From contig NZ_JAQGLG010000077.1 of the NCBI RefSeq assembly GCF_028292965.1, positions 1 to 64,000 of the forward strand: DNA of 64,000 nt, given 5' to 3'. Position 1 is the first letter of the stretch, and the number at the start of each line of letters is the position of its first letter. Below, piece by piece: positions 1 through 64,000 of the stretch. The notes beneath the pieces were generated by a model that had not been told where the DNA came from, ran no database searches, and worked only from the letters and a program-made list of their open reading frames with translations. The position numbers and the translations under genes were made by a program. Source of the stretch: Sphingomonas bacterium (GTDB lineage: Bacteria > Pseudomonadota > Alphaproteobacteria > Sphingomonadales > Sphingomonadaceae).

Positions 1-256
1 CGACGACCCGCGCCAGGCGCACGGTATAATAGCCCTCGCCCGCCCCGACGTCGGCGACCGACATTCCGGGCTTGACGCCGGCCAGCACCATTACCTGCTC
101 GGCCTCGCCCACCCGGTCGCGCGCATCCTCGGTCGAGAAGGTGTCGCTGACGGTCGGGGCAACGTCGCGATGGGCGGCGGGAAATTGCGGTTCGCTGGGC
201 TGCGCTCGGCAGGCAGCGAGGATCAGGCAGGCGCCTGCGGCCGCCCTATTCCACAT
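1..256 (-). CDS. Class I SAM-dependent methyltransferase, exported (partial)
   Basis: Only the first 85 codons are in the window; the rest lies beyond base 1. This reading frame is not in the ORF track and was translated by hand. It begins [16 protein letters not shown], a short lipoprotein-like signal ending in a Cys, followed later by VADVGAGEGYYTVRLA, which matches motif I of class I methyltransferases that binds S-adenosylmethionine. The start ATG overlaps the last 11 bases of prfB, so the two are probably translationally coupled. Substrate unknown. A periplasmic or membrane-anchored location is inferred only from the signal-like N-terminus. Confidence 0.75.
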   Translation of the reverse strand, partial: MWNRAAAGACLILAACRAQPSEPQFPAAHRDVAPTVSDTFSTEDARDRVGEAEQVMVLAGVKPGMSVADVGAGEGYYTVRLARVV

Positions 257-1373
257 CCTCGACCTCGACTTTTTCGCCGGTCACTCGCTGCGACAAGGCC
301 GCTGCCATGAAACGGTCGAGGTCGCCGTCCAGCACATCGCCCGGGGACGTGGACGTGACGCCGGTCCGCAAGTCTTTGACGAGCTGGTACGGCTGGAGGA
401 CGTAGGATCGGATCTGGTGACCCCAGCCGATGTCGGTCTTGGCGGCATTGGCGGCATCGCTTTCGGCCTCGCGCCTTTGCAGCTCGGCCTCGTAAAGCCG
501 CGCCTTCAACTGCTTCATGGCCGAGGCGCGGTTCTTGTGCTGCGAGCGCTCGTTCTGACAAGCGACCACGATCCCGGTCGGGACGTGGGTGATGCGCACC
601 GCGCTGTCGGTGGTGTTGACGTGCTGCCCGCCCGCTCCTGAAGCGCGGTAGGTGTCGATGCGCAGTTCCGCGTCGTTGATCTGGATGTCGATGTCGTCGT
701 CGACTTCGGGATAGACCCATACGCTCGAGAAGCTGGTGTGGCGGCGCGCGTTCGCGTCATAGGGGCTGATCCGCACCAGGCGGTGCACGCCGCTCTCGGT
801 CTTGGCATAGCCATAGGCGTTCTCGCCCTTCACCAGCAGCGTCGCCGACTTGATCCCCGCCTGCTCGCCGGCATGATAGTCGACCATCTCGACCTTGTAG
901 CCGTGGCGCTCGGCCCAGCGCGTGTACATGCGCTGGAGCATCTCGGCCCAGTCCTGGCTCTCGGTGCCGCCGGCGCCGGCGTTGATCTCGATATAGCTGT
1001 CATTGGCATCGGCCTCGCCAGCGAGCAGCGCCTTGATCTTGTCGGCCTCGGCACGCTCGGCGAGCTCGCCCAGGCTGGCGACCGCCTCGACCTCCATCTC
1101 GCTGTCGCCCTCGGCCTCGGCCATCTCGATCAGTTCGACCGTGTCCGACAGCTCGCTCTCGATCGCGCGCGTCGCGGTGATCGCCTCGTCGAGGCGGTGA
1201 CGCTCGCGCATCACCTCCTGTGCGGCCTTGGGGTCGTTCCACAGGGCCTGATCCTCGACGCGCGCGTTGAGCTCGTCGAGCCGACGCAGCGCGCGGTCCC
1301 AATCGAGGAAGCGGCGCAGCAGCGCGAGCGCGGCGTTGATCGTGTCGACATGGGCTTGCGCTTCGGCGCGCAT
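246..1373 (-). CDS. prfB: Peptide chain release factor 2
   Basis: RF2 recognises UGA and UAA stop codons and triggers peptide release on the ribosome. The protein is 375 residues from the ATG of MRAEAQ, the usual family start; the ORF track extends 18 codons further upstream without support. The catalytic GGQ loop is clear (SGAGGQHVN). The tripeptide that reads the stop codon is SPY ([12 protein letters not shown]) rather than the E. coli SPF, a form I recall from other Alphaproteobacteria. The region matching the E. coli UGA frameshift site ([12 protein letters not shown]) is read straight through, so the programmed +1 frameshift is absent. It lies 86 bp downstream of mrcA on the same strand. 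Confidence 0.96.
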
Positions 1374-1459
1374 TACGGAAACTCCAACTCTCAAGTCACT
1401 TCTAGGCAAGGGCCGTGAAGGCCGCAACGCCGCTCGGCTGCGTTATATGGGGTGGGCGG

Positions 1460-3979
1460 TCAGTAAATGCCGCCCTGCCGTTGCAGGAAGTCGCTGTCCT
1501 TCGCGCCGTCCTTCTTCGCGGTGGGCGCGACGGCCTTGGGTGCCGCGGTCGCCGGAAGGTCTGTGCGCTGGGCGGCGCGGCGTGGCTCGCTCTCCGGCTT
1601 GAACGCTTCCCAGATCACCGAGGCGAGCGGGTCGTCGGACGGCCAGGCGCCGAACACCGGCTTGCCCGAGGCGCGGTCGATGCGCACCATGCGGATGCCC
1701 TCCGGCGCGCGGAACGGGATCTTCTCCATCCCCTCATAGGCCTTGAGCGCGAACTCCTTGAAGATCGGCGCGGCGAGCGTGCCGCCCTGCGCGTAACCGC
1801 CGAGCGGCGAGGGCGTGTCGTAACCCATATAGATGCCGCCGATCAGCTGCGGCGTGCCGCCGATGAACCACACATCGGTCGGGCCGCTATTGGTGCCGGT
1901 CTTGCCGAACATCGGGCGGTTGAGATCACGCAGCACGGTCGCGGTACCGCGCTGGATCACGCCTTCGGCGATGTGCACCATCTGATAGGCACTCATCGCA
2001 TCGACCACCTGCTTGCCGCGCGTTACCGGGCGGGGCATCGGCTTGCCGTCATATTGCGCCATGTTGCAGCGCTCGCACGGGCGCCAGTTCTCGGGCCAGA
2101 TGATCTTGCCGCGGCGGTTCTGGACGAAATCGATCAAGCTTGGCGCATGCGCGCGGCCCTGATTGGCGAGGATGGTATAGGCGTTGACCATGCGTGACAC
2201 GGTGGTCTCGCCGGCACCCAGCGCGAAGGCCGGGTAGGGGGGGTATTTGCCGACGCCGATACGGTCCATCAGGCTGACGACATGGTCCATGCCGACGGTG
2301 GTCGCGGCGCGTACCGTCATCAGGTTGCGCGACTGCTCGACACCCCAGCGCATGGTGTGGGGGCCCGAGCCCTGCCCGCCGCCGAAGTTACGGAAGCATT
2401 TCTGGCCGAGCTTGGCGCCCTGATAGAAGCAGAACGGCGCGTCCATGATGATCGTCGCGGGGGTCAGCCCCTGCGAGAGCGCGGCAGCATAGACGATCGG
2501 CTTGATCGTCGAGCCCGGTTGGCGCAGCGCCTGGGTCGCGCGGTTGAACGACTGGGCGGTCGAATCAAACCCGCCCTGCATCGCGAGCACGCGTCCGGTC
2601 TGCGGCTCCTCGACGACGAACGCGCCGGAGATTTTGGGGATGGCGCGCAAGGTGAAGTTGGGCCCTTCGGGCGCGACGGCGATGACATCGCCGACCTTGA
2701 ACGCGTCGAACGCGTTGCCGCCTTGTCCACGGACCGGCATCGTCGCGCCCCATCGCGGCAGGAGCCCGGTCTGGCCGTTGGCGAAGCCCAATGTCGCGGT
2801 CTCGCCGTTCAGCGCGACGATCAGCGCGGCACGCCAGTCCTGATAGTCGAGCGAGATATTGGTGTTGAGCAGCGGCGGCAGCCAGTTGGCGCCGCTGATC
2901 TCGACATGGCGGATCGGCCCGTTCCAGCCGCGCCCCTTGTCGAAGCGGACCAGCCCGTCGCGCAGTGCGGTCTGGGCATATTCCTGCATCTTCGGGTCGA
3001 GCGAGGTGCGTACCCAGAGGCCGCCCGAATAGACGCTGTACGGCCCCGCGCGATCGTCTTCGCCGAACTTGTCGATCAGCTGGCGGCGCACCTCTTCGAC
3101 GAAATAACCACCGCCGGCGATCTCGCTGTGCGGCGTCTGGCGCGGCACGGTGCCGAGCCCTTCCGACACGGCCTGGTCATGCTGCGCCTGATCGATGAAG
3201 CCGTTGGCGAGCATCTCGTCGAGCACATATTTGCGGCGCCCGAGCGCGCGATCCGGATGACGCACCGGATCATAGTTGGACGGGCCCTTGGGCAGGATGG
3301 CGAGATAGGCCAGCTGCGCCAGGTCGAGCTGTTTCAAGTCCTTGCCGAAATAGGCATAGCTCGCCGCCTCGACGCCGAACGCGTTGCGGCCGAGCGCGAT
3401 CTGGTTGAGGTATAGCTCGAGGATCTGCTGCTTGGTCAGCGCATCCTCGATGCGATAGGCGAGCAGCGCCTCACGGATCTTGCGCGTCGGCGAATAGACG
3501 TTGCCGATCAGCAGGTTCTTGGCGACCTGCTGGGTGATGGTCGATCCGCCCTTGGCGCGGCGGCCGGAACCCATCTTGGTGAAATAGTCGATCACCGCGC
3601 CCGCCATGCCGGGGTAATCGACGCCGTGATGCTCGAAGAAGGTCTTGTCTTCAGCCGCCAGGAAGGCGCGCACCAATAGCGGCGGATATTCCTCGTAGGA
3701 CAGTTCGACGCGCCGCTCGCGGGCATAGCTGTGGATCGGCAGGCCATCGACGCCGCGGACGTTGGTCGGCAGCGGCGGCTCATAGCTGCGCAGCTTGTCG
3801 ACGGAAGGGAGATCGCTGGCGAAGATGTACCAGAACACCGCCCAGGCAATGGCGAGCAGCACGCCCAGCACGGCCAGCGCCTTGACCCACCAGCGGCTCC
3901 AGGCCTGCTGGACGAAGCCGGCAAAACCACCGACCTCGCGGCGGATGCGAAAGTTCACGGAGGATGCGGTGTCGTTCAT
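1460..3979 (-). CDS. mrcA: Penicillin-binding protein 1A, bifunctional
   Basis: Class A PBP of 839 residues that polymerises and cross-links peptidoglycan in the periplasm. An N-terminal membrane anchor (about residues 32-54, WVKALAVLGVLLAIAWAVFW) is followed by a GT51 transglycosylase domain with the catalytic Glu in AAEDKTFFEHHG (about 110) and GGSTITQQVAKN. The transpeptidase domain carries all three penicillin-binding motifs: STIK in RQPGSTIKPI, SRN in EQSRNLM and KTG in FGKTGTNSGP. An OB-like insert between the two domains is typical of PBP1A. It precedes prfB. The C-terminus is charged and Ala-rich. Upstream lies the AACAGRG repeat cluster. Confidence 0.96.
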   Translation of the reverse strand: MNDTASSVNFRIRREVGGFAGFVQQAWSRWWVKALAVLGVLLAIAWAVFWYIFASDLPSVDKLRSYEPPLPTNVRGVDGLPIHSYARERRVELSYEEYPPLLVRAFLAAEDKTFFEHHGVDYPGMAGAVIDYFTKMGSGRRAKGGSTITQQVAKNLLIGNVYSPTRKIREALLAYRIEDALTKQQILELYLNQIALGRNAFGVEAASYAYFGKDLKQLDLAQLAYLAILPKGPSNYDPVRHPDRALGRRKYVLDEMLANGFIDQAQHDQAVSEGLGTVPRQTPHSEIAGGGYFVEEVRRQLIDKFGEDDRAGPYSVYSGGLWVRTSLDPKMQEYAQTALRDGLVRFDKGRGWNGPIRHVEISGANWLPPLLNTNISLDYQDWRAALIVALNGETATLGFANGQTGLLPRWGATMPVRGQGGNAFDAFKVGDVIAVAPEGPNFTLRAIPKISGAFVVEEPQTGRVLAMQGGFDSTAQSFNRATQALRQPGSTIKPIVYAAALSQGLTPATIIMDAPFCFYQGAKLGQKCFRNFGGGQGSGPHTMRWGVEQSRNLMTVRAATTVGMDHVVSLMDRIGVGKYPPYPAFALGAGETTVSRMVNAYTILANQGRAHAPSLIDFVQNRRGKIIWPENWRPCERCNMAQYDGKPMPRPVTRGKQVVDAMSAYQMVHIAEGVIQRGTATVLRDLNRPMFGKTGTNSGPTDVWFIGGTPQLIGGIYMGYDTPSPLGGYAQGGTLAAPIFKEFALKAYEGMEKIPFRAPEGIRMVRIDRASGKPVFGAWPSDDPLASVIWEAFKPESEPRRAAQRTDLPATAAPKAVAPTAKKDGAKDSDFLQRQGGIY

Positions 3980-4093
3980 CGGGGCTGCCGCTCTAGCAAG
4001 ATTCGCGGGCGTTGCCAGCGGGGGATGCGGTGAATCCGCGACAGATATGCTTGTTCTGACAGACGCCGTGGGTGCCGCCGCGCGCTGAGCATT

Positions 4094-4282
4094 CTCTGTT
4101 CCGGAGGCGATAACAGGGAAAATAACAGAGAGAGAAAATTTTTTCCGTTATATCCGTGCACAGCCGCGCGAGCATTTCCGTTGTTAATCAGTAACGTATT
4201 CGAAATGCCGGGTTGGAGATAACAGAGCAATCGCCCGTGCATAACAAAGGGCGGAACAGGGAAAACAGAGGAATTAACAGAG
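4094..4282. repeat. Cluster of AACAGRG short repeats upstream of mrcA
   Basis: The 431-bp gap between mrcA and the JmjC-like gene holds no convincing gene. It has six exact AACAG(A/G)G copies (4112, 4124, 4221, 4255, 4264, 4276), one AACAAAG (4243) and one inverted CTCTGTT (4094). Most copies are preceded by T, A or G plus A. The stretch around 4125-4210 is AT-rich compared with its surroundings and may contain the mrcA promoter, but no clear -35/-10 pair was chosen. Confidence 0.7.
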
Positions 4283-4410
4283 CGCGCGGGCGTTGCCGCC
4301 GACGGCGCGGGAACGCGCGCGTCGTTCGGGAAGGGGAGGGCGGCAGGCAAGGGCATCGGCAACGGTTTCTCACAACCGGCCGGAGCGTTGAAGCGAGCTC
4401 TGCCGGAGCG

Positions 4411-5271
4411 TCAGGTCGTCGGCTTGGTCGCGCGGTGGCGCGCGCGCAGGTCGGTGAGTGACAGCGCGCGGATCTGCGCGATCAGCGCGTCCTTCAACAC
4501 TGCTTCCTCATCCGCCGCTTCGTCGGCACCGGCGCGGAGCGGGCGACGCTGGGCAGGGTCGGCGATCGCGGCGCCGCGCAACAGGGTGAAGGCGCGCGCC
4601 ATGGTCAGCGGCCAGAAGAAGATGCCGGCATGGAGCGAGCGTTCGCCCTGGTTCTCGCAGCGATGGCGATAGCCGGCGGGGACGAACAGGAAGTCGCCGG
4701 GTTCGAGAATGATGTCGAGCTCGGGCGGGGTCTCGCTGTTGCTGTCGCCGGGCGGGGTTTTCATGCCCGGCACGGGATCCAGCGCCGGATCGCCATGGAT
4801 GATCCAGCGCTTGCGTCCCTCGATCTGCAGGATGGCGAGATCGGCATCGTCATAATGCAGGTCGAGCGCGCCGCCGGGCCCGATCGTCGCGATGACGCCG
4901 GCGCTGACATGTTCGCCGAGTTGTTCGCCCAAATTGGCGCAAAGTGTCGTGAAGGTGGCGAGATAGGACTCGACGCCATTGGCCATGATGCTGCCGGCAT
5001 TGGCCATGACCTGCTCGACGACCTGTGGCTTCACCGCGTCGCCATGGCGGTAGAGTGCGTTGGGCAGGAACTTGCCCCCCTGGGTGAGGCGCAGCCGGTC
5101 GGCGGGGATGGTGCCGTCGATGACGGCGCGGAGCAGGCTGTTCCAGTCGATCAGCGTGGCGTAGCGGCCGATGCCGGCGGCGCGCTGCACGAGGGGCGTG
5201 CGGGCGCGGAGCTGGGCGACGAAAGCGCTTTCGGTGAGGGGGGAGACGAGATCGGCGAGCGTGGAGACCAT
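4411..5271 (-). CDS. JmjC/cupin-like Fe(II)/2-oxoglutarate oxygenase
   Basis: A 286-residue protein resembling bacterial JmjC-fold hydroxylases of the RoxA/YcfD type. The iron site is visible: H139-x-D141 (DLHYDDAD) and a distal H203 in FVPAGYRHRC, preceded by the EPGDFLFVP turn seen in cupins. No signal peptide, so probably cytoplasmic. The family hydroxylates ribosomal proteins or other polypeptides, but nothing here identifies the target. It sits alone between the repeat-rich region and a decayed REP transposase, inside a stretch that separates mrcA from amiC. It could also be a cupin-like enzyme with another substrate. Confidence 0.75.
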   Translation of the reverse strand: MVSTLADLVSPLTESAFVAQLRARTPLVQRAAGIGRYATLIDWNSLLRAVIDGTIPADRLRLTQGGKFLPNALYRHGDAVKPQVVEQVMANAGSIMANGVESYLATFTTLCANLGEQLGEHVSAGVIATIGPGGALDLHYDDADLAILQIEGRKRWIIHGDPALDPVPGMKTPPGDSNSETPPELDIILEPGDFLFVPAGYRHRCENQGERSLHAGIFFWPLTMARAFTLLRGAAIADPAQRRPLRAGADEAADEEAVLKDALIAQIRALSLTDLRARHRATKPTT

Positions 5272-5354
5272 GAAGGCTTATGGACCGGAAAAACGACTGG
5301 CGCCAAGCCGCGCAATGGACCTGCCGCGTCGCTCCCCGCGCGCCGCGCTCTCGC

Positions 5355-5428
5355 CTAATTAGTATTATGTCCCCGAATTAGGGTGCCGTGGGCCAGGCGC
5401 TATAATTCGGGGACATAATACTAATTAG
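5355..5428. repeat. REP-like inverted pair, 26-bp arms
   Basis: CTAATTAGTATTATGTCCCC followed by GAATTA (5355-5380) is repeated as its exact reverse complement at 5403-5428, with a 22-nt GC-rich loop. The right arm contains the TAG that ends the unshifted reading frame of the adjacent REP-associated transposase. Such paired palindromes flanking a Y1 transposase are the usual arrangement for RAYT/REP units. Confidence 0.9.
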
Positions 5429-6103
5429 AGGGTGGCGTTTTGAACTTCGGGCCGCGTTTGGACGGTCCGAGGGGACGTGCGAGCGAGGCTTCGGCGCGAC
5501 CGATCCATGCCGCGTCGCCGAGGGGGCGGCCGGTACGCAGCCGCGCCTCGAACGTCTCGTCGAGATCGCTCGCCTCTGCCCATGCCGCAGCATCGCGCGC
5601 CAGTTGGCGACGTGTTCGCCCAGCGCCGCGACGTCGGTCAGCGCATCGCCCGCCGCTCGTTTGCCCGCGATATGGCTGCGCGCGCTCGACCAGGGCCAGT
5701 CCTCGGCGTGCGGCACAAGGCCGGCCACCACCGGGTTCAGTTCGACATAGCGTACCGCCGTCATCAGATGTGCATCGTCCATCGGATAGCTGGCGAAGCG
5801 ACCCTGGAAGAGGTAGCCGCTCCACCCTTGGCGGGCATTGACATGGCTGGTGTAGCGCCGGTGCGCCTCGCCGAGCGCCGCGCGCAAACCGTCGGCATGT
5901 TCGGGCACGAGGATGAGGTGGACATGGTTGTCCATCAGGCACCAGGCGAGGCAGCGCACTCCCGCCTTCTCGCAGCCCTGGTGCAGCAGGGCGAGATAGG
6001 TGCGCCGGTCATCATCCGAAAAGAAGATCGGCTGGCGGCGATTGCCGCGTTGCGTGACGTGATGAGCGACGCCGGGAATGACGACGCGAGCGAGACGGGC
6101 CAT
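5421..6103 (-). pseudogene. REP-associated tyrosine transposase, frameshifted
   Basis: The N-terminal part is a Y1 (HUH) transposase: RVVIPGVAHHVTQRGNRRQ, the HVHLILVP metal-binding HUH motif, and the catalytic-Tyr segment AVRYVELNPVVAG. The frame is intact through codon 174 (His, at 5582-5584). After two further G bases the family-like sequence continues in another frame (AEASDLDETFEARLRTGRPLGD...), ending at the TAG at 5421. One base is missing from a Gly codon near 5580, so the ORF track shows two overlapping ORFs (5378-6103 and 5421-5942). RAYT proteins mobilise REP hairpins; matching repeats lie on both sides. Either a real decay event or a sequencing error in the short G run. Confidence 0.88.
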
Positions 6104-6142
6104 GCCGGATATCTACCGTGTCACGCAGGGCGCGGCAATGCG

Positions 6143-6168
6143 CTAATTAGTATTATGTCCCCGAAATA
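6143..6168. repeat. REP-like half-site upstream of the RAYT gene
   Basis: CTAATTAGTATTATGTCCCC then GAAATA matches the 5355-5380 arm in 24 of 26 positions (end GAAATA instead of GAATTA). It lies about 40 bp upstream of the transposase start, so the transposase is bracketed by the same repeat. Confidence 0.88.
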
Positions 6169-6240
6169 GGATCGGGTTTTGCGGGGGTCGCGGCAAATCG
6201 TTATGATGTTTTCGTGATCCCAGGAGTGACGTGACGCGCT

Positions 6241-6924
6241 ATGGCGAATTTGTCTTCCAGGCTGCGCAAGCTCGACGAGGCGTTGCTCGACCTGCCATCC
6301 GACCATGCGATGGGGCTCAGTGAATTCGACGGGTTTTGCGCCGGTCTGCTGGTCTGCCCCGATCTCATCACGCCGGCAGAGTGGCTGGAGCGTGTATGGG
6401 GTGAGGAGGAGGACAGCGAGCCTCCGTTCGACGATCTCGCCGATGCCCGCAAGCTGATCGCGATGCTGACCGATCACTATAACGACGTGGCGATGACGTT
6501 GCACCGGCGCCAGGGCGACTATGCGGCGATCTACGACGTGGACGTGCGGCATGACGAGACGCTGTGGGAAATATGGGTCGGAGGTTTCACTGCGGCGATC
6601 GAACTGCGCCCTGAGAGCTGGACCGTGATGGCCCGAGACTTCGACGAGGACACGGCCGCGGCATTTTCATGCATGGTCGCGCTGATCGAGATCGCTCGGG
6701 GCGAAAGCGACTTTCCGGCGAAAACGATCGAGGAAATGACGCAAAGCGCGCCCGGCTTGATTCCCGGGCTGGTCGAGACGCTGTACGATGCGCGGCTCGC
6801 TCTGGATCAGGGGCCGCTCGCCACGCCGGTCGTCGGGCCGGTGTCGCGTGGCAAGACCGGGCGCAACGAGCCATGTCCGTGTGGCTCGGGCAAGAAATAC
6901 AAGAAGTGCTGCGGTTTGAACTAG
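6241..6924 (+). CDS. UPF0149 (YecA-like) protein with C-terminal SEC-C zinc motif
   Basis: A 227-residue protein. The N-terminal two-thirds resemble the YecA/UPF0149 helical fold ([24 protein letters not shown]). The C-terminus is a textbook SEC-C metal-binding motif, [15 protein letters not shown], as found at the end of SecA and several stress-related proteins, here likely binding zinc. There is no signal peptide. It ends 8 bp before the convergent amiC stop. The function of this family is not settled; a link to protein quality control or the Sec pathway is only suggested by the motif. Confidence 0.85.
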
Positions 6925-6932
6925 GCGGGAGA

Positions 6933-8204
6933 TCAGCGCGCCGAGGTGCTCAGGTCGTTCGACGCCATCCTTCGCGCGAAATGCACCTCGACCGCGCGCA
7001 GGATGCTCTCGGCGATGCGCCGGCGGCCGTCGGGCGAATCGATGAACGCCGCGTCGGTCGGGTTGGAGATATAGCCGGTCTCGAACAGGATCGACGGCAT
7101 ATCGGGCGCCTTCAGCACCATCAGCGAGGCCATGCGGTGGAAATTGGGGCGGACCGGGATTAACGGCTGGGCCTCGCGGCCGAGCAGGCGGGCGAAGTTC
7201 GCCGAATTGTTCATCGTCTCGCGCTGCGTCAGCTCGATCAGGATCGACGAGATGTCGGCGGTGGTCGAGGCGAGGTTGACGCCCGAGATGATGTCGGCCT
7301 TGTTCTCGCGCGCCGCCAGCTTGGCGGCTTCCTTGTCAGATGCCACCTCGGACAGGGTGTAGACCGAGGCGCCCGAGGCGCTGCCCGCGCCGACGCTGTC
7401 GCAGTGGATCGAAATGAACAGATCGGCGTGGAGCCGACGCGCGATGCCATAGCGTTCCTGCAGAACGAGAAAGCGATCGTCATCACGGGTCAGCGCGACG
7501 CGCACGCGGCCCGAGGCGACCAGTTCGTCGCGGATCGCGCGGGCGATGCGCAGCGTGACGTCCTTTTCGCGGCGACCGTCGATCGGTGAGATCGCACCGG
7601 GATCGACCCCGCCATGGCCGGCATCGATCACCACCAGCGGGCGGCTGTCGTCGTCGCCATAGATGTGCGGCAGCGGCAGGCCGCGCGCCGGCGGGGGAAC
7701 GTTCTGGGCGACCTCGTAGCGGTGCGCGGGAGATTCGGCGCCGAGATTGAAGGGCGGCAGGAAGCGCAGCCGCCCCTCTGCGGCGGCGCGCGCGAACCCG
7801 GCGTCGTCGACAGTGCGCAGCTCGAGCGTCAGCTCGCGGCCGTCGCTGCCGAACGACCCTTCGGTAACCACGGCGGGGCGGGTGAGATCGAACACGATGC
7901 GCGTGCCGTCACCATGCCAGCCCTGGCGCACCGCTGAGACCATACCCTTGCCGCCACTGTTGGAGCCAGGTGTCGCGCCGCCGACATCGACCGCGATCCG
8001 TTCCGGGCCGGCAAGCATGAAGGCCGACGCATCGGCGACGCTCTGATCGAAGCGCACGACGATACGGTCGCTCTTGATGTCGACATGCTCGATCGTGGCG
8101 GCCCAACCGGGCGTGCCGGCAAACCAGCAGGCCAGCAGGGCGAGAAGGAATGACACGGGCTTGTAATGCCGTGCCGAGGGGGCACGGGTCCAGTGAAAAG
8201 GCAT
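6933..8204 (-). CDS. amiC: N-acetylmuramoyl-L-alanine amidase with AMIN domain
   Basis: A 423-residue secreted amidase that cleaves the amide bond between MurNAc and the peptide, splitting septal peptidoglycan. An N-terminal hydrophobic segment (FLLALLACWFAG) ends near GWAATI, followed by an AMIN domain (about 35-140) that targets the cell wall, then an Amidase_3 domain with zinc ligands in IDAGHGGVDPGA, GRREKDVTL and FISIHCDS. No clear ribosome-binding site precedes the annotated ATG, and a start at the GTG just before SFLLALL is also possible. It is divergent from rne; the rne-amiC-mrcA-prfB order is common in Alphaproteobacteria, though here mrcA is displaced by about 3 kb. Confidence 0.94.
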   Translation of the reverse strand: MPFHWTRAPSARHYKPVSFLLALLACWFAGTPGWAATIEHVDIKSDRIVVRFDQSVADASAFMLAGPERIAVDVGGATPGSNSGGKGMVSAVRQGWHGDGTRIVFDLTRPAVVTEGSFGSDGRELTLELRTVDDAGFARAAAEGRLRFLPPFNLGAESPAHRYEVAQNVPPPARGLPLPHIYGDDDSRPLVVIDAGHGGVDPGAISPIDGRREKDVTLRIARAIRDELVASGRVRVALTRDDDRFLVLQERYGIARRLHADLFISIHCDSVGAGSASGASVYTLSEVASDKEAAKLAARENKADIISGVNLASTTADISSILIELTQRETMNNSANFARLLGREAQPLIPVRPNFHRMASLMVLKAPDMPSILFETGYISNPTDAAFIDSPDGRRRIAESILRAVEVHFARRMASNDLSTSAR

Positions 8205-8676
8205 GGGTGGGGGATCCCATTGGGTTTCGTCGTGATGACAGCCCTAGGGGTTCGCCCGTGACTTCACGGTGAAGCGAAGCGGTTAACCGGCAGGTAGGCA
8301 TAATATTGCCGGCAAGGCGGCCAAAACGTGCCGGTTGCTGCGCCGATCATTGGGTGCTAATCATCAAAATGTTCGGGCAAGCGCTTAGTTTTTCGCGCTG
8401 TTCGACATAATTTTCCGCGCCGGCTTTCTCGGTCGCGGGCTATCCAGGTTGACGTTCGCATGCCGTATTTCCCCGCACCCGCAAACCGTTCGGCGCAAGC
8501 CGGCGGGTACGCGGGCGTGCGAGGTGTCCTGGGCCACCGGCCCGGACGTGCGGTGCGAGCAGAGGCATTCACCCACATCATCCCACCGGCCGGCGCGTTC
8601 GCCGACGGGGGGCTGCAATCACATCGCGCGCGGCTAGCGCTGCCAGCGTCCGGACCGCGCGCCCGGAGAATATTAC
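8205..8676. other. Divergent amiC / rne intergenic region and probable rne leader
   Basis: 472 bp without a gene. It must contain the promoters of both neighbours, but no clear -35/-10 pair was identified. A GGTTAACC palindrome lies near 8280. The half nearest rne is very GC-rich and can fold: the best stem is GTCCTGGGCC-ACC-GGCCCGGAC (8526-8547, one bulged T), with further candidates near 8590-8610 and 8630-8665. In E. coli the rne 5' leader mediates feedback control by RNase E; a similar role here is an inference from length and structure only. Confidence 0.5.
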
Positions 8677-11400
8677 ATGACCATGCGTATGCTGATCGAC
8701 GCACGCCACCGGGAAGAAACCCGTGTGGCGGTCGTCAAAGGAAACCGGATCGAAGAGTTTGATTTCGAATCCGCCGAGCGCAAGCAGCTCAAGGGCAATA
8801 TCTATCTTGCCAAGGTAACAAGGGTCGAGCCGTCGCTACAGGCGGCGTTCATCGATTACGGTGGCAATCGCCACGGGTTCCTCGCGTTCAGCGAAATCCA
8901 TCCCGATTATTATCAGATCCCCAAGGAGGATCGCGACGCGCTGCTGCGCGAAGAGGCCGAGCATGCCGCCGAGGAGGCCGCGCTGCGCGCCGAGATGGAC
9001 GCGGATGACGAGCTGCACGGCGAGGAGTTCCACGACGACGACGAGTTCCACGGCGACGACGACCATCATCATGACGATGAGGGCCGCGATCCCGACGAGG
9101 AGACGGTCGAGCGTTTCGAGGACGATGGCGGGGCCGACCCCGAAGTCGCCGCCGAGCAGGAAGCCAAGGGCGGCCGTGGTCGCGGGCGTGGCCGTGGCGG
9201 TCGTCGCGGCGGTTCCGACGAAGCGGTGGAGGATCTGCGCGAGCGTCGCATGAACCTGCGTCGCCGCTACAAGATCCAGGACGTGATCCGCCGCCGTCAG
9301 GTGCTGCTGGTCCAGGTCGTCAAGGAGGAGCGCGGCAACAAGGGCGCGGCGCTGACCACCTATCTCAGCCTTGCCGGCCGTTACTGCGTGCTGATGCCCA
9401 ACACGTCGCATGGCGGCGGTATCAGCCGCAAGATTTCGAACGCGGGCGATCGCAAGCGTTTGAAGACGATCATGGCGGACATGAAGCTGCCGCCGTCGAT
9501 GGGCTGCATCGTGCGTACCGCCGGTCTTCAGCGTACCAAGGTCGAGATCAAGCGCGACTTCGATTATCTCGCCCGGCTGTGGGACGGGATCCGCGAGACG
9601 ACGCTCGCCTCGTCGGCGCCGGCGCTGGTCTATGGCGACAGCGACCTGATCAAACGCGCGATCCGCGACATCTATAATCGCGACATCGATGAGATCATCA
9701 TCGAGGGCGAGGAGGGGTACCGCCAGGCCAAGGACTTCATGAAGCTGCTGATGCCTAGCCATGCGCGGCGGGTGAAGCATTATTCCGACCCGGTGCCGCT
9801 GTTCCAGCGCGCGCATGTCGAGGATCAGCTGTCGGCGATGTACCACCCGGTGGTGCAGCTGAAGTCGGGCGGTTACCTCGTGATCAACCCGACCGAGGCG
9901 TTGGTGTCGATCGACATCAACTCGGGCCGCTCGACGCGCGAGCATAATATCGAGCAGACCGCGACCGCGACCAATCTCGAGGCGACGCATGAGATCGCCC
10001 GCCAGCTGCGCCTGCGCGACATGGCTGGCCTCGTCGTCATCGACTTCATCGACATGGACAATAATTCCAATGTCCGGAAGGTCGAGAAGGCGATGAAGGA
10101 GGCGCTGAAGAACGATCGCGCCCGCATCCAGGTCGGCCGCATTTCGAGCTTCGGCCTGATGGAGATGAGCCGCCAGCGCCTGCGCACCGGTGTGCTCGAA
10201 GCATCGACACGCCAGTGTCCGCATTGCGAGGGCACGGGTCTGGTCCGCACCGCTTCGTCGGCCGGTCTGTCGGCGCTGCGCATGATCGAGGACGAGGCCG
10301 CGCAGGGGCGCGGTTCGCAGGTCCTGCTGCGCGCCAGCACCGAGGCTGCCGTTTATGTGCTCAATCGCAAGCGCAGCGAGCTGGCCGAGATCGAAGACCG
10401 TTACGGCGTGCGCGTCGAGATCGTGCCCGATGGCGAGCAGGAAGGCGCGCGCATGTCAGTCGAGGTCTCAGGGCCGCCGCCGGCGCATGCCCCGCGCTTC
10501 GACGCGCCGATCCAGGATCTCGACGACGATCTGCCCGAGGATATCGAGGACGAGATCGAAGAGGTCGAGGAAGAGGAAGAAGCCGAGACGCCCCGCGCCG
10601 CCCGTGCGCCGCGCGAGCCGCGCGCCGAGGGTGACGAAGGCGAGCGTGGTGAAGGCCGCAACAAGCGCCGTCGCCGTCGCGGTCGTCGCGGTCGCAATCG
10701 TGAAGAGGGCGATGCGCCGCAGGGCGAGGGCGAAGCCGCCGAGGGTGGCGAGTCCGAGGCCGAAGGCGATGAGGGCGAAGGCGAAGAGACGCAGCGCGAA
10801 GCGGCCGAGGGTTCGGCCGATGGCGAGCGCGGTGACGGTCGCCGTCGTCGTGGTCGTCGCGGTCGTCGCGGTGGTCGTCGCCCCGAGGGCGAGCGGGCCG
10901 AGGGCGAGCCTGGTGAGGCGTCGAGCGACGATACCGCTCCGGTCGAGGCCGAAGCCGCAGCCGAGCCGGTCGTCGAGGAAGAGGCGCCCAAGAAGGGCCG
11001 CCGTCGTCCCCGTGCCCGTGCCGCCGACGCGGTGGAAGCGGTCGTGGCGCCTGCACCCGAGCCCGAACCGGAACCTGTTGCCGAAGTCGCAGCGGAGCCG
11101 GCCGCCAAGCCCAAGCGTTCGCGCAAGAAGGCGGTAGCCGAGGAAGCGCCCGGCGAAGCAGTTGCCGAGCCGACGCCGGTCGTCACGGCCGAGCCGGTTG
11201 CCGAGGACGCGCCGGCGGAGAAGCCCAAAGCCAAGGGTCGTGCACCGCGCCGCAAGGCGGCCGATGTCGCGGCGGAGCAAGCCCCGGCGATCCCGCCCAA
11301 GGCGGATGGCGAAGCGCCGGCCGATGACGATGCCGATCCCGGCGAGGCTGGCTCGCCGCGCCGCGGCTGGTGGCAGCGCACCTTCGGCGCTGGCGAATGA
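8677..11400 (+). CDS. rne: Ribonuclease E
   Basis: A 907-residue endoribonuclease that starts mRNA decay and matures rRNA/tRNA. The S1 domain is interrupted by a roughly 100-residue acidic, His-rich and RG-rich insert (about 91-198). The catalytic Asp pair is D413 (VSIDINSG) and D456 (VVIDFIDMD), with the same 43-residue spacing as D303/D346 in E. coli. The Zn-link Cys pair is CPHC (514-517). Beyond about 590 the tail is disordered, alternating Glu-rich and Arg/Gly-rich blocks and then Ala/Pro/Glu repeats, as expected for the degradosome-scaffold region. GGAG lies 9 nt before the ATG. Confidence 0.97.
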   Translation: MTMRMLIDARHREETRVAVVKGNRIEEFDFESAERKQLKGNIYLAKVTRVEPSLQAAFIDYGGNRHGFLAFSEIHPDYYQIPKEDRDALLREEAEHAAEEAALRAEMDADDELHGEEFHDDDEFHGDDDHHHDDEGRDPDEETVERFEDDGGADPEVAAEQEAKGGRGRGRGRGGRRGGSDEAVEDLRERRMNLRRRYKIQDVIRRRQVLLVQVVKEERGNKGAALTTYLSLAGRYCVLMPNTSHGGGISRKISNAGDRKRLKTIMADMKLPPSMGCIVRTAGLQRTKVEIKRDFDYLARLWDGIRETTLASSAPALVYGDSDLIKRAIRDIYNRDIDEIIIEGEEGYRQAKDFMKLLMPSHARRVKHYSDPVPLFQRAHVEDQLSAMYHPVVQLKSGGYLVINPTEALVSIDINSGRSTREHNIEQTATATNLEATHEIARQLRLRDMAGLVVIDFIDMDNNSNVRKVEKAMKEALKNDRARIQVGRISSFGLMEMSRQRLRTGVLEASTRQCPHCEGTGLVRTASSAGLSALRMIEDEAAQGRGSQVLLRASTEAAVYVLNRKRSELAEIEDRYGVRVEIVPDGEQEGARMSVEVSGPPPAHAPRFDAPIQDLDDDLPEDIEDEIEEVEEEEEAETPRAARAPREPRAEGDEGERGEGRNKRRRRRGRRGRNREEGDAPQGEGEAAEGGESEAEGDEGEGEETQREAAEGSADGERGDGRRRRGRRGRRGGRRPEGERAEGEPGEASSDDTAPVEAEAAAEPVVEEEAPKKGRRRPRARAADAVEAVVAPAPEPEPEPVAEVAAEPAAKPKRSRKKAVAEEAPGEAVAEPTPVVTAEPVAEDAPAEKPKAKGRAPRRKAADVAAEQAPAIPPKADGEAPADDDADPGEAGSPRRGWWQRTFGAGE

Positions 11401-11403
11401 CGG

Positions 11404-11432
11404 GAAGGGGTGCGGCCTTGCCGCGCCCCTTC
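11404..11432 (+). terminator. Hairpin after rne
   Basis: GAAGGGG-TGCGG-CCTTG-CCGCG-CCCCTTC folds into a strong stem starting 3 bases after the rne stop. It lacks a T-run, so termination may be incomplete or Rho-assisted. Confidence 0.6.
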
Positions 11433-11502
11433 ACCGCCGGTTCAGCCTGACGGCATGAGGAACGGTGGCGATGATGGCGATGGACATAGCGGAGCGACCG
11501 GC

Positions 11503-12867
11503 ATGCGCGGCGTGAGACGGTTCATCACGGCTTTTGTCGCCGCCATGATGGTGTGGGTGCAGCCCGCCGCCGCGCAGTCGATCCTGCGTGACGCCGAGAC
11601 CGAGTCGCTGTTCGCCGATATGTCGCGGCCGCTGATCCTCGCCGCCGGCCTGTCGCCCAACAATGTCCATGTCGTGTTGATCAACGACGATTCGATCAAC
11701 GCCTTCGTGGTCGGCGGGCAGACAGTCTACGTCCATTCCGGCCTGCTCAAGGCCGCCGACAACGCCAACCAGGTGCAGGGCGTGATCGCGCACGAGCTCG
11801 GCCATATCGCCGACGGCCATGTCGTGCTGGCCGATGCCGGGGCCAAGCCGGCGATCGGCATCTCCATCCTGTCGATGGTGCTGGGCATCGCCGCGGTGGC
11901 GCTGGGCGCGGGCGATGCCGGTGCCGGTATCCTCGCCGCCGGACAGACGGCGGCACAGTATAAATATATGGCCTTCAGCCGCGTGCAGGAGGCGACCGCC
12001 GACGCCACCGGCGCCAAGTTCCTGCGCGAGGCGGGCATCACCGGCAAGGGCATGCTGACCTTCTTCAAGAAACTGCAGAACGAGGAATATGCTTACGGCC
12101 TGCAGAATATCGACCCCTATGCGCAGAGCCATCCGCTGTCGGGCGAGCGCGTCGCCGCGCTGACCGCCGACGTGACCAATTCGCCTGCCTACAACAAGGC
12201 GCCCGACCCGACGCTGGACGAGCGGCTGAAGCGGGTGAAGGCCAAGCTGATGGGCTATGTCGCGCCCTACGACCAGACGCTGCGCGCCTATCCCGACACC
12301 GACCAGTCGATCTACGGCCATTATGCGCGGGCCTATGCGTGGCACAAGGCGGGCTACCCCGACCGCGCCGATGCCGAGGCCAATGCGCTGGTCAAGGCCG
12401 ATCCGAACGACCCCTATTTCCTCGAGATCAAGGGGCAGATCCTGCTCGAGGCGGGCAAGCCGGCCGAGGCGCTGGCGCCCTTGCGCGCGGCGACCGACAA
12501 GTCGCGCAACGCACCGCTGATCGCGACGACCTTCGGGCATGCGCTGATCGCGACCGAGAACAAGGCCAATTACCCCGAGGCGATCACGGTGTTGCGCAGC
12601 GCAGTGGCGCGCGACGACGACAATCCCTTTGCCTGGTATCAGCTCGGTACGGTCTATGAACTGACCGGTGACGAACCACGCGCGATGCTCGCCACGGCCG
12701 AGACCGCCAGCCTCAATGGCGACCCGCGCACCGCGGCTTATGCCGCTCGGAATGCGATGGCCGGGCTGCCGCCCAATTCGCGCGACTGGATCCGCGCGCA
12801 GGACATCGCGATGACCTCGCAGAACGAGATGGACGACAACCCGAACAAGTATAAGCGCCGTCGGTGA
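11503..12867 (+). CDS. Periplasmic M48 metalloprotease with TPR tail (BepA-like)
   Basis: The start at MRGVRRFITAF (11503) is preferred over upstream candidates because GGAG lies 8 nt ahead and the product then begins with a clean signal peptide cut after PAAAQ. The 454-residue protein carries the zinc protease motif HELGH (97-101) and a downstream EATADATGAKF segment that supplies the third ligand. The C-terminal half is TPR-like (TDQSIYGHYARAYAWHKAGY...). BepA-type enzymes degrade or assist assembly of outer-membrane proteins such as LptD; the role is inferred from the family. It overlaps the next gene by 4 bases (GTGA), implying an operon with the DsbA-like protein. Confidence 0.88.
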   Translation: MRGVRRFITAFVAAMMVWVQPAAAQSILRDAETESLFADMSRPLILAAGLSPNNVHVVLINDDSINAFVVGGQTVYVHSGLLKAADNANQVQGVIAHELGHIADGHVVLADAGAKPAIGISILSMVLGIAAVALGAGDAGAGILAAGQTAAQYKYMAFSRVQEATADATGAKFLREAGITGKGMLTFFKKLQNEEYAYGLQNIDPYAQSHPLSGERVAALTADVTNSPAYNKAPDPTLDERLKRVKAKLMGYVAPYDQTLRAYPDTDQSIYGHYARAYAWHKAGYPDRADAEANALVKADPNDPYFLEIKGQILLEAGKPAEALAPLRAATDKSRNAPLIATTFGHALIATENKANYPEAITVLRSAVARDDDNPFAWYQLGTVYELTGDEPRAMLATAETASLNGDPRTAAYAARNAMAGLPPNSRDWIRAQDIAMTSQNEMDDNPNKYKRRR

Positions 12868-13589
12868 GCATGGCGATGAAGCGGGGTACCCTCGGGCTGG
12901 TCGCGGTCGCGTCGGCGCTGATCGGAGCGGGCGCGATGTGGGGCAGCGAGCGGCTGGCCTTGCGTGGCACGCCGGCGAGCTATGCCCAGGCGCGGGGTTA
13001 TGTGCTCGACCATCCGGAGATGTTGCGCGGACTGATCGATACGACGCGTGAGCGTTATACCGGCGAGGTGATCGCGGCGAACCGCAAGGACATCGTCGAT
13101 CCCTATGCCGGGGCGTGGGCGGGAAACCCGAAGGGCGACCTGACGATCGTCGAATATTTCGATTATAATTGCGGCTATTGCCGCGCCACCTTGCCGACCA
13201 TCGCCAAGCTGCTGGCGAGCGACCCCAAGCTGCGCATCGTCTACCGCGAATGGCCGATCCTCAGCCCGGAGAGCGGCGACGCGGCCAAGCTCAGCCTTTT
13301 GGCGGCTGAGCAGGGCAAGTTCATAGCCTTCCACACCGCACTGTATAACGGCGGGCAGGTGACGCCCGCGAGTATGGCGGCGGCGGCGAAGACGGCCGCG
13401 GTCGACACATCGAAGCTGTCGGCGGCGACGGCACGCGCCGACGCCGAGCTCGACCGCAACATGAAGATCGCCCATGATCTCGGCGCGAGCGGGACGCCGA
13501 CCTGGGTGATCGGCAACAAGGTGATCTCCGCCGCAATGCCGCTCGAGTCGATGCAGGCGGCAATCGCCGAAGCGCGCGCCGGGCACTGA
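12864..13589 (+). CDS. DsbA-family thiol oxidoreductase
   Basis: A 241-residue envelope protein with an N-terminal hydrophobic signal/anchor ([17 protein letters not shown]) and a thioredoxin fold: active site C103-G-Y-C106 in [13 protein letters not shown] and the cis-Pro loop SGTPTWVIG. It looks like the DsbA/BdbD/ScsC-like group (DSBA Pfam family), which forms or reshuffles disulfides in exported proteins. The GTG start overlaps the protease stop; ATG at 12870 or 12876 is an alternative. Pairing with a periplasmic protease suggests joint work on envelope protein folding. Confidence 0.88.
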
Positions 13590-13647
13590 TTGTTTCGCTT
13601 GCGGTAGCCGCGGGCGCTTCCCATCTAGCCCTCAACAAGGGGACTTC

Positions 13648-14585
<938 letters not shown>

Positions 14586-14589
<4 letters not shown>

Positions 14590-15353
14590 GCATCAACACG
14601 CATGGCGTCTGGGCGATCTATCGCTTCGAAATGGCGCGCGCTCTACGCACCATCTGGCAGAGCCTCGTCACGCCGGTGATCACCACCGCGCTTTATTTCG
14701 TGGTGTTCGGCAGCGTGATGGGCAGCCGCGTGCAGAGCGTCGACGGTGTCGGCTTCGGCAACTTCATCGTGCCCGGCCTGGTGATGCTGTCGCTGCTCAC
14801 GCAGAGCATCTCCAATGCCTCGATCGGCATCTACTTTCCAAAATTCACCGGGACGATCTTCGAGCTGCTGTCGGCACCGGTGACGGCGATGGAGATGGTG
14901 GTCGGTTATGTCGGCGCCGCAGCGACCAAGTCGATCGTGCTCGGGCTGATCATCCTGGCAACCTCGGCTTTGTTCGTGCCGCTGCACATTGCGCACCCGC
15001 TGGCGATGCTGGCCTATCTCATCCTGACCAGCGTCGCGTTCAGCCTGTTCGGGTTCATCATCGGCATCTGGGCCAATGGCTTCGAGCAGTTGTCGTTCGT
15101 GCCGGCCCTGCTGATCACGCCGCTGACCTTTCTCGGCGGATCCTTCTACCCGATCTCGATGCTGCCCGAGCCGTGGCACACGATCAGCCTGTTCAACCCG
15201 GTGGTCTATCTGATCAGCGGGTTCCGCTGGTCGTTCTTCGACAAGGGCGATGTCAGCGTCGCGGTCAGCCTGGGGGTGACCGCGCTGTTCCTCATGCTGT
15301 GCCTCGTGATCATCGCGTGGATTTTCCGCACCGGATGGCGGCTGAAGAACTGA
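14586..15353 (+). CDS. ABC-2 type transporter, permease (YadH-like)
   Basis: A 255-residue integral membrane protein with about six hydrophobic segments and the ABC-2 permease motif near the C-terminal third ([26 protein letters not shown]). It is the partner of the ATPase immediately upstream. Such pairs export polysaccharides, lipids or drugs; no neighbouring gene identifies the cargo. It is followed by a bidirectional repeat that probably ends transcription from both sides. Confidence 0.92.
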
Positions 15354-15362
15354 CCTTCTTCT

Positions 15363-15477
15363 CCCTCTCCCCGGTGGGGAGAGGGCTGGGGAGAGGGCTG
15401 GGGAGAGGGGCCGCCACAAACGCCATCGCCCGTGGCCACCCCTCTCCCCGACCCTCTCCCCATTGAGGGGAGAGGGA
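15363..15477. repeat. CTCTCCCC palindromic repeat between convergent genes
   Basis: CCCTCTCCCCGGTGGGGAGA opens a block with tandem copies of GGGCTGGGGAGAG, answered by CTCTCCCCGACCCTCTCCCC and a terminal hairpin CCCTCTCCCC-ATTG-AGGGGAGAGGGAGAG-like arm. It fills the gap between the ABC permease and the CocE hydrolase stop codons and could act as a two-way terminator. Confidence 0.75.
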
Positions 15478-15480
15478 GAG

Positions 15481-17352
15481 TTATTTTTCGACCGGCAGCA
15501 TCACCTTCGATCCTGTGCAGACCTTCTGCGTCGTCTTCACATAATCCGCCGGTTTCGCCCGCGCGATGTTGGGTACGAAGCTTTGCGGATTGCGGTCGAT
15601 CATCGGGAACCAGCTCGACTGGATCTGGACCATGATGCGGTGGCCCTTGAGGAAGACATGGTCGTGCTCGCGCAGCGGCACGTCCCACGCCACCACCTTG
15701 CCGGGCACCAGTGGCTGCGGTGCGGTGTCGCTGGCGAGGAAACGACCGCGGCGCACGTCCATCGCGATCGGCAGCTGATAGCCGTTCAATGAGCGGTAAT
15801 AATCGCCCTGTTGGCGCTGCGCGGGCACCTTCTCGTAATCGTCGGGATAGACGTCGATCAGCTTGACGACGAAGTCGCTGTCGGTGCCGGTAGTCGAGGC
15901 CATCAGCTGTGCCGCGACATGGCCGGTGACCGTGACATTGTCCGCCAGCGGCGCGGTTTCGTAACTTAGCACGTCGGGGCGGTGGTCGACGAAGCGTTGG
16001 TCCTCGGTTTCCCACCATGACCATTCCGGGCCGGGATAGGTCGGCGAGATCGGGCGTGGGCGGAACGGCACCGGATTGGCGGGGTCGGAGATGAAATCGC
16101 GGCATGCCTCGCCAGCGGCGGGCGCGTCGAACGACAGGCTGCCGTCGGCGCGCAGATATAGGCTGGTGGTCGGCGCCCCGGCGGGTGGCCAGCTGGGGTA
16201 GGTCTTCCAGGTCCATGAGCCGCTCTGGAAGCTGCGCACCTCGGCGTCAGGACGCGTGCCCTTGCCGTGCAGCCAATAGGCGAAGAAGGGCGCCTGGACC
16301 TCGTTGAGGAAGCTGGTCGCGCTGTCGACGCCGTAGGGCACGCGGCCGAGCGCGCTGGTCCCGGGGCGGCTCCACCAGCCATGCGCCCAGGGGCCGGCGA
16401 CCATCGAGGCGAGATGGTCGGGATCGTTCTGCTGCTGCTTGAAATAGATCTGCCACGAGCCCCAGGGATCCTCCTGATCCCAGTAACCGGCCACGTTGAG
16501 CGTCGGCACGGTGACCTTGCCGAGCATGTCGCTCCAATGCTGGCTGGTGTAGAAACTGTCGTGGTTGGGATGATCGAGCAGGGCGGTGAACATCGGCACC
16601 TTGCCCTTGAAATAGCGCGCTTCGATGTCGGCCGCGGAGCCCGCTTTCAGGAACCAGGTATAGGTGTCGAAATCGTCATAGGCGAAGTCGACATTGGTCT
16701 TGTCGAGCTGCAGCGAGGAGACCCAGTCGGTGGCGTAGCTCAGCCGCAAGGCGCCATTGCGATGGAGATCGTCCGACAGCCAGTAATCGATCCATGCCGC
16801 CTGCGGGCTGACCGCCTTTAGCGCGGGATGCGGATGGGCCAGCGCGACGGCGGCGGCGAAGCCAGGATAGGAGATACCCCACATGCCGACCTTGCCGCTG
16901 TTCTGCGGCACATGCTTCACAAGCCAATCGATCGAGTCATAGGCGTCGGTCGATTCGTCGACCGCCTTGGGATCGTTGGGATGGACGGCGGTGGAGAGGG
17001 TAAAGACGCCGTCCGACTTGAAGCGCCCGCGCATCGACTGGATGACGTAGATGTACCCGTCCTTGTCGAGCGCGGCCCATGGCTTGGGTACCGATGTCGG
17101 GGCGCTGCCGGGGATGCCATAGGGCGTGCGCTGGAACATGATCGGCAGGGCCCCGCTCTGGTTGCGGGGGCGCATGATGACGGTCTGCATCCGCGCGCCG
17201 TCGCGCATCGGGATCATCACCTCTTCGAACAGATAGGGCGATTGCTCGGCGGCTGGAGCGGGCGCCGGTGCGGCTTGCGGCCGGCCGGCGGAGAGCGGGG
17301 CGGCAAAGGCGCACAAGGCGGCTACCGCGCAGCCGAGATTGAGATATCGCAT
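15481..17352 (-). CDS. CocE/NonD-family hydrolase, exported
   Basis: A 623-residue serine hydrolase of the alpha-amino-acid ester hydrolase / cocaine esterase type. The start at MRYLNLGCAVA is preferred: GGAG lies 7 nt upstream and it yields a signal peptide (AALCAFAAPLSAG). The nucleophile is S161 in GMWGISYPGF (GxSYxG). The C-terminal part matches the jelly-roll X-Pro-peptidase-like domain (PGKVVAWDVPLREHDHVF). It lies downstream of the pectin genes on the same strand but its family acts on esters or amides, so membership of the pectin locus is an inference from position; the gap to the acetylesterase is 111 bp. Confidence 0.88.
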   Translation of the reverse strand: MRYLNLGCAVAALCAFAAPLSAGRPQAAPAPAPAAEQSPYLFEEVMIPMRDGARMQTVIMRPRNQSGALPIMFQRTPYGIPGSAPTSVPKPWAALDKDGYIYVIQSMRGRFKSDGVFTLSTAVHPNDPKAVDESTDAYDSIDWLVKHVPQNSGKVGMWGISYPGFAAAVALAHPHPALKAVSPQAAWIDYWLSDDLHRNGALRLSYATDWVSSLQLDKTNVDFAYDDFDTYTWFLKAGSAADIEARYFKGKVPMFTALLDHPNHDSFYTSQHWSDMLGKVTVPTLNVAGYWDQEDPWGSWQIYFKQQQNDPDHLASMVAGPWAHGWWSRPGTSALGRVPYGVDSATSFLNEVQAPFFAYWLHGKGTRPDAEVRSFQSGSWTWKTYPSWPPAGAPTTSLYLRADGSLSFDAPAAGEACRDFISDPANPVPFRPRPISPTYPGPEWSWWETEDQRFVDHRPDVLSYETAPLADNVTVTGHVAAQLMASTTGTDSDFVVKLIDVYPDDYEKVPAQRQQGDYYRSLNGYQLPIAMDVRRGRFLASDTAPQPLVPGKVVAWDVPLREHDHVFLKGHRIMVQIQSSWFPMIDRNPQSFVPNIARAKPADYVKTTQKVCTGSKVMLPVEK

Positions 17353-17463
17353 GGGGCTCTCCGGATGGGATTTGGCCGCATCGTGCGAGGGGCGGTGGTG
17401 CGGTGTCAATCGAGGCGCGACCTCGCGAGAAGATTTTGCGCACCGGCGGGCAGTGCGGTCCCG

Positions 17464-18381
17464 TCAGCGGATCAGATCCCTGCGAAGCTCCGGCACGACC
17501 TTCGCGAGCCCCGCGGCCACCTGGCTTGCAAACAGCCGCGCGCCCTTCGGGCCGAGATGGGTATAGTCGAACACGATCGTGGGATGGCCCTGTGGTGTGT
17601 CGAGCGTCTCGGTGCTCGTCGGCGCGGGAGCGGCGGTGGTCTTGGGCGCGGCGATGGTCGTGCCGGTCTCTGCGGCGGCGAGCACCTCGGGCGGGGGCGG
17701 CGTCTCGGCGAGGTCGATCGCGGAACGGGCGCCCATTGCCTGGACGGCGGCAACCGACGTGGCGTGCAGATCAAGCAACGGCGTATCGGTTTCCCGCGCC
17801 ACCTTGATCACGGCCTCGGCCCAGGGGGTGAGGTCGTCCTGCAGCGAACCGTTCTTGAAAGAACGGCGCGTCAGGGGCGTGACGAGAATGGGAATCGCGC
17901 CCGCGGCGCGTGCCTCGGCGACGTAGCGACGCAGGTTCGCGGGATATTCGGTCGCGAGGTCGGTGCTGCGGCCGGGTTTGCCGGGTTGGTCGTTATGACC
18001 GAACTGGATGAGCACATAGATGTGCTGGAAGCCGGGCGTGCGCATTTCGGCCAGTGCAAGATCCCACGACCCTTCGGCGCGATAGTCGAAGGTACCGCGC
18101 CCACCACGCGCCAGGTTCACGCACGCCACGAACGAGGTGACGTGCTCGGCACAGAAGGCGCCGCCCCAGCCGCTGCCGACCTGTGTCGTCGAATCACCGA
18201 CCAGGATGATCTTCTTTGCGACGATCGGCTTGATCGCCGCGCGCTGCGCTGCATCGGTTATCGCCGGCGGGGCAGTCGTGACGGGCGCCGGAACGATCGT
18301 CGGTCTGACTTGCGCCTGAGACGCACCGGTCGCGATGACGGCGATGGCAAAGAGCGCCGGGCGGATGCGCGTGGGCTTCAC
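17464..18381 (-). CDS. Rhamnogalacturonan acetylesterase (SGNH, CE12-like)
   Basis: Removes acetyl groups from rhamnogalacturonan so that lyases and hydrolases can act. The ORF track starts at 18423, but a GTG at 18381 overlaps the polygalacturonase stop as GTGA and gives a cleaner signal peptide (KPTRIRPALFAIAVIATGASQAQ), so I chose it (305 residues). Motifs: GDST (62-65) with the nucleophile Ser, GHND (128-131), and D272/H275 in DYTHLG. A Pro/Ala/Thr-rich stretch (about 222-265) is inserted just before the catalytic D-x-x-H, which is unusual. Translational coupling to the GH28 gene supports joint expression. Confidence 0.88.
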   Translation of the reverse strand: MKPTRIRPALFAIAVIATGASQAQVRPTIVPAPVTTAPPAITDAAQRAAIKPIVAKKIILVGDSTTQVGSGWGGAFCAEHVTSFVACVNLARGGRGTFDYRAEGSWDLALAEMRTPGFQHIYVLIQFGHNDQPGKPGRSTDLATEYPANLRRYVAEARAAGAIPILVTPLTRRSFKNGSLQDDLTPWAEAVIKVARETDTPLLDLHATSVAAVQAMGARSAIDLAETPPPPEVLAAAETGTTIAAPKTTAAPAPTSTETLDTPQGHPTIVFDYTHLGPKGARLFASQVAAGLAKVVPELRRDLIR

Positions 18382-19673
18382 CGCTGCGACCTTTGCGGGA
18401 AGGGCACGAAGGCGTTCGCGCACTGATTGCCGGCAGGGGGTGCGGCGCCGGTCACGCCCTCAGGCAGGGGCGACGCACCGCCCGCGGCGATCGTGAAGCG
18501 GGCGTTGATCGTTTCCCACTTCGTCTCCGCAGCAAAGCGCACGCCGTCGAGCGTCAGCTCCATCACATGGCGGGCGTCGAAGCCGTTGGCGATCAGGCGG
18601 CCGGTGGTGCCCGTAACGTTGCGGAACACCAGCCCGCGATAATGCGGGATCAGGTCGCCTTTCGCCCCGGCGTCATAGGCGGTGTAGAGATCGATCGGGC
18701 GCTTGTTGTCGCGCAGGCAGATATTCTCATAGGTCACGTCCTCGACCAGCCCGCCGCGGCTGACGTCGCTCTTGATGCGCAGGCCCGAGGTGGTGCCGTC
18801 GAGCGTCATCCCCCGCACCAGCACATGGGCAACGCCGCCATTGGTTTCGCTGCCGATCGACATGCCGTGGCCCGCATAGAAATGGTTGTCGAGAATCGAG
18901 ACATAGCGTGTGCCGCCGGTCTTGCCTGCCTTGATCGCGATATTGTCGTCGCCGGTGCGGATGAAGGTATGGGCAATGGTCACGTCGTCGGTCGCGCCGG
19001 GATCGATGCCGTCGGTGTTGCGCGCGTCCTCCGGCGTGTCGATGATCACGCCCCATACCGTCAGGCCCTGCACGCGGTTGGCCACGACATGGAAGTTGGG
19101 CGAGTTTGCCAGCCGCACGCGGTAGAGCGTTACGTTGCGGCCGCGATCGATGACGATCAGGCGGGGCAGGTTCTGCTTGCCGTTCTCCTTCTGCGCGCGG
19201 CGGGCGAGTTGCCACCAGGTTTCGGTCTTGCCGATCATGGGCTGGCCGCCATTGCCGTCGATCTCGCCATCACCGACGATCGATGTGTTGCTGGCGTCGG
19301 CGATGTGGATCAGCGGGCGGCAGGCGTGGCCGCGCTGGTCGATCGTGCCGCACGCGCCGGTGCCGTCGTCGAACAGGCGCGGGTCGGGGATGGCGCTGAG
19401 CAGCGCGCCCTTGTCGAGCCACAGCGTCGTATCGATCGGGAACTCGAGCGGGCCGCTGTCGTAGCGGCCGGCGGCGAGTTTGACCGTGTGGCCCTTGCAC
19501 TTGTCGAGTGCCTGCTGGACCTCGCGGGCCTGGTTGCCTTGGCCGGGCTGGAGGGTGACGCAGGCGGTGGTGGGCAGGGTTGGTTCGGTGACGGTGCGGC
19601 GGTCCTGCGCGGTGGCTGGTGTGGCGAGGAGGAGCAGGAGGGGGGCAGTGAGCCGGGTGAGGCGCAGGGTCAC
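18378..19673 (-). CDS. Polygalacturonase (GH28)
   Basis: A 431-residue secreted right-handed beta-helix enzyme that hydrolyses homogalacturonan. A signal peptide (LLLLLATPATAQ) is followed by the four GH28 signatures in order: NTD (219-221), GDD (241-243), GHG (268-270) and RIK (299-301), covering the catalytic Asp residues and substrate binding. The C-terminus is Pro/Ala-rich. It lies between the TonB receptor upstream and the acetylesterase downstream on the same strand. A 97-bp palindromic repeat in the gap to the receptor may weaken read-through. An exo-acting family member is also possible. Confidence 0.94.
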   Translation of the reverse strand: MTLRLTRLTAPLLLLLATPATAQDRRTVTEPTLPTTACVTLQPGQGNQAREVQQALDKCKGHTVKLAAGRYDSGPLEFPIDTTLWLDKGALLSAIPDPRLFDDGTGACGTIDQRGHACRPLIHIADASNTSIVGDGEIDGNGGQPMIGKTETWWQLARRAQKENGKQNLPRLIVIDRGRNVTLYRVRLANSPNFHVVANRVQGLTVWGVIIDTPEDARNTDGIDPGATDDVTIAHTFIRTGDDNIAIKAGKTGGTRYVSILDNHFYAGHGMSIGSETNGGVAHVLVRGMTLDGTTSGLRIKSDVSRGGLVEDVTYENICLRDNKRPIDLYTAYDAGAKGDLIPHYRGLVFRNVTGTTGRLIANGFDARHVMELTLDGVRFAAETKWETINARFTIAAGGASPLPEGVTGAAPPAGNQCANAFVPFPQRSQR

Positions 19674-19700
19674 GGGGGAGCTCCATCAATTGACTTACCC

Positions 19701-19797
19701 CGTCACCCCGGACTTGTTCCGGGGTCCACGGCGCCGCGTGCGCACAGGCTAGTGCGCTGGCGGCACGGTGGATGCCGGAACAAGTCCGGCACGACGG
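19701..19797. repeat. 97-bp palindromic repeat, copy 1
   Basis: Starts CGTCACCCCGGACTTGTTCC and ends with GGAACAAGTCCGGCACGACGG; each end is a hairpin (CCCCGGACTTGTTCCGGGG) and the two ends are roughly inverted. The same element occurs at 47998-48095 and 61140-61235. Confidence 0.88.
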
Positions 19798-19839
19798 TTA
19801 TTTTGCGGCGCGTGCGCGCTTCCTTATTCCCCGCCCCGA

Positions 19840-22800
19840 TCAGAACACCAACCGCAGGCCGGCGGTAATGATCCGCCCGGTCCCGGCATAGACCGAGCTG
19901 AGCGGGTTGGCGGCGTACATGGTGCGATATTGCGGTGCGTTGGTCATGTTGCGGCCCTCCAGCGACAGTTTGGCGTAGCTGGTCAGCGCGTAGCTCATCG
20001 AGAAATCGAGGTTGAAGGTGTTGCCGGTGTAGCCGAAGTCGGCGACGACCGGCGAGTTGCACGCCGCGCCCGCACTGGTGGTGGTGCCGACGCTGCAGGT
20101 GCCGGTCGCGAGCGGGAATTTGTTGACATACTGGGTGCGGTAGGCGGTCGAGACGCGCGCCGAGAACTTCTTGTCCTCATAATAGAAAGTGGCGTTGAAC
20201 GCGTCGGGCGAGGTGTTGAGGAACGGCGCGTCGGCATAGCTGTTGCCCGCGGTCGAGCCGGCCTGGCCCTGCACCGTCGCCAGCGTCGAGCCGGTCAGAT
20301 AACTGAGCCGCGACGAGATGTGGGTATAGTTGGCGGTCATGCCGAAATTGTCGAATGGCGCGGGCAGGAAGCTGAAATTGGACTGGACGTTGATCTCCAG
20401 CCCCTTGATCACGCCGCCCGGCGCGTCGGTGAACTGGCGCACAGCATAGACGCCATCGGCCTGGGTATAGGCAAGCAGAGTCGGGCTGGTGATCGAGGCG
20501 AGCACGAGCTGATAGGTCGCGGGATCGTAGACAGACGACAGCGGCACTTCGCCGGCGGTCTGTTGCGGGAAATTGTCGAGTTTCTTGAGGAAGATCGCGA
20601 CCGAGATCAGGCCGTTCCTGCCGAAATAGCGTTCGAAGCTGAGATCGAGATTGGTTGCGCGGAACGGCTTGAGATAGGGATTGCCGACCGTGACCGCGGG
20701 CGCCGCGCCGGTCGCGCTGAGGCCGGTCGGGAACGAGGTGGTGCCCGGCGTCAGCGAGGAGAGCTGCGGCCGCGCGATGACCTTCGACGCGGCGAAGCGG
20801 ACGAGGAAGTTGGGCGCGACCTCGAATACCAGATTGGTCGAGGGCAGCACGTCGGTATATTCGTTCTGCGCCGTCACCACCACGCCGAGCACGCCGTTGC
20901 CGGCGCCGCCGACCGAGCCGGTCGAGTTGATCCTGGTTCTGGCGACGCGCACGCCGACATTGCCGCGGAAGGGCAGGCCGAACAGCGTGGCATCCCAATC
21001 TGCCTCGACAAAGCCCGACAGATCGGTCTCGCGCACCTGATTGGCCTGGCGCCCGTCCTGCACCAGCTGGTAATCCGAATATTTGTTGATGCAGTTGCAG
21101 TCGATGCCGAAGGCGTTGATGAATTTCTGCAGGTCGGGAACATACATGCTGGTCGGCGTGCCCGCCGGGACGTTGAGCCCCTGGCCGAAGCTGACCGTAC
21201 GGCCGAGCTGGGTGATGTTGAGCCCTGCCTCTGCCAGGGTCGGGTTGATCGCCTCGATCGTGGTGTTGTTGCGCCCCTGCAGGCTGAAATAGCGGAACTG
21301 TTTCCAGGTCGCGCCGGCGAGCAGCTTGAACTGGTCGCTGACATCCCAGGTCAAATTGCCGCGCGCGACGCGGAACGAGTTGCGCACGTCATCGCTCAGC
21401 GCGCGGATCGTCGACAGGCCCTTGACCAGCGACCAGTTGGCCGGGTTGGCGACGTCGAAGCCGGGGTTGAACAACGGCATCTTGCCGCCGCCACGCTCGT
21501 CATAGACGAAGCCGTTCTTGTCGATCGCATTGAATTCGGTGAGGAAACCCCGGCCGTAAAAGCTCGATTCCGAATAACCGCCGGTGCCGGTGAAATGCAG
21601 GCGTTCTCCCAAATCCTGTTTGAGGTTGATCGTCAGCTGCTTGAAGGTCGTGGTGCCGCTTTGCGAATCCGACGAGCTGCGCCAGTCGACATTGTCGAGC
21701 AGCAGGTAATCGGCCTGGCCCGCAGAATTGACGTCGGCGGCGCGGATGATGGTGTTGGGGCGGCCGATCAGCTCGTTGTAATAGGCGATCTGGTTGGCGT
21801 TCGCGATGTAGCCGGGCGAGCCGACCGAATTGTAATAATCGAACGGCTGCAGATTGTTGGGGTTAAAGCTGGTGCGCATGCCGGGCACGAGGGTGGTGCC
21901 GCCGCAATCGAGCGTCGCGCTCGCCGTGCAGCTGGGATAGAGCGCGACGCGGTCGGCGAGACCATTGGCGGTGCCGATGGCGCGCAGCGTGTTCTGCGCG
22001 ACGCCGGCATTGGTGCCGTTGCGGTTGAGGCCGATCGTGGTGATGCCGCTGACCGTGCTGTCCTGCTTGTAGCGCGAATAGACACCGTCGACGATGATCT
22101 CGGTATGCTCGGTCGGGCGCCATTGCATAGTCGCGGTCGCGCCGAGGCGCTGATAGCTCAGATCCTGATGGGTGATCGAGGCCAGCGCCGGGATGATGGT
22201 GGTCGGTGTGACCAGGGCATAGGCCGCCGGATCCGAGCCGAAGGTCGCGCCGGTGCCCAGGTTGGACGGGCGCGCGAAGCCATAGGTGTTGGGGGTGACG
22301 CCGTTGAGTTGCGAATTGCGATAGGCATATTCGAACTGGCCGGGATTGCGGCGATAGGCGTCGATCGACTGGCGCTCGCGCTGATAGGCGATGGTGCCCA
22401 TGATCGCGAAATTGTCGGTGATGTGCTGCGAGATCAGCGCGGTGAGGCGCGGGTTATAGGTCTTGCCGTTCTCGCGATATTCGCCCTCGAGCCCGAGTGC
22501 ATAACGGTTCTTCTTGTTCGCGAGCGGACGGCCGGTGGTGAGATCGATGATCGCGCCGAGCGCGCCCTCGTCGTTCGAGGCGGCGGTCGACTTGGTCACC
22601 GTGATGCCGCCGAACAGTTCGGAGGCGAAGGTGTTGAAGTCGAAGCCGCGCGAGCGGTTGGCGCCCGAGTCGGACTGGTTGCCGCCGGAGACGCTGAGCG
22701 CATCGGCGCCGTTGAGGCGGACCTGCTGGAAGTCGCCGCCGAGACCACGCACGGTGATCGAGCGGCCCTCGCCATTGTCGCGGTCGATCGACACGCCGGG

Positions 22801-23112
22801 CAGGCGCTGGATCGACTCGGCGAGGTTTGCGTCGGGGAAGTTGGCGATGTCCTCGGCGGAGATCGCGTCGATGATCTGGTTCGAGGCGCGCTTCTGGCCG
22901 AGCGCGCTGGCGAGCGAGGAACGGTAACCGGTGACAACGACGTCGTTGCTGGTGTTTTCGGGCTCCGCCGCGGGCTGATCCGACGCAGCGGCGGGGGCGG
23001 CGGGCGCCGCCGGTTCGGCCGCCATTGCCGCCGGGACCGGCGCCAAGATGCTCAAAGCTATAACAAAACGAGCCGTGCTGTGCCCCAGCCATGCGCGATT
23101 GACCGATGTCAT
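19840..23112 (-). CDS. TonB-dependent receptor, probable pectin-oligosaccharide uptake
   Basis: A 1090-residue outer-membrane receptor. Signal peptide (ALSILAPVPAAMAAE), an Ala/Pro linker, a TonB-box-like DVVVTGYR, a plug domain (ISAEDIANFPDANLAESIQRLPGVSIDRD... then TVRGLGGDFQQVRLNGA), and a large beta-barrel ending in Phe (RIITAGLRLVF). It is of the large Caulobacter/Xanthomonas type common in carbohydrate loci. GGGGAGG lies 5 nt before the ATG. Substrate is inferred from the adjacent polygalacturonase and acetylesterase. A LacI-type operator lies 47 bp upstream. Confidence 0.93.
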   Translation of the reverse strand: MTSVNRAWLGHSTARFVIALSILAPVPAAMAAEPAAPAAPAAASDQPAAEPENTSNDVVVTGYRSSLASALGQKRASNQIIDAISAEDIANFPDANLAESIQRLPGVSIDRDNGEGRSITVRGLGGDFQQVRLNGADALSVSGGNQSDSGANRSRGFDFNTFASELFGGITVTKSTAASNDEGALGAIIDLTTGRPLANKKNRYALGLEGEYRENGKTYNPRLTALISQHITDNFAIMGTIAYQRERQSIDAYRRNPGQFEYAYRNSQLNGVTPNTYGFARPSNLGTGATFGSDPAAYALVTPTTIIPALASITHQDLSYQRLGATATMQWRPTEHTEIIVDGVYSRYKQDSTVSGITTIGLNRNGTNAGVAQNTLRAIGTANGLADRVALYPSCTASATLDCGGTTLVPGMRTSFNPNNLQPFDYYNSVGSPGYIANANQIAYYNELIGRPNTIIRAADVNSAGQADYLLLDNVDWRSSSDSQSGTTTFKQLTINLKQDLGERLHFTGTGGYSESSFYGRGFLTEFNAIDKNGFVYDERGGGKMPLFNPGFDVANPANWSLVKGLSTIRALSDDVRNSFRVARGNLTWDVSDQFKLLAGATWKQFRYFSLQGRNNTTIEAINPTLAEAGLNITQLGRTVSFGQGLNVPAGTPTSMYVPDLQKFINAFGIDCNCINKYSDYQLVQDGRQANQVRETDLSGFVEADWDATLFGLPFRGNVGVRVARTRINSTGSVGGAGNGVLGVVVTAQNEYTDVLPSTNLVFEVAPNFLVRFAASKVIARPQLSSLTPGTTSFPTGLSATGAAPAVTVGNPYLKPFRATNLDLSFERYFGRNGLISVAIFLKKLDNFPQQTAGEVPLSSVYDPATYQLVLASITSPTLLAYTQADGVYAVRQFTDAPGGVIKGLEINVQSNFSFLPAPFDNFGMTANYTHISSRLSYLTGSTLATVQGQAGSTAGNSYADAPFLNTSPDAFNATFYYEDKKFSARVSTAYRTQYVNKFPLATGTCSVGTTTSAGAACNSPVVADFGYTGNTFNLDFSMSYALTSYAKLSLEGRNMTNAPQYRTMYAANPLSSVYAGTGRIITAGLRLVF

Positions 23113-23158
23113 CTTAACCTCCCCCTATATTTGCCGACTCTGCGTCGTGCGTCTCCGA

Positions 23159-23172
23159 TGACACCGGTATCA
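23159..23172 (-). promoter_or_regulatory. LacI-type operator dyad upstream of the TonB receptor
   Basis: TGACACCGGTATCA is a palindrome apart from one symmetric pair and is centred on ACCGGT, the CG-centred form bound by many LacI-family repressors. It is 47-60 bp upstream of the receptor ATG, in the expected promoter region. No LacI gene is in the window. Confidence 0.6.
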
Positions 23173-23858
23173 ATAAAATTTCTGTCATGCAATGGGGCCG
23201 GCCCGGCCCGACAGAGCGGCGAAAATCTCCCCTGCTCGGGCTGCTTTTTGGGGAATTTACTGTAGGAATTTCAGTGGCCTGCGCCCACACTCCCCTGCTC
23301 GACAAAAGCAGGAGAGAGTTTTGCGGGGGGCAGGGAGCGCGGCCGGCCGGGCAGGGGCGGGCACGGTGGCGGGCAGGCGAAGTCGATTCAACTTGTTCAA
23401 CATATCGGCGATTCACGGGGCGGAATGATCCGGGTGCCACCATGCGCGCCCGGCCAGCGTGGTTGAATCACGCCGGCCGCGCGCGGTGGGGGGGGGGGGG
23501 GGGGCGCGCGCGGCTCGGGCGGTGATGGAGCGGCATGATGAGCGAATGTGAAAAGGCGCGTGAGGAGGCGGAGGCTTATGGCGCCTATATAGGCGAGGCG
23601 ATGGAATAAGCTGAACTGGACGGAGGCGCTGCGCACGCGCGGGCCGTAATTGGACGCGCGGCTTGTTCATCGCGCTGCCGGCACATCGCCGAAATCGCTT
23701 CACGACATCGTCCGGTCGCGATTTCAAGCTAGTTGAGGTGATGCGGTGGGTCGCAGATGTGCCCAGGCAACGAGAACTGTGGTCCTCTACCGTCCGCATC
23801 ACCTATCCGGCTTTGTCGATGTATGTTTGATTTTCCGCAGCTGATATGCCCCGGACCT
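23173..23858. other. Long gene-free stretch with a G17 run
   Basis: About 690 bp with no ORF that looks like a real protein. It contains an uninterrupted run of 17 G at 23488-23504 flanked by GCGCGC, a CCTGCT-CGACAAA-AGCAGG hairpin near 23295, and a 24-codon ORF at 23534-23608 (MMSECEKAREEAEAYG...) with no recognisable relative, perhaps a gene remnant. Confidence 0.6.
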
Positions 23859-23885
23859 CTTGAACCGTCAAAAACCCGAACCTAC
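23859..23885 (+). promoter_or_regulatory. Candidate heat-shock sigma (RpoH) promoter
   Basis: CTTGAA at 23859-23864 followed, 18 nt after CTTG, by CCTAC at 23881-23885, close to the alphaproteobacterial RpoH pattern CTTG-N17/18-CYTAT. It sits about 110 bp upstream of the Hsp20 start, leaving room for the RNA thermometer leader. Confidence 0.55.
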
Positions 23886-23963
23886 CTTTTCGCTCGCCGG
23901 GCGCCATTTTCCGGGTCCGGTGGGACAATGAGAGCGCCGGCTGCATACCCGCGCTTTTCATGC

Positions 23964-23990
23964 CCAGATCGCTTCACATGGAGGATTTGG
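23964..23990 (+). promoter_or_regulatory. ROSE-type RNA thermometer hairpin
   Basis: CCAGATCGCTTCACATGGAG and the following GATTTGG fold so that CCAGATC-(G)-CTTC pairs with GGAGGATTTGG, leaving loop ACAT and one bulged G within TCGCT. This is the UYGCU / Shine-Dalgarno pairing with a bulged G that defines ROSE elements in alphaproteobacterial small heat-shock leaders. The hairpin buries the GGAGG and ends 2 nt before the ATG at 23993. Further stems are possible upstream (about 23893-23945). Confidence 0.85.
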
Positions 23991-23992
23991 AA

Positions 23993-24472
23993 ATGAGAAC
24001 CAATTTCGACTTCACCCCGTACCGCCGTTCCACGGTCGGCTTCGACCGGCTGTTCGACCTGCTCGAAACCAACGCGCGGACCGACGCCGCCGACGGCTAT
24101 CCGCCGTTCGATATCATGCGCGATGGCGAGGACAGCTTCTGCATCACGCTCGCGGTGGCCGGCTTCCGTCCGGACGAGATCGAGGTGGTCGCCCAGCAGA
24201 ACCAGCTCACGGTTACGGGCAAGCGCGCCGACGACCAGGATCGGGGCGAGTATTTGCACCGTGGCATCGCCGCGCGGCCCTTCGAGCGTCGCTTCCAGCT
24301 CGCCGACTTCATCGAGGCGGGGAGCGCCCGGTTCGAAAACGGCCTGCTCAGCATCGAGCTGAAACGGGTCGTTCCGGAGGCCATGAGGCCGCGCAAGATC
24401 GAGATCGGAGGTGGCACTCCCGCCAATGACCGGATCGCGGGGCCGACCGACCAAAGCCGCGAGGCGGCCTGA
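23993..24472 (+). CDS. Small heat-shock protein Hsp20 (IbpA-like)
   Basis: A 159-residue alpha-crystallin chaperone that holds unfolding proteins. The start at MRTNFDFTPYRRSTVGFDRLF is chosen because GAGG lies 8 nt upstream and the N-terminus matches IbpA-type proteins; the ORF track begins 11 codons earlier inside the thermometer. The alpha-crystallin domain (about 37-135) includes YPPFDIMRDGEDSFCITLAVAGF and ends with ARFENGLLSIELKR. The C-terminal tail lacks a canonical IxI motif except possibly KIEIG. Regulated by the RpoH-like promoter and ROSE hairpin upstream. Confidence 0.95.
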   Translation: MRTNFDFTPYRRSTVGFDRLFDLLETNARTDAADGYPPFDIMRDGEDSFCITLAVAGFRPDEIEVVAQQNQLTVTGKRADDQDRGEYLHRGIAARPFERRFQLADFIEAGSARFENGLLSIELKRVVPEAMRPRKIEIGGGTPANDRIAGPTDQSREAA

Positions 24473-24549
24473 CCGGTTCATCGGCGCCGCCCACGGGGGC
24501 GGCGGCCGGTGAGCCACACCAACTCAAGCCAGGAAAGGAGAGATGACCC

Positions 24550-25068
24550 ATGGCTATTCGTGATCTGATCCCCTGGAGTCGGCAGGAGAACCGGCTCCCG
24601 GCACCCGTCAGCGGCGAGCAGCGTGAGCGCGCCGAGCATCCGCTTCTGTCGCTTCATCGTGAGATGAACCGGCTGTTCGACGATGTTTTCCGCGGGTTCG
24701 ATATGCCGGCGTTCGGCAATACCGGCCCCGGCGCGGCATGGCCACGCGTCGAGTTGGGCGAAAGCGACCATGACATCCGCGTCACCGCCGAATTGCCCGG
24801 CTTGGGCGAAAAGGATGTCGATATCTCGCTCGAAGAAGGCGTGCTGACGCTCCGCGGCGAAAAGCACTCCCAGGTCGAGGACCGCAATCGCGGCTATTCC
24901 GAGCGCAGCTATGGCCGCTTCGAGCGGCGCATCGGCCTGCCCAACGGCATAGACCGTGACCGCGCGACTGCGTCGTTCGAGAATGGCGTGCTGACCGTGG
25001 TTCTGCCCAAAACCGAAGCCGCGAACGAGAATGTCCGCCGCATTCCGGTCAATGCCAACGCGGCATGA
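24550..25068 (+). CDS. Small heat-shock protein Hsp20 (class distinct from IbpA)
   Basis: A 172-residue alpha-crystallin family chaperone. N-terminal IRDLIPWSR and HREMNRLFDDVFRGFD are typical of the HspC/Hsp17-like class; the core domain runs from WPRVELGESDHDIRVTAELPG to ASFENGVLTVVLPK, followed by a RRIPV C-terminal IxI-like motif for oligomer contacts. GGAGAG precedes the ATG by 9 nt. It follows the first hsp20 with a 77-bp gap containing a GCCGCCC-ACG-GGGGCGGC hairpin, so the two may be expressed together but at different levels. Confidence 0.95.
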   Translation: MAIRDLIPWSRQENRLPAPVSGEQRERAEHPLLSLHREMNRLFDDVFRGFDMPAFGNTGPGAAWPRVELGESDHDIRVTAELPGLGEKDVDISLEEGVLTLRGEKHSQVEDRNRGYSERSYGRFERRIGLPNGIDRDRATASFENGVLTVVLPKTEAANENVRRIPVNANAA

Positions 25069-25074
25069 TGGGAG

Positions 25075-25098
25075 GGCCCGGGGTTTCCGCCCCGGGCC
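25075..25098 (+). terminator. GC hairpin after the second hsp20
   Basis: GGCCCGGGG-TTTCCG-CCCCGGGCC is a perfect 9-bp stem beginning 6 bases after the stop. There is no T-run, so it may be a stabilising 3' end or weak terminator. Confidence 0.6.
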
Positions 25099-25123
25099 TG
25101 ACCTTCGCGACCGGGCGAGCGCT

Positions 25124-25148
25124 TAGAGCATGATGACATGATGCTCTA
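25124..25148. repeat. TAGAGCAT...ATGCTCTA dyad
   Basis: TAGAGCAT-GATGACATG-ATGCTCTA is a perfect 8-bp inverted repeat around a 9-nt loop between the hsp20 and the exported-protein gene. Its role is unknown; similar TAGAGCATGATG palindromes occur between genes in other Alphaproteobacteria. Confidence 0.65.
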
Positions 25149-25241
25149 GGCTGCGCCGGTCCCGCGCGCAGCGGCTGGGTCATCGGAGAACGGCCTGCCG
25201 CTGTGGCGCCCGGCTCTCGATCAGCAGCGAAAGGACGAAAT

Positions 25242-25847
25242 ATGCGTAAACCCGGTACTGCCGTTCTGGCCGGCGGGGCCGCACTTGCTGTCGCCGGCGC
25301 CGTGCTTGCCGCCAATCATGACATGCATCGGCTGAACGTCGGCCTGCCGGACGGCTCGGTCGCCAGCATCGAATATGAGGGGGACGTTGCGCCCCGGATT
25401 TCGATCGCGACTGTGCCGCGCGCCCTTCCGGCCGGCTTCGTCGATGGGTTCGATAACGCGCCTTTTGGTGCGTTCGACAGAATCGCTGCCGAAATCGATC
25501 GACAGGCTGGAGCGATGATCCATGTGGTCAGCGCACTCCAGGCCGCGCCGATCTCCCGCGACGGCATGCTCGACCTTGCCGGGTCCGACAAGCTGCCGGC
25601 AGGTGCAATTCATTACCGGTTCTTCTCGACAAACGGGAACAGCAGGTGCGATCGCAGCATCGAGGTGACGTCCTATGGCTCCGGCCGGAAGCCCAAGGTC
25701 ATCTTGAGCAACTCGGGCGATTGCAGGTCGGAGGCGCTGAACACGGCAGCGCGCGCGGAAGCACCGGTTCACCCTTCGGTTCCAGCTCCGACGAAGGTTA
25801 CCCCGACCCCGGCCATGGAAGGCCCGGATAGGGGGCCGACCGCCTGA
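25242..25847 (+). CDS. Exported protein of unknown function
   Basis: A 201-residue protein starting MRKPGTAVLAGGAALAVAG, with AAAGGA about 8 nt upstream, and a signal-peptide-like N-terminus ending near VLAANHD. The mature part has GLPDGSVASIEYEGDVAPRIS, a pattern seen in sphingomonad proteins next to heat-shock genes, two Cys (SRCDRS and SGDCRS) that could form a disulfide, and a Pro/Thr-rich tail. I do not recognise the family. Position after two hsp20 genes suggests a stress-related envelope role, which is an inference. Confidence 0.7.
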   Translation: MRKPGTAVLAGGAALAVAGAVLAANHDMHRLNVGLPDGSVASIEYEGDVAPRISIATVPRALPAGFVDGFDNAPFGAFDRIAAEIDRQAGAMIHVVSALQAAPISRDGMLDLAGSDKLPAGAIHYRFFSTNGNSRCDRSIEVTSYGSGRKPKVILSNSGDCRSEALNTAARAEAPVHPSVPAPTKVTPTPAMEGPDRGPTA

Positions 25848-25855
25848 CACTATAC

Positions 25856-25879
25856 GGAAGCGGCCTGCGTGCCGCTTCC
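25856..25879 (+). terminator. Hairpin after the exported-protein gene
   Basis: GGAAGCGGC-CTGCGT-GCCGCTTCC is a perfect 9-bp stem 8 bases after the stop codon, without a clear T-run. Confidence 0.6.
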
Positions 25880-25903
25880 GCCCCTGCCAATGTCGCCTGC
25901 GCC

Positions 25904-26533
25904 ATGCACGTTTCCCCAAGCGTTCTCTCGAGTTTCGTCACGCTGCTGGTCACGATCGGGCCGATCGAGACAGCGGTCATCTTCGCCAGCCTGACGGCGG
26001 GCATCCACCGCAGTGAGCGCCTGACCCTCGCCATCCGATCATGCGGGATTGCCGGGCTGGTCCTGTTGCTGTTCGCGATCGGCGGCAATATCACGCTCGA
26101 CCTGCTCCATGTCTCGCTGCCGGCGTTCCGGGTTGCCGGTGGGCTGCTGCTTTTCCTCCAGGCGCTCAGCCTGACCTTCTCGGGCCCGGGCCTGTCGTCG
26201 ATCAGTGAAGGCGAGCGCCGCGATGCCGAGCGTCCGGGCGACATCGCCGTTTTCCCCCTGGCCTTTCCGCTCATTGCCGGCCCCGGCAGCTTGTCGGCTA
26301 CCGTCCTGTTGATGGGGCGCACGGAAGGCTGGATCGAAGCCGCAGGCGTAATCGCGATGATCATGGTCTGCGTCGGCCTCACCTACGGCGCGATGCGAAC
26401 CGCCGAGCGTCTTGTGGCGTTGCTTGGCGCAACAGGCGCCGACGTGGTTCGGCGCATCTCCGGCGTGCTACTCGCGGGGCTTGCGATCCAGTTCGTCTTT
26501 GATGGCCTCGAACGCGCGCCCTTCCTGCACTGA
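25904..26533 (+). CDS. MarC-family integral membrane protein
   Basis: A 209-residue membrane protein with about six hydrophobic helices and the MarC/UPF0056 signatures: LLVTIGPIETAVIFASLTAG at the N-terminus, RVAGGLLLFLQAL in the middle, and FPLAFPLIAGPGSLSATVLL. The family was once linked to multiple antibiotic resistance, but its transport role is unproven. It lies just downstream of the exported unknown, separated by a terminator-like hairpin, so it probably has its own promoter. Confidence 0.9.
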   Translation: MHVSPSVLSSFVTLLVTIGPIETAVIFASLTAGIHRSERLTLAIRSCGIAGLVLLLFAIGGNITLDLLHVSLPAFRVAGGLLLFLQALSLTFSGPGLSSISEGERRDAERPGDIAVFPLAFPLIAGPGSLSATVLLMGRTEGWIEAAGVIAMIMVCVGLTYGAMRTAERLVALLGATGADVVRRISGVLLAGLAIQFVFDGLERAPFLH

Positions 26534-26545
26534 GCGCGCGCGCCC

Positions 26546-26902
26546 TCAGGACAGCCCGTCGAGGATCGCGCCGAGCCGATCGAGCAGCGCCGCATTGCTC
26601 GCCGCTTTCGGCAGCTCGCGGTGGACGAAGGTTCGCAGCCGCCGGACATCGCGGAGCGGCAATCGCAGTTCGAGACGCGTATCGGAGAGGGTTGCGGGGT
26701 CATTGCGTTGCGCCGCCTTCCCCGACGCCAGGAAATGGTCGAGCAGCCGCTTGCGATCGGCAAAGGTCCAGCCGAGCGCATCCAACTCCGCTGGCGCGAG
26801 GCCCAGCAGCGCCAGCGCGATCTCCATGATGTCGTCAAAGGCCAGCGCGAGGCGGACAGTGCGACCGCCGCGCTCGCGCCAGCGCCGCGCCGGGCTGCGC
26901 AT
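26546..26902 (-). CDS. Conserved-looking protein of unknown function
   Basis: The ORF track gives 188 residues, but the first 70 overlap the upstream gene's reading region and look like non-coding translation. Starting at MRSPARRWRERGG (26902) gives 118 residues: an acidic and leucine-rich middle (FDDIMEIALALLGLAPAELDALGW) and a basic C-terminal helix region (LPLRDVRRLRTFVHRELPKAASN). No known domain is recognised. It ends 13 bp from the convergent marC-type gene and is probably co-transcribed with the small gene upstream. Confidence 0.55.
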   Translation of the reverse strand: MRSPARRWRERGGRTVRLALAFDDIMEIALALLGLAPAELDALGWTFADRKRLLDHFLASGKAAQRNDPATLSDTRLELRLPLRDVRRLRTFVHRELPKAASNAALLDRLGAILDGLS

Positions 26903-26954
26903 CAGGCCTCCGATGAACTGCGGGGCGGAGGCGATGTCGCGACCGCAACCATGA

Positions 26955-27188
26955 TCAATGCCTCGTCCTGGGCAATGCTCCGTCGTCCAGCGCGCGCAAC
27001 GCGGCGAGAACGTCGTCGACCGGCACCGGACGCTCGACATCAGCCGGGCGGCGCAACGCCGGCTGGTCTGGGACCGCCGCGGCGTCGGATGCCCATGAAG
27101 CAAGGATCGCACGCTTCACCTCAGGCTCGAGGTTGGGGTGGCGTGCGACGTCGAAAGGGTCAGTGAAACGGGAAGAAGCTTGCGACAC
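26955..27188 (-). CDS. Small unknown protein (FDVARHPNLEPEVKRAILASWASDA type)
   Basis: A 77-residue protein with a GTG start preceded by a strong AGGAGG 6 nt upstream. It carries HPNLEPEVKRAILASWASDAAAV and, near the end, VPVDDVLAALRALD, a pairing I recall in short alphaproteobacterial proteins of unknown function. No signal or membrane segment. Probably the first gene of a two-gene unit with the protein at 26546-26902. Confidence 0.75.
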   Translation of the reverse strand: MSQASSRFTDPFDVARHPNLEPEVKRAILASWASDAAAVPDQPALRRPADVERPVPVDDVLAALRALDDGALPRTRH

Positions 27189-27548
27189 GACGATCCTCCT
27201 TTCCTGTCGCTATTACTCAACGACCCGAGGGCCGAAGCAAGATTGGGAACGCGATGCGGCGGATTCAAGATGATTTGCCTCTTGTGGCGCACCTGTCCGT
27301 ACGACCGCGTGATCCTTCGGATCAATGCCAAGTCAGGGCAAGCTGCCGGCCGTTTAGACGAACACCGACAGAAGCTGCGAACAGCTTCCGGCCAATACCA
27401 GCCGCCCCGACCGCTCACCCCATTCGACGGTAATCTCGCAGCCGCTACCATGCTGCGCGTCTATGGCTGATTCCCCGCAAGCTATGCGCCAGCCTCGCCG
27501 GATCGGCGTAGCCTGTCCGTGAAGACCGCAAGGCAACACGGAGAAATC
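27189..27548. other. Intergenic region, nothing recognised
   Basis: 360 bp between two divergent genes. Six-frame ORFs here look like noise, and no tRNA, strong hairpin or repeat was seen. It must carry the two promoters, but none stands out. Confidence 0.5.
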
Positions 27549-29093
27549 ATGTCCCACCCGACGCGACGGCAACTGATTGCAGGGACGATCGCGAGCGGTG
27601 GGTTGGCGAGCTGGCCGATCCGGGCGGGCGCGCCGGTTGGGCGGTCGACGCTGTTCCGCGAGGTGATGCTGGTCGATGGGACGGGTGCGCCGGGGCGGCT
27701 CGCCGATGTGCTCGTGACGGGCGGGCGCATCGCGCGGATCATGGCGCCGGCCGATCGGGGGACGGTTTCGGCTGGTCGGGTCGTTGCCGGGGAAGGGCGG
27801 GTGCTCGCGCCCGGTTTCATCGACATGCACAGCCATGGCGACCCACTGGAGGATTCGTATGAGGCGTTCCTCGCAATGGGCGTCACCACGATCACGCTGG
27901 GGCAGGACGGCGAGGGGCCGCGGATCGGCAAGGATCTCGACCCGAAAAGCTGGATGGACGCGGTGGATCGCGCGGCGATCGACGTCAACGTCGCGTTGCT
28001 GGCGGGGCATGGCACGCTGCGGCGCGCGGCAGGGGTGGCGGATTCGGTGCATCACCTCGACGCGGCGGGCCTCGCGCGGATGGCGGCGCAGCTCGATCGC
28101 GAATTGCGGCTGGGCGCCTTCGGCATCTCTTATGGGCTCGAATATGTGCCGGGCATCTATTCCGAGACAGCCGAACTCAGCAATCTCGGCAAGGTCGTCG
28201 CGCGTTATGGCGGCGTCTGCATGAGCCATATGCGGTCGGAGAATGACGACGAGATCGAGGCGTCGATCAACGAGCTGGTGACGTCGTCGCTGCCGGCGCG
28301 GCCGCATGTCTCGCATCTCAAATCGGTATTCGGCAAAGGCGGGAAGCGCGCGCAGGAACTGCTCGCTTTCATGGCCGCGATCCGCGCCCGCGGGGTCGAC
28401 CTCACCGCCGACGAATATCCTTATGAAGCCGGCTATACCGGCATCGCGATCCTGTTCCCGAAATGGGCGCTGCCGCCGACCGATTATGCCGGGGTGCTGG
28501 CGAGGCGGCGGGCGGAATTGCGCGATTATCTGATCGCGCGGATGACGCGACGTGGCGGGCCGGAGGCGCTGCTGATCGGCAGCCGTCCTTATGCCGGCAA
28601 GACGCTGGCCCAGGCGGCGCAGGCGGAGGGGATGCATTACGCCGACCTGCTGATCAAACTCGGGCCTGAGGGTGGATCGGGCGCGCACTTCACGATGGAC
28701 AAGGTGTTGCAGGATACCTTGCTGGTCGACCCGAACGTGTCGTTCTCGACCGATGGCGGGCCGGGCATGCGGCATCCGCGCGCGACCGGTACCTTTGCAA
28801 AGCTGGTCGAGGAATATGTCGTGCGCGACCGGAAGATGACGATCGAGGAAATGGTGCGCAAGGCGACCGGCTTTCCGGCGCAGACGCTGCGGTTGCCGGA
28901 TCGCGGGGTGATCCGGATTGGTGCGCGGGCTGATCTGCTAGTGTTCGATCCGGCGAAGGTGAAGGCGCGGTCGACCTATGTCGATCCATTTGCCATGGCC
29001 GAGGGGTTCGATCTGGTGATGGTCAATGGCGAGGCTGCGTTCGAGGGCGGCAAGCGGGTGGGCAAGTCGGGGCAGTTGTTGCGCGCGCGGTAG
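27549..29093 (+). CDS. N-acyl-D-amino-acid deacylase (amidohydrolase), Tat-exported
   Basis: A 514-residue amidohydrolase. The start at MSHPTRRQLIAGTIASGG follows CGGAGA and yields a twin-arginine-like signal (TRRQLIAG), so export of a folded metalloenzyme is likely. The metal site motif is GFIDMHSHGDP, with downstream GISYGLEYVPGIYSETAELS and DEYPYEAGYTG typical of D-aminoacylases, and the C-terminal GARADLLVFDPAKVK closing strand. The family hydrolyses N-acyl-D-amino acids or related dipeptides. It ends at a 104-bp palindromic repeat. Confidence 0.9.
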   Translation: MSHPTRRQLIAGTIASGGLASWPIRAGAPVGRSTLFREVMLVDGTGAPGRLADVLVTGGRIARIMAPADRGTVSAGRVVAGEGRVLAPGFIDMHSHGDPLEDSYEAFLAMGVTTITLGQDGEGPRIGKDLDPKSWMDAVDRAAIDVNVALLAGHGTLRRAAGVADSVHHLDAAGLARMAAQLDRELRLGAFGISYGLEYVPGIYSETAELSNLGKVVARYGGVCMSHMRSENDDEIEASINELVTSSLPARPHVSHLKSVFGKGGKRAQELLAFMAAIRARGVDLTADEYPYEAGYTGIAILFPKWALPPTDYAGVLARRRAELRDYLIARMTRRGGPEALLIGSRPYAGKTLAQAAQAEGMHYADLLIKLGPEGGSGAHFTMDKVLQDTLLVDPNVSFSTDGGPGMRHPRATGTFAKLVEEYVVRDRKMTIEEMVRKATGFPAQTLRLPDRGVIRIGARADLLVFDPAKVKARSTYVDPFAMAEGFDLVMVNGEAAFEGGKRVGKSGQLLRAR

Positions 29094-29164
29094 GAGCGCT
29101 GTCGTTTAACCCGTCGTCATGCTGAACTGGTTGCCGCTTATCCATTCAAACAAAAAAAGAAATA

Positions 29165-29268
29165 CCACCCCGGCGAAGGCCGGGGCCCAGTTGGGAAGGC
29201 AGAAATAACAGGGGGCAACCTCCATTTACCGCCGTTCCCCAACTGGGCCCCGGCCTTCGCCGGGGTGG
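29165..29268. repeat. Long palindromic repeat between convergent genes
   Basis: CCACCCCGGCGAAGGCCGGG plus GCCCAGTTGGG is answered about 70 bp later by CCCAACTGGGCCCCGGCCTTCGCCGGGGTGG; the arms of about 33 nt are almost perfect inverses. It could fold into a long stem and end transcription from both sides. Confidence 0.85.
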
Positions 29269-29361
29269 TGCCCATTTTTTGAACGGCGTGGCGCTAAACA
29301 ATTCAGGGTGACGATGGTTTTGTGGAGGCGGCGGGGTTCCCTCCTACACTGGTAAGCACCG

Positions 29362-30567
29362 CTACTTCCCCGGCTCGGCCATCGCCTTGCACAGGCTGTC
29401 CGTGGCCAGCGCGATGCGCGACTCCGGCATGTTGCGGTTCGCGGGGCTGTTCTCGACCTCGCGCGTCTCGGTATTGAAGGTGAGCAGGCTGCCCATGTGC
29501 TGGTCCGGGCACAGGCTGAGATAGGCGCGGAAGCCGTTCTGGTCGCCATTGTGGCCGATGATGTGGATGCCGTCGGTCGCGTCGAGGAAGAAGGACAGGC
29601 CGCTATATGTCGTGCTGGCCATCCGGCCCTGGGTGTAATCCTCGCCGGCGGAGATTTGCGGCTTCCACATCTCGTCGAGCGAGGATCGCTTGAGGACCAG
29701 GTCGTAGTCGGCCGCGCGCGCCGGGTCGCCGAGCAGGAAGGCGACGTATTTGGCCATGTCTGGCAGCGGGGCATTGAGCCCGCCGTTCGACACCGTCACG
29801 CCGGTATCGGCGTCGAACCGCGCGGGCACGCGCTTGCCGTCGTGGATGTAATAGCTGTGTGAGCGGTGCGGCAGCAGGAAAGGCGGCGTACGGTCGAAAT
29901 AGCTTTCGTGCATGCCGAGCGGACGCAGGATGTTCTTGTCGATATAGACCTCGAAATCCTCGCCCGAGAGCCGCTCGATCACCTGGCCGAGATAGACGAT
30001 GCCGGGGTTGGAATAGCTGAAGCGCGAGCCGGGTTTGTACTTCACCTCGGTATAGGGGATCATCGCCGCCAGTTGCGCCCAGCCCGGTGGCTCGAACGGC
30101 TGCCATTCGCGGTCGCGCCAGCGCCAGGTCGCGCCGCCGAAGCCGGCGCTGTGGCTCATCAACTGGCGGAGGGTGATCGCGCCGGGGTCGCCGAACGGGT
30201 CATGCACCTTGGCGAGTTCGGGCACGTAGCGGACGATCGGATCGTCGAGGTTGAGCAGGCCGCGGTCGCGCAGCTGCATGATGGCGATGCCGGTCATCGT
30301 CTTGGTGATCGACGCCCAGTGATAGATGGTCTGCGCATCGACCGGTACATTGGCGTCGGCATCCTGCAGACCGCGATGATCGGCGACGACGATGCGGCCG
30401 TCGCGCACGACATAGAAGCTGCTGCCGGCAATGCCGCCTTTGCGCATCTCGTCGCGGTGGAGCGTGCGGAACGCGTCGAGCGCCTTGCCGAAGGCGCGCT
30501 CGCCGGCGCTGGCCGGGTTGGCCAGCAGCAAGGTCAGCAGGAGCCAGGGGGAGAGCCGTCGTGCCAT
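29362..30567 (-). CDS. Serine hydrolase, class C beta-lactamase fold
   Basis: A 401-residue exported protein (signal peptide LLLTLLLANPASAG) with the beta-lactamase/DD-peptidase motifs: SxxK as SITK in WASITKTM, YxN as YSN in FSYSNPGIVYLG, and a late HNGDQNG in place of the KTG box (HxG is usual for esterase-like members). The fold covers carboxylesterases, D-aminopeptidases and peptidoglycan-related enzymes, so true beta-lactamase activity is not implied. It starts 154 bp from the divergent ArsR operon. Confidence 0.88.
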   Translation of the reverse strand: MARRLSPWLLLTLLLANPASAGERAFGKALDAFRTLHRDEMRKGGIAGSSFYVVRDGRIVVADHRGLQDADANVPVDAQTIYHWASITKTMTGIAIMQLRDRGLLNLDDPIVRYVPELAKVHDPFGDPGAITLRQLMSHSAGFGGATWRWRDREWQPFEPPGWAQLAAMIPYTEVKYKPGSRFSYSNPGIVYLGQVIERLSGEDFEVYIDKNILRPLGMHESYFDRTPPFLLPHRSHSYYIHDGKRVPARFDADTGVTVSNGGLNAPLPDMAKYVAFLLGDPARAADYDLVLKRSSLDEMWKPQISAGEDYTQGRMASTTYSGLSFFLDATDGIHIIGHNGDQNGFRAYLSLCPDQHMGSLLTFNTETREVENSPANRNMPESRIALATDSLCKAMAEPGK

Positions 30568-30678
30568 GGCGATCTTCCTTGCTGCGGGTGGGGCGGGCGG
30601 CCGAACCTGCGGAAGACTGGCCGCACACGCAACACATATGGTGAGGCCGGCATATGCACGCAGGTTCTGTCTAGATAC

Positions 30679-30712
30679 ATTAGCATTGACTAATCAATTA
30701 GCCAAGGCTAAT
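30679..30712 (+). promoter_or_regulatory. Two ATTAG-N6-CTAAT dyads (ArsR operator)
   Basis: ATTAGCATTGACTAAT (30679-30694) and ATTAGCCAAGGCTAAT (30697-30712) share the same 16-bp palindromic frame and lie 18 bp apart, centre to centre. They end 9 bp before the ArsR ATG. TTGACT (30686-30691) inside the first dyad could be a -35 with TAATGT (30709-30714) as a poor -10, giving a start point close to the ATG. Confidence 0.75.
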
Positions 30713-30721
30713 GTGACTCGC

Positions 30722-31051
30722 ATGATCCAGGCCGTCCCCATCGATACTGTCATGCGCGCTCTCGCCGATCCGACCCGCCGGGCGGTATTCGAGCGGATCG
30801 CGCGGTCGCGGGAGATCAATGTCGCCGAGCTGACCCGCGCCAGCGGGGTGACCCAGGGTGCCGTGTCGCAGCACCTCAAGGCGCTGAAGGGCGCGGGGCT
30901 GGTCGTCGAGCGTCCGCAGGGGCGCAACGTTTTCTACCGCGCGCAGCCGGAAGGGCTCGCGCCGCTGTTCGACTGGTTGAGCTTTTATGAAGTCTTCTGG
31001 CGTGAGCGGTTGGACAATTTGCGTACCCTTTTGGAGGAGATCGACCCGTGA
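30722..31051 (+). CDS. ArsR-family transcriptional regulator
   Basis: A 109-residue winged-helix repressor: VMRALADPTRRAVFERIARSREINVAELTRASGVTQGAVSQHLKALKGAGLV is a standard HTH_20/ArsR domain with the recognition helix SGVTQGAVSQHLK. No metal-binding Cys is present, so it belongs to the non-metal (SdpR/PagR-like) group. The start at MIQAVPIDTV lacks a Shine-Dalgarno; a leaderless transcript or upstream GTG (30713) are alternatives. GTGA overlap with the next gene. Two operator dyads upstream suggest autoregulation. Confidence 0.92.
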   Translation: MIQAVPIDTVMRALADPTRRAVFERIARSREINVAELTRASGVTQGAVSQHLKALKGAGLVVERPQGRNVFYRAQPEGLAPLFDWLSFYEVFWRERLDNLRTLLEEIDP

Positions 31052-31533
31052 ACGACGCCATATTGCAAAGCCGTACCCAGCAGATCGTGGTCGATGAGGT
31101 CTTCCCTCACGCCCCCGAGATCATCTGGAAGACGCTGACATCGGGCGGGCTGATGGGCCGCTGGCTGCGCATGGCGCCATCGGGTTTCGATGCCGTGCTG
31201 GGCAATCGCTTCACCTATCAGACGACGCCGGCCGGTGAATGGGACGGCGTGATCCATTGCGAGGTGCTCGACGTCGTCCCTAACGAGCGCTTCGTCTATT
31301 CCTGGGTCGGCGGGCATGAGAGCAACGACGGCGCTTATGGTTCGAAGCTCGACACCAAGGTCAGCTTCACGCTGGAGAAGGTCGAGGGCGGCACAAGGCT
31401 GCGCCTCGTCCATTCGGGCTTCGTCACGCCCCGCAACGACAGCGCCTATCGCGGCATGAGCGGTGGCTGGATGCAGGTCGTTCCCGCCATCGGCGCGATC
31501 GCCGGCGAGCAGGAGCAGAACCATGCAGGGTGA
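31048..31533 (+). CDS. SRPBCC/AHSA1-domain protein
   Basis: A 161-residue START-like (Activator of Hsp90 ATPase homologue 1-type) protein: FPHAPEIIWKTLTSGGLMGRWL at the N-terminus, then GEWDGVIHCEVLDVVPNERFVYSW and a C-terminal long helix GGWMQVVPAIG. The hydrophobic cavity of this fold binds lipids or aromatic ligands. ArsR plus AHSA1 operons are common and the pair usually responds to an unknown small ligand. GTG start overlapping the ArsR stop; the following gene starts 11 bp before its end. Confidence 0.9.
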   Translation: MNDAILQSRTQQIVVDEVFPHAPEIIWKTLTSGGLMGRWLRMAPSGFDAVLGNRFTYQTTPAGEWDGVIHCEVLDVVPNERFVYSWVGGHESNDGAYGSKLDTKVSFTLEKVEGGTRLRLVHSGFVTPRNDSAYRGMSGGWMQVVPAIGAIAGEQEQNHAG

Positions 31534-32281
31534 CTTTCCCGCAGCGCATCCCGCCCTCGTGTCGCCGGACGAATGGGGTGCCGCACATGCGCAATTGCTG
31601 GTGAAGGAAAAGGCTCAGGCCCGCGCGCGCGACGCGCTCGCCGCCGAACGGCGGCGCCTCCCGTGGATGGCGGTGGAGAAGAATTACAGCTTCGAGGGTC
31701 CGACGGGGAAGGTGAGCCTGCTCGACCTGTTCGAGGGGCGGCGTCAGTTGATCGTCTACCGCGCATTCTTCGAGCCCGGCGTGTTCGGCTGGCCGGACAA
31801 TGCCTGTCGCGGCTGTTCGTTCGGTGCCGATCAGGTCGCGCATCTCGCGCATCTCAATGCGCGAGACACCACGCTGGCCTACGCCTCGCGTGCGCCGCAG
31901 GCGGACATCGCTGGGCTGAAGGCACGAAAGGGCTGGGATATGCCCTGGTACACGATCACCGACGGCTTCGACGCGGATTTCGGGGTCGACGAATGGCATG
32001 GCCATAACGCCTTCATCCATGACGGCGACCGCATCTTCCGCACCGGATTCATCAACAGCCGCGGCGACGAGGCGATGGGCACGACGTGGAGCTATCTCGA
32101 TATCACCGCGCTCGGGCGGCAGGAAGTGTGGGAGGATTCGCCCGAGGGCTATCCCCAGACGCCGACCTATAAATGGTGGAATTGGCACGACAATTACGAG
32201 GCCGAGGCCGAACCCGACAAGAAGTGGGTCGAGGTGTCGAGTGCCGGCGAAGCGGCGTTCCGCAAGCATGACAATGCGTAG
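31523..32281 (+). CDS. DUF899 thioredoxin-like protein
   Basis: A 252-residue protein from MQGDFPAAHPALVSPDEW, overlapping the SRPBCC gene. The family-wide pattern is clear: WMAVEKNYSFEGPTGKVSLLDLFEGRRQLIVYRAFF, GCRxCSF-like CRGCSFGADQVAHL, and the late TYKWWNWHDNYE. DUF899 has a thioredoxin-like fold, and Cys-x-x-Cys (CRGC) could be redox-active, but no reaction is established. It is regularly found with ArsR/AHSA1 pairs. The ORF track start 20 codons upstream lies inside the previous gene. Confidence 0.9.
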   Translation: MQGDFPAAHPALVSPDEWGAAHAQLLVKEKAQARARDALAAERRRLPWMAVEKNYSFEGPTGKVSLLDLFEGRRQLIVYRAFFEPGVFGWPDNACRGCSFGADQVAHLAHLNARDTTLAYASRAPQADIAGLKARKGWDMPWYTITDGFDADFGVDEWHGHNAFIHDGDRIFRTGFINSRGDEAMGTTWSYLDITALGRQEVWEDSPEGYPQTPTYKWWNWHDNYEAEAEPDKKWVEVSSAGEAAFRKHDNA

Positions 32282-32507
32282 CGGCGGCACGACGGGTACA
32301 GCGGCGTGGCTCAGCCTCGCCGCCACGCCGGTCTTCGCCACCATGGCGCTGCTCACGGCGACACTCGGCCCCGGTGCGACGGATCTGCTATGCTCGGCAG
32401 CGCATGGTGGTTCGTCGCTCGGCGGCATGGTGCCGATGTATGCTCTGATGAGCGTCTTTCATGCGGCGCCCTGGCTGCGGCTGGTCAGCGCGCGCGCCTC
32501 GCGCTGA
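32268..32507 (+). CDS. Small membrane protein of unknown function
   Basis: A 79-residue protein (MTMRSGGTTGTAAWLSLAATPVFATMALLTATLG...) whose start overlaps the end of the DUF899 gene by 14 bp. Two hydrophobic segments (about 13-35 and 52-70) with AAHGGSSLGGMVPMYALMSVFHAAPWLRL between and after. The pattern recalls small membrane proteins found after DUF899 in sphingomonads. The function is unknown. Too short for strong support on its own; the operon position is the main evidence. Confidence 0.7.
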   Translation: MTMRSGGTTGTAAWLSLAATPVFATMALLTATLGPGATDLLCSAAHGGSSLGGMVPMYALMSVFHAAPWLRLVSARASR

Positions 32508-32521
32508 GGCGATCGAGACAG

Positions 32522-32551
32522 AAAAAAAGCCAGCCCCCGGAGGGACTGGCT
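32522..32551 (-). terminator. Rho-independent terminator for the desaturase
   Basis: On the minus strand AGCCAGTCCCTCCGGGGGCTGGCT is followed by seven T. It faces the desaturase gene (stop at 32647) and also closes the ArsR operon from the other side. Confidence 0.85.
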
Positions 32552-32565
32552 ATGAAAGTTTTAGG

Positions 32566-32590
32566 AGAGGATGCCTGAAAGGCACCCTCT
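32566..32590. repeat. Hairpin between convergent operons
   Basis: AGAGGATGCCT-GAA-AGGCACCCTCT is an 11-bp inverted repeat with one mismatch. It adds a second stem upstream of the minus-strand terminator. Confidence 0.55.
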
Positions 32591-32636
32591 ATGTGCGTTG
32601 CAAAATGAAATGCTGCAAGTGCGAAGTAAACAGCAA

Positions 32637-32659
32637 GCGATTGCGTTTATTGCAATCGC
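32637..32659 (-). other. Hairpin spanning the desaturase stop codon
   Basis: GCGATTGC-GTTTATT-GCAATCGC is a perfect 8-bp stem whose loop contains the stop TAA. It may protect the 3' end of the mRNA. Confidence 0.55.
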
Positions 32660-33840
32660 GCCGGGATGGCGCGGGACGGCGCCGCCGTCAGGAGATGGTC
32701 GCCGATCGCAGCGAACAGCAGCGCATGGCCGCGATCGACGATCTCGTCGAAGGAAGGCGTCCGCGCGAACATCGCGCGGGCCTGGACGAGCAGGTCGGCG
32801 CGGCTCGGCAGATGCGGCAGATTGAGGCCGGCCAGCGTCTCGACGGTGCGGCCGCGTGCCTCGGCGAGGCTCTGTTGCAGTGCGGACAGATCGATCGCGT
32901 GAAGTGCGGCGGCGACGGCGGTGGCGATCCGTTCGGGATCGAAGCGCGCGGCGAGTTGCTCGGCGGTGCGCTGCACGACCCGGATGCCGAGTTGCTGCTC
33001 GTTGCTCAGCACGCGGGCGGGCGGGGCCTTGAGATCGCGGACGATACCGACCAGCGCGAGCAGCCGCAGCAGATAGAAGGTCATATCGGCTTCCCACCAG
33101 CGGAAGCCCTGGCGCGCGCTGCTCGGGCAGGCATGGTGATTGTTGTGCCACCCTTCGCCCATGGTGATCAGCGCGAGCAGCGGGTTGTTGCGTGAATCGT
33201 CGCCGGTCACATAGCGCCGGCTGCCCTGCACATGCGCCAGCGAGTTGATCATGAAGGTGCCGTGATAGACCAGCACCGTGCTCCAGAAGAACCCGACCAC
33301 CAGGCCAGGCCAGCCGGCGGCGAGGAAACAGGAGATGGCGAGGATGAAGGCGGGCAGGATCTCGAACCGCTGCAGCCAGGCCAGTTCGGGATAGCGCGCG
33401 AAATCGGCGATCCGGCTGAGGTCGGTTGCATCATGGCGCCGCGCGAAGATCCAGCCGACATGGCTGTACAGGAAGCCGGTATGGCGCGGCGAATGGACGT
33501 CGCGCACCGTGTCCGAATGGAGATGGTGATGGCGGTGCTTGGCAGCCCACCACAAGACGCTGCGCTGGGCGCTGCTCTGCGCGATAAGGGCGAGGATGAA
33601 CTGGAACACGCGGCCGGTCGCGTAGGAGCGATGCGAGAAATAGCGGTGATAGCCCGCCGTCACACCGAACATGCGCAGCCAGTAGAGGCCGATGCACAGG
33701 GCGAGCGACGGCCAGGTCACGCCGCTCCAGATCGCCGCCACGCAGCCGAGATGGACCAGCAGGAAGGGGATCGCCGACGGGTAGACGATGTCGCCGTCGT
33801 GATCGGCGGCTGTGGTAATGGGCAACGGGTCGGCGGCCAT
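32647..33840 (-). CDS. Acyl-CoA delta-9 desaturase-like membrane enzyme
   Basis: A 397-residue di-iron desaturase. The three histidine boxes are HRYFSH, HRHHH and HNNHH, with hydrophobic segments between them; GWHNNHHACPSSARQGFRWWE is typical of stearoyl-CoA (Ole1/DesC-like) desaturases. It introduces a double bond into fatty acyl chains, adjusting membrane fluidity. The C-terminal 100 residues are a soluble helical extension. Start ATG at 33840; an in-frame GTG (33849) is an alternative. It ends at a three-hairpin region with a good terminator. Confidence 0.92.
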   Translation of the reverse strand: MAADPLPITTAADHDGDIVYPSAIPFLLVHLGCVAAIWSGVTWPSLALCIGLYWLRMFGVTAGYHRYFSHRSYATGRVFQFILALIAQSSAQRSVLWWAAKHRHHHLHSDTVRDVHSPRHTGFLYSHVGWIFARRHDATDLSRIADFARYPELAWLQRFEILPAFILAISCFLAAGWPGLVVGFFWSTVLVYHGTFMINSLAHVQGSRRYVTGDDSRNNPLLALITMGEGWHNNHHACPSSARQGFRWWEADMTFYLLRLLALVGIVRDLKAPPARVLSNEQQLGIRVVQRTAEQLAARFDPERIATAVAAALHAIDLSALQQSLAEARGRTVETLAGLNLPHLPSRADLLVQARAMFARTPSFDEIVDRGHALLFAAIGDHLLTAAPSRAIPARLQ

Positions 33841-33961
33841 GATATTCACGAATCCAGTTCAGGCGGCGCGACGTTCGGGAGTCGATCCCGCGCCGCTTCT
33901 GCATCCTCGATACGCATATAGGGTGAATGGCACGTAACGGCGAGATGCCGGCGTGCATTCG

Positions 33962-34939
33962 TTACCCGATGCGGTGCTCACCCTTGACCCAGCGCACTGT
34001 GCCCGAGCTGGCGCGCATCACCACGCTGCTGGTGGTCATGATGCCGCCCTTGCGCTTCACGCCGCCGAGCAGCGAGCCGTCGGTCACCCCGGTCGCGGCG
34101 AAGATGCAGTCGCCCTTGGCCAGCTCAGTCAGGTCGTACTGCTTGTCGAGGTCTTCGATGCCCCATTTGCGGGCGCGGGCGCGCTCATCCTCGTTGCGGA
34201 AGATCAGCCGCCCCTTGAACTGCCCACCGACGCAGCGCAGCGCGGCACAGGCTAGCACGCCCTCCGGCGCGCCGCCCGAGCCCATATAGATGTCGATCGT
34301 GGTGTCGGGGTTGGTGGTGGCGATGACGCCGGCGACGTCGCCGTCGCCGATCAGCATCACGCCGCAGCCGATCGCGCGCAGCTCGGCGATCAGCGCCTCG
34401 TGGCGCGGGCGATCGAGCACGCAGGCGATGATCTCGTTGGGCTGGACGCCCTTGGCCTTGGCCACCGCGTTGATGTTCTCGGTCGGCGTCTTGTCGAGGT
34501 CGATGATATTGTCGGGCAGACCTGGGCCGACGGCGATCTTGTCCATGTACACGTCGGGAGCGTTGAGCAGGCCGCCCTGGTCGGCGATCGCCAGCACGGC
34601 GAGCGCGTTGGGGCCGGCCTTGGCGGTGATCGTCGTGCCCTCGAGCGGATCGAGCGCGATGTCGATCTTTGGCCCGGTGCCGATCGCGGAACCGACCTTC
34701 TCGCCGATGTACAGCATCGGTGCCTCGTCGCGCTCGCCTTCGCCGATCACCACGGTGCCGTCCATGTACAACTCGTTGAGCGCCTCGCGCATCGCCTCGA
34801 CCGCGGCGGCATCGGCCGCCTTCTCGTCGCCGCGCCCGACCAGCTTTGCAGCAGCAATCGCCGCCGCTTCGGTCACACGGACCATTTCGAGGACGAGAAC
34901 GCGGTCAAGAACCTGGCTTGGTGCGGCGGTGGTGGTCAT
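33962..34939 (-). CDS. glpX: Fructose-1,6-bisphosphatase class II
   Basis: A 325-residue GlpX-type phosphatase for gluconeogenesis: VLDRVLVLEMVRVTEAAAIAAAKLVGRGDEKAAD at the N-terminus, metal site motifs VIGEGERDEAPML and IDIALDPLEGTT, and GSGGAPEGVLACAALRCVGG. It cleaves the 1-phosphate of fructose-1,6-bisphosphate and can also act on sedoheptulose-1,7-bisphosphate. Start at MTTTAAPSQ (34939) preferred; MPSH at 34951 is equally possible because AGGA spacing favours neither. Next to glutaminyl cyclase on the same strand with an 86-bp gap. Confidence 0.96.
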   Translation of the reverse strand: MTTTAAPSQVLDRVLVLEMVRVTEAAAIAAAKLVGRGDEKAADAAAVEAMREALNELYMDGTVVIGEGERDEAPMLYIGEKVGSAIGTGPKIDIALDPLEGTTITAKAGPNALAVLAIADQGGLLNAPDVYMDKIAVGPGLPDNIIDLDKTPTENINAVAKAKGVQPNEIIACVLDRPRHEALIAELRAIGCGVMLIGDGDVAGVIATTNPDTTIDIYMGSGGAPEGVLACAALRCVGGQFKGRLIFRNEDERARARKWGIEDLDKQYDLTELAKGDCIFAATGVTDGSLLGGVKRKGGIMTTSSVVMRASSGTVRWVKGEHRIG

Positions 34940-35025
34940 GTGGGAAGGCATCCTGTTTATCTTTGGGCGCGCGTTAGGCGCGGTGTGTGAAATTGTCGAG
35001 ACAATGGGGTCGAGGCGGCGGCGCG

Positions 35026-35814
35026 TCACGGCCCCTTGGGCGGGGCGATTTCGAACATAGTCGGCCAGTATTTGCCCGTCACGAACAGCCGGCGATGAAC
35101 CTTGTCCCAGGCGATGCCGTTGGCGACTGCGTCGGGATCGTCGAGATGGACGGTGTCGGCCAGCGCGCTGACGTCGATCCAGCCGACGACATGGCCGGTG
35201 GTGGGGTCGATGCGGGCGATGCGGTTGGTGCGCCAGACATTGGCGAGGATCTCGCCATCGACATATTCCAGCTCGTTGAGCTGGTCGATCGCGATGCCGT
35301 CGGCGGTAACGGGCAGGCGGTGCCGTTCCTTCAGCGTGACCGGATCGAGGAAACGCAGCGAGGCGGTGCCGTCGGACATGATCACCGAAGTACCGTCTGT
35401 GGTCAGCGCCCAGCCTTCGCCGGGATAATGAAAGCTGCCGCGGCGGCGCAGCGTGTCGATCGACCAGCGAAAGCCGACGCCCTGGCGCCAGGTCAGGCTG
35501 ATGATCTCCTGCCCGATGGCGACGATGCCCTCGCCGAAATAGGGAGGGTAGATGGTGGTGCGCTGGACGACCTTGCCGGTTTCGGGCCTGACCTTGCGGA
35601 TCGACGAGCGACCGATCTCGCCGGTGCTCTCCCAGAAATAGCCGTCGCGGTAGAACAGGCCTTCGGTGAAAGCGCCGTTATCGTGGGGCAGCGTGGTGAT
35701 GACCTGCGCCGGCATCACCGGAATCTCTGCTGGTGCCTGTGCAGCGCCTAGCAGCAGGAATACAGGCGCCAACCAAACAGGTGTGTTCCTGCGAACGCAG
35801 GAACCCAAGGCCAT
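35026..35814 (-). CDS. Glutaminyl-peptide cyclotransferase, exported
   Basis: A 262-residue beta-propeller glutaminyl cyclase (plant/bacterial type) that turns N-terminal Gln into pyroglutamate. Core motifs: TLPHDNGAFTEGLFYRDGYFWESTGEIGRSS and LNELEYVDGEILANVWRTNRIARID. A signal peptide follows the first residues (WLAPVFLLLGAAQAPAE). The only in-frame ATG before it lies inside a palindromic repeat, so the first 10 residues (MALGSCVRRN) are repeat-derived; a TTG at the WLAPV segment is an alternative start. The ORF track continues upstream through dapD's complement, which is a shadow. Confidence 0.85.
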   Translation of the reverse strand: MALGSCVRRNTPVWLAPVFLLLGAAQAPAEIPVMPAQVITTLPHDNGAFTEGLFYRDGYFWESTGEIGRSSIRKVRPETGKVVQRTTIYPPYFGEGIVAIGQEIISLTWRQGVGFRWSIDTLRRRGSFHYPGEGWALTTDGTSVIMSDGTASLRFLDPVTLKERHRLPVTADGIAIDQLNELEYVDGEILANVWRTNRIARIDPTTGHVVGWIDVSALADTVHLDDPDAVANGIAWDKVHRRLFVTGKYWPTMFEIAPPKGP

Positions 35815-35860
35815 AAGCGCTCCGCTTGCAACCCTGGGCTCCTGCTTTCGCAGGAGAACA
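35784..35860. repeat. GTTCCTGCGAACGCAGGAAC palindromic repeat
   Basis: TGTTCCTGCGAACGCAGGAA (plus CCCA) and, inverted, TGGGCTCCTGCTTTCGCAGG (plus AGAACA), each a hairpin, flank a 27-bp spacer. The element sits between dapD and the glutaminyl cyclase and contains the latter's start codon. Confidence 0.85.
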
Positions 35861-35891
35861 GTAGTTTCGACGGGGTGGGCGCCCCGTAGCA

Positions 35892-36719
35892 TCAGTCGCG
35901 CAGCAGTTCGTTGATCGCGGTCTTGGAGCGGGTCTGGGCGTCGACGCGCTTGACGATCACCGCGCAATAGAGGCTCGGCTTGCCTTCGCCGCCGCCGGTG
36001 CTGCCGGGGACGACCACCGCATAAGGCGGGACTTCGCCGATGAAGATCTCTCCGGTCGCCCGGTCGATGATCTTGGTCGAGGCGCCGAGATAGACGCCCA
36101 TCGACAGCACCGCGCCCTCGCCGACACGCACGCCCTCCGCCACCTCGGCGCGGGCGCCGATGAACGCGCCGTCGCCGATGATCACCGGATTGGCCTGGAG
36201 CGGCTCGAGCACGCCGCCGATGCCGGCACCGCCCGAGAGATGAACGTTCTTGCCGATCTGCGCGCAGCTGCCGACCGTCGCCCATGTGTCGACCATCGTG
36301 CCTTCGCCGACCCAGGCGCCGATATTGACGAAACTCGGCATCAGCACCGCGCCCTTGCCGATGAAGGCGCCGCGGCGGACGATGCTGCCGGGGACAGCGC
36401 GAAAACCGCCGCTGCGGAAGTCGGCTTCGCCCCAGCCGGTGAATTTGGACGGCACCTTGTCCCACCAGTGGCCGGCGCCGGGGCCGTTATCGATCAACGT
36501 ATTGTCGTTGAGACGGAAGGACAGCAGCACCGCTTTCTTGAGCCATTGGTTGACGCGCCAGCTGCCCGCGCCATCGGGCTCGGCAACACGCGCCTCGCCG
36601 GCATCGAGCAGCGCCAACGCACGATCGACCGAGAGACGGATCTCGCCACCGGTAGTCAGCCCAATCGCGTCGCGATCTTCCCAGGCGTTGTCGATGATGC
36701 GTTCCAGGTCCTGGCTCAT
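35892..36719 (-). CDS. dapD: 2,3,4,5-tetrahydropyridine-2,6-dicarboxylate N-succinyltransferase
   Basis: A 275-residue left-handed beta-helix acyltransferase of the succinylase branch of lysine/diaminopimelate synthesis. Features: an N-terminal helical domain ([16 protein letters not shown]), hexapeptide repeats ([57 protein letters not shown]) and [21 protein letters not shown]. It overlaps the upstream HAD gene by 4 bp (ATGA), so the two are co-translated. No attenuator or riboswitch was seen. Confidence 0.97.
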
Positions 36720-37381
36720 ACGGCCTCCAATATGTCTTCCAGCCAGTGCCGGATGTCGTGGGTGATAAAATCGATGTAACTACGGTCGGTGTCGGTGGCC
36801 TGTTCCGAGCCGTTGTCGACCCACACCGTGGTCATGCCGATCGCCTTGGCCGGCGCGAGGTTGCGCGCCATATCCTCGACGAACAGGCTCTGCTCGGGCG
36901 CGATGCCGAACGCGGCGCACAGGCCGGCATAGGCCGAGGCCTGCGGCTTCGGTTTCAGGTCCATGGCGTGGATATCGTGGATCGCCTCGAAGCTGGCGGT
37001 CAGGCCGAGCCGGTCGAGCACGCGCCCCGCATAAGGCGTGTCGGCGTTGGTGAAGACGATCTTGCGCCCCGGCAGCCGGCCGATCGCGGCGGCGAGCGGG
37101 GCGTTTTCCTCCAGCACGTCCATCTCGATATCATGGACGAAGGCGAGGAAGGCGTGCGGATCGACATGATGCTCGGTCATCAGCCCGGCCAATGTCGTAC
37201 CGTGCGCTAAAAAATATTGCTTCTGAAGGCGATGCGCGGCGGCCTTATCGAAATCGAAACGATCGGCGATATAGGCCGTCATCCTGGCGTCGATGCGGGC
37301 AAACAGGTTCGCACTCGCCGGGTACAGCGTGTTGTCGAGATCGAAAATCCAGTTGCGGACATGGTCGAGACGCGCGAGCAT
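36716..37381 (-). CDS. HAD phosphatase, pyrimidine 5'-nucleotidase type
   Basis: A 221-residue haloacid-dehalogenase phosphatase. Motif I is FDLDNTLYP, motif II VFTNAD, and motif III lies around [11 protein letters not shown]...[17 protein letters not shown]. The SDT1/pyrimidine nucleotidase subgroup fits best. It is the first gene of a pair with dapD (4-bp overlap), a common arrangement in Sphingomonadales, but no lysine-pathway role is known. No signal peptide. Confidence 0.92.
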
Positions 37382-37514
37382 GGTGTGGGGCCTTAGGCGT
37401 GGCCGGCGCCACGGGCAAGGAAGCTAAGGTTTTGGGGTACGCGTGTGGCGTCAGGGGGGCGATCTGCCAGGGAAAACACCCCGCGCCGCGTACTCGACTG
37501 GGGGATGGATTATC

Positions 37515-39851
37515 ATGAACAGGGGTTTGGGTAGCAATCTGCTCCGCGCGACGGCGCTGGCGGGGTTCATCATGGTCGGCGGCTGCGGTGGCGGCGGTGG
37601 CGGCGTCGCCAACACGCCCACACCGACCCCGGCACCCGCTCCGACACCCACGCCTACTCCGACGCCCACTCCGACCCCCACGCCAACGCCGACCCCTTCT
37701 TCCTATGACACGGCGGAATATCGCGCGACGGCCGGTGCCGTGTCGGCCAACGCGCTGGCGGCATACAGCAAGGGTTCGACCGGCCTCGGCATCAAGGTCG
37801 GGGTCATCGACAGCGGGATCGACCTGCAGAGCGCCGAATTCGGCACCCGCATCGACCCGGCCTCGGCCAATGTCGCCGGCGGCACCACGGTCGATGACGA
37901 GGGCGGACACGGCACCGCCGTGGCCTTCACCATCGCCGGGCGGCGCAACGATGCCGGCACGCACGGTATTTCCTTCGATTCGACCCTGGTGATCGCGCGC
38001 GCCGACGATCCCGGCAGCTGTGCCACCACGACAACCGCTGGCAAGAGCGGTTGCGAGTTCGGCGATCTCGCGATCGGCCGCGGCATCGATCTCGCCGTGG
38101 GTGCCGGCGCGCGGGTGATCAACATCTCGCTCGGCGGATCCGCAGCAGGGTCGCCGGTGATCAACGCGATTAACCGGGCCACCGCAGCCGGGGTGATCAT
38201 CGTCATTTCGGCCGGCAATGACGGCACCACCGACCCAGATCCCTTTGCCCAGGTGGCGAACAACAGCGTGGCGCGCGGGCTGGTGATCATCGCCGGCTCA
38301 GTGGGCGCGAATGATTCGCGCACGCCGGGCGCCGATGTCCTGTCGAGCTTCAGCGACAAGGCCGGCAACAGCATCGTGCACTATCTTGCCGCGGTCGGCG
38401 AAAGCGTGCGTGCGCCCGACAACAACAATGTTCCGTTCCTGTGGAGCGGCACGTCGTTCGCCGCGCCGCAGATCGCCGGTGCGGTGGCGCTGCTCGCCCA
38501 GGCTTTCCCCAACCTGACCGGCGCGCAGATCGTCAGCATCCTGTTCCAGTCGGCGCGCGATGCCGGCGCGGCCGGGGCCGATGCGGTGTTCGGCCAGGGC
38601 GTGCTCGATCTGACCAAGGCGTTCGCGCCGCTGGGGGCGACCTCGATCGCCGGCACGTCGGCGCAGGTGTCGCTCGGCATCAACGGCACATTGTCGGCAC
38701 CGATGGGAGACGCGCGGCAGGGCGCGCTCAACACCGTGATCCTCGACAGCTTCTCGCGCGCCTATACGATGGATCTTGCCGGCACGATCATCCGCGCCAG
38801 CCCGTCGCGCAATCTGGTCGGGGCGTTGCAGGCGCGGACGCGGAACTATTCGTCGGATTTCGGCAACACCAGCGTCGCCCTGACCGTCGCCCCGACGCGC
38901 GGTGGGGCACTGGTCCAGCGTACCATGTTGAGCGCAGACCAGGCCGAGCGGGCGCGGACCATCGCCGGGATCGTGATGCAACGGCTCGGTTCGACGGCGA
39001 GCTTCGCGCTGGGCTTTGCGGAAAGCGGCGCGACCTTGTCGGCGCGGCTCGCCGGCCGGGCGGATCCGGCGTTTCTCGTCGCGCAGGACCCGACGCACAA
39101 TCTCGGCTTCGACAGTCAGGTGCGCGGCTCGGCGGCGATGCGTCAGCTGTTCGGCACATGGGGCGTCACCGCCGCGATCGAGACCGGCGCGGCGCTGAGC
39201 CGGGACGCCGAGGCGCTGCCGGCGGTGCGCGACCATTATCAGCGTTACGGTTATGAAAAGGCGGCACTCGTCGTCGATCGGCGCTTCGGGCCGCTCCAGG
39301 CGGCGCTGTCGGGCACGCGGTTGGCGGAATATAACACATTGCTCGGTGCGCGGTTCAGCGACGGGTTGGGCGGCACGCGCGCGACAACATATTTCCTCGA
39401 CGTCGCCGCACGCATCGATCTCGGCGTGCGCTGGTCGATCGGCGGATCGCTGCGCAAGGGCTGGACCATCGCTGCGCTGCGCAGCGGCGTGGGTGGCGGC
39501 GGGATGATCCACACCAATGCCTATGCCGCCGATATTGCCGGGGAGGGGCTGTTCGGCAGAAGCGATCATTTCGGCCTGCGCATCGCCCAGCCGCTGCGTG
39601 TAACGCGCGGCGGCATCGCGCTGCGGCTGCCGACCGATTACGACTATGCCACCGGCGCGGTGACCGACTGGGCGACGCAGATACTCAACCTCGCGCCCAC
39701 TGGCCACGAGATCGATATGGAGGGGCGCTATTCGCTGCCCTTCCTGTGGGGCGATCTGCAGACCAACATGTTCTACCGCCGCGATCCGGGCAATTTCGCC
39801 GCGCTGCCCGACGATGTCGGCGCGACCTTGCGCTGGTCGGCGGTGTTCTAG
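37515..39851 (+). CDS. S8 serine protease with Pro-Thr linker and barrel-like C-terminus
   Basis: A 778-residue subtilisin-like protein. The start at [15 protein letters not shown] gives a lipoprotein-type signal (FIMVGGC), then a glycine run and a (PT)n linker of about 30 residues. The peptidase domain has the Asp-His-Ser triad: [17 protein letters not shown] and [17 protein letters not shown]. From about 400 on the sequence changes to alternating hydrophobic strands and ends in Phe ([10 protein letters not shown]), as in autotransporter barrels. A surface-anchored or self-secreting protease is the likely reading, but the barrel is not proven. An ATG 24 codons upstream in the ORF track lies before the signal and was not used. 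Confidence 0.85.
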
Positions 39852-39891
39852 GGTCTGGCGGAAGCGGTCGCGCGATCCCATCTGTCGGAAC

Positions 39892-40890
39892 ATGACCGCT
39901 TATTCGCTGCTCGATCTCGTCCCCGTTATCGAAGGAGGCAGCGTCGGCCAGGCGCTGGCCAACGCCGCCGATCTCGCCGCGCATGCGGAAAAGCTGGGCT
40001 TCACCCGCTATTGGGTCGCCGAGCATCACGGCATGGCGGGGATCGCCAGCGCGGCGACCTCGGTGGTGATCGGGCATGTTGCCGCCGCGACGCGGCACAT
40101 CCGCGTCGGCGCCGGCGGGATCATGCTGCCCAACCACGCGCCGTTGGTGATCGCCGAGCAGTTCGGCACGCTCGACGCGCTGTTCCCCGGGCGGATCGAT
40201 CTCGGCCTCGGGCGTGCGCCGGGTTCCGACCAGCGCGTCGCCCAGGCGATCAGGCGGACGCTCGACAGCGACGCCAACGCCTTCCCGCGCGATGTGATGG
40301 AACTGCAAAGCTATTTCGCCGATGACGGCCAGACCGGCATCCGCGCCACCCCGGGCGCAGGAGCCAAGGTCGATCTGTGGATTCTCGGGTCGAGCCTGTT
40401 CGGCGCGCAACTCGCCGCCGCTTTGGGCCTGCCCTTCGCCTTCGCCTCGCATTTCGCGCCCGACGCGCTGGATCAGGCGGTGGCGATCTATCGCCGTGAC
40501 TTCCGGCCCTCGCTGGCGCTGGCCAGGCCGCATATGATGGCCGGCTTCAACATCTTTGCCGCCGACAGCGACGAAGAGGCGGAACTGCTGGCCAGCTCGC
40601 AGGCCCAGTCGTTCGTCGCGTTGCGCACCGGCAATCCGCGCCAGCTGCCGCCGCCGGTCGCCGGTTATCGCGAGAGCCTCGGTGCGCAGGGCAGCGCGAT
40701 TCTCAACCATGTGCTGCAATGCTCGGCGGTCGGCGGCCCCGCCAAGGTCGCGCGCGAGATCGCCGCTTTCATCGAGCGCACCGGGGTGGACGAGCTGATG
40801 ATTGCCAGCGCGATCTACGATCATGGCGCGCGCAAGCGTAGCCTCGCGATTACCGCCGATGTGATGCGGGAGCTGAAGGTCGCCGCGTGA
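39892..40890 (+). CDS. LLM-class flavin-dependent oxidoreductase
   Basis: A 332-residue luciferase-like monooxygenase of the YhbW type: [60 protein letters not shown], and [13 protein letters not shown]. The N-terminus MTAYSLLDL is preceded by GTCGGAAC. It uses reduced flavin; the substrate cannot be read from sequence. It ends at a palindromic repeat facing the histidine kinase gene. Confidence 0.92.
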
Positions 40891-40896
40891 TTCTTG

Positions 40897-41029
40897 ATCC
40901 TCCCCGGCACGGGGAGGGGGACCATCCGAAGGATGGTGGTGGGGGCGTGCCGCAGGTGGTGCGTTCGCGGCGATCCCCCTCCACCACGCCGCTTCACGTC
41001 GTGGTCCCCCTCCCCGTGCCGGGGAGGAT
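40897..41029. repeat. CCTCCCCGGCACGGGGAGG palindrome between convergent genes
   Basis: ATCCTCCCCGGCACGGGGAG plus GGGGACCA at 40897-40924 and its inverse (TGGTCCCCCTCCCCGTGCCGGGGAGGAT) at 41002-41029 are 28-nt arms around a spacer that itself carries CCATCC/GGATGG and CACC/GGTG stems. It separates the LLM gene from the histidine kinase stop. Confidence 0.85.
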
Positions 41030-42577
41030 TTAGTTCGCCGCCGGCAACCTCAGCCGCACCAGCAATCCCCCGAGATCCTCGCTCTCTTCGAGGCTGACCG
41101 TGCCCTCATAGATCTCCGCCACGTCGCGCACGATCGCGAGCCCCAGCCCGGTCCCCGGCTTGCCGGTATCGAGCCGCACGCCGCGATCGAAGATGCGGCT
41201 GCGCTCCTCCTCGGGGATACCCGGCCCGTCATCCTCGACCTGAAACTCGACAAAGCCCGAATGCGCGCCAACCGTGACGAACACGCTGCCGCCGCCATAT
41301 TTCGCGGCATTCTCGATGAGATTGCCGAGCATCTCATCGAGATCCTGCCGTTCGACATGGACCTGCAGATTCTTCGGCCCGTCGGCGTCGATGCGGACAT
41401 GGCGATAGAGCCGCGAGACCGCGCGCTCGACTGATTCGAGGCTCGGCCAGACATCGGCGCGGCTGTGCGCCGAGCCGCGCCGGCCGACGGCGCGGGCGCG
41501 GGCGAGATGATGGTCGACCTGGCGGCGCATCGTGCGCGCCTCACGGATCACCGTCTCGCCGAGATCGTCCGACTGGGCGGTGGCCGCGTTCATGATCACG
41601 GTCAGCGGCGTCTTGAGCGCATGGGCGAGATTGCCGGCATGGCGCCGCGCCTCCTCGGCCTGCTTCTCATTATGCTCGATCAGCGCGTTCAATTCCTCGA
41701 CCAGCGGCGCAACCTCGATCGGCATTGCCCGCTCGACCGCGCGCGACTTGCCGGCGCGCATCCGGGCGATTTCCTCGCGCACCTTGCGCAGCGGCCACAG
41801 CCCGTAAAAGGTCTGCAGCCCGGCCATCACGATCAGCCCGAAGGCGAGCAGCACGAAACTGCGCACCAAAGTACGGCGCAAGGTAGCGATCTGCGCGTCG
41901 AGGCCCTCGCGGCTCTGCGCCACCTGGAAGCGCCAGCGCACGTCCGAACCCGGCAGCTTCACGTCACGCTCGAGGATGCGCAGCTTCTCGCCTTCGTTGG
42001 GCGCGGTGTCGCTGTCCGTCACGCCGATCAGGCCGCGCAGATCGTCGATCACGCCGCTCGCCGCGCTCTTCAGCTTCTCGCGGCTGGAAGCGGTGGCGCC
42101 GGCCTGGCCATGGCTGACGAACTGGTCGCTGTCATAGGCATGGACGCCGAGATCGGTATGAGCACCGCCATAAGCCAGGCGCCGGTCCCATAACGAACGC
42201 GAACGATAGGGATCGCCCTGCTTTGCGGAGACCTGCCAGTAGAGGCCAGAATAGGGTTCGAGAAAGCGCTGGTCCGCCGGTTCGCGATTGTTGATCACTT
42301 CGCCGTCGGGGCCGATTTCGGCCGAGACAATCAGAGCGGTGAGCACATAATCGAGCTGGTCGTCGAAATTGCGCGTCACCGCGCCACGCAGCACGCTGTC
42401 GAGCGCGAAGCCGCCGCCGCTCAGCAGGAGCAGGATCCATGCCGCGGCGATCAGGATCATGCGGCGCGACAATGAACCGGTCGTCCGCGTCACCGGTGGT
42501 GGCGCGGGAACGGGCGTGGTTGGAGGATCGGCCAGTTCGACCGGCGCGTCGATATCAGCCACCGGTCGCTCGACCAT
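41030..42577 (-). CDS. Sensor histidine kinase (PhoQ-like)
   Basis: A 515-residue membrane kinase. A Pro-rich cytoplasmic N-terminus is followed by TM1 (MILIAAAWILLLLSGGGF), a periplasmic sensor region of about 170 residues, TM2 (VLLAFGLIVMAGLQTFY), a HAMP-like linker, an H-box NLAHALKTPLTVI (phospho-His), N-box NLIENAAKYG, and G-boxes DDGPGIP and GTGLGLAIV. The H-box with ALKTPL resembles PhoQ/FeuQ kinases. Its ATG overlaps the regulator's TGA by one base (TGATG). Signal unknown; envelope stress or divalent cations are possibilities from the family. Confidence 0.93.
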   Translation of the reverse strand: MVERPVADIDAPVELADPPTTPVPAPPPVTRTTGSLSRRMILIAAAWILLLLSGGGFALDSVLRGAVTRNFDDQLDYVLTALIVSAEIGPDGEVINNREPADQRFLEPYSGLYWQVSAKQGDPYRSRSLWDRRLAYGGAHTDLGVHAYDSDQFVSHGQAGATASSREKLKSAASGVIDDLRGLIGVTDSDTAPNEGEKLRILERDVKLPGSDVRWRFQVAQSREGLDAQIATLRRTLVRSFVLLAFGLIVMAGLQTFYGLWPLRKVREEIARMRAGKSRAVERAMPIEVAPLVEELNALIEHNEKQAEEARRHAGNLAHALKTPLTVIMNAATAQSDDLGETVIREARTMRRQVDHHLARARAVGRRGSAHSRADVWPSLESVERAVSRLYRHVRIDADGPKNLQVHVERQDLDEMLGNLIENAAKYGGGSVFVTVGAHSGFVEFQVEDDGPGIPEEERSRIFDRGVRLDTGKPGTGLGLAIVRDVAEIYEGTVSLEESEDLGGLLVRLRLPAAN

Positions 42578-43242
42578 CAGGCATCAGGGTCTTCGAGGCT
42601 ATAGCCCAGACCACGGATCGTCGTGATCACATCCTGACCGAGCTTCTTGCGGATGCGCGTAACAAACACTTCGATCGTATTGGAATCGCGATCGAAATCC
42701 TGATCGTAGATATGCTCGATCAATTCGGTGCGGCTGACCACCTTGCCCTTGTGATGGAGCAGATAGCTGAGCAGCTTATATTCCTGCGCGGTCAGCTTGA
42801 CCGGCTCGCCGGCCAAAGTGACCTTGCCCGATCGGGTGTCGAGACGGACGTCGCCGGCGGTCAGTTCGGACGAGGCATTGCCCGAGGCGCGGCGGATCAG
42901 CGCGCGCAGCCGAGCGATCAGCTCCTCCGACTGGAACGGCTTGGCGACATAATCGTCGGCGCCGGCATCGAGCCCGGCCACCTTGTCCGACCAGCTGTCA
43001 CGCGCGGTCAGCACCAGCACGGGATGGGTGCGGCCTTCCTTGCGCCAACGGTCGAGCACGGTCAGGCCGTCAATCTCGGGCAGGCCGAGATCGAGCACCA
43101 CGGCATCATAGCTTTCGGTCGAGCCGAGGAAATGCCCTTCCTCGCCATCGGTGGCGAGGTCGACGGCATAGCCCGCGCCCTCCAGCGTGTTCTTCAGCTG
43201 CTGGCCGAGATTGGGTTCGTCCTCGACGATCAGAACGCGCAT
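42577..43242 (-). CDS. OmpR-family response regulator (PhoP-like)
   Basis: A 221-residue regulator: receiver domain with the acidic pair EDEP, phospho-acceptor Asp in VVLDLGLPEIDG and Lys in YVAKPF, then a winged-helix OmpR DNA-binding domain (LTAQEYKLLSYLLHHKGKVVSRTELIEHIYDQDF and NTIEVFVTRIRKKLG). It forms an operon with the kinase downstream and the PepSY protein upstream. The family partner PhoP/FeuP controls envelope genes; the regulon here cannot be inferred. Confidence 0.95.
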   Translation of the reverse strand: MRVLIVEDEPNLGQQLKNTLEGAGYAVDLATDGEEGHFLGSTESYDAVVLDLGLPEIDGLTVLDRWRKEGRTHPVLVLTARDSWSDKVAGLDAGADDYVAKPFQSEELIARLRALIRRASGNASSELTAGDVRLDTRSGKVTLAGEPVKLTAQEYKLLSYLLHHKGKVVSRTELIEHIYDQDFDRDSNTIEVFVTRIRKKLGQDVITTIRGLGYSLEDPDA

Positions 43243-43274
43243 GCGATACTCCCCTTATTGTGCTTGGGCCGGCT

Positions 43275-43595
43275 TCAGCCGCCGGCGCGGCCGACGATAT
43301 GACCGGTATGGCCATCGACCGCGATCCAGATCACCGATCCATTGCGCAGGAACTTGAGCGTGTAAATCCCGCTCTCCGGTTCGAAGTCGAAGCCGAGATA
43401 TTGTGCGCCCCGCATCTGCGGCAGCACACGGCCCTCGATCTCGCGCAGCGGCAGCAACGCGCCGCGCTGACGACCGTCGAACGCTTCCTGCGCATCGCCG
43501 CGGCGCTGCACGGGCTGACCTTCCGCCACCGGCGGAACGATCGCGGCGAGCGCGGTCAACAACAGGGAAACCAGCATCTTCATGGGCAATCGCAT
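43275..43595 (-). CDS. PepSY-domain periplasmic protein
   Basis: A 106-residue protein with a signal peptide (MKMLVSLLLTALAAIVPPVAEG) and a PepSY fold (REIEGRVLPQMRGAQYLGFDFEPESGIYTLKFLRNGSVIWIAVDGHTGHIVGRAGG). PepSY proteins inhibit proteases or act with two-component systems, and the trio PepSY-regulator-kinase is a common alphaproteobacterial arrangement. Start at 43595 from the ORF track; MKM at 43583 is an alternative. 32 bp precede the response regulator, so one transcript is likely. Confidence 0.88.
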   Translation of the reverse strand: MRLPMKMLVSLLLTALAAIVPPVAEGQPVQRRGDAQEAFDGRQRGALLPLREIEGRVLPQMRGAQYLGFDFEPESGIYTLKFLRNGSVIWIAVDGHTGHIVGRAGG

Positions 43596-43682
43596 AGGGA
43601 GCGGGGCTTGAACAGCCTGTGAATGAGCCTGTCAGGTAACCGCAACTTGCCGCAGCGCAGCAGGCACCCTAGGTGGCCCGGC

Positions 43683-45461
<1,779 letters not shown>

Positions 45462-45481
45462 TTGTGGAGCAGCGCTGGGTC

Positions 45482-45502
45482 TGGTATGAAATAGTAATAC
45501 CA
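45482..45502 (+). promoter_or_regulatory. Dyad upstream of parD (probable autoregulation operator)
   Basis: TGGTAT-GAAATAGTA-ATACCA is a perfect 6-bp inverted repeat in 21 bp, 10 bp before the parD ATG. ParD dimers usually bind such sites and repress their own operon. Confidence 0.6.
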
Positions 45503-45512
45503 AGTAGCTGTC

Positions 45513-45785
45513 ATGGGTGCCATTCGCAAAATCAGCATCGCGCTTACCGAAGAGATGGCCGTCTCTGTTGATCAAGCGGTCGCCAGCGGTGACTATGCTA
45601 CCACCAGTGAGGTAATTCGCGAGGCCTTACGTCTGTGGAAGGGGCAGCGTCTGACAAACGACGTCGCAGTCTTGCGCCGTTTGTGGGATGATGGCGTTGC
45701 GAGCGGACCCGCGGTCGCCGGTGACTTCGATCCGGAGGATATCGCGCGACGCGGCCGCGAGCGGATGGCGACTGCCAAGCAATGA
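45513..45785 (+). CDS. parD: ParD-family antitoxin
   Basis: A 90-residue protein with an N-terminal ribbon-helix-helix domain (KISIALTEEMAVSVDQAVASGDYATTSEVIREALRLWK) that should bind the operator upstream and a flexible acidic C-terminus that neutralises ParE. The stop overlaps the toxin start as ATGA (4 bp), the standard order. The RHH strand KISIALTEEM is typical. It is just downstream of uup on the same strand but has its own operator. Confidence 0.92.
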   Translation: MGAIRKISIALTEEMAVSVDQAVASGDYATTSEVIREALRLWKGQRLTNDVAVLRRLWDDGVASGPAVAGDFDPEDIARRGRERMATAKQ

Positions 45786-46099
45786 CGTTTGCCATTCGGC
45801 GACTGCCTGCGGCCATCGCCGATCTCGACGCTGTCTGGGACTATATCGCGCAGGACAATCCCGATGCGGCAGACCAGATCGTTGCCCGGATAGCGACCGC
45901 AACGCGTCGCTTGGCCGACTTTCCATCGAGCGGCACGCGGCGCCCGGATATTCACCCCACTGCGCATTCGGTTCCGATGGGCGCCTATCTGATCTTGTAT
46001 CGCGTGAACGAAGGGGTCGTTGAGATCGTGCGGGTACTCCATAGCGCGCGCGACCTTTCTCTGGCCTCGCCGGACTTCACCAATGCGTCAGGCGATTAG
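45782..46099 (+). CDS. parE: ParE-family toxin
   Basis: A 105-residue RelE/ParE superfamily toxin: IRRLPAAIADLDAVWDYIAQDNPDAADQIVARI with the helical hairpin, RRLADFPSSGTRRPDIHPT and LILYRVNEGVVEIVRVLHSARDL at the C-terminus. ParE toxins poison DNA gyrase, though some relatives cleave mRNA; activity here is inferred from the family. Overlaps the antitoxin by 4 bp and the tail-to-tail histidine kinase by 12 bp at its stop. Confidence 0.92.
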   Translation: MTFAIRRLPAAIADLDAVWDYIAQDNPDAADQIVARIATATRRLADFPSSGTRRPDIHPTAHSVPMGAYLILYRVNEGVVEIVRVLHSARDLSLASPDFTNASGD

Positions 46100-47095
46100 C
46101 AGCAACGTCGCGATCGTCCCCGTGCGATCGCTATCCACGCTGATCGTGCCGCCGGCCTGACGCGCGAACGCCTCGATCAGGCGTGAGCCGAGTCCGCCAT
46201 CGGCGCTGGGCCTCGCCTTTTTGTCGATGCCCGAACCATTGTCGCTGACGGTCAACAACCAACCGCCTGGCCGTCGCCCGAAAGCGACGGCGATCATGCC
46301 CGTTTCGCGCCCGTTAAAGGCATGCTTGGCGGCATTGGTGACGAGTTCGTTGATCACCAGCCCGATCGAGACCGCGCGGTCTCGCGACAATGCGCCCTCG
46401 GCGGCGTCGCACTCCAGCACCACGCCGCCGCGCAGCAACAATGCGTCGGCCAAGGTCGCGCACAGATCGCCGAGATAATCCCGCATTTCGACCAGTCCGG
46501 GCTGGCCGCTGCGATAGAGATGCCGATGCGCGCGGCCGATGCTCTCGACCCGCGTCAGCGCGGCGCCGAGCGCCTCGACCGTCGCGGGGTCGGAGGCGCG
46601 GCGGCGCTGCATGTCGAGCAGACCGGTGACGATGGTGAAGTTGTTCTTCACGCGGTGGTCGAATTCGGCGAGGAACAGGTCGCGATCGGCGATTTCGCGA
46701 TCGCGCTCCTGGGTGGCGCGGCGCACCGCGCGCGAGAAGATCTCGCCGATCGCGATAGTGATCAGCGTCGCGAAAATCACCACCGCGACATTGATCGCGC
46801 CGGCACGGTTGGCGAAGGTGAACGAGCCGGTGATCGGGTAGAGATAAAACCAGGCATAGCCGATCGTCAGCGCGGCCGTGACAAGCCCGGCGAACCAGCG
46901 CCCGAACAGGGTCGCCATCATCACCGCGGGAAAGACCAGCGCGAACGGGGCGCTGCCCGGCGCTAAACCATCAAGGCCGGCGCGAACCAATGCCGCCCCG
47001 CCGGCACAGAGCAATGCCACGCACAATTGCGTCACCCAGCGCGGCACCAGCGGCGCGAGGCGGTCGGCGAGGTCGAATTCTCCGAGGCGAGCCAT
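46088..47095 (-). CDS. Membrane histidine kinase (HWE/HisKA_2 type)
   Basis: A 335-residue kinase. The N-terminal part holds about four membrane helices (VTQLCVALLCAGGAALVRAG ... FGRWFAGLVTAALTIGYAWFYLY ... INVAVVIFATLITIAIGEI), resembling DUF4118. The dimerisation domain is FLAEFDHRVKNNFTIVTGLLDMQ with the phospho-His in DHRVKNN, then an HATPase domain with VINELVTNAAKHAF and GSGID. Such kinases often act in the general stress response. The TTG start used by the ORF track (47125) is less likely than the ATG at 47095. No response regulator is adjacent. Confidence 0.88.
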   Translation of the reverse strand: MARLGEFDLADRLAPLVPRWVTQLCVALLCAGGAALVRAGLDGLAPGSAPFALVFPAVMMATLFGRWFAGLVTAALTIGYAWFYLYPITGSFTFANRAGAINVAVVIFATLITIAIGEIFSRAVRRATQERDREIADRDLFLAEFDHRVKNNFTIVTGLLDMQRRRASDPATVEALGAALTRVESIGRAHRHLYRSGQPGLVEMRDYLGDLCATLADALLLRGGVVLECDAAEGALSRDRAVSIGLVINELVTNAAKHAFNGRETGMIAVAFGRRPGGWLLTVSDNGSGIDKKARPSADGGLGSRLIEAFARQAGGTISVDSDRTGTIATLLLIA

Positions 47096-47168
47096 GGCCC
47101 GAACAACCGTCCGAAGCGATGCCAAGTCAAGTGCGACCCGGACCTAATTTGCCTTTAGCTGATCGGGA

Positions 47169-48002
47169 TCAGTGCGATTGCAGTTTCTTGCCGTGCCGAC
47201 CGGCGAGATCGACGACATAATGCCACGCCACCCGGCCCGAGCGGCCACCGCGCCGTGTCGCCCAGCCGACAGCATCGGTCGCGTCGAAGGGTAGTTCGTG
47301 TGCCTCGGTATAGGCCCGGACGATGGCGAGATAGGCAGGCTGATCGACGACATGGAAGCCGAGGCTCAGGCCGAAACGGTCGGCCAAAGCGAGATTGTCA
47401 TCGATCGAATCGCGCGGGTTGATCGCGCTCGATTGCTCGGCAATGTCGCGCGGGATGAGATGGCGGCGATTGGAGGTGACGATAAGCCGGGCATTGTCGG
47501 GCCGCGCCTCGGCGCCGCCTTCGAGCATCGAGCGCAACGCCCGCGCATCGCTTGCAGCATCGAAGCCGAGATCGTCGACGAACAGGGCGAAGGCGCGGGG
47601 CAGGGGGGATAGTTCGGCGAACAGCGCAGGGAGTGTGTCGAGCTTGTGGGTCGCCACCTCGATCAGAGCCATCGCGCCGCCGCCAGTCTGCACCGCGCCG
47701 ACCGAACTCTTGACCAGCGCCGATTTGCCCGTGCCGCGCGCACCCCACAGCAGCACGTCATGTGCTGCCGCGCCGGCCGCCAGCCGTTCGAGATTGGCGA
47801 CCAGCGCGGCCTTCTGTTCGTCGATGCCCTGCAGGCGGTCGAGCGGCAGCGGCGTGAAATCGCGCGCGGCGGCGAGCGCAGTACCGCGCCAGACATAGGC
47901 GGCATGGGCAAGCGGGTCGGCCGGTGCAGGTGCCGGCGGCGCGATCCGTTCGAGGGCGGCGGCGATGCGTTCTAGAGGATCGGTCAACCCACACTCCGTC
48001 AC
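47169..48002 (-). CDS. DUF815 AAA-type ATPase
   Basis: A 277-residue predicted P-loop ATPase: Walker A GARGTGKSA, Walker B FALFVDDLGF and a sensor-like SNRRH segment (VTSNRRHLIPR). The C-terminal AVGWATRRGGRSGRVAWHYVVDLAG is characteristic of DUF815. The family is present in most Alphaproteobacteria without a known function. It lies between the kinase and a palindromic repeat, with a single-gene promoter upstream of 48002 not identified. Confidence 0.92.
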   Translation of the reverse strand: MTECGLTDPLERIAAALERIAPPAPAPADPLAHAAYVWRGTALAAARDFTPLPLDRLQGIDEQKAALVANLERLAAGAAAHDVLLWGARGTGKSALVKSSVGAVQTGGGAMALIEVATHKLDTLPALFAELSPLPRAFALFVDDLGFDAASDARALRSMLEGGAEARPDNARLIVTSNRRHLIPRDIAEQSSAINPRDSIDDNLALADRFGLSLGFHVVDQPAYLAIVRAYTEAHELPFDATDAVGWATRRGGRSGRVAWHYVVDLAGRHGKKLQSH

Positions 48003-48095
48003 CCTGAACTTGTTTCAGGGTCCATGTGCGACCACTGGCCGCGTATTTGCCGCCTATGATCGCGCATGGATGCTGAAACAAGTTCAGCATGACGG
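47998..48095. repeat. 97-bp palindromic repeat, copy 2
   Basis: GTCACCCTGAACTTGTTTCA opens a hairpin and GCTGAAACAAGTTCAGCATGACGG closes the element; the stem bases differ from copies 1 and 3 (CTGAAACAAGTTCAG versus CCGGAACAAGTCCGG) but with compensating changes that keep pairing. The gap lies between the DUF815 and prsT genes. Confidence 0.85.
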
Positions 48096-48103
48096 TGTGG
48101 GGG

Positions 48104-50171
48104 TTAAAGCGTCCTGAGCAACGCCGCTGCTGCGGCCCGGTCGGTGAACATCGGGTCCGCCAGCGCCGAACGAATGTTCCCCGCCGCCAGCGCATTGCGG
48201 CCGCTATCCGCCTGCGCCTGGCCGAGGTGCCAGCGCACCATCGCATTATCGGGGGCGATCGAGCCGGCCTTTTCGAGCAGTTGCAGCGCAAGATCGCCCT
48301 TGCCTTGCTGGTACAGCGCCCAGCCATAGCTGTCGGTCGCGGCCGGGTTCATCGGTGCAAGGTGATAGGCCGCCCTGGCGAACACCACACCCGCATCGGG
48401 GTCGTCATTGCCGGTATAGGCATAGGCCAGTTCGGAGAGCAGCGAGACGTCGCGATTGCCGATCCGGCTGCGCAACTGCTCCAGCGTGTCGATCGCCGCG
48501 TCCCAGTCGCCGCCGATCATCTGGCGATGCGCGACGAGGCGCTGCGCCGGGATGCTCTGCGGGTTTTGCGAGAGATAGAGCGACAGGACATTGGTCGCCT
48601 CGGCCGTGCGATGAGCGTGATCGAGCGCATCGACCGCGCGCAGCATCGTCGCCTCGTCGAAGCGCAGATCGGCGGCGCGGCGATAGGCGGTGGCGGCGTC
48701 GTCGAAACGGCCCATCACCATCAGCACATCGCCAACCGCGAGATGCGCGGCGGGCGCGCCGGGATAGGTGCGGGCCAGCGCCTGCGCCTGGTTGAACGCG
48801 GTGGTGGTGTCGCCGGCATCGACCAGGCCCTTGAGGTACCCGACCCGGGCGACGGGATCGTCGGGACCCTTGTCCGAGGCGGCGGCAAGCTGGGGCAGGC
48901 TGTCGTCGGTGCCGAACGGCGTCGCGCCGGCGAGGGTCGGCCAGGCCGAGCGATCGAGATATTTCGCGGCCCAGTCGCGCTCGCCGGTGCGCTCGAAGGC
49001 GCGGCCGACCAGCGAGAGGGTATAGCTGTCGGCATCGCCGCGCAGGGCCAGCGGGCGCAGCACGTCGAGCGCGCCACGCGCATCGCCCGAGCGCAGCAAC
49101 GCCGCGCCGAGCATGCGCCGGCCGTCGAGATTGAACGGCTGGCGACCGACCAACTCGCGCCACGTACCGATCGCCTGCTCGTAATCGCCACTCTGATATT
49201 CGAGCATGCCGTCGAGCAGCAGGGCACCGGGCAGATGATCGATCTTGCCGCCGGTCTTCTGCATCAGCGTGCGGGCGAGATCGTAATTGCCGGCGCGCGC
49301 CGCGAGCACGGCCTGGAGGTACAGCGCCTGCGGGCTCCCCGGTCGCGCGGCGAGCGCGCGGCGGGTGGCATCGAGCATGTCGACATTGCGCCCGACATCG
49401 CCGAGCGTGGCGGCATATTCGATCAGCGCCGGGTGGTAATAAGCGTCATGCTTCAGCGCGGCCTCGAACCACGGCAGGGCGGCGAGCAGGCCATATTGGT
49501 CACGCACCAGTTCGCCGCGCAGCACCAGCGCCTCGACATTGTTGCGGTCGAGATCGGTCGCCTTGGTCGCGGCGTCGATCGCGCCTGCAACATCGCCGGC
49601 GGTGTAGCGCACGCGCCCGAGGTCGCTCCAGGCATAGCTGTTGCGCGTATCGGCGGCGAGCACGGTGGCGAGCGTCGCCTGCGCGCCGGGCAGGTCGCCC
49701 TTGGCGGCCATGGCGCGGGCCGCGATACGCAGCGCGTAGCCGCCGAATTTCGGATCGGCCTTGCCCGCCTCGGCGAGCGCACGATCGGTGTCGCCCTGTA
49801 ACAGCCAGGCATGGGCATCGAGTTGGTGCGCGCGCTTCCCGTCGAAACCGGCCTGGGTCGCGCGACCCAGTTCGCCCTCTGCCGCAACCCCGTCACCGAG
49901 CGCGAGATAGGCGCGGGCGAGGACGGCATGGGCGAGACCCCAGGCCGGATCGGCCCTTGTCGCGGCGATCGCATGGGTACGCGCGGCGCTGTAGTTTCCG
50001 GCATTGAGCAGGCCGAGGCTCTCGATCAGCTCGGTGCGCGCGCTTGCGCCGCTGGCGCGCGCGGGCCGGGCAACATTGACCGCCACGGCAGTAACGGTGC
50101 CGAGCGCAAGGACGGCGACAAGGGCGAACCGGCGCAGGGTGCGCGGGCTGCGTCGGGTTGTGGAACGAGCG

Positions 50172-50179
<8 letters not shown>
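48104..50179 (-). CDS. prsT: TPR protein of the XrtA/PEP-CTERM system (PrsT-like)
   Basis: A 691-residue protein (start MPDARSTTRRS) with one N-terminal membrane/signal segment (RRFALVAVLALGTVTAVAV) and at least a dozen TPR units spread from about 50 to 690 (e.g. AAYHLAPMNPAATDSYGWALYQQGKGDLALQLLEKAG). It is the third gene of prsK-prsR-prsT, whose order is diagnostic, and overlaps prsR by 8 bp. No lipobox is seen although the family is usually annotated as a lipoprotein. It may be shorter than typical. Probably periplasmic. Confidence 0.8.
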
Positions 50180-51532
<1,353 letters not shown>

Positions 51533-51536
<4 letters not shown>

Positions 51537-53593
51537 GCGGCTTCTCCAACGGCAAGGACATGGCTGTTCGCGGCGGCGAGGGTGACGCGGAAATGCGTGC
51601 CTTCGCCCTCGCGGCTGGTGACGGCGACGTTGCCGCCCATCGCCTCGGCGAGCTGGCGGGCCTCGAACGCGCCGATACCGAAGCCGCCCGACTTGGTCGA
51701 CACGAACGGCTTGAACAGCTGATCGCGCAGGAAGGCCGGGGACATGCCGCACCCCTGGTCGATCACCTCGATCGTCGTGCGGTCGGCGCCACCTGTGATG
51801 GAAATGGTCACCGGGTCGGCCGACGCGCTCGCTTCGACGGCATTCTGCACGAGGTGGCCGAGCAACTGCTCGAGCCGGACCGGGTCGGCCAGCGCCAGCG
51901 CCGCGCGGTCGCCGATCACCGCGATCGGATGCTGCGCACGGCGCCGCGCCGCGACCCGCTCGGCAAGCGGGAGAAGCTCGACCGCGCGAAGTGCCTCGGC
52001 GCGGCCGCCATGATGCTGCGACAGCCGAGCGAGCAGGTCGTTCATCCGGCCGACCGAATCCTGCAAGGTGGCGACCATGTCGGCGCGGAATTCGGGATTG
52101 TCGGCGTGGCGCTCCGCGTTGCGCGCGACAAGGGTCAACTGGCTCACCAGATTCTTGATGTCGTGCATGATGAAGGCGAAACGGCGATTGAACTCGTCGA
52201 AGCGTTGCGCATCGGCCAGCGCTTCCTGCGCACGGGCCTCGGCGAGGTAGCTGGCGACCTGGCGACCGGCGATACGCAGCAGGTCGAAATCCTCCCAGTC
52301 GAGCGCGCGGTCGATCGGCGGGCGGGCGAGCAGGATCGCGCCCTGCAAGCGGCCCAGATGGGCGAGCGGCACCAGCGCCCAGGCGTCGGTGTCGAGCATC
52401 CATTGCGGCACGCTCGCCAGTTCGATCGGTTCGGCCTGCTCGCTGCGCACCGCGTCGAGTTCGATGATGCGCCCGCCGGTCTCCAGATAACGCGCCAGCA
52501 CTTCCTCGGCGCCGGCGCCGGGCAAGGCGGTACGATCCCAGTTCCATGCTGCGCCGATGCCCAGGCCGGTGCCGTCGGGCACCAGCAACAGGCCGGCGGG
52601 TGAGTCGGTCAGGTCGGCGACGGCCTTGACGATGCGTTCGTCGAGTGGCGCGGCATCGTCGGGCTTGCCGAGCGTTTCAGTGAAGCGCACCCACTCCGCG
52701 CGATAGTCATAGCGGTGGCGGAAGAAATGTTTGGCCAGCTTGACCTTTGCCCAGGCACGTACCCAAGTGGACGACAGGATCGTCAGCACCGCGGTGGTCG
52801 AGCCGATGACGAAAGCAACCTGGAACAGCCGCGCATTGCCGCCGCCGACGCTGGAGATCGCGCTGGTCGCGAGCAGCATCGCGCCGGCATAGAGCAGCGT
52901 CGCGGCGAGCGAGAGTGTCTGCCACGCCACTGTGCGCGACACCTGCAACGTCCAGTCGCCGTTGCGCTGCACCGCCACCGCGAACAACGGCGCGGCGAGC
53001 GCCATCACCACGCCGCGACCGGCGAGTAGAGCACTCGGCCAGCTACCGATGAGATAGGCTGCGGCGTAAAGCAGCAGATCGACGCTCCACATCGCTGCCA
53101 GTGCGATCACCACGAGGCGAATGCCGCCGCGCGAACGCGGAGCGACGGTCACGTAAAGGTGATGGACCAGCAGCAGGGCGCTGACCGCCACCATCATCCT
53201 TAGCGCGAGCAACGCCATGGCCAGCGACGCGACGCTGTCGCGCCCGACGAGTCCGTCGGCGATGGTCAGGCCGATGCCGACGGTGATGACCACCGCGACG
53301 ACCCCGTAGATGATGGCCACTGCGCGGCGTTCGGGCGAGCCCTGGTCGCGGCGCACCAAGGCGAACATGAAGCCGAGCCAGGCGAGATTGCGCAGCGATT
53401 CCGCCACGCGGGTGGTTAGGTCCCTGGCATCGATGCCAGCCACTGCCAGCGCCCACAGCGCGGTGGCGCTGAGGGCGAGGACGAAGGTCAGCCGTGGCAG
53501 CGCGGTCCCCGCGTCACGGAGGCGCGTCAGCGCCACGCCTGCGAACAGCAGGGCGGCGAGGGCATGGCTCCACAGGACCAAGGTCATCGGCAT
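51533..53593 (-). CDS. prsK: XrtA/PEP-CTERM system histidine kinase
   Basis: A 686-residue kinase with about eight membrane helices in the first 280 residues, a GAF-like domain (about 300-430, DSPAGLLLVPDGTGLGIGAAWNW), a phospho-His site in FAFIMHDIKNLVSQLTLVARN, and an ATPase domain (HLVQNAVEAS, DQGCGMSP, FGIGAFEARQLAEAMGG). The HDIKN box and size match PrsK. It passes phosphate to PrsR, encoded immediately downstream with a 4-bp overlap. It follows the sugar transferase by 4 bp. Confidence 0.92.
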
Positions 53594-53597
53594 GGCG

Positions 53598-54986
53598 CTA
53601 GCGCACGCCTTCCGGCCACAGCACGACGCGGATCGTCTGCAGGATGATCAGCAGGTCGAGGAAGGGCGAATAGTTCTTGGCGTAATAGAGGTCGTATTCG
53701 AGCTTCTGGCGCGAATCGTCGATCGACGCGCCATAGGGATAGTTGATCTGAGCCCAGCCGGTGATGCCGGGCTTCACCATGTGACGCTCGGCATAATAAT
53801 TGAGCTGCTGTTCGAGGTCGTCGACGAATTGCGGGCGTTCAGGCCGCGGGCCGACGAAGCTCATCTCGCCCTTCAGGACGCTCCAGCATTGCGGCAGCTC
53901 GTCGATCCGCGTCTTGCGGATGAAGCGGCCGACGCGGGTGATGCGCGGGTCGTCCTTCTCTGCCCAGACCGCCTTGCCGCCGACTTCGGCGTCCTGGCGC
54001 ATCGAGCGCAGCTTGATGCAGTCGAAACCCTCGCCGAACAGCCCGACGCGGCGCTGGCGGTAGAAGGCCGGGCCCTTGCTCTCGAACTTGATGGCGATCG
54101 CGGTGATCATGATCACCGGCAATGCCAGCGTCAGCAGCAACAGGCTGACGCAGATGTCGAACAAGCGCTTGAACGCACTGGAGAACATGCGGCCCGAGGA
54201 GAAGCCATCGGAGAAGATCAGCCAGCTCGGATTGACGCTCTGCAGGTCGACGCGGCCGGTCTCTCGCTCGAGGAAGGTCGATATCTCGTTGACGTGCACG
54301 CCGGTGGTCTTGATGCGCAGCAGATCCTTGAGCGGCAGCGCGTTGCGGCGTTCCTCCAGCGCGAGTACGACTTCGCTGGCGTTCAAAAGCACGACATGGT
54401 CGGCGAGGTTGTAGATTGCATCACGCGCGATTGCCTCGGGGATGACGCGATTGGCTTCGCTCATCGAGACATAGCCAACCACGACGAAGGCCGATCCAGG
54501 CTGTTGCGCCAGCGCCTTGAGGCGCGCGGCGCGGGCGCCGGCGCCGAGCACGACGATGCGGCGCTTGAACGCCTGGCCGCCGAGCAGCTTGCCGAGCAGG
54601 ATACGCAGCGCGAACAGCAGCACGACCGCAAAGCCCATCGAATAGAGCAGGTTGGAGCGCCAGAAGGCCAGTTCGGGCACGATGAAGAAGATCACCGCCT
54701 GGACGATCACGCCGAGCGAAATAGCGACCAGCAGCCGCGCCGCGGCGATGCGCAGCGATTGCAGCGAGTTGGCGCTGTACACGCCGACTGCGATCATCGC
54801 GGTCATCAGGCTGAAAGCGAAGGTGGCGAGCTGCCAGGCGCGGGTCGCGATCGGCGGGATCGCCATGCCGACCTGTCCGGCGCGCGTCGTCCAGCCCAGC
54901 TCGCCGGCCGTGATCAGCATCACGAGGTCGAGCAGGCCGAGCAGCAGCACGGCGTTCGGGATATAATGCTTGAACAACCTGACCAT
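53598..54986 (-). CDS. Sugar transferase, TIGR03013 / XrtA type
   Basis: A 462-residue undecaprenyl-phosphate sugar transferase that begins exopolysaccharide repeat-unit synthesis. The start at MVRLFKHYIPN gives five N-terminal membrane helices, a Rossmann-like middle (RIVVLGAGARAARL), and the bacterial sugar transferase domain with AFKRLFDICVSLLLL, KFESKGPAFYRQRRVG, SMRQDAEVGG and FVGPRPERPQFV plus GITGWAQINYPYG. The variant with two domains matches the family found beside PrsK in XrtA clusters. The ORF-track start is 26 codons earlier. Confidence 0.92.
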   Translation of the reverse strand: MVRLFKHYIPNAVLLLGLLDLVMLITAGELGWTTRAGQVGMAIPPIATRAWQLATFAFSLMTAMIAVGVYSANSLQSLRIAAARLLVAISLGVIVQAVIFFIVPELAFWRSNLLYSMGFAVVLLFALRILLGKLLGGQAFKRRIVVLGAGARAARLKALAQQPGSAFVVVGYVSMSEANRVIPEAIARDAIYNLADHVVLLNASEVVLALEERRNALPLKDLLRIKTTGVHVNEISTFLERETGRVDLQSVNPSWLIFSDGFSSGRMFSSAFKRLFDICVSLLLLTLALPVIMITAIAIKFESKGPAFYRQRRVGLFGEGFDCIKLRSMRQDAEVGGKAVWAEKDDPRITRVGRFIRKTRIDELPQCWSVLKGEMSFVGPRPERPQFVDDLEQQLNYYAERHMVKPGITGWAQINYPYGASIDDSRQKLEYDLYYAKNYSPFLDLLIILQTIRVVLWPEGVR

Positions 54987-55152
54987 TGCGACCCAGCCTT
55001 CTGCCCCGGGATTGTAAGGGATCCCGACACTTGGCCTTCGGATGTCGCAGAAATTGACAAACAAAGGTTGAACGCGGCGGATCGCTCTTGATCCAGGGCA
55101 GTTTCAACTGCCACGGTCTGCGGCTATCGCGGCCATAACAGGAGTTGCTTGC

Positions 55153-56205
55153 ATGGACGTTGCCGCGCCGATCGTTCCCGTCATTCTGTCCGGTGGATCG
55201 GGTACCCGGTTGTGGCCGATGTCGACGGCCGAGCGGCCAAAGCAGATGCTGGCGCTGACCGCCGAACAGACCATGCTCCAACTCACCGCGCGGCGCGCGC
55301 ATGGCGAGCGCTTCGCCGCGCCGATCGTCGTCGCCAATGCACGCCATGCCGATATGGTCGAGAGCCAGTTGCGCGATGTCGCCGCCGCGGCACAGGCGCT
55401 GATCCTCGAGCCCGTGGGGCGCAACACCGCGCCGGCGATCGCGCTTGCCGCGATCGCGGCGGGTGGCGGCGATGCGCCGCTGCTGGTGATGCCATCGGAC
55501 CATGTGATATCCGATGTCCCGGCCTTTCATGCCGCGATTCATGCCGCGCTGCCGCTGGTCGAGCAGGGCTGGCTGGTGACCTTCGGCATCGCCGCCGACG
55601 CGCCGGAGACCGGTTATGGCTGGATCCATATCGGCGAGGAGATCGCCGGCGGCGTGCACCGCGTGGTCAGCTTCGTGGAGAAGCCGCCGCGCGACCGCGC
55701 CGAGGCGATGCTGGCGGGCGGCGACCATGCATGGAATGGCGGCATCTTCCTGTTCCGCGCCGATATCTATCTCGGCGCGCTGGCGGTGCACGCGCCGGAC
55801 ATGCTCGCCGCCTGCCAACAGGCGATGGATAGCGCCGTTCGCGATGGCCGGCGCATTTTCCCCGATGAGGCTGCCTTCGGCGCCGCACCGGCGGACTCGA
55901 TCGACTATGCCGTGATGGAAAAGGCCGAGCGGGTGGCGGTGGTGCCGGTCAATATGGGGTGGAGCGACGTCGGCAGCTGGGACGCACTGCATGCGATCAG
56001 CGATTGCGACGACGGCGGCAACAGCGTCGTAGGCGATGTCGTGATGCTCGAAACGACCAATTGCCTGGTCCGCAGCGATGGTCTGCGCGTGGCGACACTG
56101 GGGGTGGCCGATCTGATCGTCGTGGCCAGTGGCAATGATGTCCTGATCCTGCCACGCGGACGGTCGCAGGACGTCAAGAAGCTTATCGACGCGATGAAGG
56201 GATGA
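55153..56205 (+). CDS. manC: Mannose-1-phosphate guanylyltransferase
   Basis: A 350-residue nucleotidyltransferase making GDP-mannose from GTP and mannose-1-phosphate. Motifs: LSGGSGTRLWPMSTAERPKQ (nucleotide binding), EPVGRNTAPAIALAA, MPSDHVI, and FVEKPP. The phosphomannose isomerase domain of bifunctional ManC/AlgA is absent, so it is a single-activity enzyme. CAGGAG precedes the ATG. It is divergent from the sugar transferase (166 bp apart), consistent with supply of GDP-mannose for the exopolysaccharide. Confidence 0.93.
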   Translation: MDVAAPIVPVILSGGSGTRLWPMSTAERPKQMLALTAEQTMLQLTARRAHGERFAAPIVVANARHADMVESQLRDVAAAAQALILEPVGRNTAPAIALAAIAAGGGDAPLLVMPSDHVISDVPAFHAAIHAALPLVEQGWLVTFGIAADAPETGYGWIHIGEEIAGGVHRVVSFVEKPPRDRAEAMLAGGDHAWNGGIFLFRADIYLGALAVHAPDMLAACQQAMDSAVRDGRRIFPDEAAFGAAPADSIDYAVMEKAERVAVVPVNMGWSDVGSWDALHAISDCDDGGNSVVGDVVMLETTNCLVRSDGLRVATLGVADLIVVASGNDVLILPRGRSQDVKKLIDAMKG

Positions 56206-56320
56206 TGGAGGCCATATACCCCTGACATAATTCCCTGTGCAGAAGGGCTCTGGCCGCGCCTTGCGGGCGGGGCTGTGCCGGGCCGAATTTTGTCAGTCGC
56301 GCCTGTCGGCAAGAAGTGCG

Positions 56321-57511
56321 CTAGCCGAGCCGCAGAGCCTCGAGCTCAGCATAGGGCGCGGCCATATATTGCTCGACCACTGCCAGCACCTCGGGCGTCG
56401 CTTCCGCCCGCTTGTCGGCCCCGTCCGGGACGAATTTCCGCTCCTTGGACTTCACGTCCTGCCGGGTGGCGTCCTGCATCGCTGCCTGGTCCGCCGCATC
56501 GATCGCCATACCGAAATGCGGGAGCATGCGTTCCGCCACGGCGTCCGGCATTTCGTTGTAGTTGATCAGGATTCCGCCGCCGCTCGCCATGCCATCGACG
56601 GCCGCTCGGCAGATCTGGCCCAGCACATTGGCACCATGAGCCAGCACCGAATCTTCGCTGTTGGCGGCGAAGGTATCCTGCTGGATTTCGCCGGGCACGG
56701 CCATCATTCCAGCCTGGCGCTTCTGGGAGACCATGACCTCGAGCGGATCGCGGTACATGAACACCCATGGCGTATCGGGAAAGGCTGCGCGAAACAGCGG
56801 CAGCGCCTTGATGTGCCAGGCGTCGAGCTTGATGACATAGCGCCGCCCATCGCCCGCCCGGTCGCGGCCGAGCGCGGCGACGACCGCGCGCAAGACGCGC
56901 ACATGGATGTCGAGTGGCAGCCCCGGAATCTGGTGGTTGAGCTGGACTGCGCCGTCGATCGGGGCCGCTTCAGAGGCGACGATCGAGCCCGGCAGCGCCG
57001 CGATCATCTGTGCCGCCAGGGTCGAGCCGCAGCGCGACATGTGGAAGATGAAACCGTCGGGCATCAGCGCATCGTCCGGGACGGGCGCATCGATCAGGCT
57101 CTGCAGCGTCGAGCGTTTGGTCAGCAACCGATTGATCGGCAGGCAACCGGCGGTGCGCGCCGAGCTTTCGAAGAAGGATTCCTGCAGTGGCGCACCCGCG
57201 AAATGCGTCCAGCTTATCGCTGCACCTTGAGGCGTGGGTACGATGGCGGTCGGTAACCATTGCCGGGGCGGATAGCCGTCATTGGTGGCGTCGCCGCCGC
57301 TCCACCGCGCTATGCCGAGCGGGTCGGGCTTCAGCGCATGATACAGCATGTCCTCATCGAGCATGATCGCCTGATCTGCGGCGGCGGCAATCACGGCGGC
57401 ATTAAACTCTTCCGGAAGATAGAGCGGGGCAAGCATGTCCTGCAGCGCCGTGTCTTTCGAGACCATCGCGCGGAGTTGTTCGATCGGGGTGAGGCTTTCG
57501 CTTGGCTGCAC
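56321..57511 (-). CDS. Sulfotransferase-like protein
   Basis: A 396-residue protein with the sulfotransferase 5'-PSB loop FIFHMSRCGSTLAAQM for PAPS binding and a later VFMYRDPLEVMVSQ resembling the 3'-PB region. An N-terminal 170-residue helical domain precedes it. The chosen GTG at 57511 follows AGGGAA and leaves space for the divergent neighbour; the ATG at 57598 would overlap it. It may modify a small molecule, a peptide or polysaccharide; substrate unknown. It is divergent with the aspartyl hydroxylase, a pairing also recalled from other sphingomonads. Confidence 0.8.
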   Translation of the reverse strand: MQPSESLTPIEQLRAMVSKDTALQDMLAPLYLPEEFNAAVIAAAADQAIMLDEDMLYHALKPDPLGIARWSGGDATNDGYPPRQWLPTAIVPTPQGAAISWTHFAGAPLQESFFESSARTAGCLPINRLLTKRSTLQSLIDAPVPDDALMPDGFIFHMSRCGSTLAAQMIAALPGSIVASEAAPIDGAVQLNHQIPGLPLDIHVRVLRAVVAALGRDRAGDGRRYVIKLDAWHIKALPLFRAAFPDTPWVFMYRDPLEVMVSQKRQAGMMAVPGEIQQDTFAANSEDSVLAHGANVLGQICRAAVDGMASGGGILINYNEMPDAVAERMLPHFGMAIDAADQAAMQDATRQDVKSKERKFVPDGADKRAEATPEVLAVVEQYMAAPYAELEALRLG

Positions 57512-57596
57512 CGAATTTCCCTGGATGATGACGGACGGGTGGCTTGCACCACTGCGCGTACCGCCTATCGTGGCAGGCGTGCTTGAACAATCTCCC

Positions 57597-58169
57597 ATGA
57601 CGATCCCCGATCGCGTGCGCTTGCCCTTCGCCTTCGACGCCGCGCGGCTGGTCGCCGATCTCGACCATGTGGTGCGCGGAAACTGGATCGCGCATTTCGT
57701 GAAACAGAATTACGACGGGGTGTGGGACGTGCTGCCGTTGCGCGGCAAGGCCGGCGCCACCCATCCGGTGATGATGATCTATTCGGACCCGAGTGCGACC
57801 GAATTCGAGGATGGGCCGTTGCTCGACGAGACGCCGTATATCCGCGCGTTGCTGTCGGCATTCCGCTGCCCCCTGCGGTCGGTGCGGCTGATGCGGCTGA
57901 CCCCAGGCTCGATGATCAAGGAGCATGACGATGGTGACCTCGCCGCCGAATGGGGCATGGCGCGAATCCATGTGCCGATCACTACCAACCCGCAGGTCGA
58001 GTTCATGGTCAACCGGGTGCCGGTGGTGATGGCACCGGGCGAGGCCTGGTATCTGCGCCTGTCCGACAAGCACAGCGTCGCCAATCGCGGCACCACCGAC
58101 CGCGTCCATCTGGTGATCGACGCGGTTGCGGACGATTGGCTGCTCGACCTGCTGAAGCGCGCCGCCTGA
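57597..58169 (+). CDS. Aspartyl/asparaginyl beta-hydroxylase-like protein
   Basis: A 190-residue Fe(II)/2-oxoglutarate oxygenase of the Asp_Arg_Hydrox family (MTIPDRVRLPFAFD start). The iron site is GSMIKEHDDGDLAAEWG (H110, D111/112) with distal H171 in DRVHLVIDAV; ARIHVPITTNPQVEFMVN is typical. It probably hydroxylates a peptide Asp/Asn or an amino-acid-bearing small molecule. The divergent arrangement with a sulfotransferase suggests a shared modification pathway, an inference. Ends 3 bp before the convergent PepF gene stop. Confidence 0.9.
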   Translation: MTIPDRVRLPFAFDAARLVADLDHVVRGNWIAHFVKQNYDGVWDVLPLRGKAGATHPVMMIYSDPSATEFEDGPLLDETPYIRALLSAFRCPLRSVRLMRLTPGSMIKEHDDGDLAAEWGMARIHVPITTNPQVEFMVNRVPVVMAPGEAWYLRLSDKHSVANRGTTDRVHLVIDAVADDWLLDLLKRAA

Positions 58170-58172
58170 GCT

Positions 58173-60041
58173 TCAGGCCATCAACGCCTCGACCTGGTCG
58201 AGCGTGTCCTTGAAGGTCGCGATCACCGCCTGATAGGGCGCGCCAGTGGTCATATCGAGCCCGGCGCGCTTGAGGATGTCGACCGGATAATCCGAGCCGC
58301 CGGCCTTCAGCACCGACAGGTAATTGTCGCGTTCCTTCGCGCCGCCCTTAAGGATCGAGCGCGCGAAATAGGACGCTGCCGAGATGCAGGTGGCATATTG
58401 ATAGACATAGAAGCTGGTGTAGAAATGGGGGATGTAGGCCCATTCCGAGGCGTAGGTGTCGGGCACCATGACCTTCTCGCCGTGATAACGGCGCAGCAGG
58501 TCGAGATAGGTCGCGCTGAGTTTCTCGCCCGACAGGCCTTCGCCGGCCTCGGCCTTGTCGTGGATCGCCAGTTCGAACTCGGCGAACATGGTCTGGCGGT
58601 AGAAGGTGCCGCGGATGCCTTCGAGTTGCTGGCCGAGATAGAAGAGTTTCTCTTCCTTCGTCTTGGCCTGCTTGACCATGTACGCGGCAAGCAGCTGCTC
58701 GTTGCAGGTCGAGGCGATCTCGGCGAGGAAGATCGGGTAATCCGACTTGTCGTAGATCTGCGTCTTGTTGGCGAACAGGGTGTGCATGGCATGGCCCCAT
58801 TCATGGGCATAGGTCGTCATGCCCTCATAATTCTCGCCCAGGTTGAGCAGCAGATAGGGGTGCACGTCATAGGCCGCGCCGGGGTTCATATAGGCACCCG
58901 ACTTCTTGCCTGGGCGGGGCAGGGGGTCCATCCACTTGGCAGCGGTCGCCTTTGACAGGGTCGCGACATAATCGGGGCCGAGCGGCGCCAGCGCCTGCAG
59001 CACGGTGGTGCGCATCTCCGGCACGGTGACCTTCTTGTCGAGCTGCACCAGCGGCGGATAGATGTCGTAATAGGCCATGTCGGGCAGCTTGAGCATGCGC
59101 CGGCGCAGGTCGAAATAGCGATGCAGCTGGGGCAGGCCGGTGTTGGTTTCACGGACGAGCGAGCGGTACACCGTCTCGGGAATGTTGCTGCCCGACAGAT
59201 ACATGGCGAGCGACGTCGGATATTTGCGCGCCTTCTTGCGGAAGATGTCGGCCTTCACATGGCTGAGATAGGCGGCGCCGAGCGAGCTCTGGAATTTCCC
59301 GTATTCGGCCCAGAAAGTGTCGAACACCAGCTTGCGGTCGGCGCGGTTTGGCGCGTCGCGGTTGAGCGTATAGGCCTGATCGTCGAGGCGGACCTGCTTG
59401 CCGGTCGACAGGGTGACGGTCGGCCAGGGAATGTCCGAGGCGACGAGTTGCTCGCGGATATCGCGCGATCCCGAGAAGGGCGAGGAAGTGCCGGCGAGCA
59501 GGTTCTCGCCTTCAGGCGACAAAGTGTGCTCGGCCTGGCGGATGATGTCGGCGAGATAGAAATCGAAGCGTGATTTTAGCGCGGCGTTGGCGGCGAGGAA
59601 GCCGTCGATCTTCGCCTTCCCCATTGCCAGCAGTTCGGGCGCGACCCATGAGGTCGCCTCGCCGAACGCAGTGAACATATCGGTCGCCTGGGCCTGCTTT
59701 TCCTGATTGGCCGAGACGCGCAGATCGGCGTCCGCCTTGAGACTGATATAGGTATAGACCCGCCCGGCGACGCGGCCGAGATCGGACTGGGCGATCAGCG
59801 CGGCGGCGAGCGCGTCGGCGCTCGTGCCGAGCGTGCCCTTATATTTGAGCAAGCCGGGAATGTCGGCCAGCACCTTCTTGCGTGCGGCGTCCCATGCCGC
59901 GTCGTCGGCATAAAGATCGCCGAGATCCCACGCCGCCATATCGCTCGGTGTCGCCTTATCCTGAGCCCAGGCCGGCACCGTGAGGGCGAGCGAGACGAGG
60001 GCGGTGGCGGCCAGGGCCTCGCGGCGGGACAGTTCGGTCAT
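58173..60041 (-). CDS. Oligoendopeptidase F-like M3 peptidase, exported
   Basis: A 622-residue M3B metallopeptidase: HEWGHAMHTLF is the HExxH zinc site, with the third ligand region about 25 residues later (FLAEIASTCNEQLLAAYM). Unlike the usual cytoplasmic PepF, it starts MTELSRREALAATALVSLALTVPAWAQ, a twin-arginine-like signal (SRREAL) cut after AWAQ, so it likely acts in the periplasm on peptides up to about 20 residues. GAGG 8 nt before the ATG. Start at 60041; the ORF track uses a TTG at 60047. Confidence 0.92.
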   Translation of the reverse strand: MTELSRREALAATALVSLALTVPAWAQDKATPSDMAAWDLGDLYADDAAWDAARKKVLADIPGLLKYKGTLGTSADALAAALIAQSDLGRVAGRVYTYISLKADADLRVSANQEKQAQATDMFTAFGEATSWVAPELLAMGKAKIDGFLAANAALKSRFDFYLADIIRQAEHTLSPEGENLLAGTSSPFSGSRDIREQLVASDIPWPTVTLSTGKQVRLDDQAYTLNRDAPNRADRKLVFDTFWAEYGKFQSSLGAAYLSHVKADIFRKKARKYPTSLAMYLSGSNIPETVYRSLVRETNTGLPQLHRYFDLRRRMLKLPDMAYYDIYPPLVQLDKKVTVPEMRTTVLQALAPLGPDYVATLSKATAAKWMDPLPRPGKKSGAYMNPGAAYDVHPYLLLNLGENYEGMTTYAHEWGHAMHTLFANKTQIYDKSDYPIFLAEIASTCNEQLLAAYMVKQAKTKEEKLFYLGQQLEGIRGTFYRQTMFAEFELAIHDKAEAGEGLSGEKLSATYLDLLRRYHGEKVMVPDTYASEWAYIPHFYTSFYVYQYATCISAASYFARSILKGGAKERDNYLSVLKAGGSDYPVDILKRAGLDMTTGAPYQAVIATFKDTLDQVEALMA

Positions 60042-60131
60042 TGGCAAGCCTCGATAGAAAGGGACGCGCCTGTTTGCCTCGCGGCCCGATGAAAGAAAAG
60101 AGCGTTTTGCCCCGCTAAGGCACCTTGACTC

Positions 60132-60157
60132 TATAACGTGTTATATAGCAGGTTATA
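60132..60157 (+). promoter_or_regulatory. MarR operator dyads
   Basis: TATAAC-GT-GTTATA (60132-60145) is a perfect palindrome overlapped by TATAGC-AG-GTTATA (60144-60157), an imperfect one. They lie 20-45 bp before the MarR-GNAT start, where a MarR dimer would be expected to repress its own promoter. Confidence 0.65.
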
Positions 60158-60176
60158 TTGACTGGCGGAGGTTCGA

Positions 60177-61112
60177 ATGTACGATGCGATTGCGATTGAA
60201 GGTGCGGTGATGCTGGGCAGCCGTTTGAAGCGGCTGGCGGAGCGGTTGCAGGCCGGGGCGGAGCGCATGGCGGCGGACGCCGGCCTGCCGACGCAGCCGA
60301 GCCAGATGCCATTGCTCGCCTTGCTGCATCGCCATGGGCCGGTGACGGTTGGCGAGGCGGTGGAGTTGCTCGGCATCAGCCAGCCGGCGGTGACGCGTAT
60401 CCTGTCGCGGCTGGTGGAGATGGGGCTGGTCGAGACGAGCCGGCGTGGGCGCGATCAGCGGCATAAGACGATCGCGCTGACGGAACGGGGCGGCGAGGTT
60501 ATCGAGACGGCGGCGACGGTGCTGTGGCCGCAATTGCGGGCGGCAGTCGCGGAGCTATGTGATGCCGATGCCATGCTTGGGCAAATCGCGGCGGCAGAAC
60601 ACGCCTTGGCCGAGCGGCCGCTCGACCAGCGACCATCGGGCGGGCTGGCGATCCGGCGCTTCAGCGATGACCTTGCCGAGGATTTCTACCGCATCAATGC
60701 CGAGTGGATCGAGGCGACCTTCTCGCTGGAGCCGGCCGATATCGAGGTGCTGAGCGATCCGCGCGGGCGCATCATCGCTCCGGGCGGGGAGATCCTGTTC
60801 GTCACCGCGCCGGGCCTCGGCGTGATCGGCACTTGCGCCCTGCGGAAAACCGGCGAGCGCGAGTTCGAGCTGACCAAGATGGGCGTCTCGGCCGCAGCGC
60901 GCGGGCGCAAGGCGGGCGAATTCCTGCTCCGCGCGACGATCGACCGCGCTTATGCACTGGGCTGCGACCGGCTCTATCTGCTGAGCAATGCCAAGAATCA
61001 GGCGGCGGTGCATCTCTACGAGAAGAACGGTTTCGTGCACGACGCCGGCATCATGGCCGAATTCGGCGCACGCTATGCCCGGTGCGATGTCGCCATGCTG
61101 CACCGGCGGTAA
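60177..61112 (+). CDS. MarR regulator fused to GNAT acetyltransferase
   Basis: A 311-residue two-domain protein. Residues about 1-135 are a MarR winged helix (TVGEAVELLGISQPAVTRILSRLVEMGLVETSRRGRDQRHKTIALTERG); about 160-311 are an acetyltransferase (LAIRRFSDDLAEDFYRINAEWIE, GRKAGEFLLRATIDRA, LSNAKNQAAVHLYEKNGF). Such fusions are common but their acetyl targets are unknown. GGAGG lies 5 nt before the ATG. The dyads upstream suggest autoregulation. Confidence 0.92.
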   Translation: MYDAIAIEGAVMLGSRLKRLAERLQAGAERMAADAGLPTQPSQMPLLALLHRHGPVTVGEAVELLGISQPAVTRILSRLVEMGLVETSRRGRDQRHKTIALTERGGEVIETAATVLWPQLRAAVAELCDADAMLGQIAAAEHALAERPLDQRPSGGLAIRRFSDDLAEDFYRINAEWIEATFSLEPADIEVLSDPRGRIIAPGGEILFVTAPGLGVIGTCALRKTGEREFELTKMGVSAAARGRKAGEFLLRATIDRAYALGCDRLYLLSNAKNQAAVHLYEKNGFVHDAGIMAEFGARYARCDVAMLHRR

Positions 61113-61139
61113 TCGTCAGGCGCGAGTTCAATCCACCTC

Positions 61140-61235
61140 GTCACCCCGGACTTGTTCCGGGGTCCACCGTGCCGCACCTGCAACGATCGCTGTGTTTGTG
61201 GAACAGTGGATGCCGGAACAAGTCCGGCATGACGG
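61140..61235. repeat. 97-bp palindromic repeat, copy 3
   Basis: GTCACCCCGGACTTGTTCCG then GGGTCCA, with TGGATGCCGGAACAAGTCCGGCATGACGG at the other end; it matches copy 1 closely. Located between the MarR-GNAT and GST stop codons. Confidence 0.88.
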
Positions 61236-61256
61236 TTAGGGTGATCGAGAATATTC

Positions 61257-61847
61257 CTACGCTTTGATCAGCCCCTCATGCGTCATCGCCGTCCGTACAG
61301 CCGGCCGCGCCATCATGCGGTCGCGCAGCGCGGCGACCTTGTCCGGAACGCTGACGCCCATCTTGCCCGCCCACAGCGTCATGACGAACAGATAGGCATC
61401 GGCGACGCTGACATCGGCGCCGAACAGATAGTCGCCGTCCAGCCGCTCGGCGAGATAGCCCATCCGTTTGGTGATCATCGCGCCGGCCTTGTCCTTGTCC
61501 TCGTCGGAGGCGCCGGCGAAGAACGGCTTGAAGCTCTTGTGAATCTCGGTCGAGATATAGGCCAGCATCTCGAGCAGATGGGTGCGGCCCATCGCGCCGC
61601 CTGGGGCGAGTTGCGGTGCCTGTTGCGTGATCCACTCCAGGATTGCGATGTTCTCGGATAGCGTCTCGCCGCTATCGAGCGTGAGCGCGGGGACATAACG
61701 CTTCGGGTTGATCGCGGTGAAGTCGGCACCGCTCTCGGTCTTCTTCGCCTTCAGGTCGACCTTCTCATGGTCGAAAGACAGGCCGGCTTCGTGGAGAGCG
61801 ATATGGTCGGCGAGGCTGCAGGCACCGGGGGCGTAATAGAGTTTCAT
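61257..61847 (-). CDS. Glutathione S-transferase
   Basis: A 196-residue GstA-like enzyme: MKLYYAPGACSLADHIALHEAGL (N-terminal thioredoxin fold; the Tyr, Ser and Cys of this segment are typical of beta-class GSTs), the NPKRYVPAL cis-Pro loop, GETLSENIAILEWI, and a C-terminal helical domain with DYLFGADVSVADAYLFVM. It conjugates or reduces electrophiles with glutathione. Start at MKLYY (61847), 13 codons after the ORF-track start. Its neighbour upstream is the DUF6311 membrane protein. Confidence 0.94.
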   Translation of the reverse strand: MKLYYAPGACSLADHIALHEAGLSFDHEKVDLKAKKTESGADFTAINPKRYVPALTLDSGETLSENIAILEWITQQAPQLAPGGAMGRTHLLEMLAYISTEIHKSFKPFFAGASDEDKDKAGAMITKRMGYLAERLDGDYLFGADVSVADAYLFVMTLWAGKMGVSVPDKVAALRDRMMARPAVRTAMTHEGLIKA

Positions 61848-61921
61848 TGGTGTGTTCCTCTCGTTGCCGGTCAAACGCCCCAGCATCGGAAAATGGACCG
61901 GGGCAATGCGCCGCCAGCATA

Positions 61922-63535
61922 TCAGCGCGGTGCCGTCGGCGGGATGATCGATATGCCGTCGAGTTTCTGCAGCCGATCGGCGACCATCGGCGGCGGCGGG
62001 GTGTCGAACAGGACATAGAGCCGATGGGGGTCGATATGACCCAAAGAGAATTCGACACTGTCGCGGGTCAGTCGCTGACGCACCGCGACGGGTTCACGCG
62101 AGGCGTGGTAAAAACGCACCGGCTTGCCGGCGATGACCGCGCGCCAGGTTACCTCGTCGAGCAGCTCCAGATTGAACCGTATCTCGGCAGGTTCGAACTC
62201 GATCATGTCGGCCTGTGCGATGAGCGCGTCCCAGCGCGGATCGCGCGTCAGGCGATAGGGGCTGGTCTGCGCGGCCAATATTCCGCTGCCGCGCGCCGAG
62301 GCGAGCACCGCCCACATATCGCCGATCTGGAGCAGCAGCGCGCCAGCCAGCAGCCAGGTGCCGAACCGCATCCGGCCGACCACCACGATCGCCACGAAGG
62401 CGATCGTATAAAGCACGGGCCAGAACAGCCGGCCGGCGGCGCGCACCGGATCGAACAGCTTCGGCACCCAGTCGGGCAGTGGCACGGTGGCGATCACCGC
62501 GCCGCGCCAGATGAGATGCGGCGCCATGGCGACGAGCGTCAGCACGACAAAGGCGGGCAACAGCCAGGCGAGGCGCCGGATGAGGGCGTCGCCGCGGATT
62601 TCGGCGCGCTGGCGGACGGCGTGAAACAGCGCGATCGCGAGCAGCGCGAGCAGCCCGAGGCCGAGATAGTTCATTCCTTCCAATGCCTGGGCCGGCTCGG
62701 TCGAACTGGCCGGCAGCACGGTGGAATAAGTGCCGATATTGGGATTCCACAGTGCGTCGAGGGACATCGAGAAGTGGCCATAGCCGCCGCCCGGCATGGT
62801 CACCTTGTTCACCGTGCCGAGGAACATCAGGACAAGCACCACGGAAGCGGCGACGGTGCCGATATCGCCGATCACCGCGGCGCGGGCCCCGCCGCCGCGC
62901 GTCACAGCCAGATCGCGCAGCATCGCGCTGGCCCAGATCGCGGCGACTATCACCGTCAGATAGGGATGGATCAGCAGCGCGACGACGGTCGCCGCCACCC
63001 ACCAGAGGAGGCGCGCCGACCTGGCAGGATCGACATAGATCCAGAGCGCCCACAGGATCACCCATTGCGCGCACAGATTGACGTGACCGAAGCGCGCCAG
63101 AAGCACCGGCATCAGCGTCAGCAACGCCGTACCGATCCAGCAGGCGATCGGGTTGGGCGTGAAGCGACGCAGCAGTGCCGCGGCAAAGCCGGTGTGGAGC
63201 AGGATGCAGGCCAGCAGCCACCAGCCGACATATTGCACGCCGAGCGGCAGCACCGAGGCGAAGGGGCGTAACAGCAAGCCGAGCAGCGGGTTGCCGTCGG
63301 TCAGGGCGAGCGGGATGCCGTCGGGGGCCATCAACAGGGTGGTATTGAGCGATGGCCAGGTCGGCGGGGAGCGCAGATAGGCGGCCATGCCAATGGCCGA
63401 GGCGCCGTGATCGTTGCCGTCGAGCAGCCAGGCGACACGCGTCGGGTTGAGGATGCCCGGGTTCATCCAGGCGAGGAAGAGGGCCGCGCTCAGGGCGAGC
63501 CAAGGGAGGATCCAGGTGAGGAGGCGCTGACGCAT
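61922..63535 (-). CDS. Large membrane protein, DUF6311-like
   Basis: A 537-residue protein with about nine to ten membrane helices (LPWLALSAALFLAWM, LGVQYVGWWLLACILLHTGFAAALL, CAQWVILWALWIYV, IALLIHPYLTVIVAAIWA...). The N-terminal periplasmic loop (NDHGASAIGMAAYLRSP) resembles DUF6311 and the architecture resembles GT-C-type glycosyltransferases. The C-terminal 110 residues are soluble. Start at MRQRLLTWILPWLALSA (63535). Function not known; a role in surface glycan modification is an inference from topology only. Confidence 0.75.
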   Translation of the reverse strand: MRQRLLTWILPWLALSAALFLAWMNPGILNPTRVAWLLDGNDHGASAIGMAAYLRSPPTWPSLNTTLLMAPDGIPLALTDGNPLLGLLLRPFASVLPLGVQYVGWWLLACILLHTGFAAALLRRFTPNPIACWIGTALLTLMPVLLARFGHVNLCAQWVILWALWIYVDPARSARLLWWVAATVVALLIHPYLTVIVAAIWASAMLRDLAVTRGGGARAAVIGDIGTVAASVVLVLMFLGTVNKVTMPGGGYGHFSMSLDALWNPNIGTYSTVLPASSTEPAQALEGMNYLGLGLLALLAIALFHAVRQRAEIRGDALIRRLAWLLPAFVVLTLVAMAPHLIWRGAVIATVPLPDWVPKLFDPVRAAGRLFWPVLYTIAFVAIVVVGRMRFGTWLLAGALLLQIGDMWAVLASARGSGILAAQTSPYRLTRDPRWDALIAQADMIEFEPAEIRFNLELLDEVTWRAVIAGKPVRFYHASREPVAVRQRLTRDSVEFSLGHIDPHRLYVLFDTPPPPMVADRLQKLDGISIIPPTAPR

Positions 63536-63608
63536 GGGGTGCGCTTGTGGAGGAAGAGGCGTGGGAAGCCAATGGTTCGGGTGGTGGGGGCGTTGGCTTA
63601 CTTCTTGT

Positions 63609-63787
63609 CCCTCCCTGCAAGGGAGGGTCGGGGGTGGGTTGGCGAGCGCAGCGAGCCATCTACGCCGACCCGATGCGATGCCGACGCGGTATCGCGGAAT
63701 GTAGAGGAGGTCGCCTAGCACATTCTGTCGGAGGCCGCCGAGTGCCTCGGCGGCACCCACCCCCAGCCCCTCCCTTGCAGGGAGGGG
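63609..63787. repeat. CCCTCCCTGCAAGGGAGGG imperfect inverted repeat
   Basis: CCCTCCCTGCAAGGGAGGGT then CGGGGGTGGGT at 63609-63639 is answered near 63755-63787 by ACCCACCCCCAGCCCCTCCC plus TTGCAGGGAGGGG. Between them GCCGCCGAG-TGC-CTCGGCGGC (63734-63754) is a perfect hairpin. The 440-bp gap upstream of the membrane protein holds this element and the groL terminators but no gene. Confidence 0.75.
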
Positions 63788-63817
63788 AGAATTGTAGGTG
63801 TTACGCTTCGGCTGAAA

Positions 63818-63857
63818 AAGAAAGGGCCGGTGGATTTCTCCACCGGCCCTTCTTTCT
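63818..63857 (-). terminator. groL: groL rho-independent terminator
   Basis: On the minus strand AAGGGCCGGTGGA-GAAA-TCCACCGGCCCTT is followed by TCTTTTTC. It is about 120 bp beyond the groL stop and the first strong T-tailed stem met by that transcript. Confidence 0.85.
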
Positions 63858-63900
63858 TGTCTAAGCGGCGCCGGCAAAGCCCGCGCTGTCGTCGGACGAG

Positions 63901-63923
63901 ACTTCGGCCAGAGAGGCCGAAGT
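63901..63923 (-). other. Hairpin between groL and its terminator
   Basis: ACTTCGGCC-AGAGA-GGCCGAAGT is a perfect 9-bp stem with a 5-nt loop in the groL 3' region. Confidence 0.6.
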
Positions 63924-63933
63924 CCGCCGGCCG

Positions 63934-63984
63934 TTCTGATTTTCTGTCCGGGGCAGCTTTCGCTGCCCCGGTCGAAAATCAGAA
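63934..63984 (-). other. groL: Bipartite hairpin overlapping the groL stop codon
   Basis: TTCTGATTTT-ctgt-CCGGGGCAGC-TTTC-GCTGCCCCGG-tcg-AAAATCAGAA: two coaxial stems of 10 bp each separated by a small internal loop. The outer arm includes the groL stop and the last Phe codon. It could limit ribosome run-through or protect the mRNA end. Confidence 0.7.
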
Positions 63985-64000
63985 GTCCATGCCGCCCATG
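63979..64000 (-). CDS. groL: 60 kDa chaperonin GroEL (C-terminal end only)
   Basis: Only seven codons are present: the reverse complement reads MGGMDF-stop, the conserved GGM-type tail of GroEL (the bases end before another G). GroEL folds proteins with GroES. The identification rests on this tail, its strand and the strong 3' structures beyond it. Confidence 0.8.

Follow-up and report, generated by a model that had tools for sequence, protein, structure and literature searches.

A ROSE-type leader and putative RNA thermometer upstream of a sphingomonad hsp20 gene

Genes and leader features of the hsp20 locus

We analysed a 64,000-nucleotide stretch of DNA from a Sphingomonas bacterium (the window, always at its full length), which carries two adjacent small heat shock genes, hsp20-A and hsp20-B, preceded by a structured leader and a predicted promoter (Table 1). 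In 27 fetched loci hsp20-A is likewise followed by hsp20-B; hsp20-B is therefore probably on the same transcript. A very stable GC-rich hairpin that is not followed by a T run lies between the two genes at 24475-24515, and it is perhaps an mRNA-stabilising or processing element. Upstream of the promoter there is a run of about 15 G (23489-23504). Elsewhere in the window, the minus strand holds an Rfam suhB/mmgR small RNA (RF00519, 32513-32590, 51 bits against a gathering score of 41) with a T-rich terminator-like hairpin at its end.

Table 1. Features of the hsp20 locus (window coordinates).
Feature	Position	Strand	Basis and remarks
Predicted RpoH (sigma32)-type promoter, RpoH1 type	23859-23887	+	CTTGAA (23859-23864), 16 nt, CCTACCT (23881-23887); -35 6/6 letters, -10 5/7 letters
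Complete ROSE element, 5' leader and first codons	23897-23999	+	Rfam RF00435, model positions 1-94 of 94, 45.5 bits
Hairpin I	23897-23920	+	RNAalifold and pair counts; 99.2% of cells paired, 3 of 8 pairs changed on both sides
Hairpin II	23934-23954	+	RNAalifold; 98.8% of cells paired, 4 of 7 pairs changed on both sides
Hairpin III, whole	23956-23998	+	Lower stem 23956-23961 with 23993-23998 pairs AUG and codon 2; in Rfam consensus structure
Hairpin III, upper stem	23964-23990	+	Fold; anti-SD UCGCU 23969-23973 with bulged G23971, against GGAGG 23980-23984; loop ACAU
Shine-Dalgarno (SD) sequence GGAGG of hsp20-A	23980-23984	+	8 nt 5' of ATG 23993
hsp20-A, small heat shock protein, 159 aa	23993-24472	+	Pfam HSP20 PF00011, 64.1 bits
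hsp20-B, second small heat shock protein, 172 aa	24550-25068	+	Pfam HSP20, 81.9 bits

A preliminary description of this DNA had reported a ROSE thermometer at 23964-23990. The segment reads CCAGATCGCTTCACATGGAGGATTTGG; AA and then the ATG (23993) come next, so the 2-nt gap claimed between the hairpin and the start of the hsp20 gene is correct. The minimum free energy (MFE) fold reproduced the pairing exactly as it had been drawn (CCAGATC with GATTTGG, a bulged G23971, CTTC with GGAG, loop ACAT); it is (((((((.((((....))))))))))) from 20 to 55 C, with -11.1 kcal/mol at 37 C, and contains one G.U wobble (G23967.U23987) and one U.G wobble (U23974.G23981). The UYGCU/Shine-Dalgarno rule that had been invoked for ROSE elements holds as well, as UCGCU faces 23982-23985 and leaves G23971 unpaired. 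The location needs amending: there is a hairpin where one was described, but those 27 nt account for just the upper portion of the 3' hairpin of an element of about 100 nt that takes in the start codon and also includes hairpins I and II.

A search with the Rfam ROSE model, which had been proposed as a check, returned RF00435 at 45.5 bits, only 0.5 bits over the gathering score of 45 (E value 0.0013 over the 64 kb and 2e-5 over a 951-base stretch). RF00435 is the family of Bradyrhizobium hspA ROSE1 and its relatives. Classical ROSE elements have three to four hairpins, and the leader has three helices with compensatory changes, directly 5' of a small heat shock gene (Pfam HSP20 at 23993). In this genome, hairpin II contains a single mismatch, C23938 opposite C23950. 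The family match and the pairing are thereby established here. We checked the whole 4.6-Mb genome with the Rfam scan and with a model of our own, R1; the leader match was the sole RF00435 match above the cut-off in the Rfam scan. R1 was built with the window included, and the window's R1 score of 101.7 bits is not independent evidence.

The promoter claimed upstream also holds. We scored it against the Sinorhizobium meliloti RpoH1 consensus, CTTGAA-N15-16-CCTATAT (PMC4843759); the Sphingomonadales genomes examined in that study have only rpoH1. The promoter is conserved: all but one of 55 loci (54) have CTTGA at a distance of 100-150 nt on the 5' side of the ATG. Transcription likely starts just 5' of hairpin I.

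The second hsp20 had been said to have no such hairpin, and we agree: no ROSE match was found there up to an E value of 5, and GGAAAGGAG is mostly unpaired in the fold. An Rfam search for ROSE before the hsp20-B homologues of 20 scanned loci likewise found none. If hsp20-B is thermo-controlled at translation at all, this probably occurs only via hsp20-A. The genome contains one further hsp20, on another contig, whose leader (L002; G000:C154:22703-22792, minus strand) has a ROSE-like hairpin with UCGCU facing AGGAGGATTTG and scores 28.8 bits, below the cut-off. We note that this weaker ROSE-like leader type precedes the MRxDLTPYRRSTIGFDRLFD paralogue in many Sphingomonas genomes.

Conservation of the leader among relatives

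We fetched 58 loci via the Hsp20 protein, with the leader not looked at. Among the 20 loci scanned with all of Rfam, 19 had ROSE at or above the gathering score in the same place (the exception was L036), and the best of these relatives scored 69.4 bits. In an alignment of 46 leaders, UYGCU varies only at its Y, every leader has the bulged G, and the SD keeps its GAG throughout. Standard pairs make up 98.3% of cells, against 94.7% after shuffling, and only 31-54% of cells pair when the two sides are offset by one to three columns. Changes on both sides affect 9 pairs and 58 cells, which no shuffle reached. Conservation and compensatory change are thus established for the leader. RNAalifold, run unguided, recovered the same hairpins, except that a CUC just 3' of hairpin II goes to the base of hairpin II and not to the lower stem of hairpin III. 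The lower-stem pairs of hairpin III are retained in most of the 46 leaders, at an alignment end that is somewhat preselected, as one of the peptide patterns used for fetching, MRTNFDFT, overlaps the last six lower-stem bases. The predicted lower-stem pairing probability is about 0.65 in the window and about 0.9 on average in relatives. On these comparative grounds the ROSE leader is well supported, but it is an ordinary member of a known family.

Several observations concern individual relatives. Records L046, L047, L048 and L049 (hsp20 start at 2501, except for 1541 in L047) carry the labels Rhizorhabdus, Sphingobium, Novosphingobium and Sphingopyxis, yet they look identical in the leader, in the upstream DNA and in the match identities of the hsp20 pair. 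Such apparent identity across four genera suggests recent transfer. Most of the leader-plus-pair stretch also occurs on plasmids, in 22 records. We considered a mobile stress-tolerance island from the four-genera identity; the flanking ORFs had no Pfam matches. L031 has a sub-threshold ROSE match (1501-1580, minus strand, 33 bits) in which UGUGCU replaces UYGCU, 5' of a short ORF (MAMRTDLDFDALYLSDMNVS...) not resembling hsp20. In L037 (Stakelama pacifica), an Rfam terC RNA (RF03067, 65.7 bits) lies at 2218-2277 on the minus strand, opposite to and upstream of the hsp20 pair.

Proposed heat response and competing explanations

The leader of hsp20-A is very probably a ROSE-type RNA thermometer, with heat acting on both transcription and translation; this is the best explanation of the locus. 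At growth temperature, hairpin III would pair UCGCU with the SD GGAGG and its lower stem would pair the AUG, blocking 30S binding. Heating would open the imperfect stem, which would be weak at the bulged G23971, and 30S could then bind and translation begin. RpoH would transcribe the hsp20-A mRNA from the promoter just upstream, giving heat control at both levels. We infer melting in the physiological range, translational control and use of the promoter; on the strength of family membership, both transcription and translation of hsp20-A are probably heat-controlled. Related leaders behave in this way: the ROSE-like leaders of Pseudomonas ibpA, with U(U/C)GCU and a bulged G, are experimentally thermo-responsive (PMC3669281), as is the ROSE-like leader of P. 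stuartii oppF, in which deletion of the bulged G lowers induction (PMC11342760). By computation, deleting the bulged G in the window would make the hairpin about 3.8 kcal/mol more stable.

A variant of this mechanism, in which heat shifts the CUC strand between two helices instead of simply melting the stem, strikes us as improbable. The CUC has two possible partners, a GAG at the hairpin II base and the one within AUGAG (the start and codon 2), and both pairings are kept across the 46 leaders. The predicted probability of the hairpin II extension in the window is 0.02-0.15 from 20 to 48 C, which lends little folding support to a two-state switch.

It is also very unlikely that the hairpin is a constitutive damper, that is, a real repressing structure with no physiological melting, in which case heat induction would come from RpoH transcription alone. 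Such a damper would fit the stable stem predicted by ViennaRNA, in which the window's SD stays paired up to 55 C, and the stability of hairpin III, -11.1 kcal/mol in the window against a mean of -7.6 kcal/mol in relatives at 37 C; the model accordingly predicts no switching near 42 C. A damper would also fit the presence of the RpoH-type promoter and the behaviour of a related hsp20 in Sphingomonas melonis, Hsp17, which upon heat shock rises 1,857-fold in mRNA and only 11-fold in protein (PMC10434288). However, the destabilising bulged G and UYGCU are invariant and a plain damper would not need them, and the ROSE-like elements that have been tested (PMC3669281, PMC11342760) respond to heat. 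The energy model, moreover, fails on known ROSE melting too. The E. coli ibpA leader is an experimentally proven thermometer. Because it likewise shows no opening in the same ViennaRNA model, the predicted persistence of the window's stem is weak evidence against switching. If the leader is a thermometer, its higher-than-average hairpin III stability may, speculatively, mean a higher switching temperature.

The probability that the hairpin arose by chance is close to nil. GC-rich DNA commonly has short hairpins near start codons, this genome is GC-rich, and the Rfam score sits at the cut-off; but the match is full-length, with its E value of 2e-5 on 951 bases. Chance origin is refuted by the conservation of the leader in relatives selected by protein (19 of 20 over the cut-off) and by compensatory changes far beyond those of shuffles.

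Equally negligible is a coding origin, in which hsp20-A would start at an in-frame ATG within the hairpin region (23960 or 23978) and the hairpin would lie inside the gene: a frame is open from 23960 in phase with hsp20-A, but GGAGG stands 8 nt 5' of 23993, and we rejected the upstream starts as not conserved. Loop length between UYGCU and GGAG, mostly 3-7 nt, varies among relatives in single-base steps, which break the frame, and only 13 of 55 loci have any in-frame ATG upstream; therefore it is the RNA that is conserved, and not an N-terminal extension.

Known thermometers and sphingomonad heat shock

The window shares with the ROSE family (RF00435) the full-length structure, the UYGCU anti-SD with its bulged G, an AUG in the lower stem, an hsp20 gene downstream and an RpoH-type promoter. 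It departs from the family in having four pairs above the bulge and the mismatch in hairpin II. Its Y is a C, which forms a C-G pair next to the bulge; 33 of the 46 leaders have U.G at this place. The hairpin III stem is rather stable because of this C-G pair and the four pairs above the bulge.

Like the window, the ROSE-like thermometer of E. coli ibpA has UCGCU facing the SD just 5' of an hsp20-family start, but the rest of its leader differs in sequence and its SD is GGAGC. The short ROSE-like leaders of Pseudomonas ibpA (PMC3669281) resemble it in carrying U(U/C)GCU as the anti-SD of their 3' hairpin and in having a sigma32 promoter. They are about 61-62 nt long with two hairpins and an AUG predicted to be unpaired, whereas the window's element has about 100 nt, three hairpins and a paired AUG. 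The hsp20 ROSE of Gluconobacter oxydans (PMC5756330) is likewise an RF00435 prediction before an alphaproteobacterial hsp20; it differs in belonging to another order and in being a prediction only.

Our literature search found no paper testing or naming a native ROSE element in sphingomonads. The study of S. melonis Hsp17 does not discuss a thermometer, and the word appears in its reference list only (PMC10434288). The first residues of that protein match the third-hsp20 paralogue type, the cloning primer encoding MRLDLTP (PMC10434288).

By every test that a sequence permits, the leader of hsp20-A is a genuine ROSE RNA thermometer. For sphingomonad hsp20 genes it contributes a ROSE thermometer that is well supported and shows clear compensatory changes, and it leaves the general picture of bacterial heat sensing unchanged. 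It may help to account for published sphingomonad data on heat shock, where the increase in mRNA greatly exceeds that in protein.

Follow-up and report, generated by a model that had tools for sequence, protein, structure and literature searches.

The window analysed here, the whole 64-kb stretch of DNA from a Sphingomonas genome (contig C143; 64,000 nucleotides), contains a sulfotransferase gene and a hydroxylase gene, hereafter ST2 and HYD, which are both intact and divergently oriented, just as the first-pass annotation had stated. The pair stands alone beside exopolysaccharide (EPS)/PrsK genes, in an order, PrsT-PrsK-EpsB2-GMP-ST2-HYD-M3, that the window shares with about ten Sphingomonas loci. 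The relevant features are the following:

53598–55064, minus strand: XrtA/PEP-CTERM-type exopolysaccharide sugar transferase EpsB_2 (TIGR03013, 505 bits)
55153–56205, plus strand: mannose-1-phosphate guanylyltransferase, GMP (TIGR01479, 400 bits)
56321–57511, minus strand: ST2, PAPS-dependent sulfotransferase of 396 aa (PF13469 match; GTG start at 57511, stop at 56321)
About residues 9–59 of ST2, minus strand: N-terminal helical Nif11-like segment (weak Nif11 matches in relatives; helical in the AlphaFold model)
57017–57037, minus strand: 5'-phosphosulfate loop of ST2, SRCGSTL, residues 159–165 (R160, C161, G162, S163 and T164 invariant in 36 relatives)
57512–57596: gap of 85 bp between the divergent ST2 and HYD, from the window sequence
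57597–58169, plus strand: HYD, Fe(II)/2-oxoglutarate hydroxylase of the PF05118 family, 190 aa (PF05118 match; ATG at 57597)
57924–58103, plus strand: active site of HYD, with H110 (57924–57926), D112 (57930–57932), H159 (58071–58073) and R169 (58101–58103), invariant in 42 relatives
58173–60047, minus strand: oligoendopeptidase F of the M3 family, ending 3 bp from HYD (TIGR00181, 511 bits)

At 45513–46099 on the plus strand, inspection by eye suggests a toxin-antitoxin pair of the ParD/ParE type, in which the gene for a ribbon-helix-helix protein precedes one for a RelE/ParE-like protein. The 64-kb window gave no match to a lasso-type cyclase, B2 protease, HprK-like kinase or precursor, and the collar genes considered below do not adjoin the pair in it; the collar trio of this genome is found on another contig, C195.

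The two enzymes and their pairing across genomes

The assignment of ST2 to the PAPS-dependent sulfotransferases follows from its match to the Pfam profile PF13469 (Sulfotransfer_3; 30.2 bits, cut-off 27), which is shared by 36/36 of its relatives, and from the presence of both the 5' loop and the 3'-phosphate motif, the R254 and S262 of the latter being unchanged across the 36 aligned relatives. The sequence AGGGAAA lies upstream of its GTG start. The acceptor cannot be read from the phosphosulfate loop, and the best PDB fold matches of the AlphaFold model (pLDDT 93) are the tyrosylprotein sulfotransferases, albeit at a modest TM of about 0.4. The leader-like start of the protein is helical in this model, while the Nif11 profile is matched weakly and by only 6/36 relatives (best E 0.008).

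HYD likewise belongs to a known family: it matches PF05118 (Asp_Arg_Hydrox) with 51.8 bits against a cut-off of 22.6 and possesses both the HxD...H triad and the 2OG-binding arginine of that family. The iron site had been described as intact, and this is borne out by the alignment, wherein H110, D112 and H159, which bind the metal, and R169, which binds 2OG, display no variation. A comparison of the AlphaFold model (pLDDT 93.6) with the PDB ranks L-proline cis-4-hydroxylase (4p7x/4p7w) first, followed by a nucleoside-antibiotic beta-hydroxylase and AspH. Thus, "aspartyl" in the earlier label of aspartyl hydroxylase holds as the family name only, the nearest solved relative being L-proline cis-4-hydroxylase. 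The region between the genes, earlier taken to be an 86-bp shared promoter, is indeed a short divergent gap, though of 85 bp; no sigma-70-type promoter was matched within 57512–57596, and since that consensus tells little for an alphaproteobacterium, the shared promoter is best regarded as putative.

A scan with a HYD profile over 84,980 species genomes recovered 49 HYD loci from Sphingomonas, Caulobacter, Methylobacterium, Acidobacteria and others. The first-pass annotation had called for such a co-occurrence survey and held that rare adjacency in other genomes would speak against its reading; ST2 was found directly next to HYD (within 500 bp) in 32/49 loci, 29 of them divergent and 3 co-directional, which is far above chance, and several of the loci without an adjacent ST2 stop at a contig edge. 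The short divergent gap is preserved in 29/49 loci. In the HYD tree the EPS-type and lasso-type contexts need three changes each, with the EPS location not forming one clade, and the pair has been kept together through several relocations into different gene neighborhoods. These comparisons of gene order and phylogeny offer good support for the view that ST2 and HYD constitute a conserved two-gene pair. No HYD relative was found in 50,697 phage records, and in this the pair is unlike the gene set of a phage tail. Six ST2-like genes of other Sphingomonadaceae genomes have no HYD nearby and look like paralogues; four of these are at GroEL, adjoining or standing close to groEL in four genomes (L015, L016, L017 and L018).

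Coupling of a hydroxylase to a sulfotransferase also takes the form of gene fusion. A Diaphorobacter plasmid encodes a related PF05118 hydroxylase in natural fusion with a sulfotransferase from a different subfamily (L136:8980–10872, beside an IPTL-CTERM surface protein), and an Asticcacaulis plasmid holds a tblastn match over 97% of this fusion inside an ST-HYD-ST cluster, where the sulfotransferase part alone is annotated (L140, about 8001–9791; the cluster is next to a TonB receptor). The Diaphorobacter fusion was set aside as evidence on ST2 proper, its sulfotransferase being no ST2 orthologue, and for that reason it backs the pairing in principle only. The two activities thus seem to have become coupled on more than one occasion.

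The two steps are separable, as HYD keeps its collar genes in Acidobacteria and Pseudoalteromonas, where ST2 is absent nearby. The gene adjoining HYD in Pseudoalteromonas is a methyltransferase and not ST2, and the conjugating enzyme beside HYD thus seems exchangeable. This locus (L137:8138–13507) runs from the HYD relative through the methyltransferase-like gene, a GNAT and a DUF6916 protein to three collar genes. The first-pass annotation had proposed a two-step tailoring system in which the hydroxyl made by the oxygenase becomes the acceptor for sulfate. The conserved pair and the Diaphorobacter fusion together make a hydroxylate-then-sulfate order plausible, and the two-step idea is upheld as a working hypothesis.

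Collar proteins and lasso-type clusters

"Phage tail collar" proteins (PF07484) are small, stand-alone proteins that resemble phage tail fibres. Many pair loci are flanked by genes for them, usually three along with one for a GNAT acetyltransferase, and in L114, L115, L133 and L158 ST2 directly adjoins these collar genes. Among 201 same-genus genomes, 43 carry HYD and 63 carry full-length collar genes; the latter occur in 39/43 genomes with HYD vs 24/158 without (Fisher p=1.6e-20, kinship ignored), none being found in the other four same-genus HYD genomes. Collar genes also occur elsewhere in the genome in 29/30 HYD genomes, most of which had been picked for having no collar near HYD. In Methylobacterium, Acidobacteria and a Pseudoalteromonas plasmid, HYD is accompanied by collars and GNAT in the absence of lasso genes. 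Hence, while the substrate had earlier been described as not evident, HYD is seen to track stand-alone collar proteins, and, judged from gene content, the collar link of the pair is a strong one. The collar proteins begin with MSxPFxGEI and have no evident signal peptide; a relative has turned up among the exoproteins of a marine Roseobacter (PMC4949626).

A second set of genes, of the lasso-peptide type, is encountered around many pair loci: an HprK-like kinase, a second sulfotransferase, a lasso-type B2 protease, a PqqD-like protein and an asparagine-synthetase cyclase. The same loci also carry three PF07484 collars, the GNAT acetyltransferase and a DUF6916 protein, and beside the cyclase lie small ORFs resembling precursors, which share the motif W-x-T-P-x-[VL]-I-x-S and for the most part end in GS (L012–L014, L034–L043, L049, L062, L067, L070, L079 and L111). 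The conserved C-terminal Ser of these ORFs fits the linked HprK-like kinase. A lasso-type cyclase had no match at E<1e-60 in 22/29 HYD genomes searched, and as collars are present in 29/30 HYD genomes, it is they and not the lasso genes that are the constant partner of the pair; to judge by these distributions, the lasso-peptide module is frequent near the pair but dispensable. An Azospirillum oryzae plasmid (L168:1–5580) combines similar genes in a different order: three tail-fibre proteins and GNAT are accompanied there by a 2OG-Fe(II) oxygenase, asparagine synthetase B and a precursor-like ORF of 58 aa (PWHKPALRRF...).

The genome bearing the window has its own cluster of this kind on contig C195 (L080:6579–13664), comprising PqqD, a second sulfotransferase (ST1), an HprK-like kinase, a cyclase, a precursor candidate (61 aa, L080:10587–10772, minus strand, ending in YVTYGPS), three collars, GNAT and DUF6916. 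No second HYD or ST2 was found in this genome, the C195 cluster included, and the pair in the window would therefore act on it in trans. Given an assembly of 94% completeness and 6.5% contamination, C143 and C195 might conceivably originate from different organisms.

The link between HYD and the collars may extend to a particular residue. When the collar alignment was scanned over all columns and nine residue types for enrichment in HYD genomes, the top column was the last residue, an Asn that closes the conserved ending G-[IV]-[FY]-P-x-[RQ]-N. Counting complete ORFs only, with duplicates removed and kinship ignored, Asn is the last residue in 75/77 collars on the same locus as HYD, in 61/81 collars elsewhere in HYD genomes, and in 42/100 collars without HYD (38/78 from Sphingomonadaceae and 4/22 from plasmid trios, other phyla). 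Held-out HYD genomes yielded Asn in 41/55 (75%) vs 105/113 (93%) in the discovery set, the held-out non-Asn collars being mostly from genomes with a separate mixed-type trio. Where HYD is absent, the paralogues of a trio usually differ in their last residue (N, T, G or S), whereas HYD-linked trios are nearly all N-ending, be it in Acidobacteria, Pseudoalteromonas or Sphingomonas. All of the collars on C195 (3/3) end in Asn.

Candidate substrates of the pair

These patterns may be brought together in a tentative reading, to which we give slightly less than an even chance, wherein HYD and ST2 carry out a two-step tailoring of collar proteins, most likely at the C-terminal Asn. HYD would hydroxylate a residue of the collar, the last Asn of the above ending being the best candidate, and ST2 would then move sulfate onto the new hydroxyl or one nearby. 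Where ST2 is not found nearby, as in Acidobacteria, or is replaced by a methyltransferase, as in Pseudoalteromonas, the hydroxyl might stay free or be capped otherwise. The likely targets in the genome at hand would be the three Asn-ending collars of C195. The parts of this reading differ in strength: that the two enzymes share one substrate is probable; that this substrate is a collar protein could go either way; and that the modified residue is the last Asn we consider doubtful. That both genes are intact, that they pair, that they co-occur with collar genes and that the collars are enriched in a C-terminal Asn are observations; we infer that a collar is the substrate, which residue is modified, which step comes first and that the product is secreted. 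A more elaborate version, in which the collar proteins of free-living bacteria, generally three paralogues, would carry a hydroxylated and then sulfated C-terminal Asn, in a module that also acetylates by means of GNAT and to which a phosphorylated lasso-type peptide is frequently coupled, is unlikely to hold in its entirety.

The lasso-type peptide was the initial substrate candidate, and a reading in which the pair tailors it has several points in its favor. Sphingomonas, Novosphingobium and Erythrobacter have clusters of this type that enclose the pair or HYD, and in which precursor-like ORFs with WxTPxVIxS...GS adjoin the cyclase gene, in the company of the PqqD-like protein, B2 protease, HprK-like kinase and second sulfotransferase; the C195 cluster has its own precursor candidate; and both hydroxylation and Ser-phosphorylation of lasso peptides are known (PMC9266682). 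It was demoted on account of the HYD genomes without a cyclase match, which span the S. leidyi type, Caulobacter, Methylobacterium, Acidobacteria and others, while collars persist nearly throughout; moreover, clusters with lasso and collar genes exist without the pair (L141–L144 and L149). The lasso-type peptide as the substrate thus seems rather unlikely to us. The position of the pair in the window among XrtA/PrsK-type EPS genes might suggest an exopolysaccharide or surface glycan instead, the latter having been named earlier, alongside a peptide, as a likely target. Sugars are acceptors of many bacterial sulfotransferases, and the conserved order around the pair in the Sphingomonas genomes mentioned above would agree with it. 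To our knowledge, however, PF05118 hydroxylases have amino acids and not sugars as substrates, and the EPS location is scattered on the HYD tree, with three label changes. Above all, because the pair stays joined in the absence of EPS genes (Caulobacter, Methylobacterium and the lasso-type loci), this reading was demoted too; the pair tracks collars despite the flanking exopolysaccharide genes of the window, so that a glycan target is not favored and is rated as quite improbable.

A further possibility, scarcely more probable than the glycan, is that regulation or chance position alone links the two enzymes, which would act on unrelated small-molecule substrates, HYD being a hydroxylase of a free amino acid such as proline. 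The affinity of HYD to L-proline cis-4-hydroxylase, at 24–26% identity, is in line with this; the possibility fits less well with the fusion of hydroxylase and sulfotransferase, with an adjacency that survives relocation, with the tight link of HYD to collar genes, and with the absence from HYD of the C-terminal extra region of the proline hydroxylases.

The tailoring of collar proteins, if true, would represent a novel type of modification at the protein C-terminus, in which sulfation follows hydroxylation, and would also connect proteins of the tail-fibre kind with lasso-type peptide clusters. Tail-collar proteins that stand alone occur widely among bacteria; one branch of them is marked by the two conserved enzymes, which also point to a predicted residue therein. 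Even if the tailoring reading is wrong, the comparative data still show both enzymes and the collar genes traveling together. In the literature searched, which lay mostly outside subscription journals, no prior description was found of the pair or of a link of hydroxylase/sulfotransferase or lasso clusters to tail-collar proteins.

Comparison with known systems

Several parallels might be struck with characterized systems. Enzymes of the PF05118 fold act on amino acids and on Asp/Asn in proteins. L-proline cis-4-hydroxylase (4p7w/4p7x) and proline 3-hydroxylase (1e5r) have the same fold and HxD...H...R site as HYD, and the L-proline cis-4-hydroxylase group is also its best sequence match; HYD is, however, about 100 aa shorter than these 280–290-aa proteins, and its genes are placed in protein/peptide clusters and not with amino-acid metabolism. 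Human AspH, the aspartyl/asparaginyl beta-hydroxylase, shares the fold at 11–13% identity and differs from HYD in having a TPR domain and in acting on EGF-like domains in the ER. On the sulfotransferase side, TPST1/2 furnish the best folds for ST2 at 14–17% identity, the N-terminal helical segment being an extra of ST2, and both would sulfate a protein.

At the level of gene clusters, the PadeK/SyanK-type kinase lasso clusters (paeninodin; Sphingobium yanoikuyae) share with the clusters that often hold the pair an HprK-like kinase, a PqqD-like B1, a B2, a cyclase and a Ser-ending precursor; in the descriptions consulted, the ST2/HYD pair is not described and the collar trio not mentioned. The module with which the pair co-occurs corresponds to operons of stand-alone "tail fiber protein" (PF07484, COG4675) and GNAT, which are also found on plasmids of Deinococcus, Paenibacillus, Ruegeria and Comamonas; these are mostly without HYD/ST2 and have mixed last residues, as in the Asn count of the plasmid trios above. 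Plasmid loci of Deinococcus, Comamonas, Paenibacillus, Aminobacter, Spirosoma, Ruegeria and Hymenobacter (L161–L167) carry such stand-alone trios, with a single gene in Hymenobacter, mostly with GNAT and often flanking very large repeat, Ig-like or YDG-domain surface proteins. A C-terminal residue is also the site of action in lasso peptides, wherein the lasso kinases modify a C-terminal Ser and the 2OG/Fe hydroxylase CanE acts on the C-terminal Asp of canucin (PMC9266682), which gives a precedent for a 2OG hydroxylase working at such a position. While no sulfotransferase or collar gene has been described with CanE, it resembles HYD in being a 2OG/Fe enzyme, and the residue on which it works is the last one of a ribosomal precursor.
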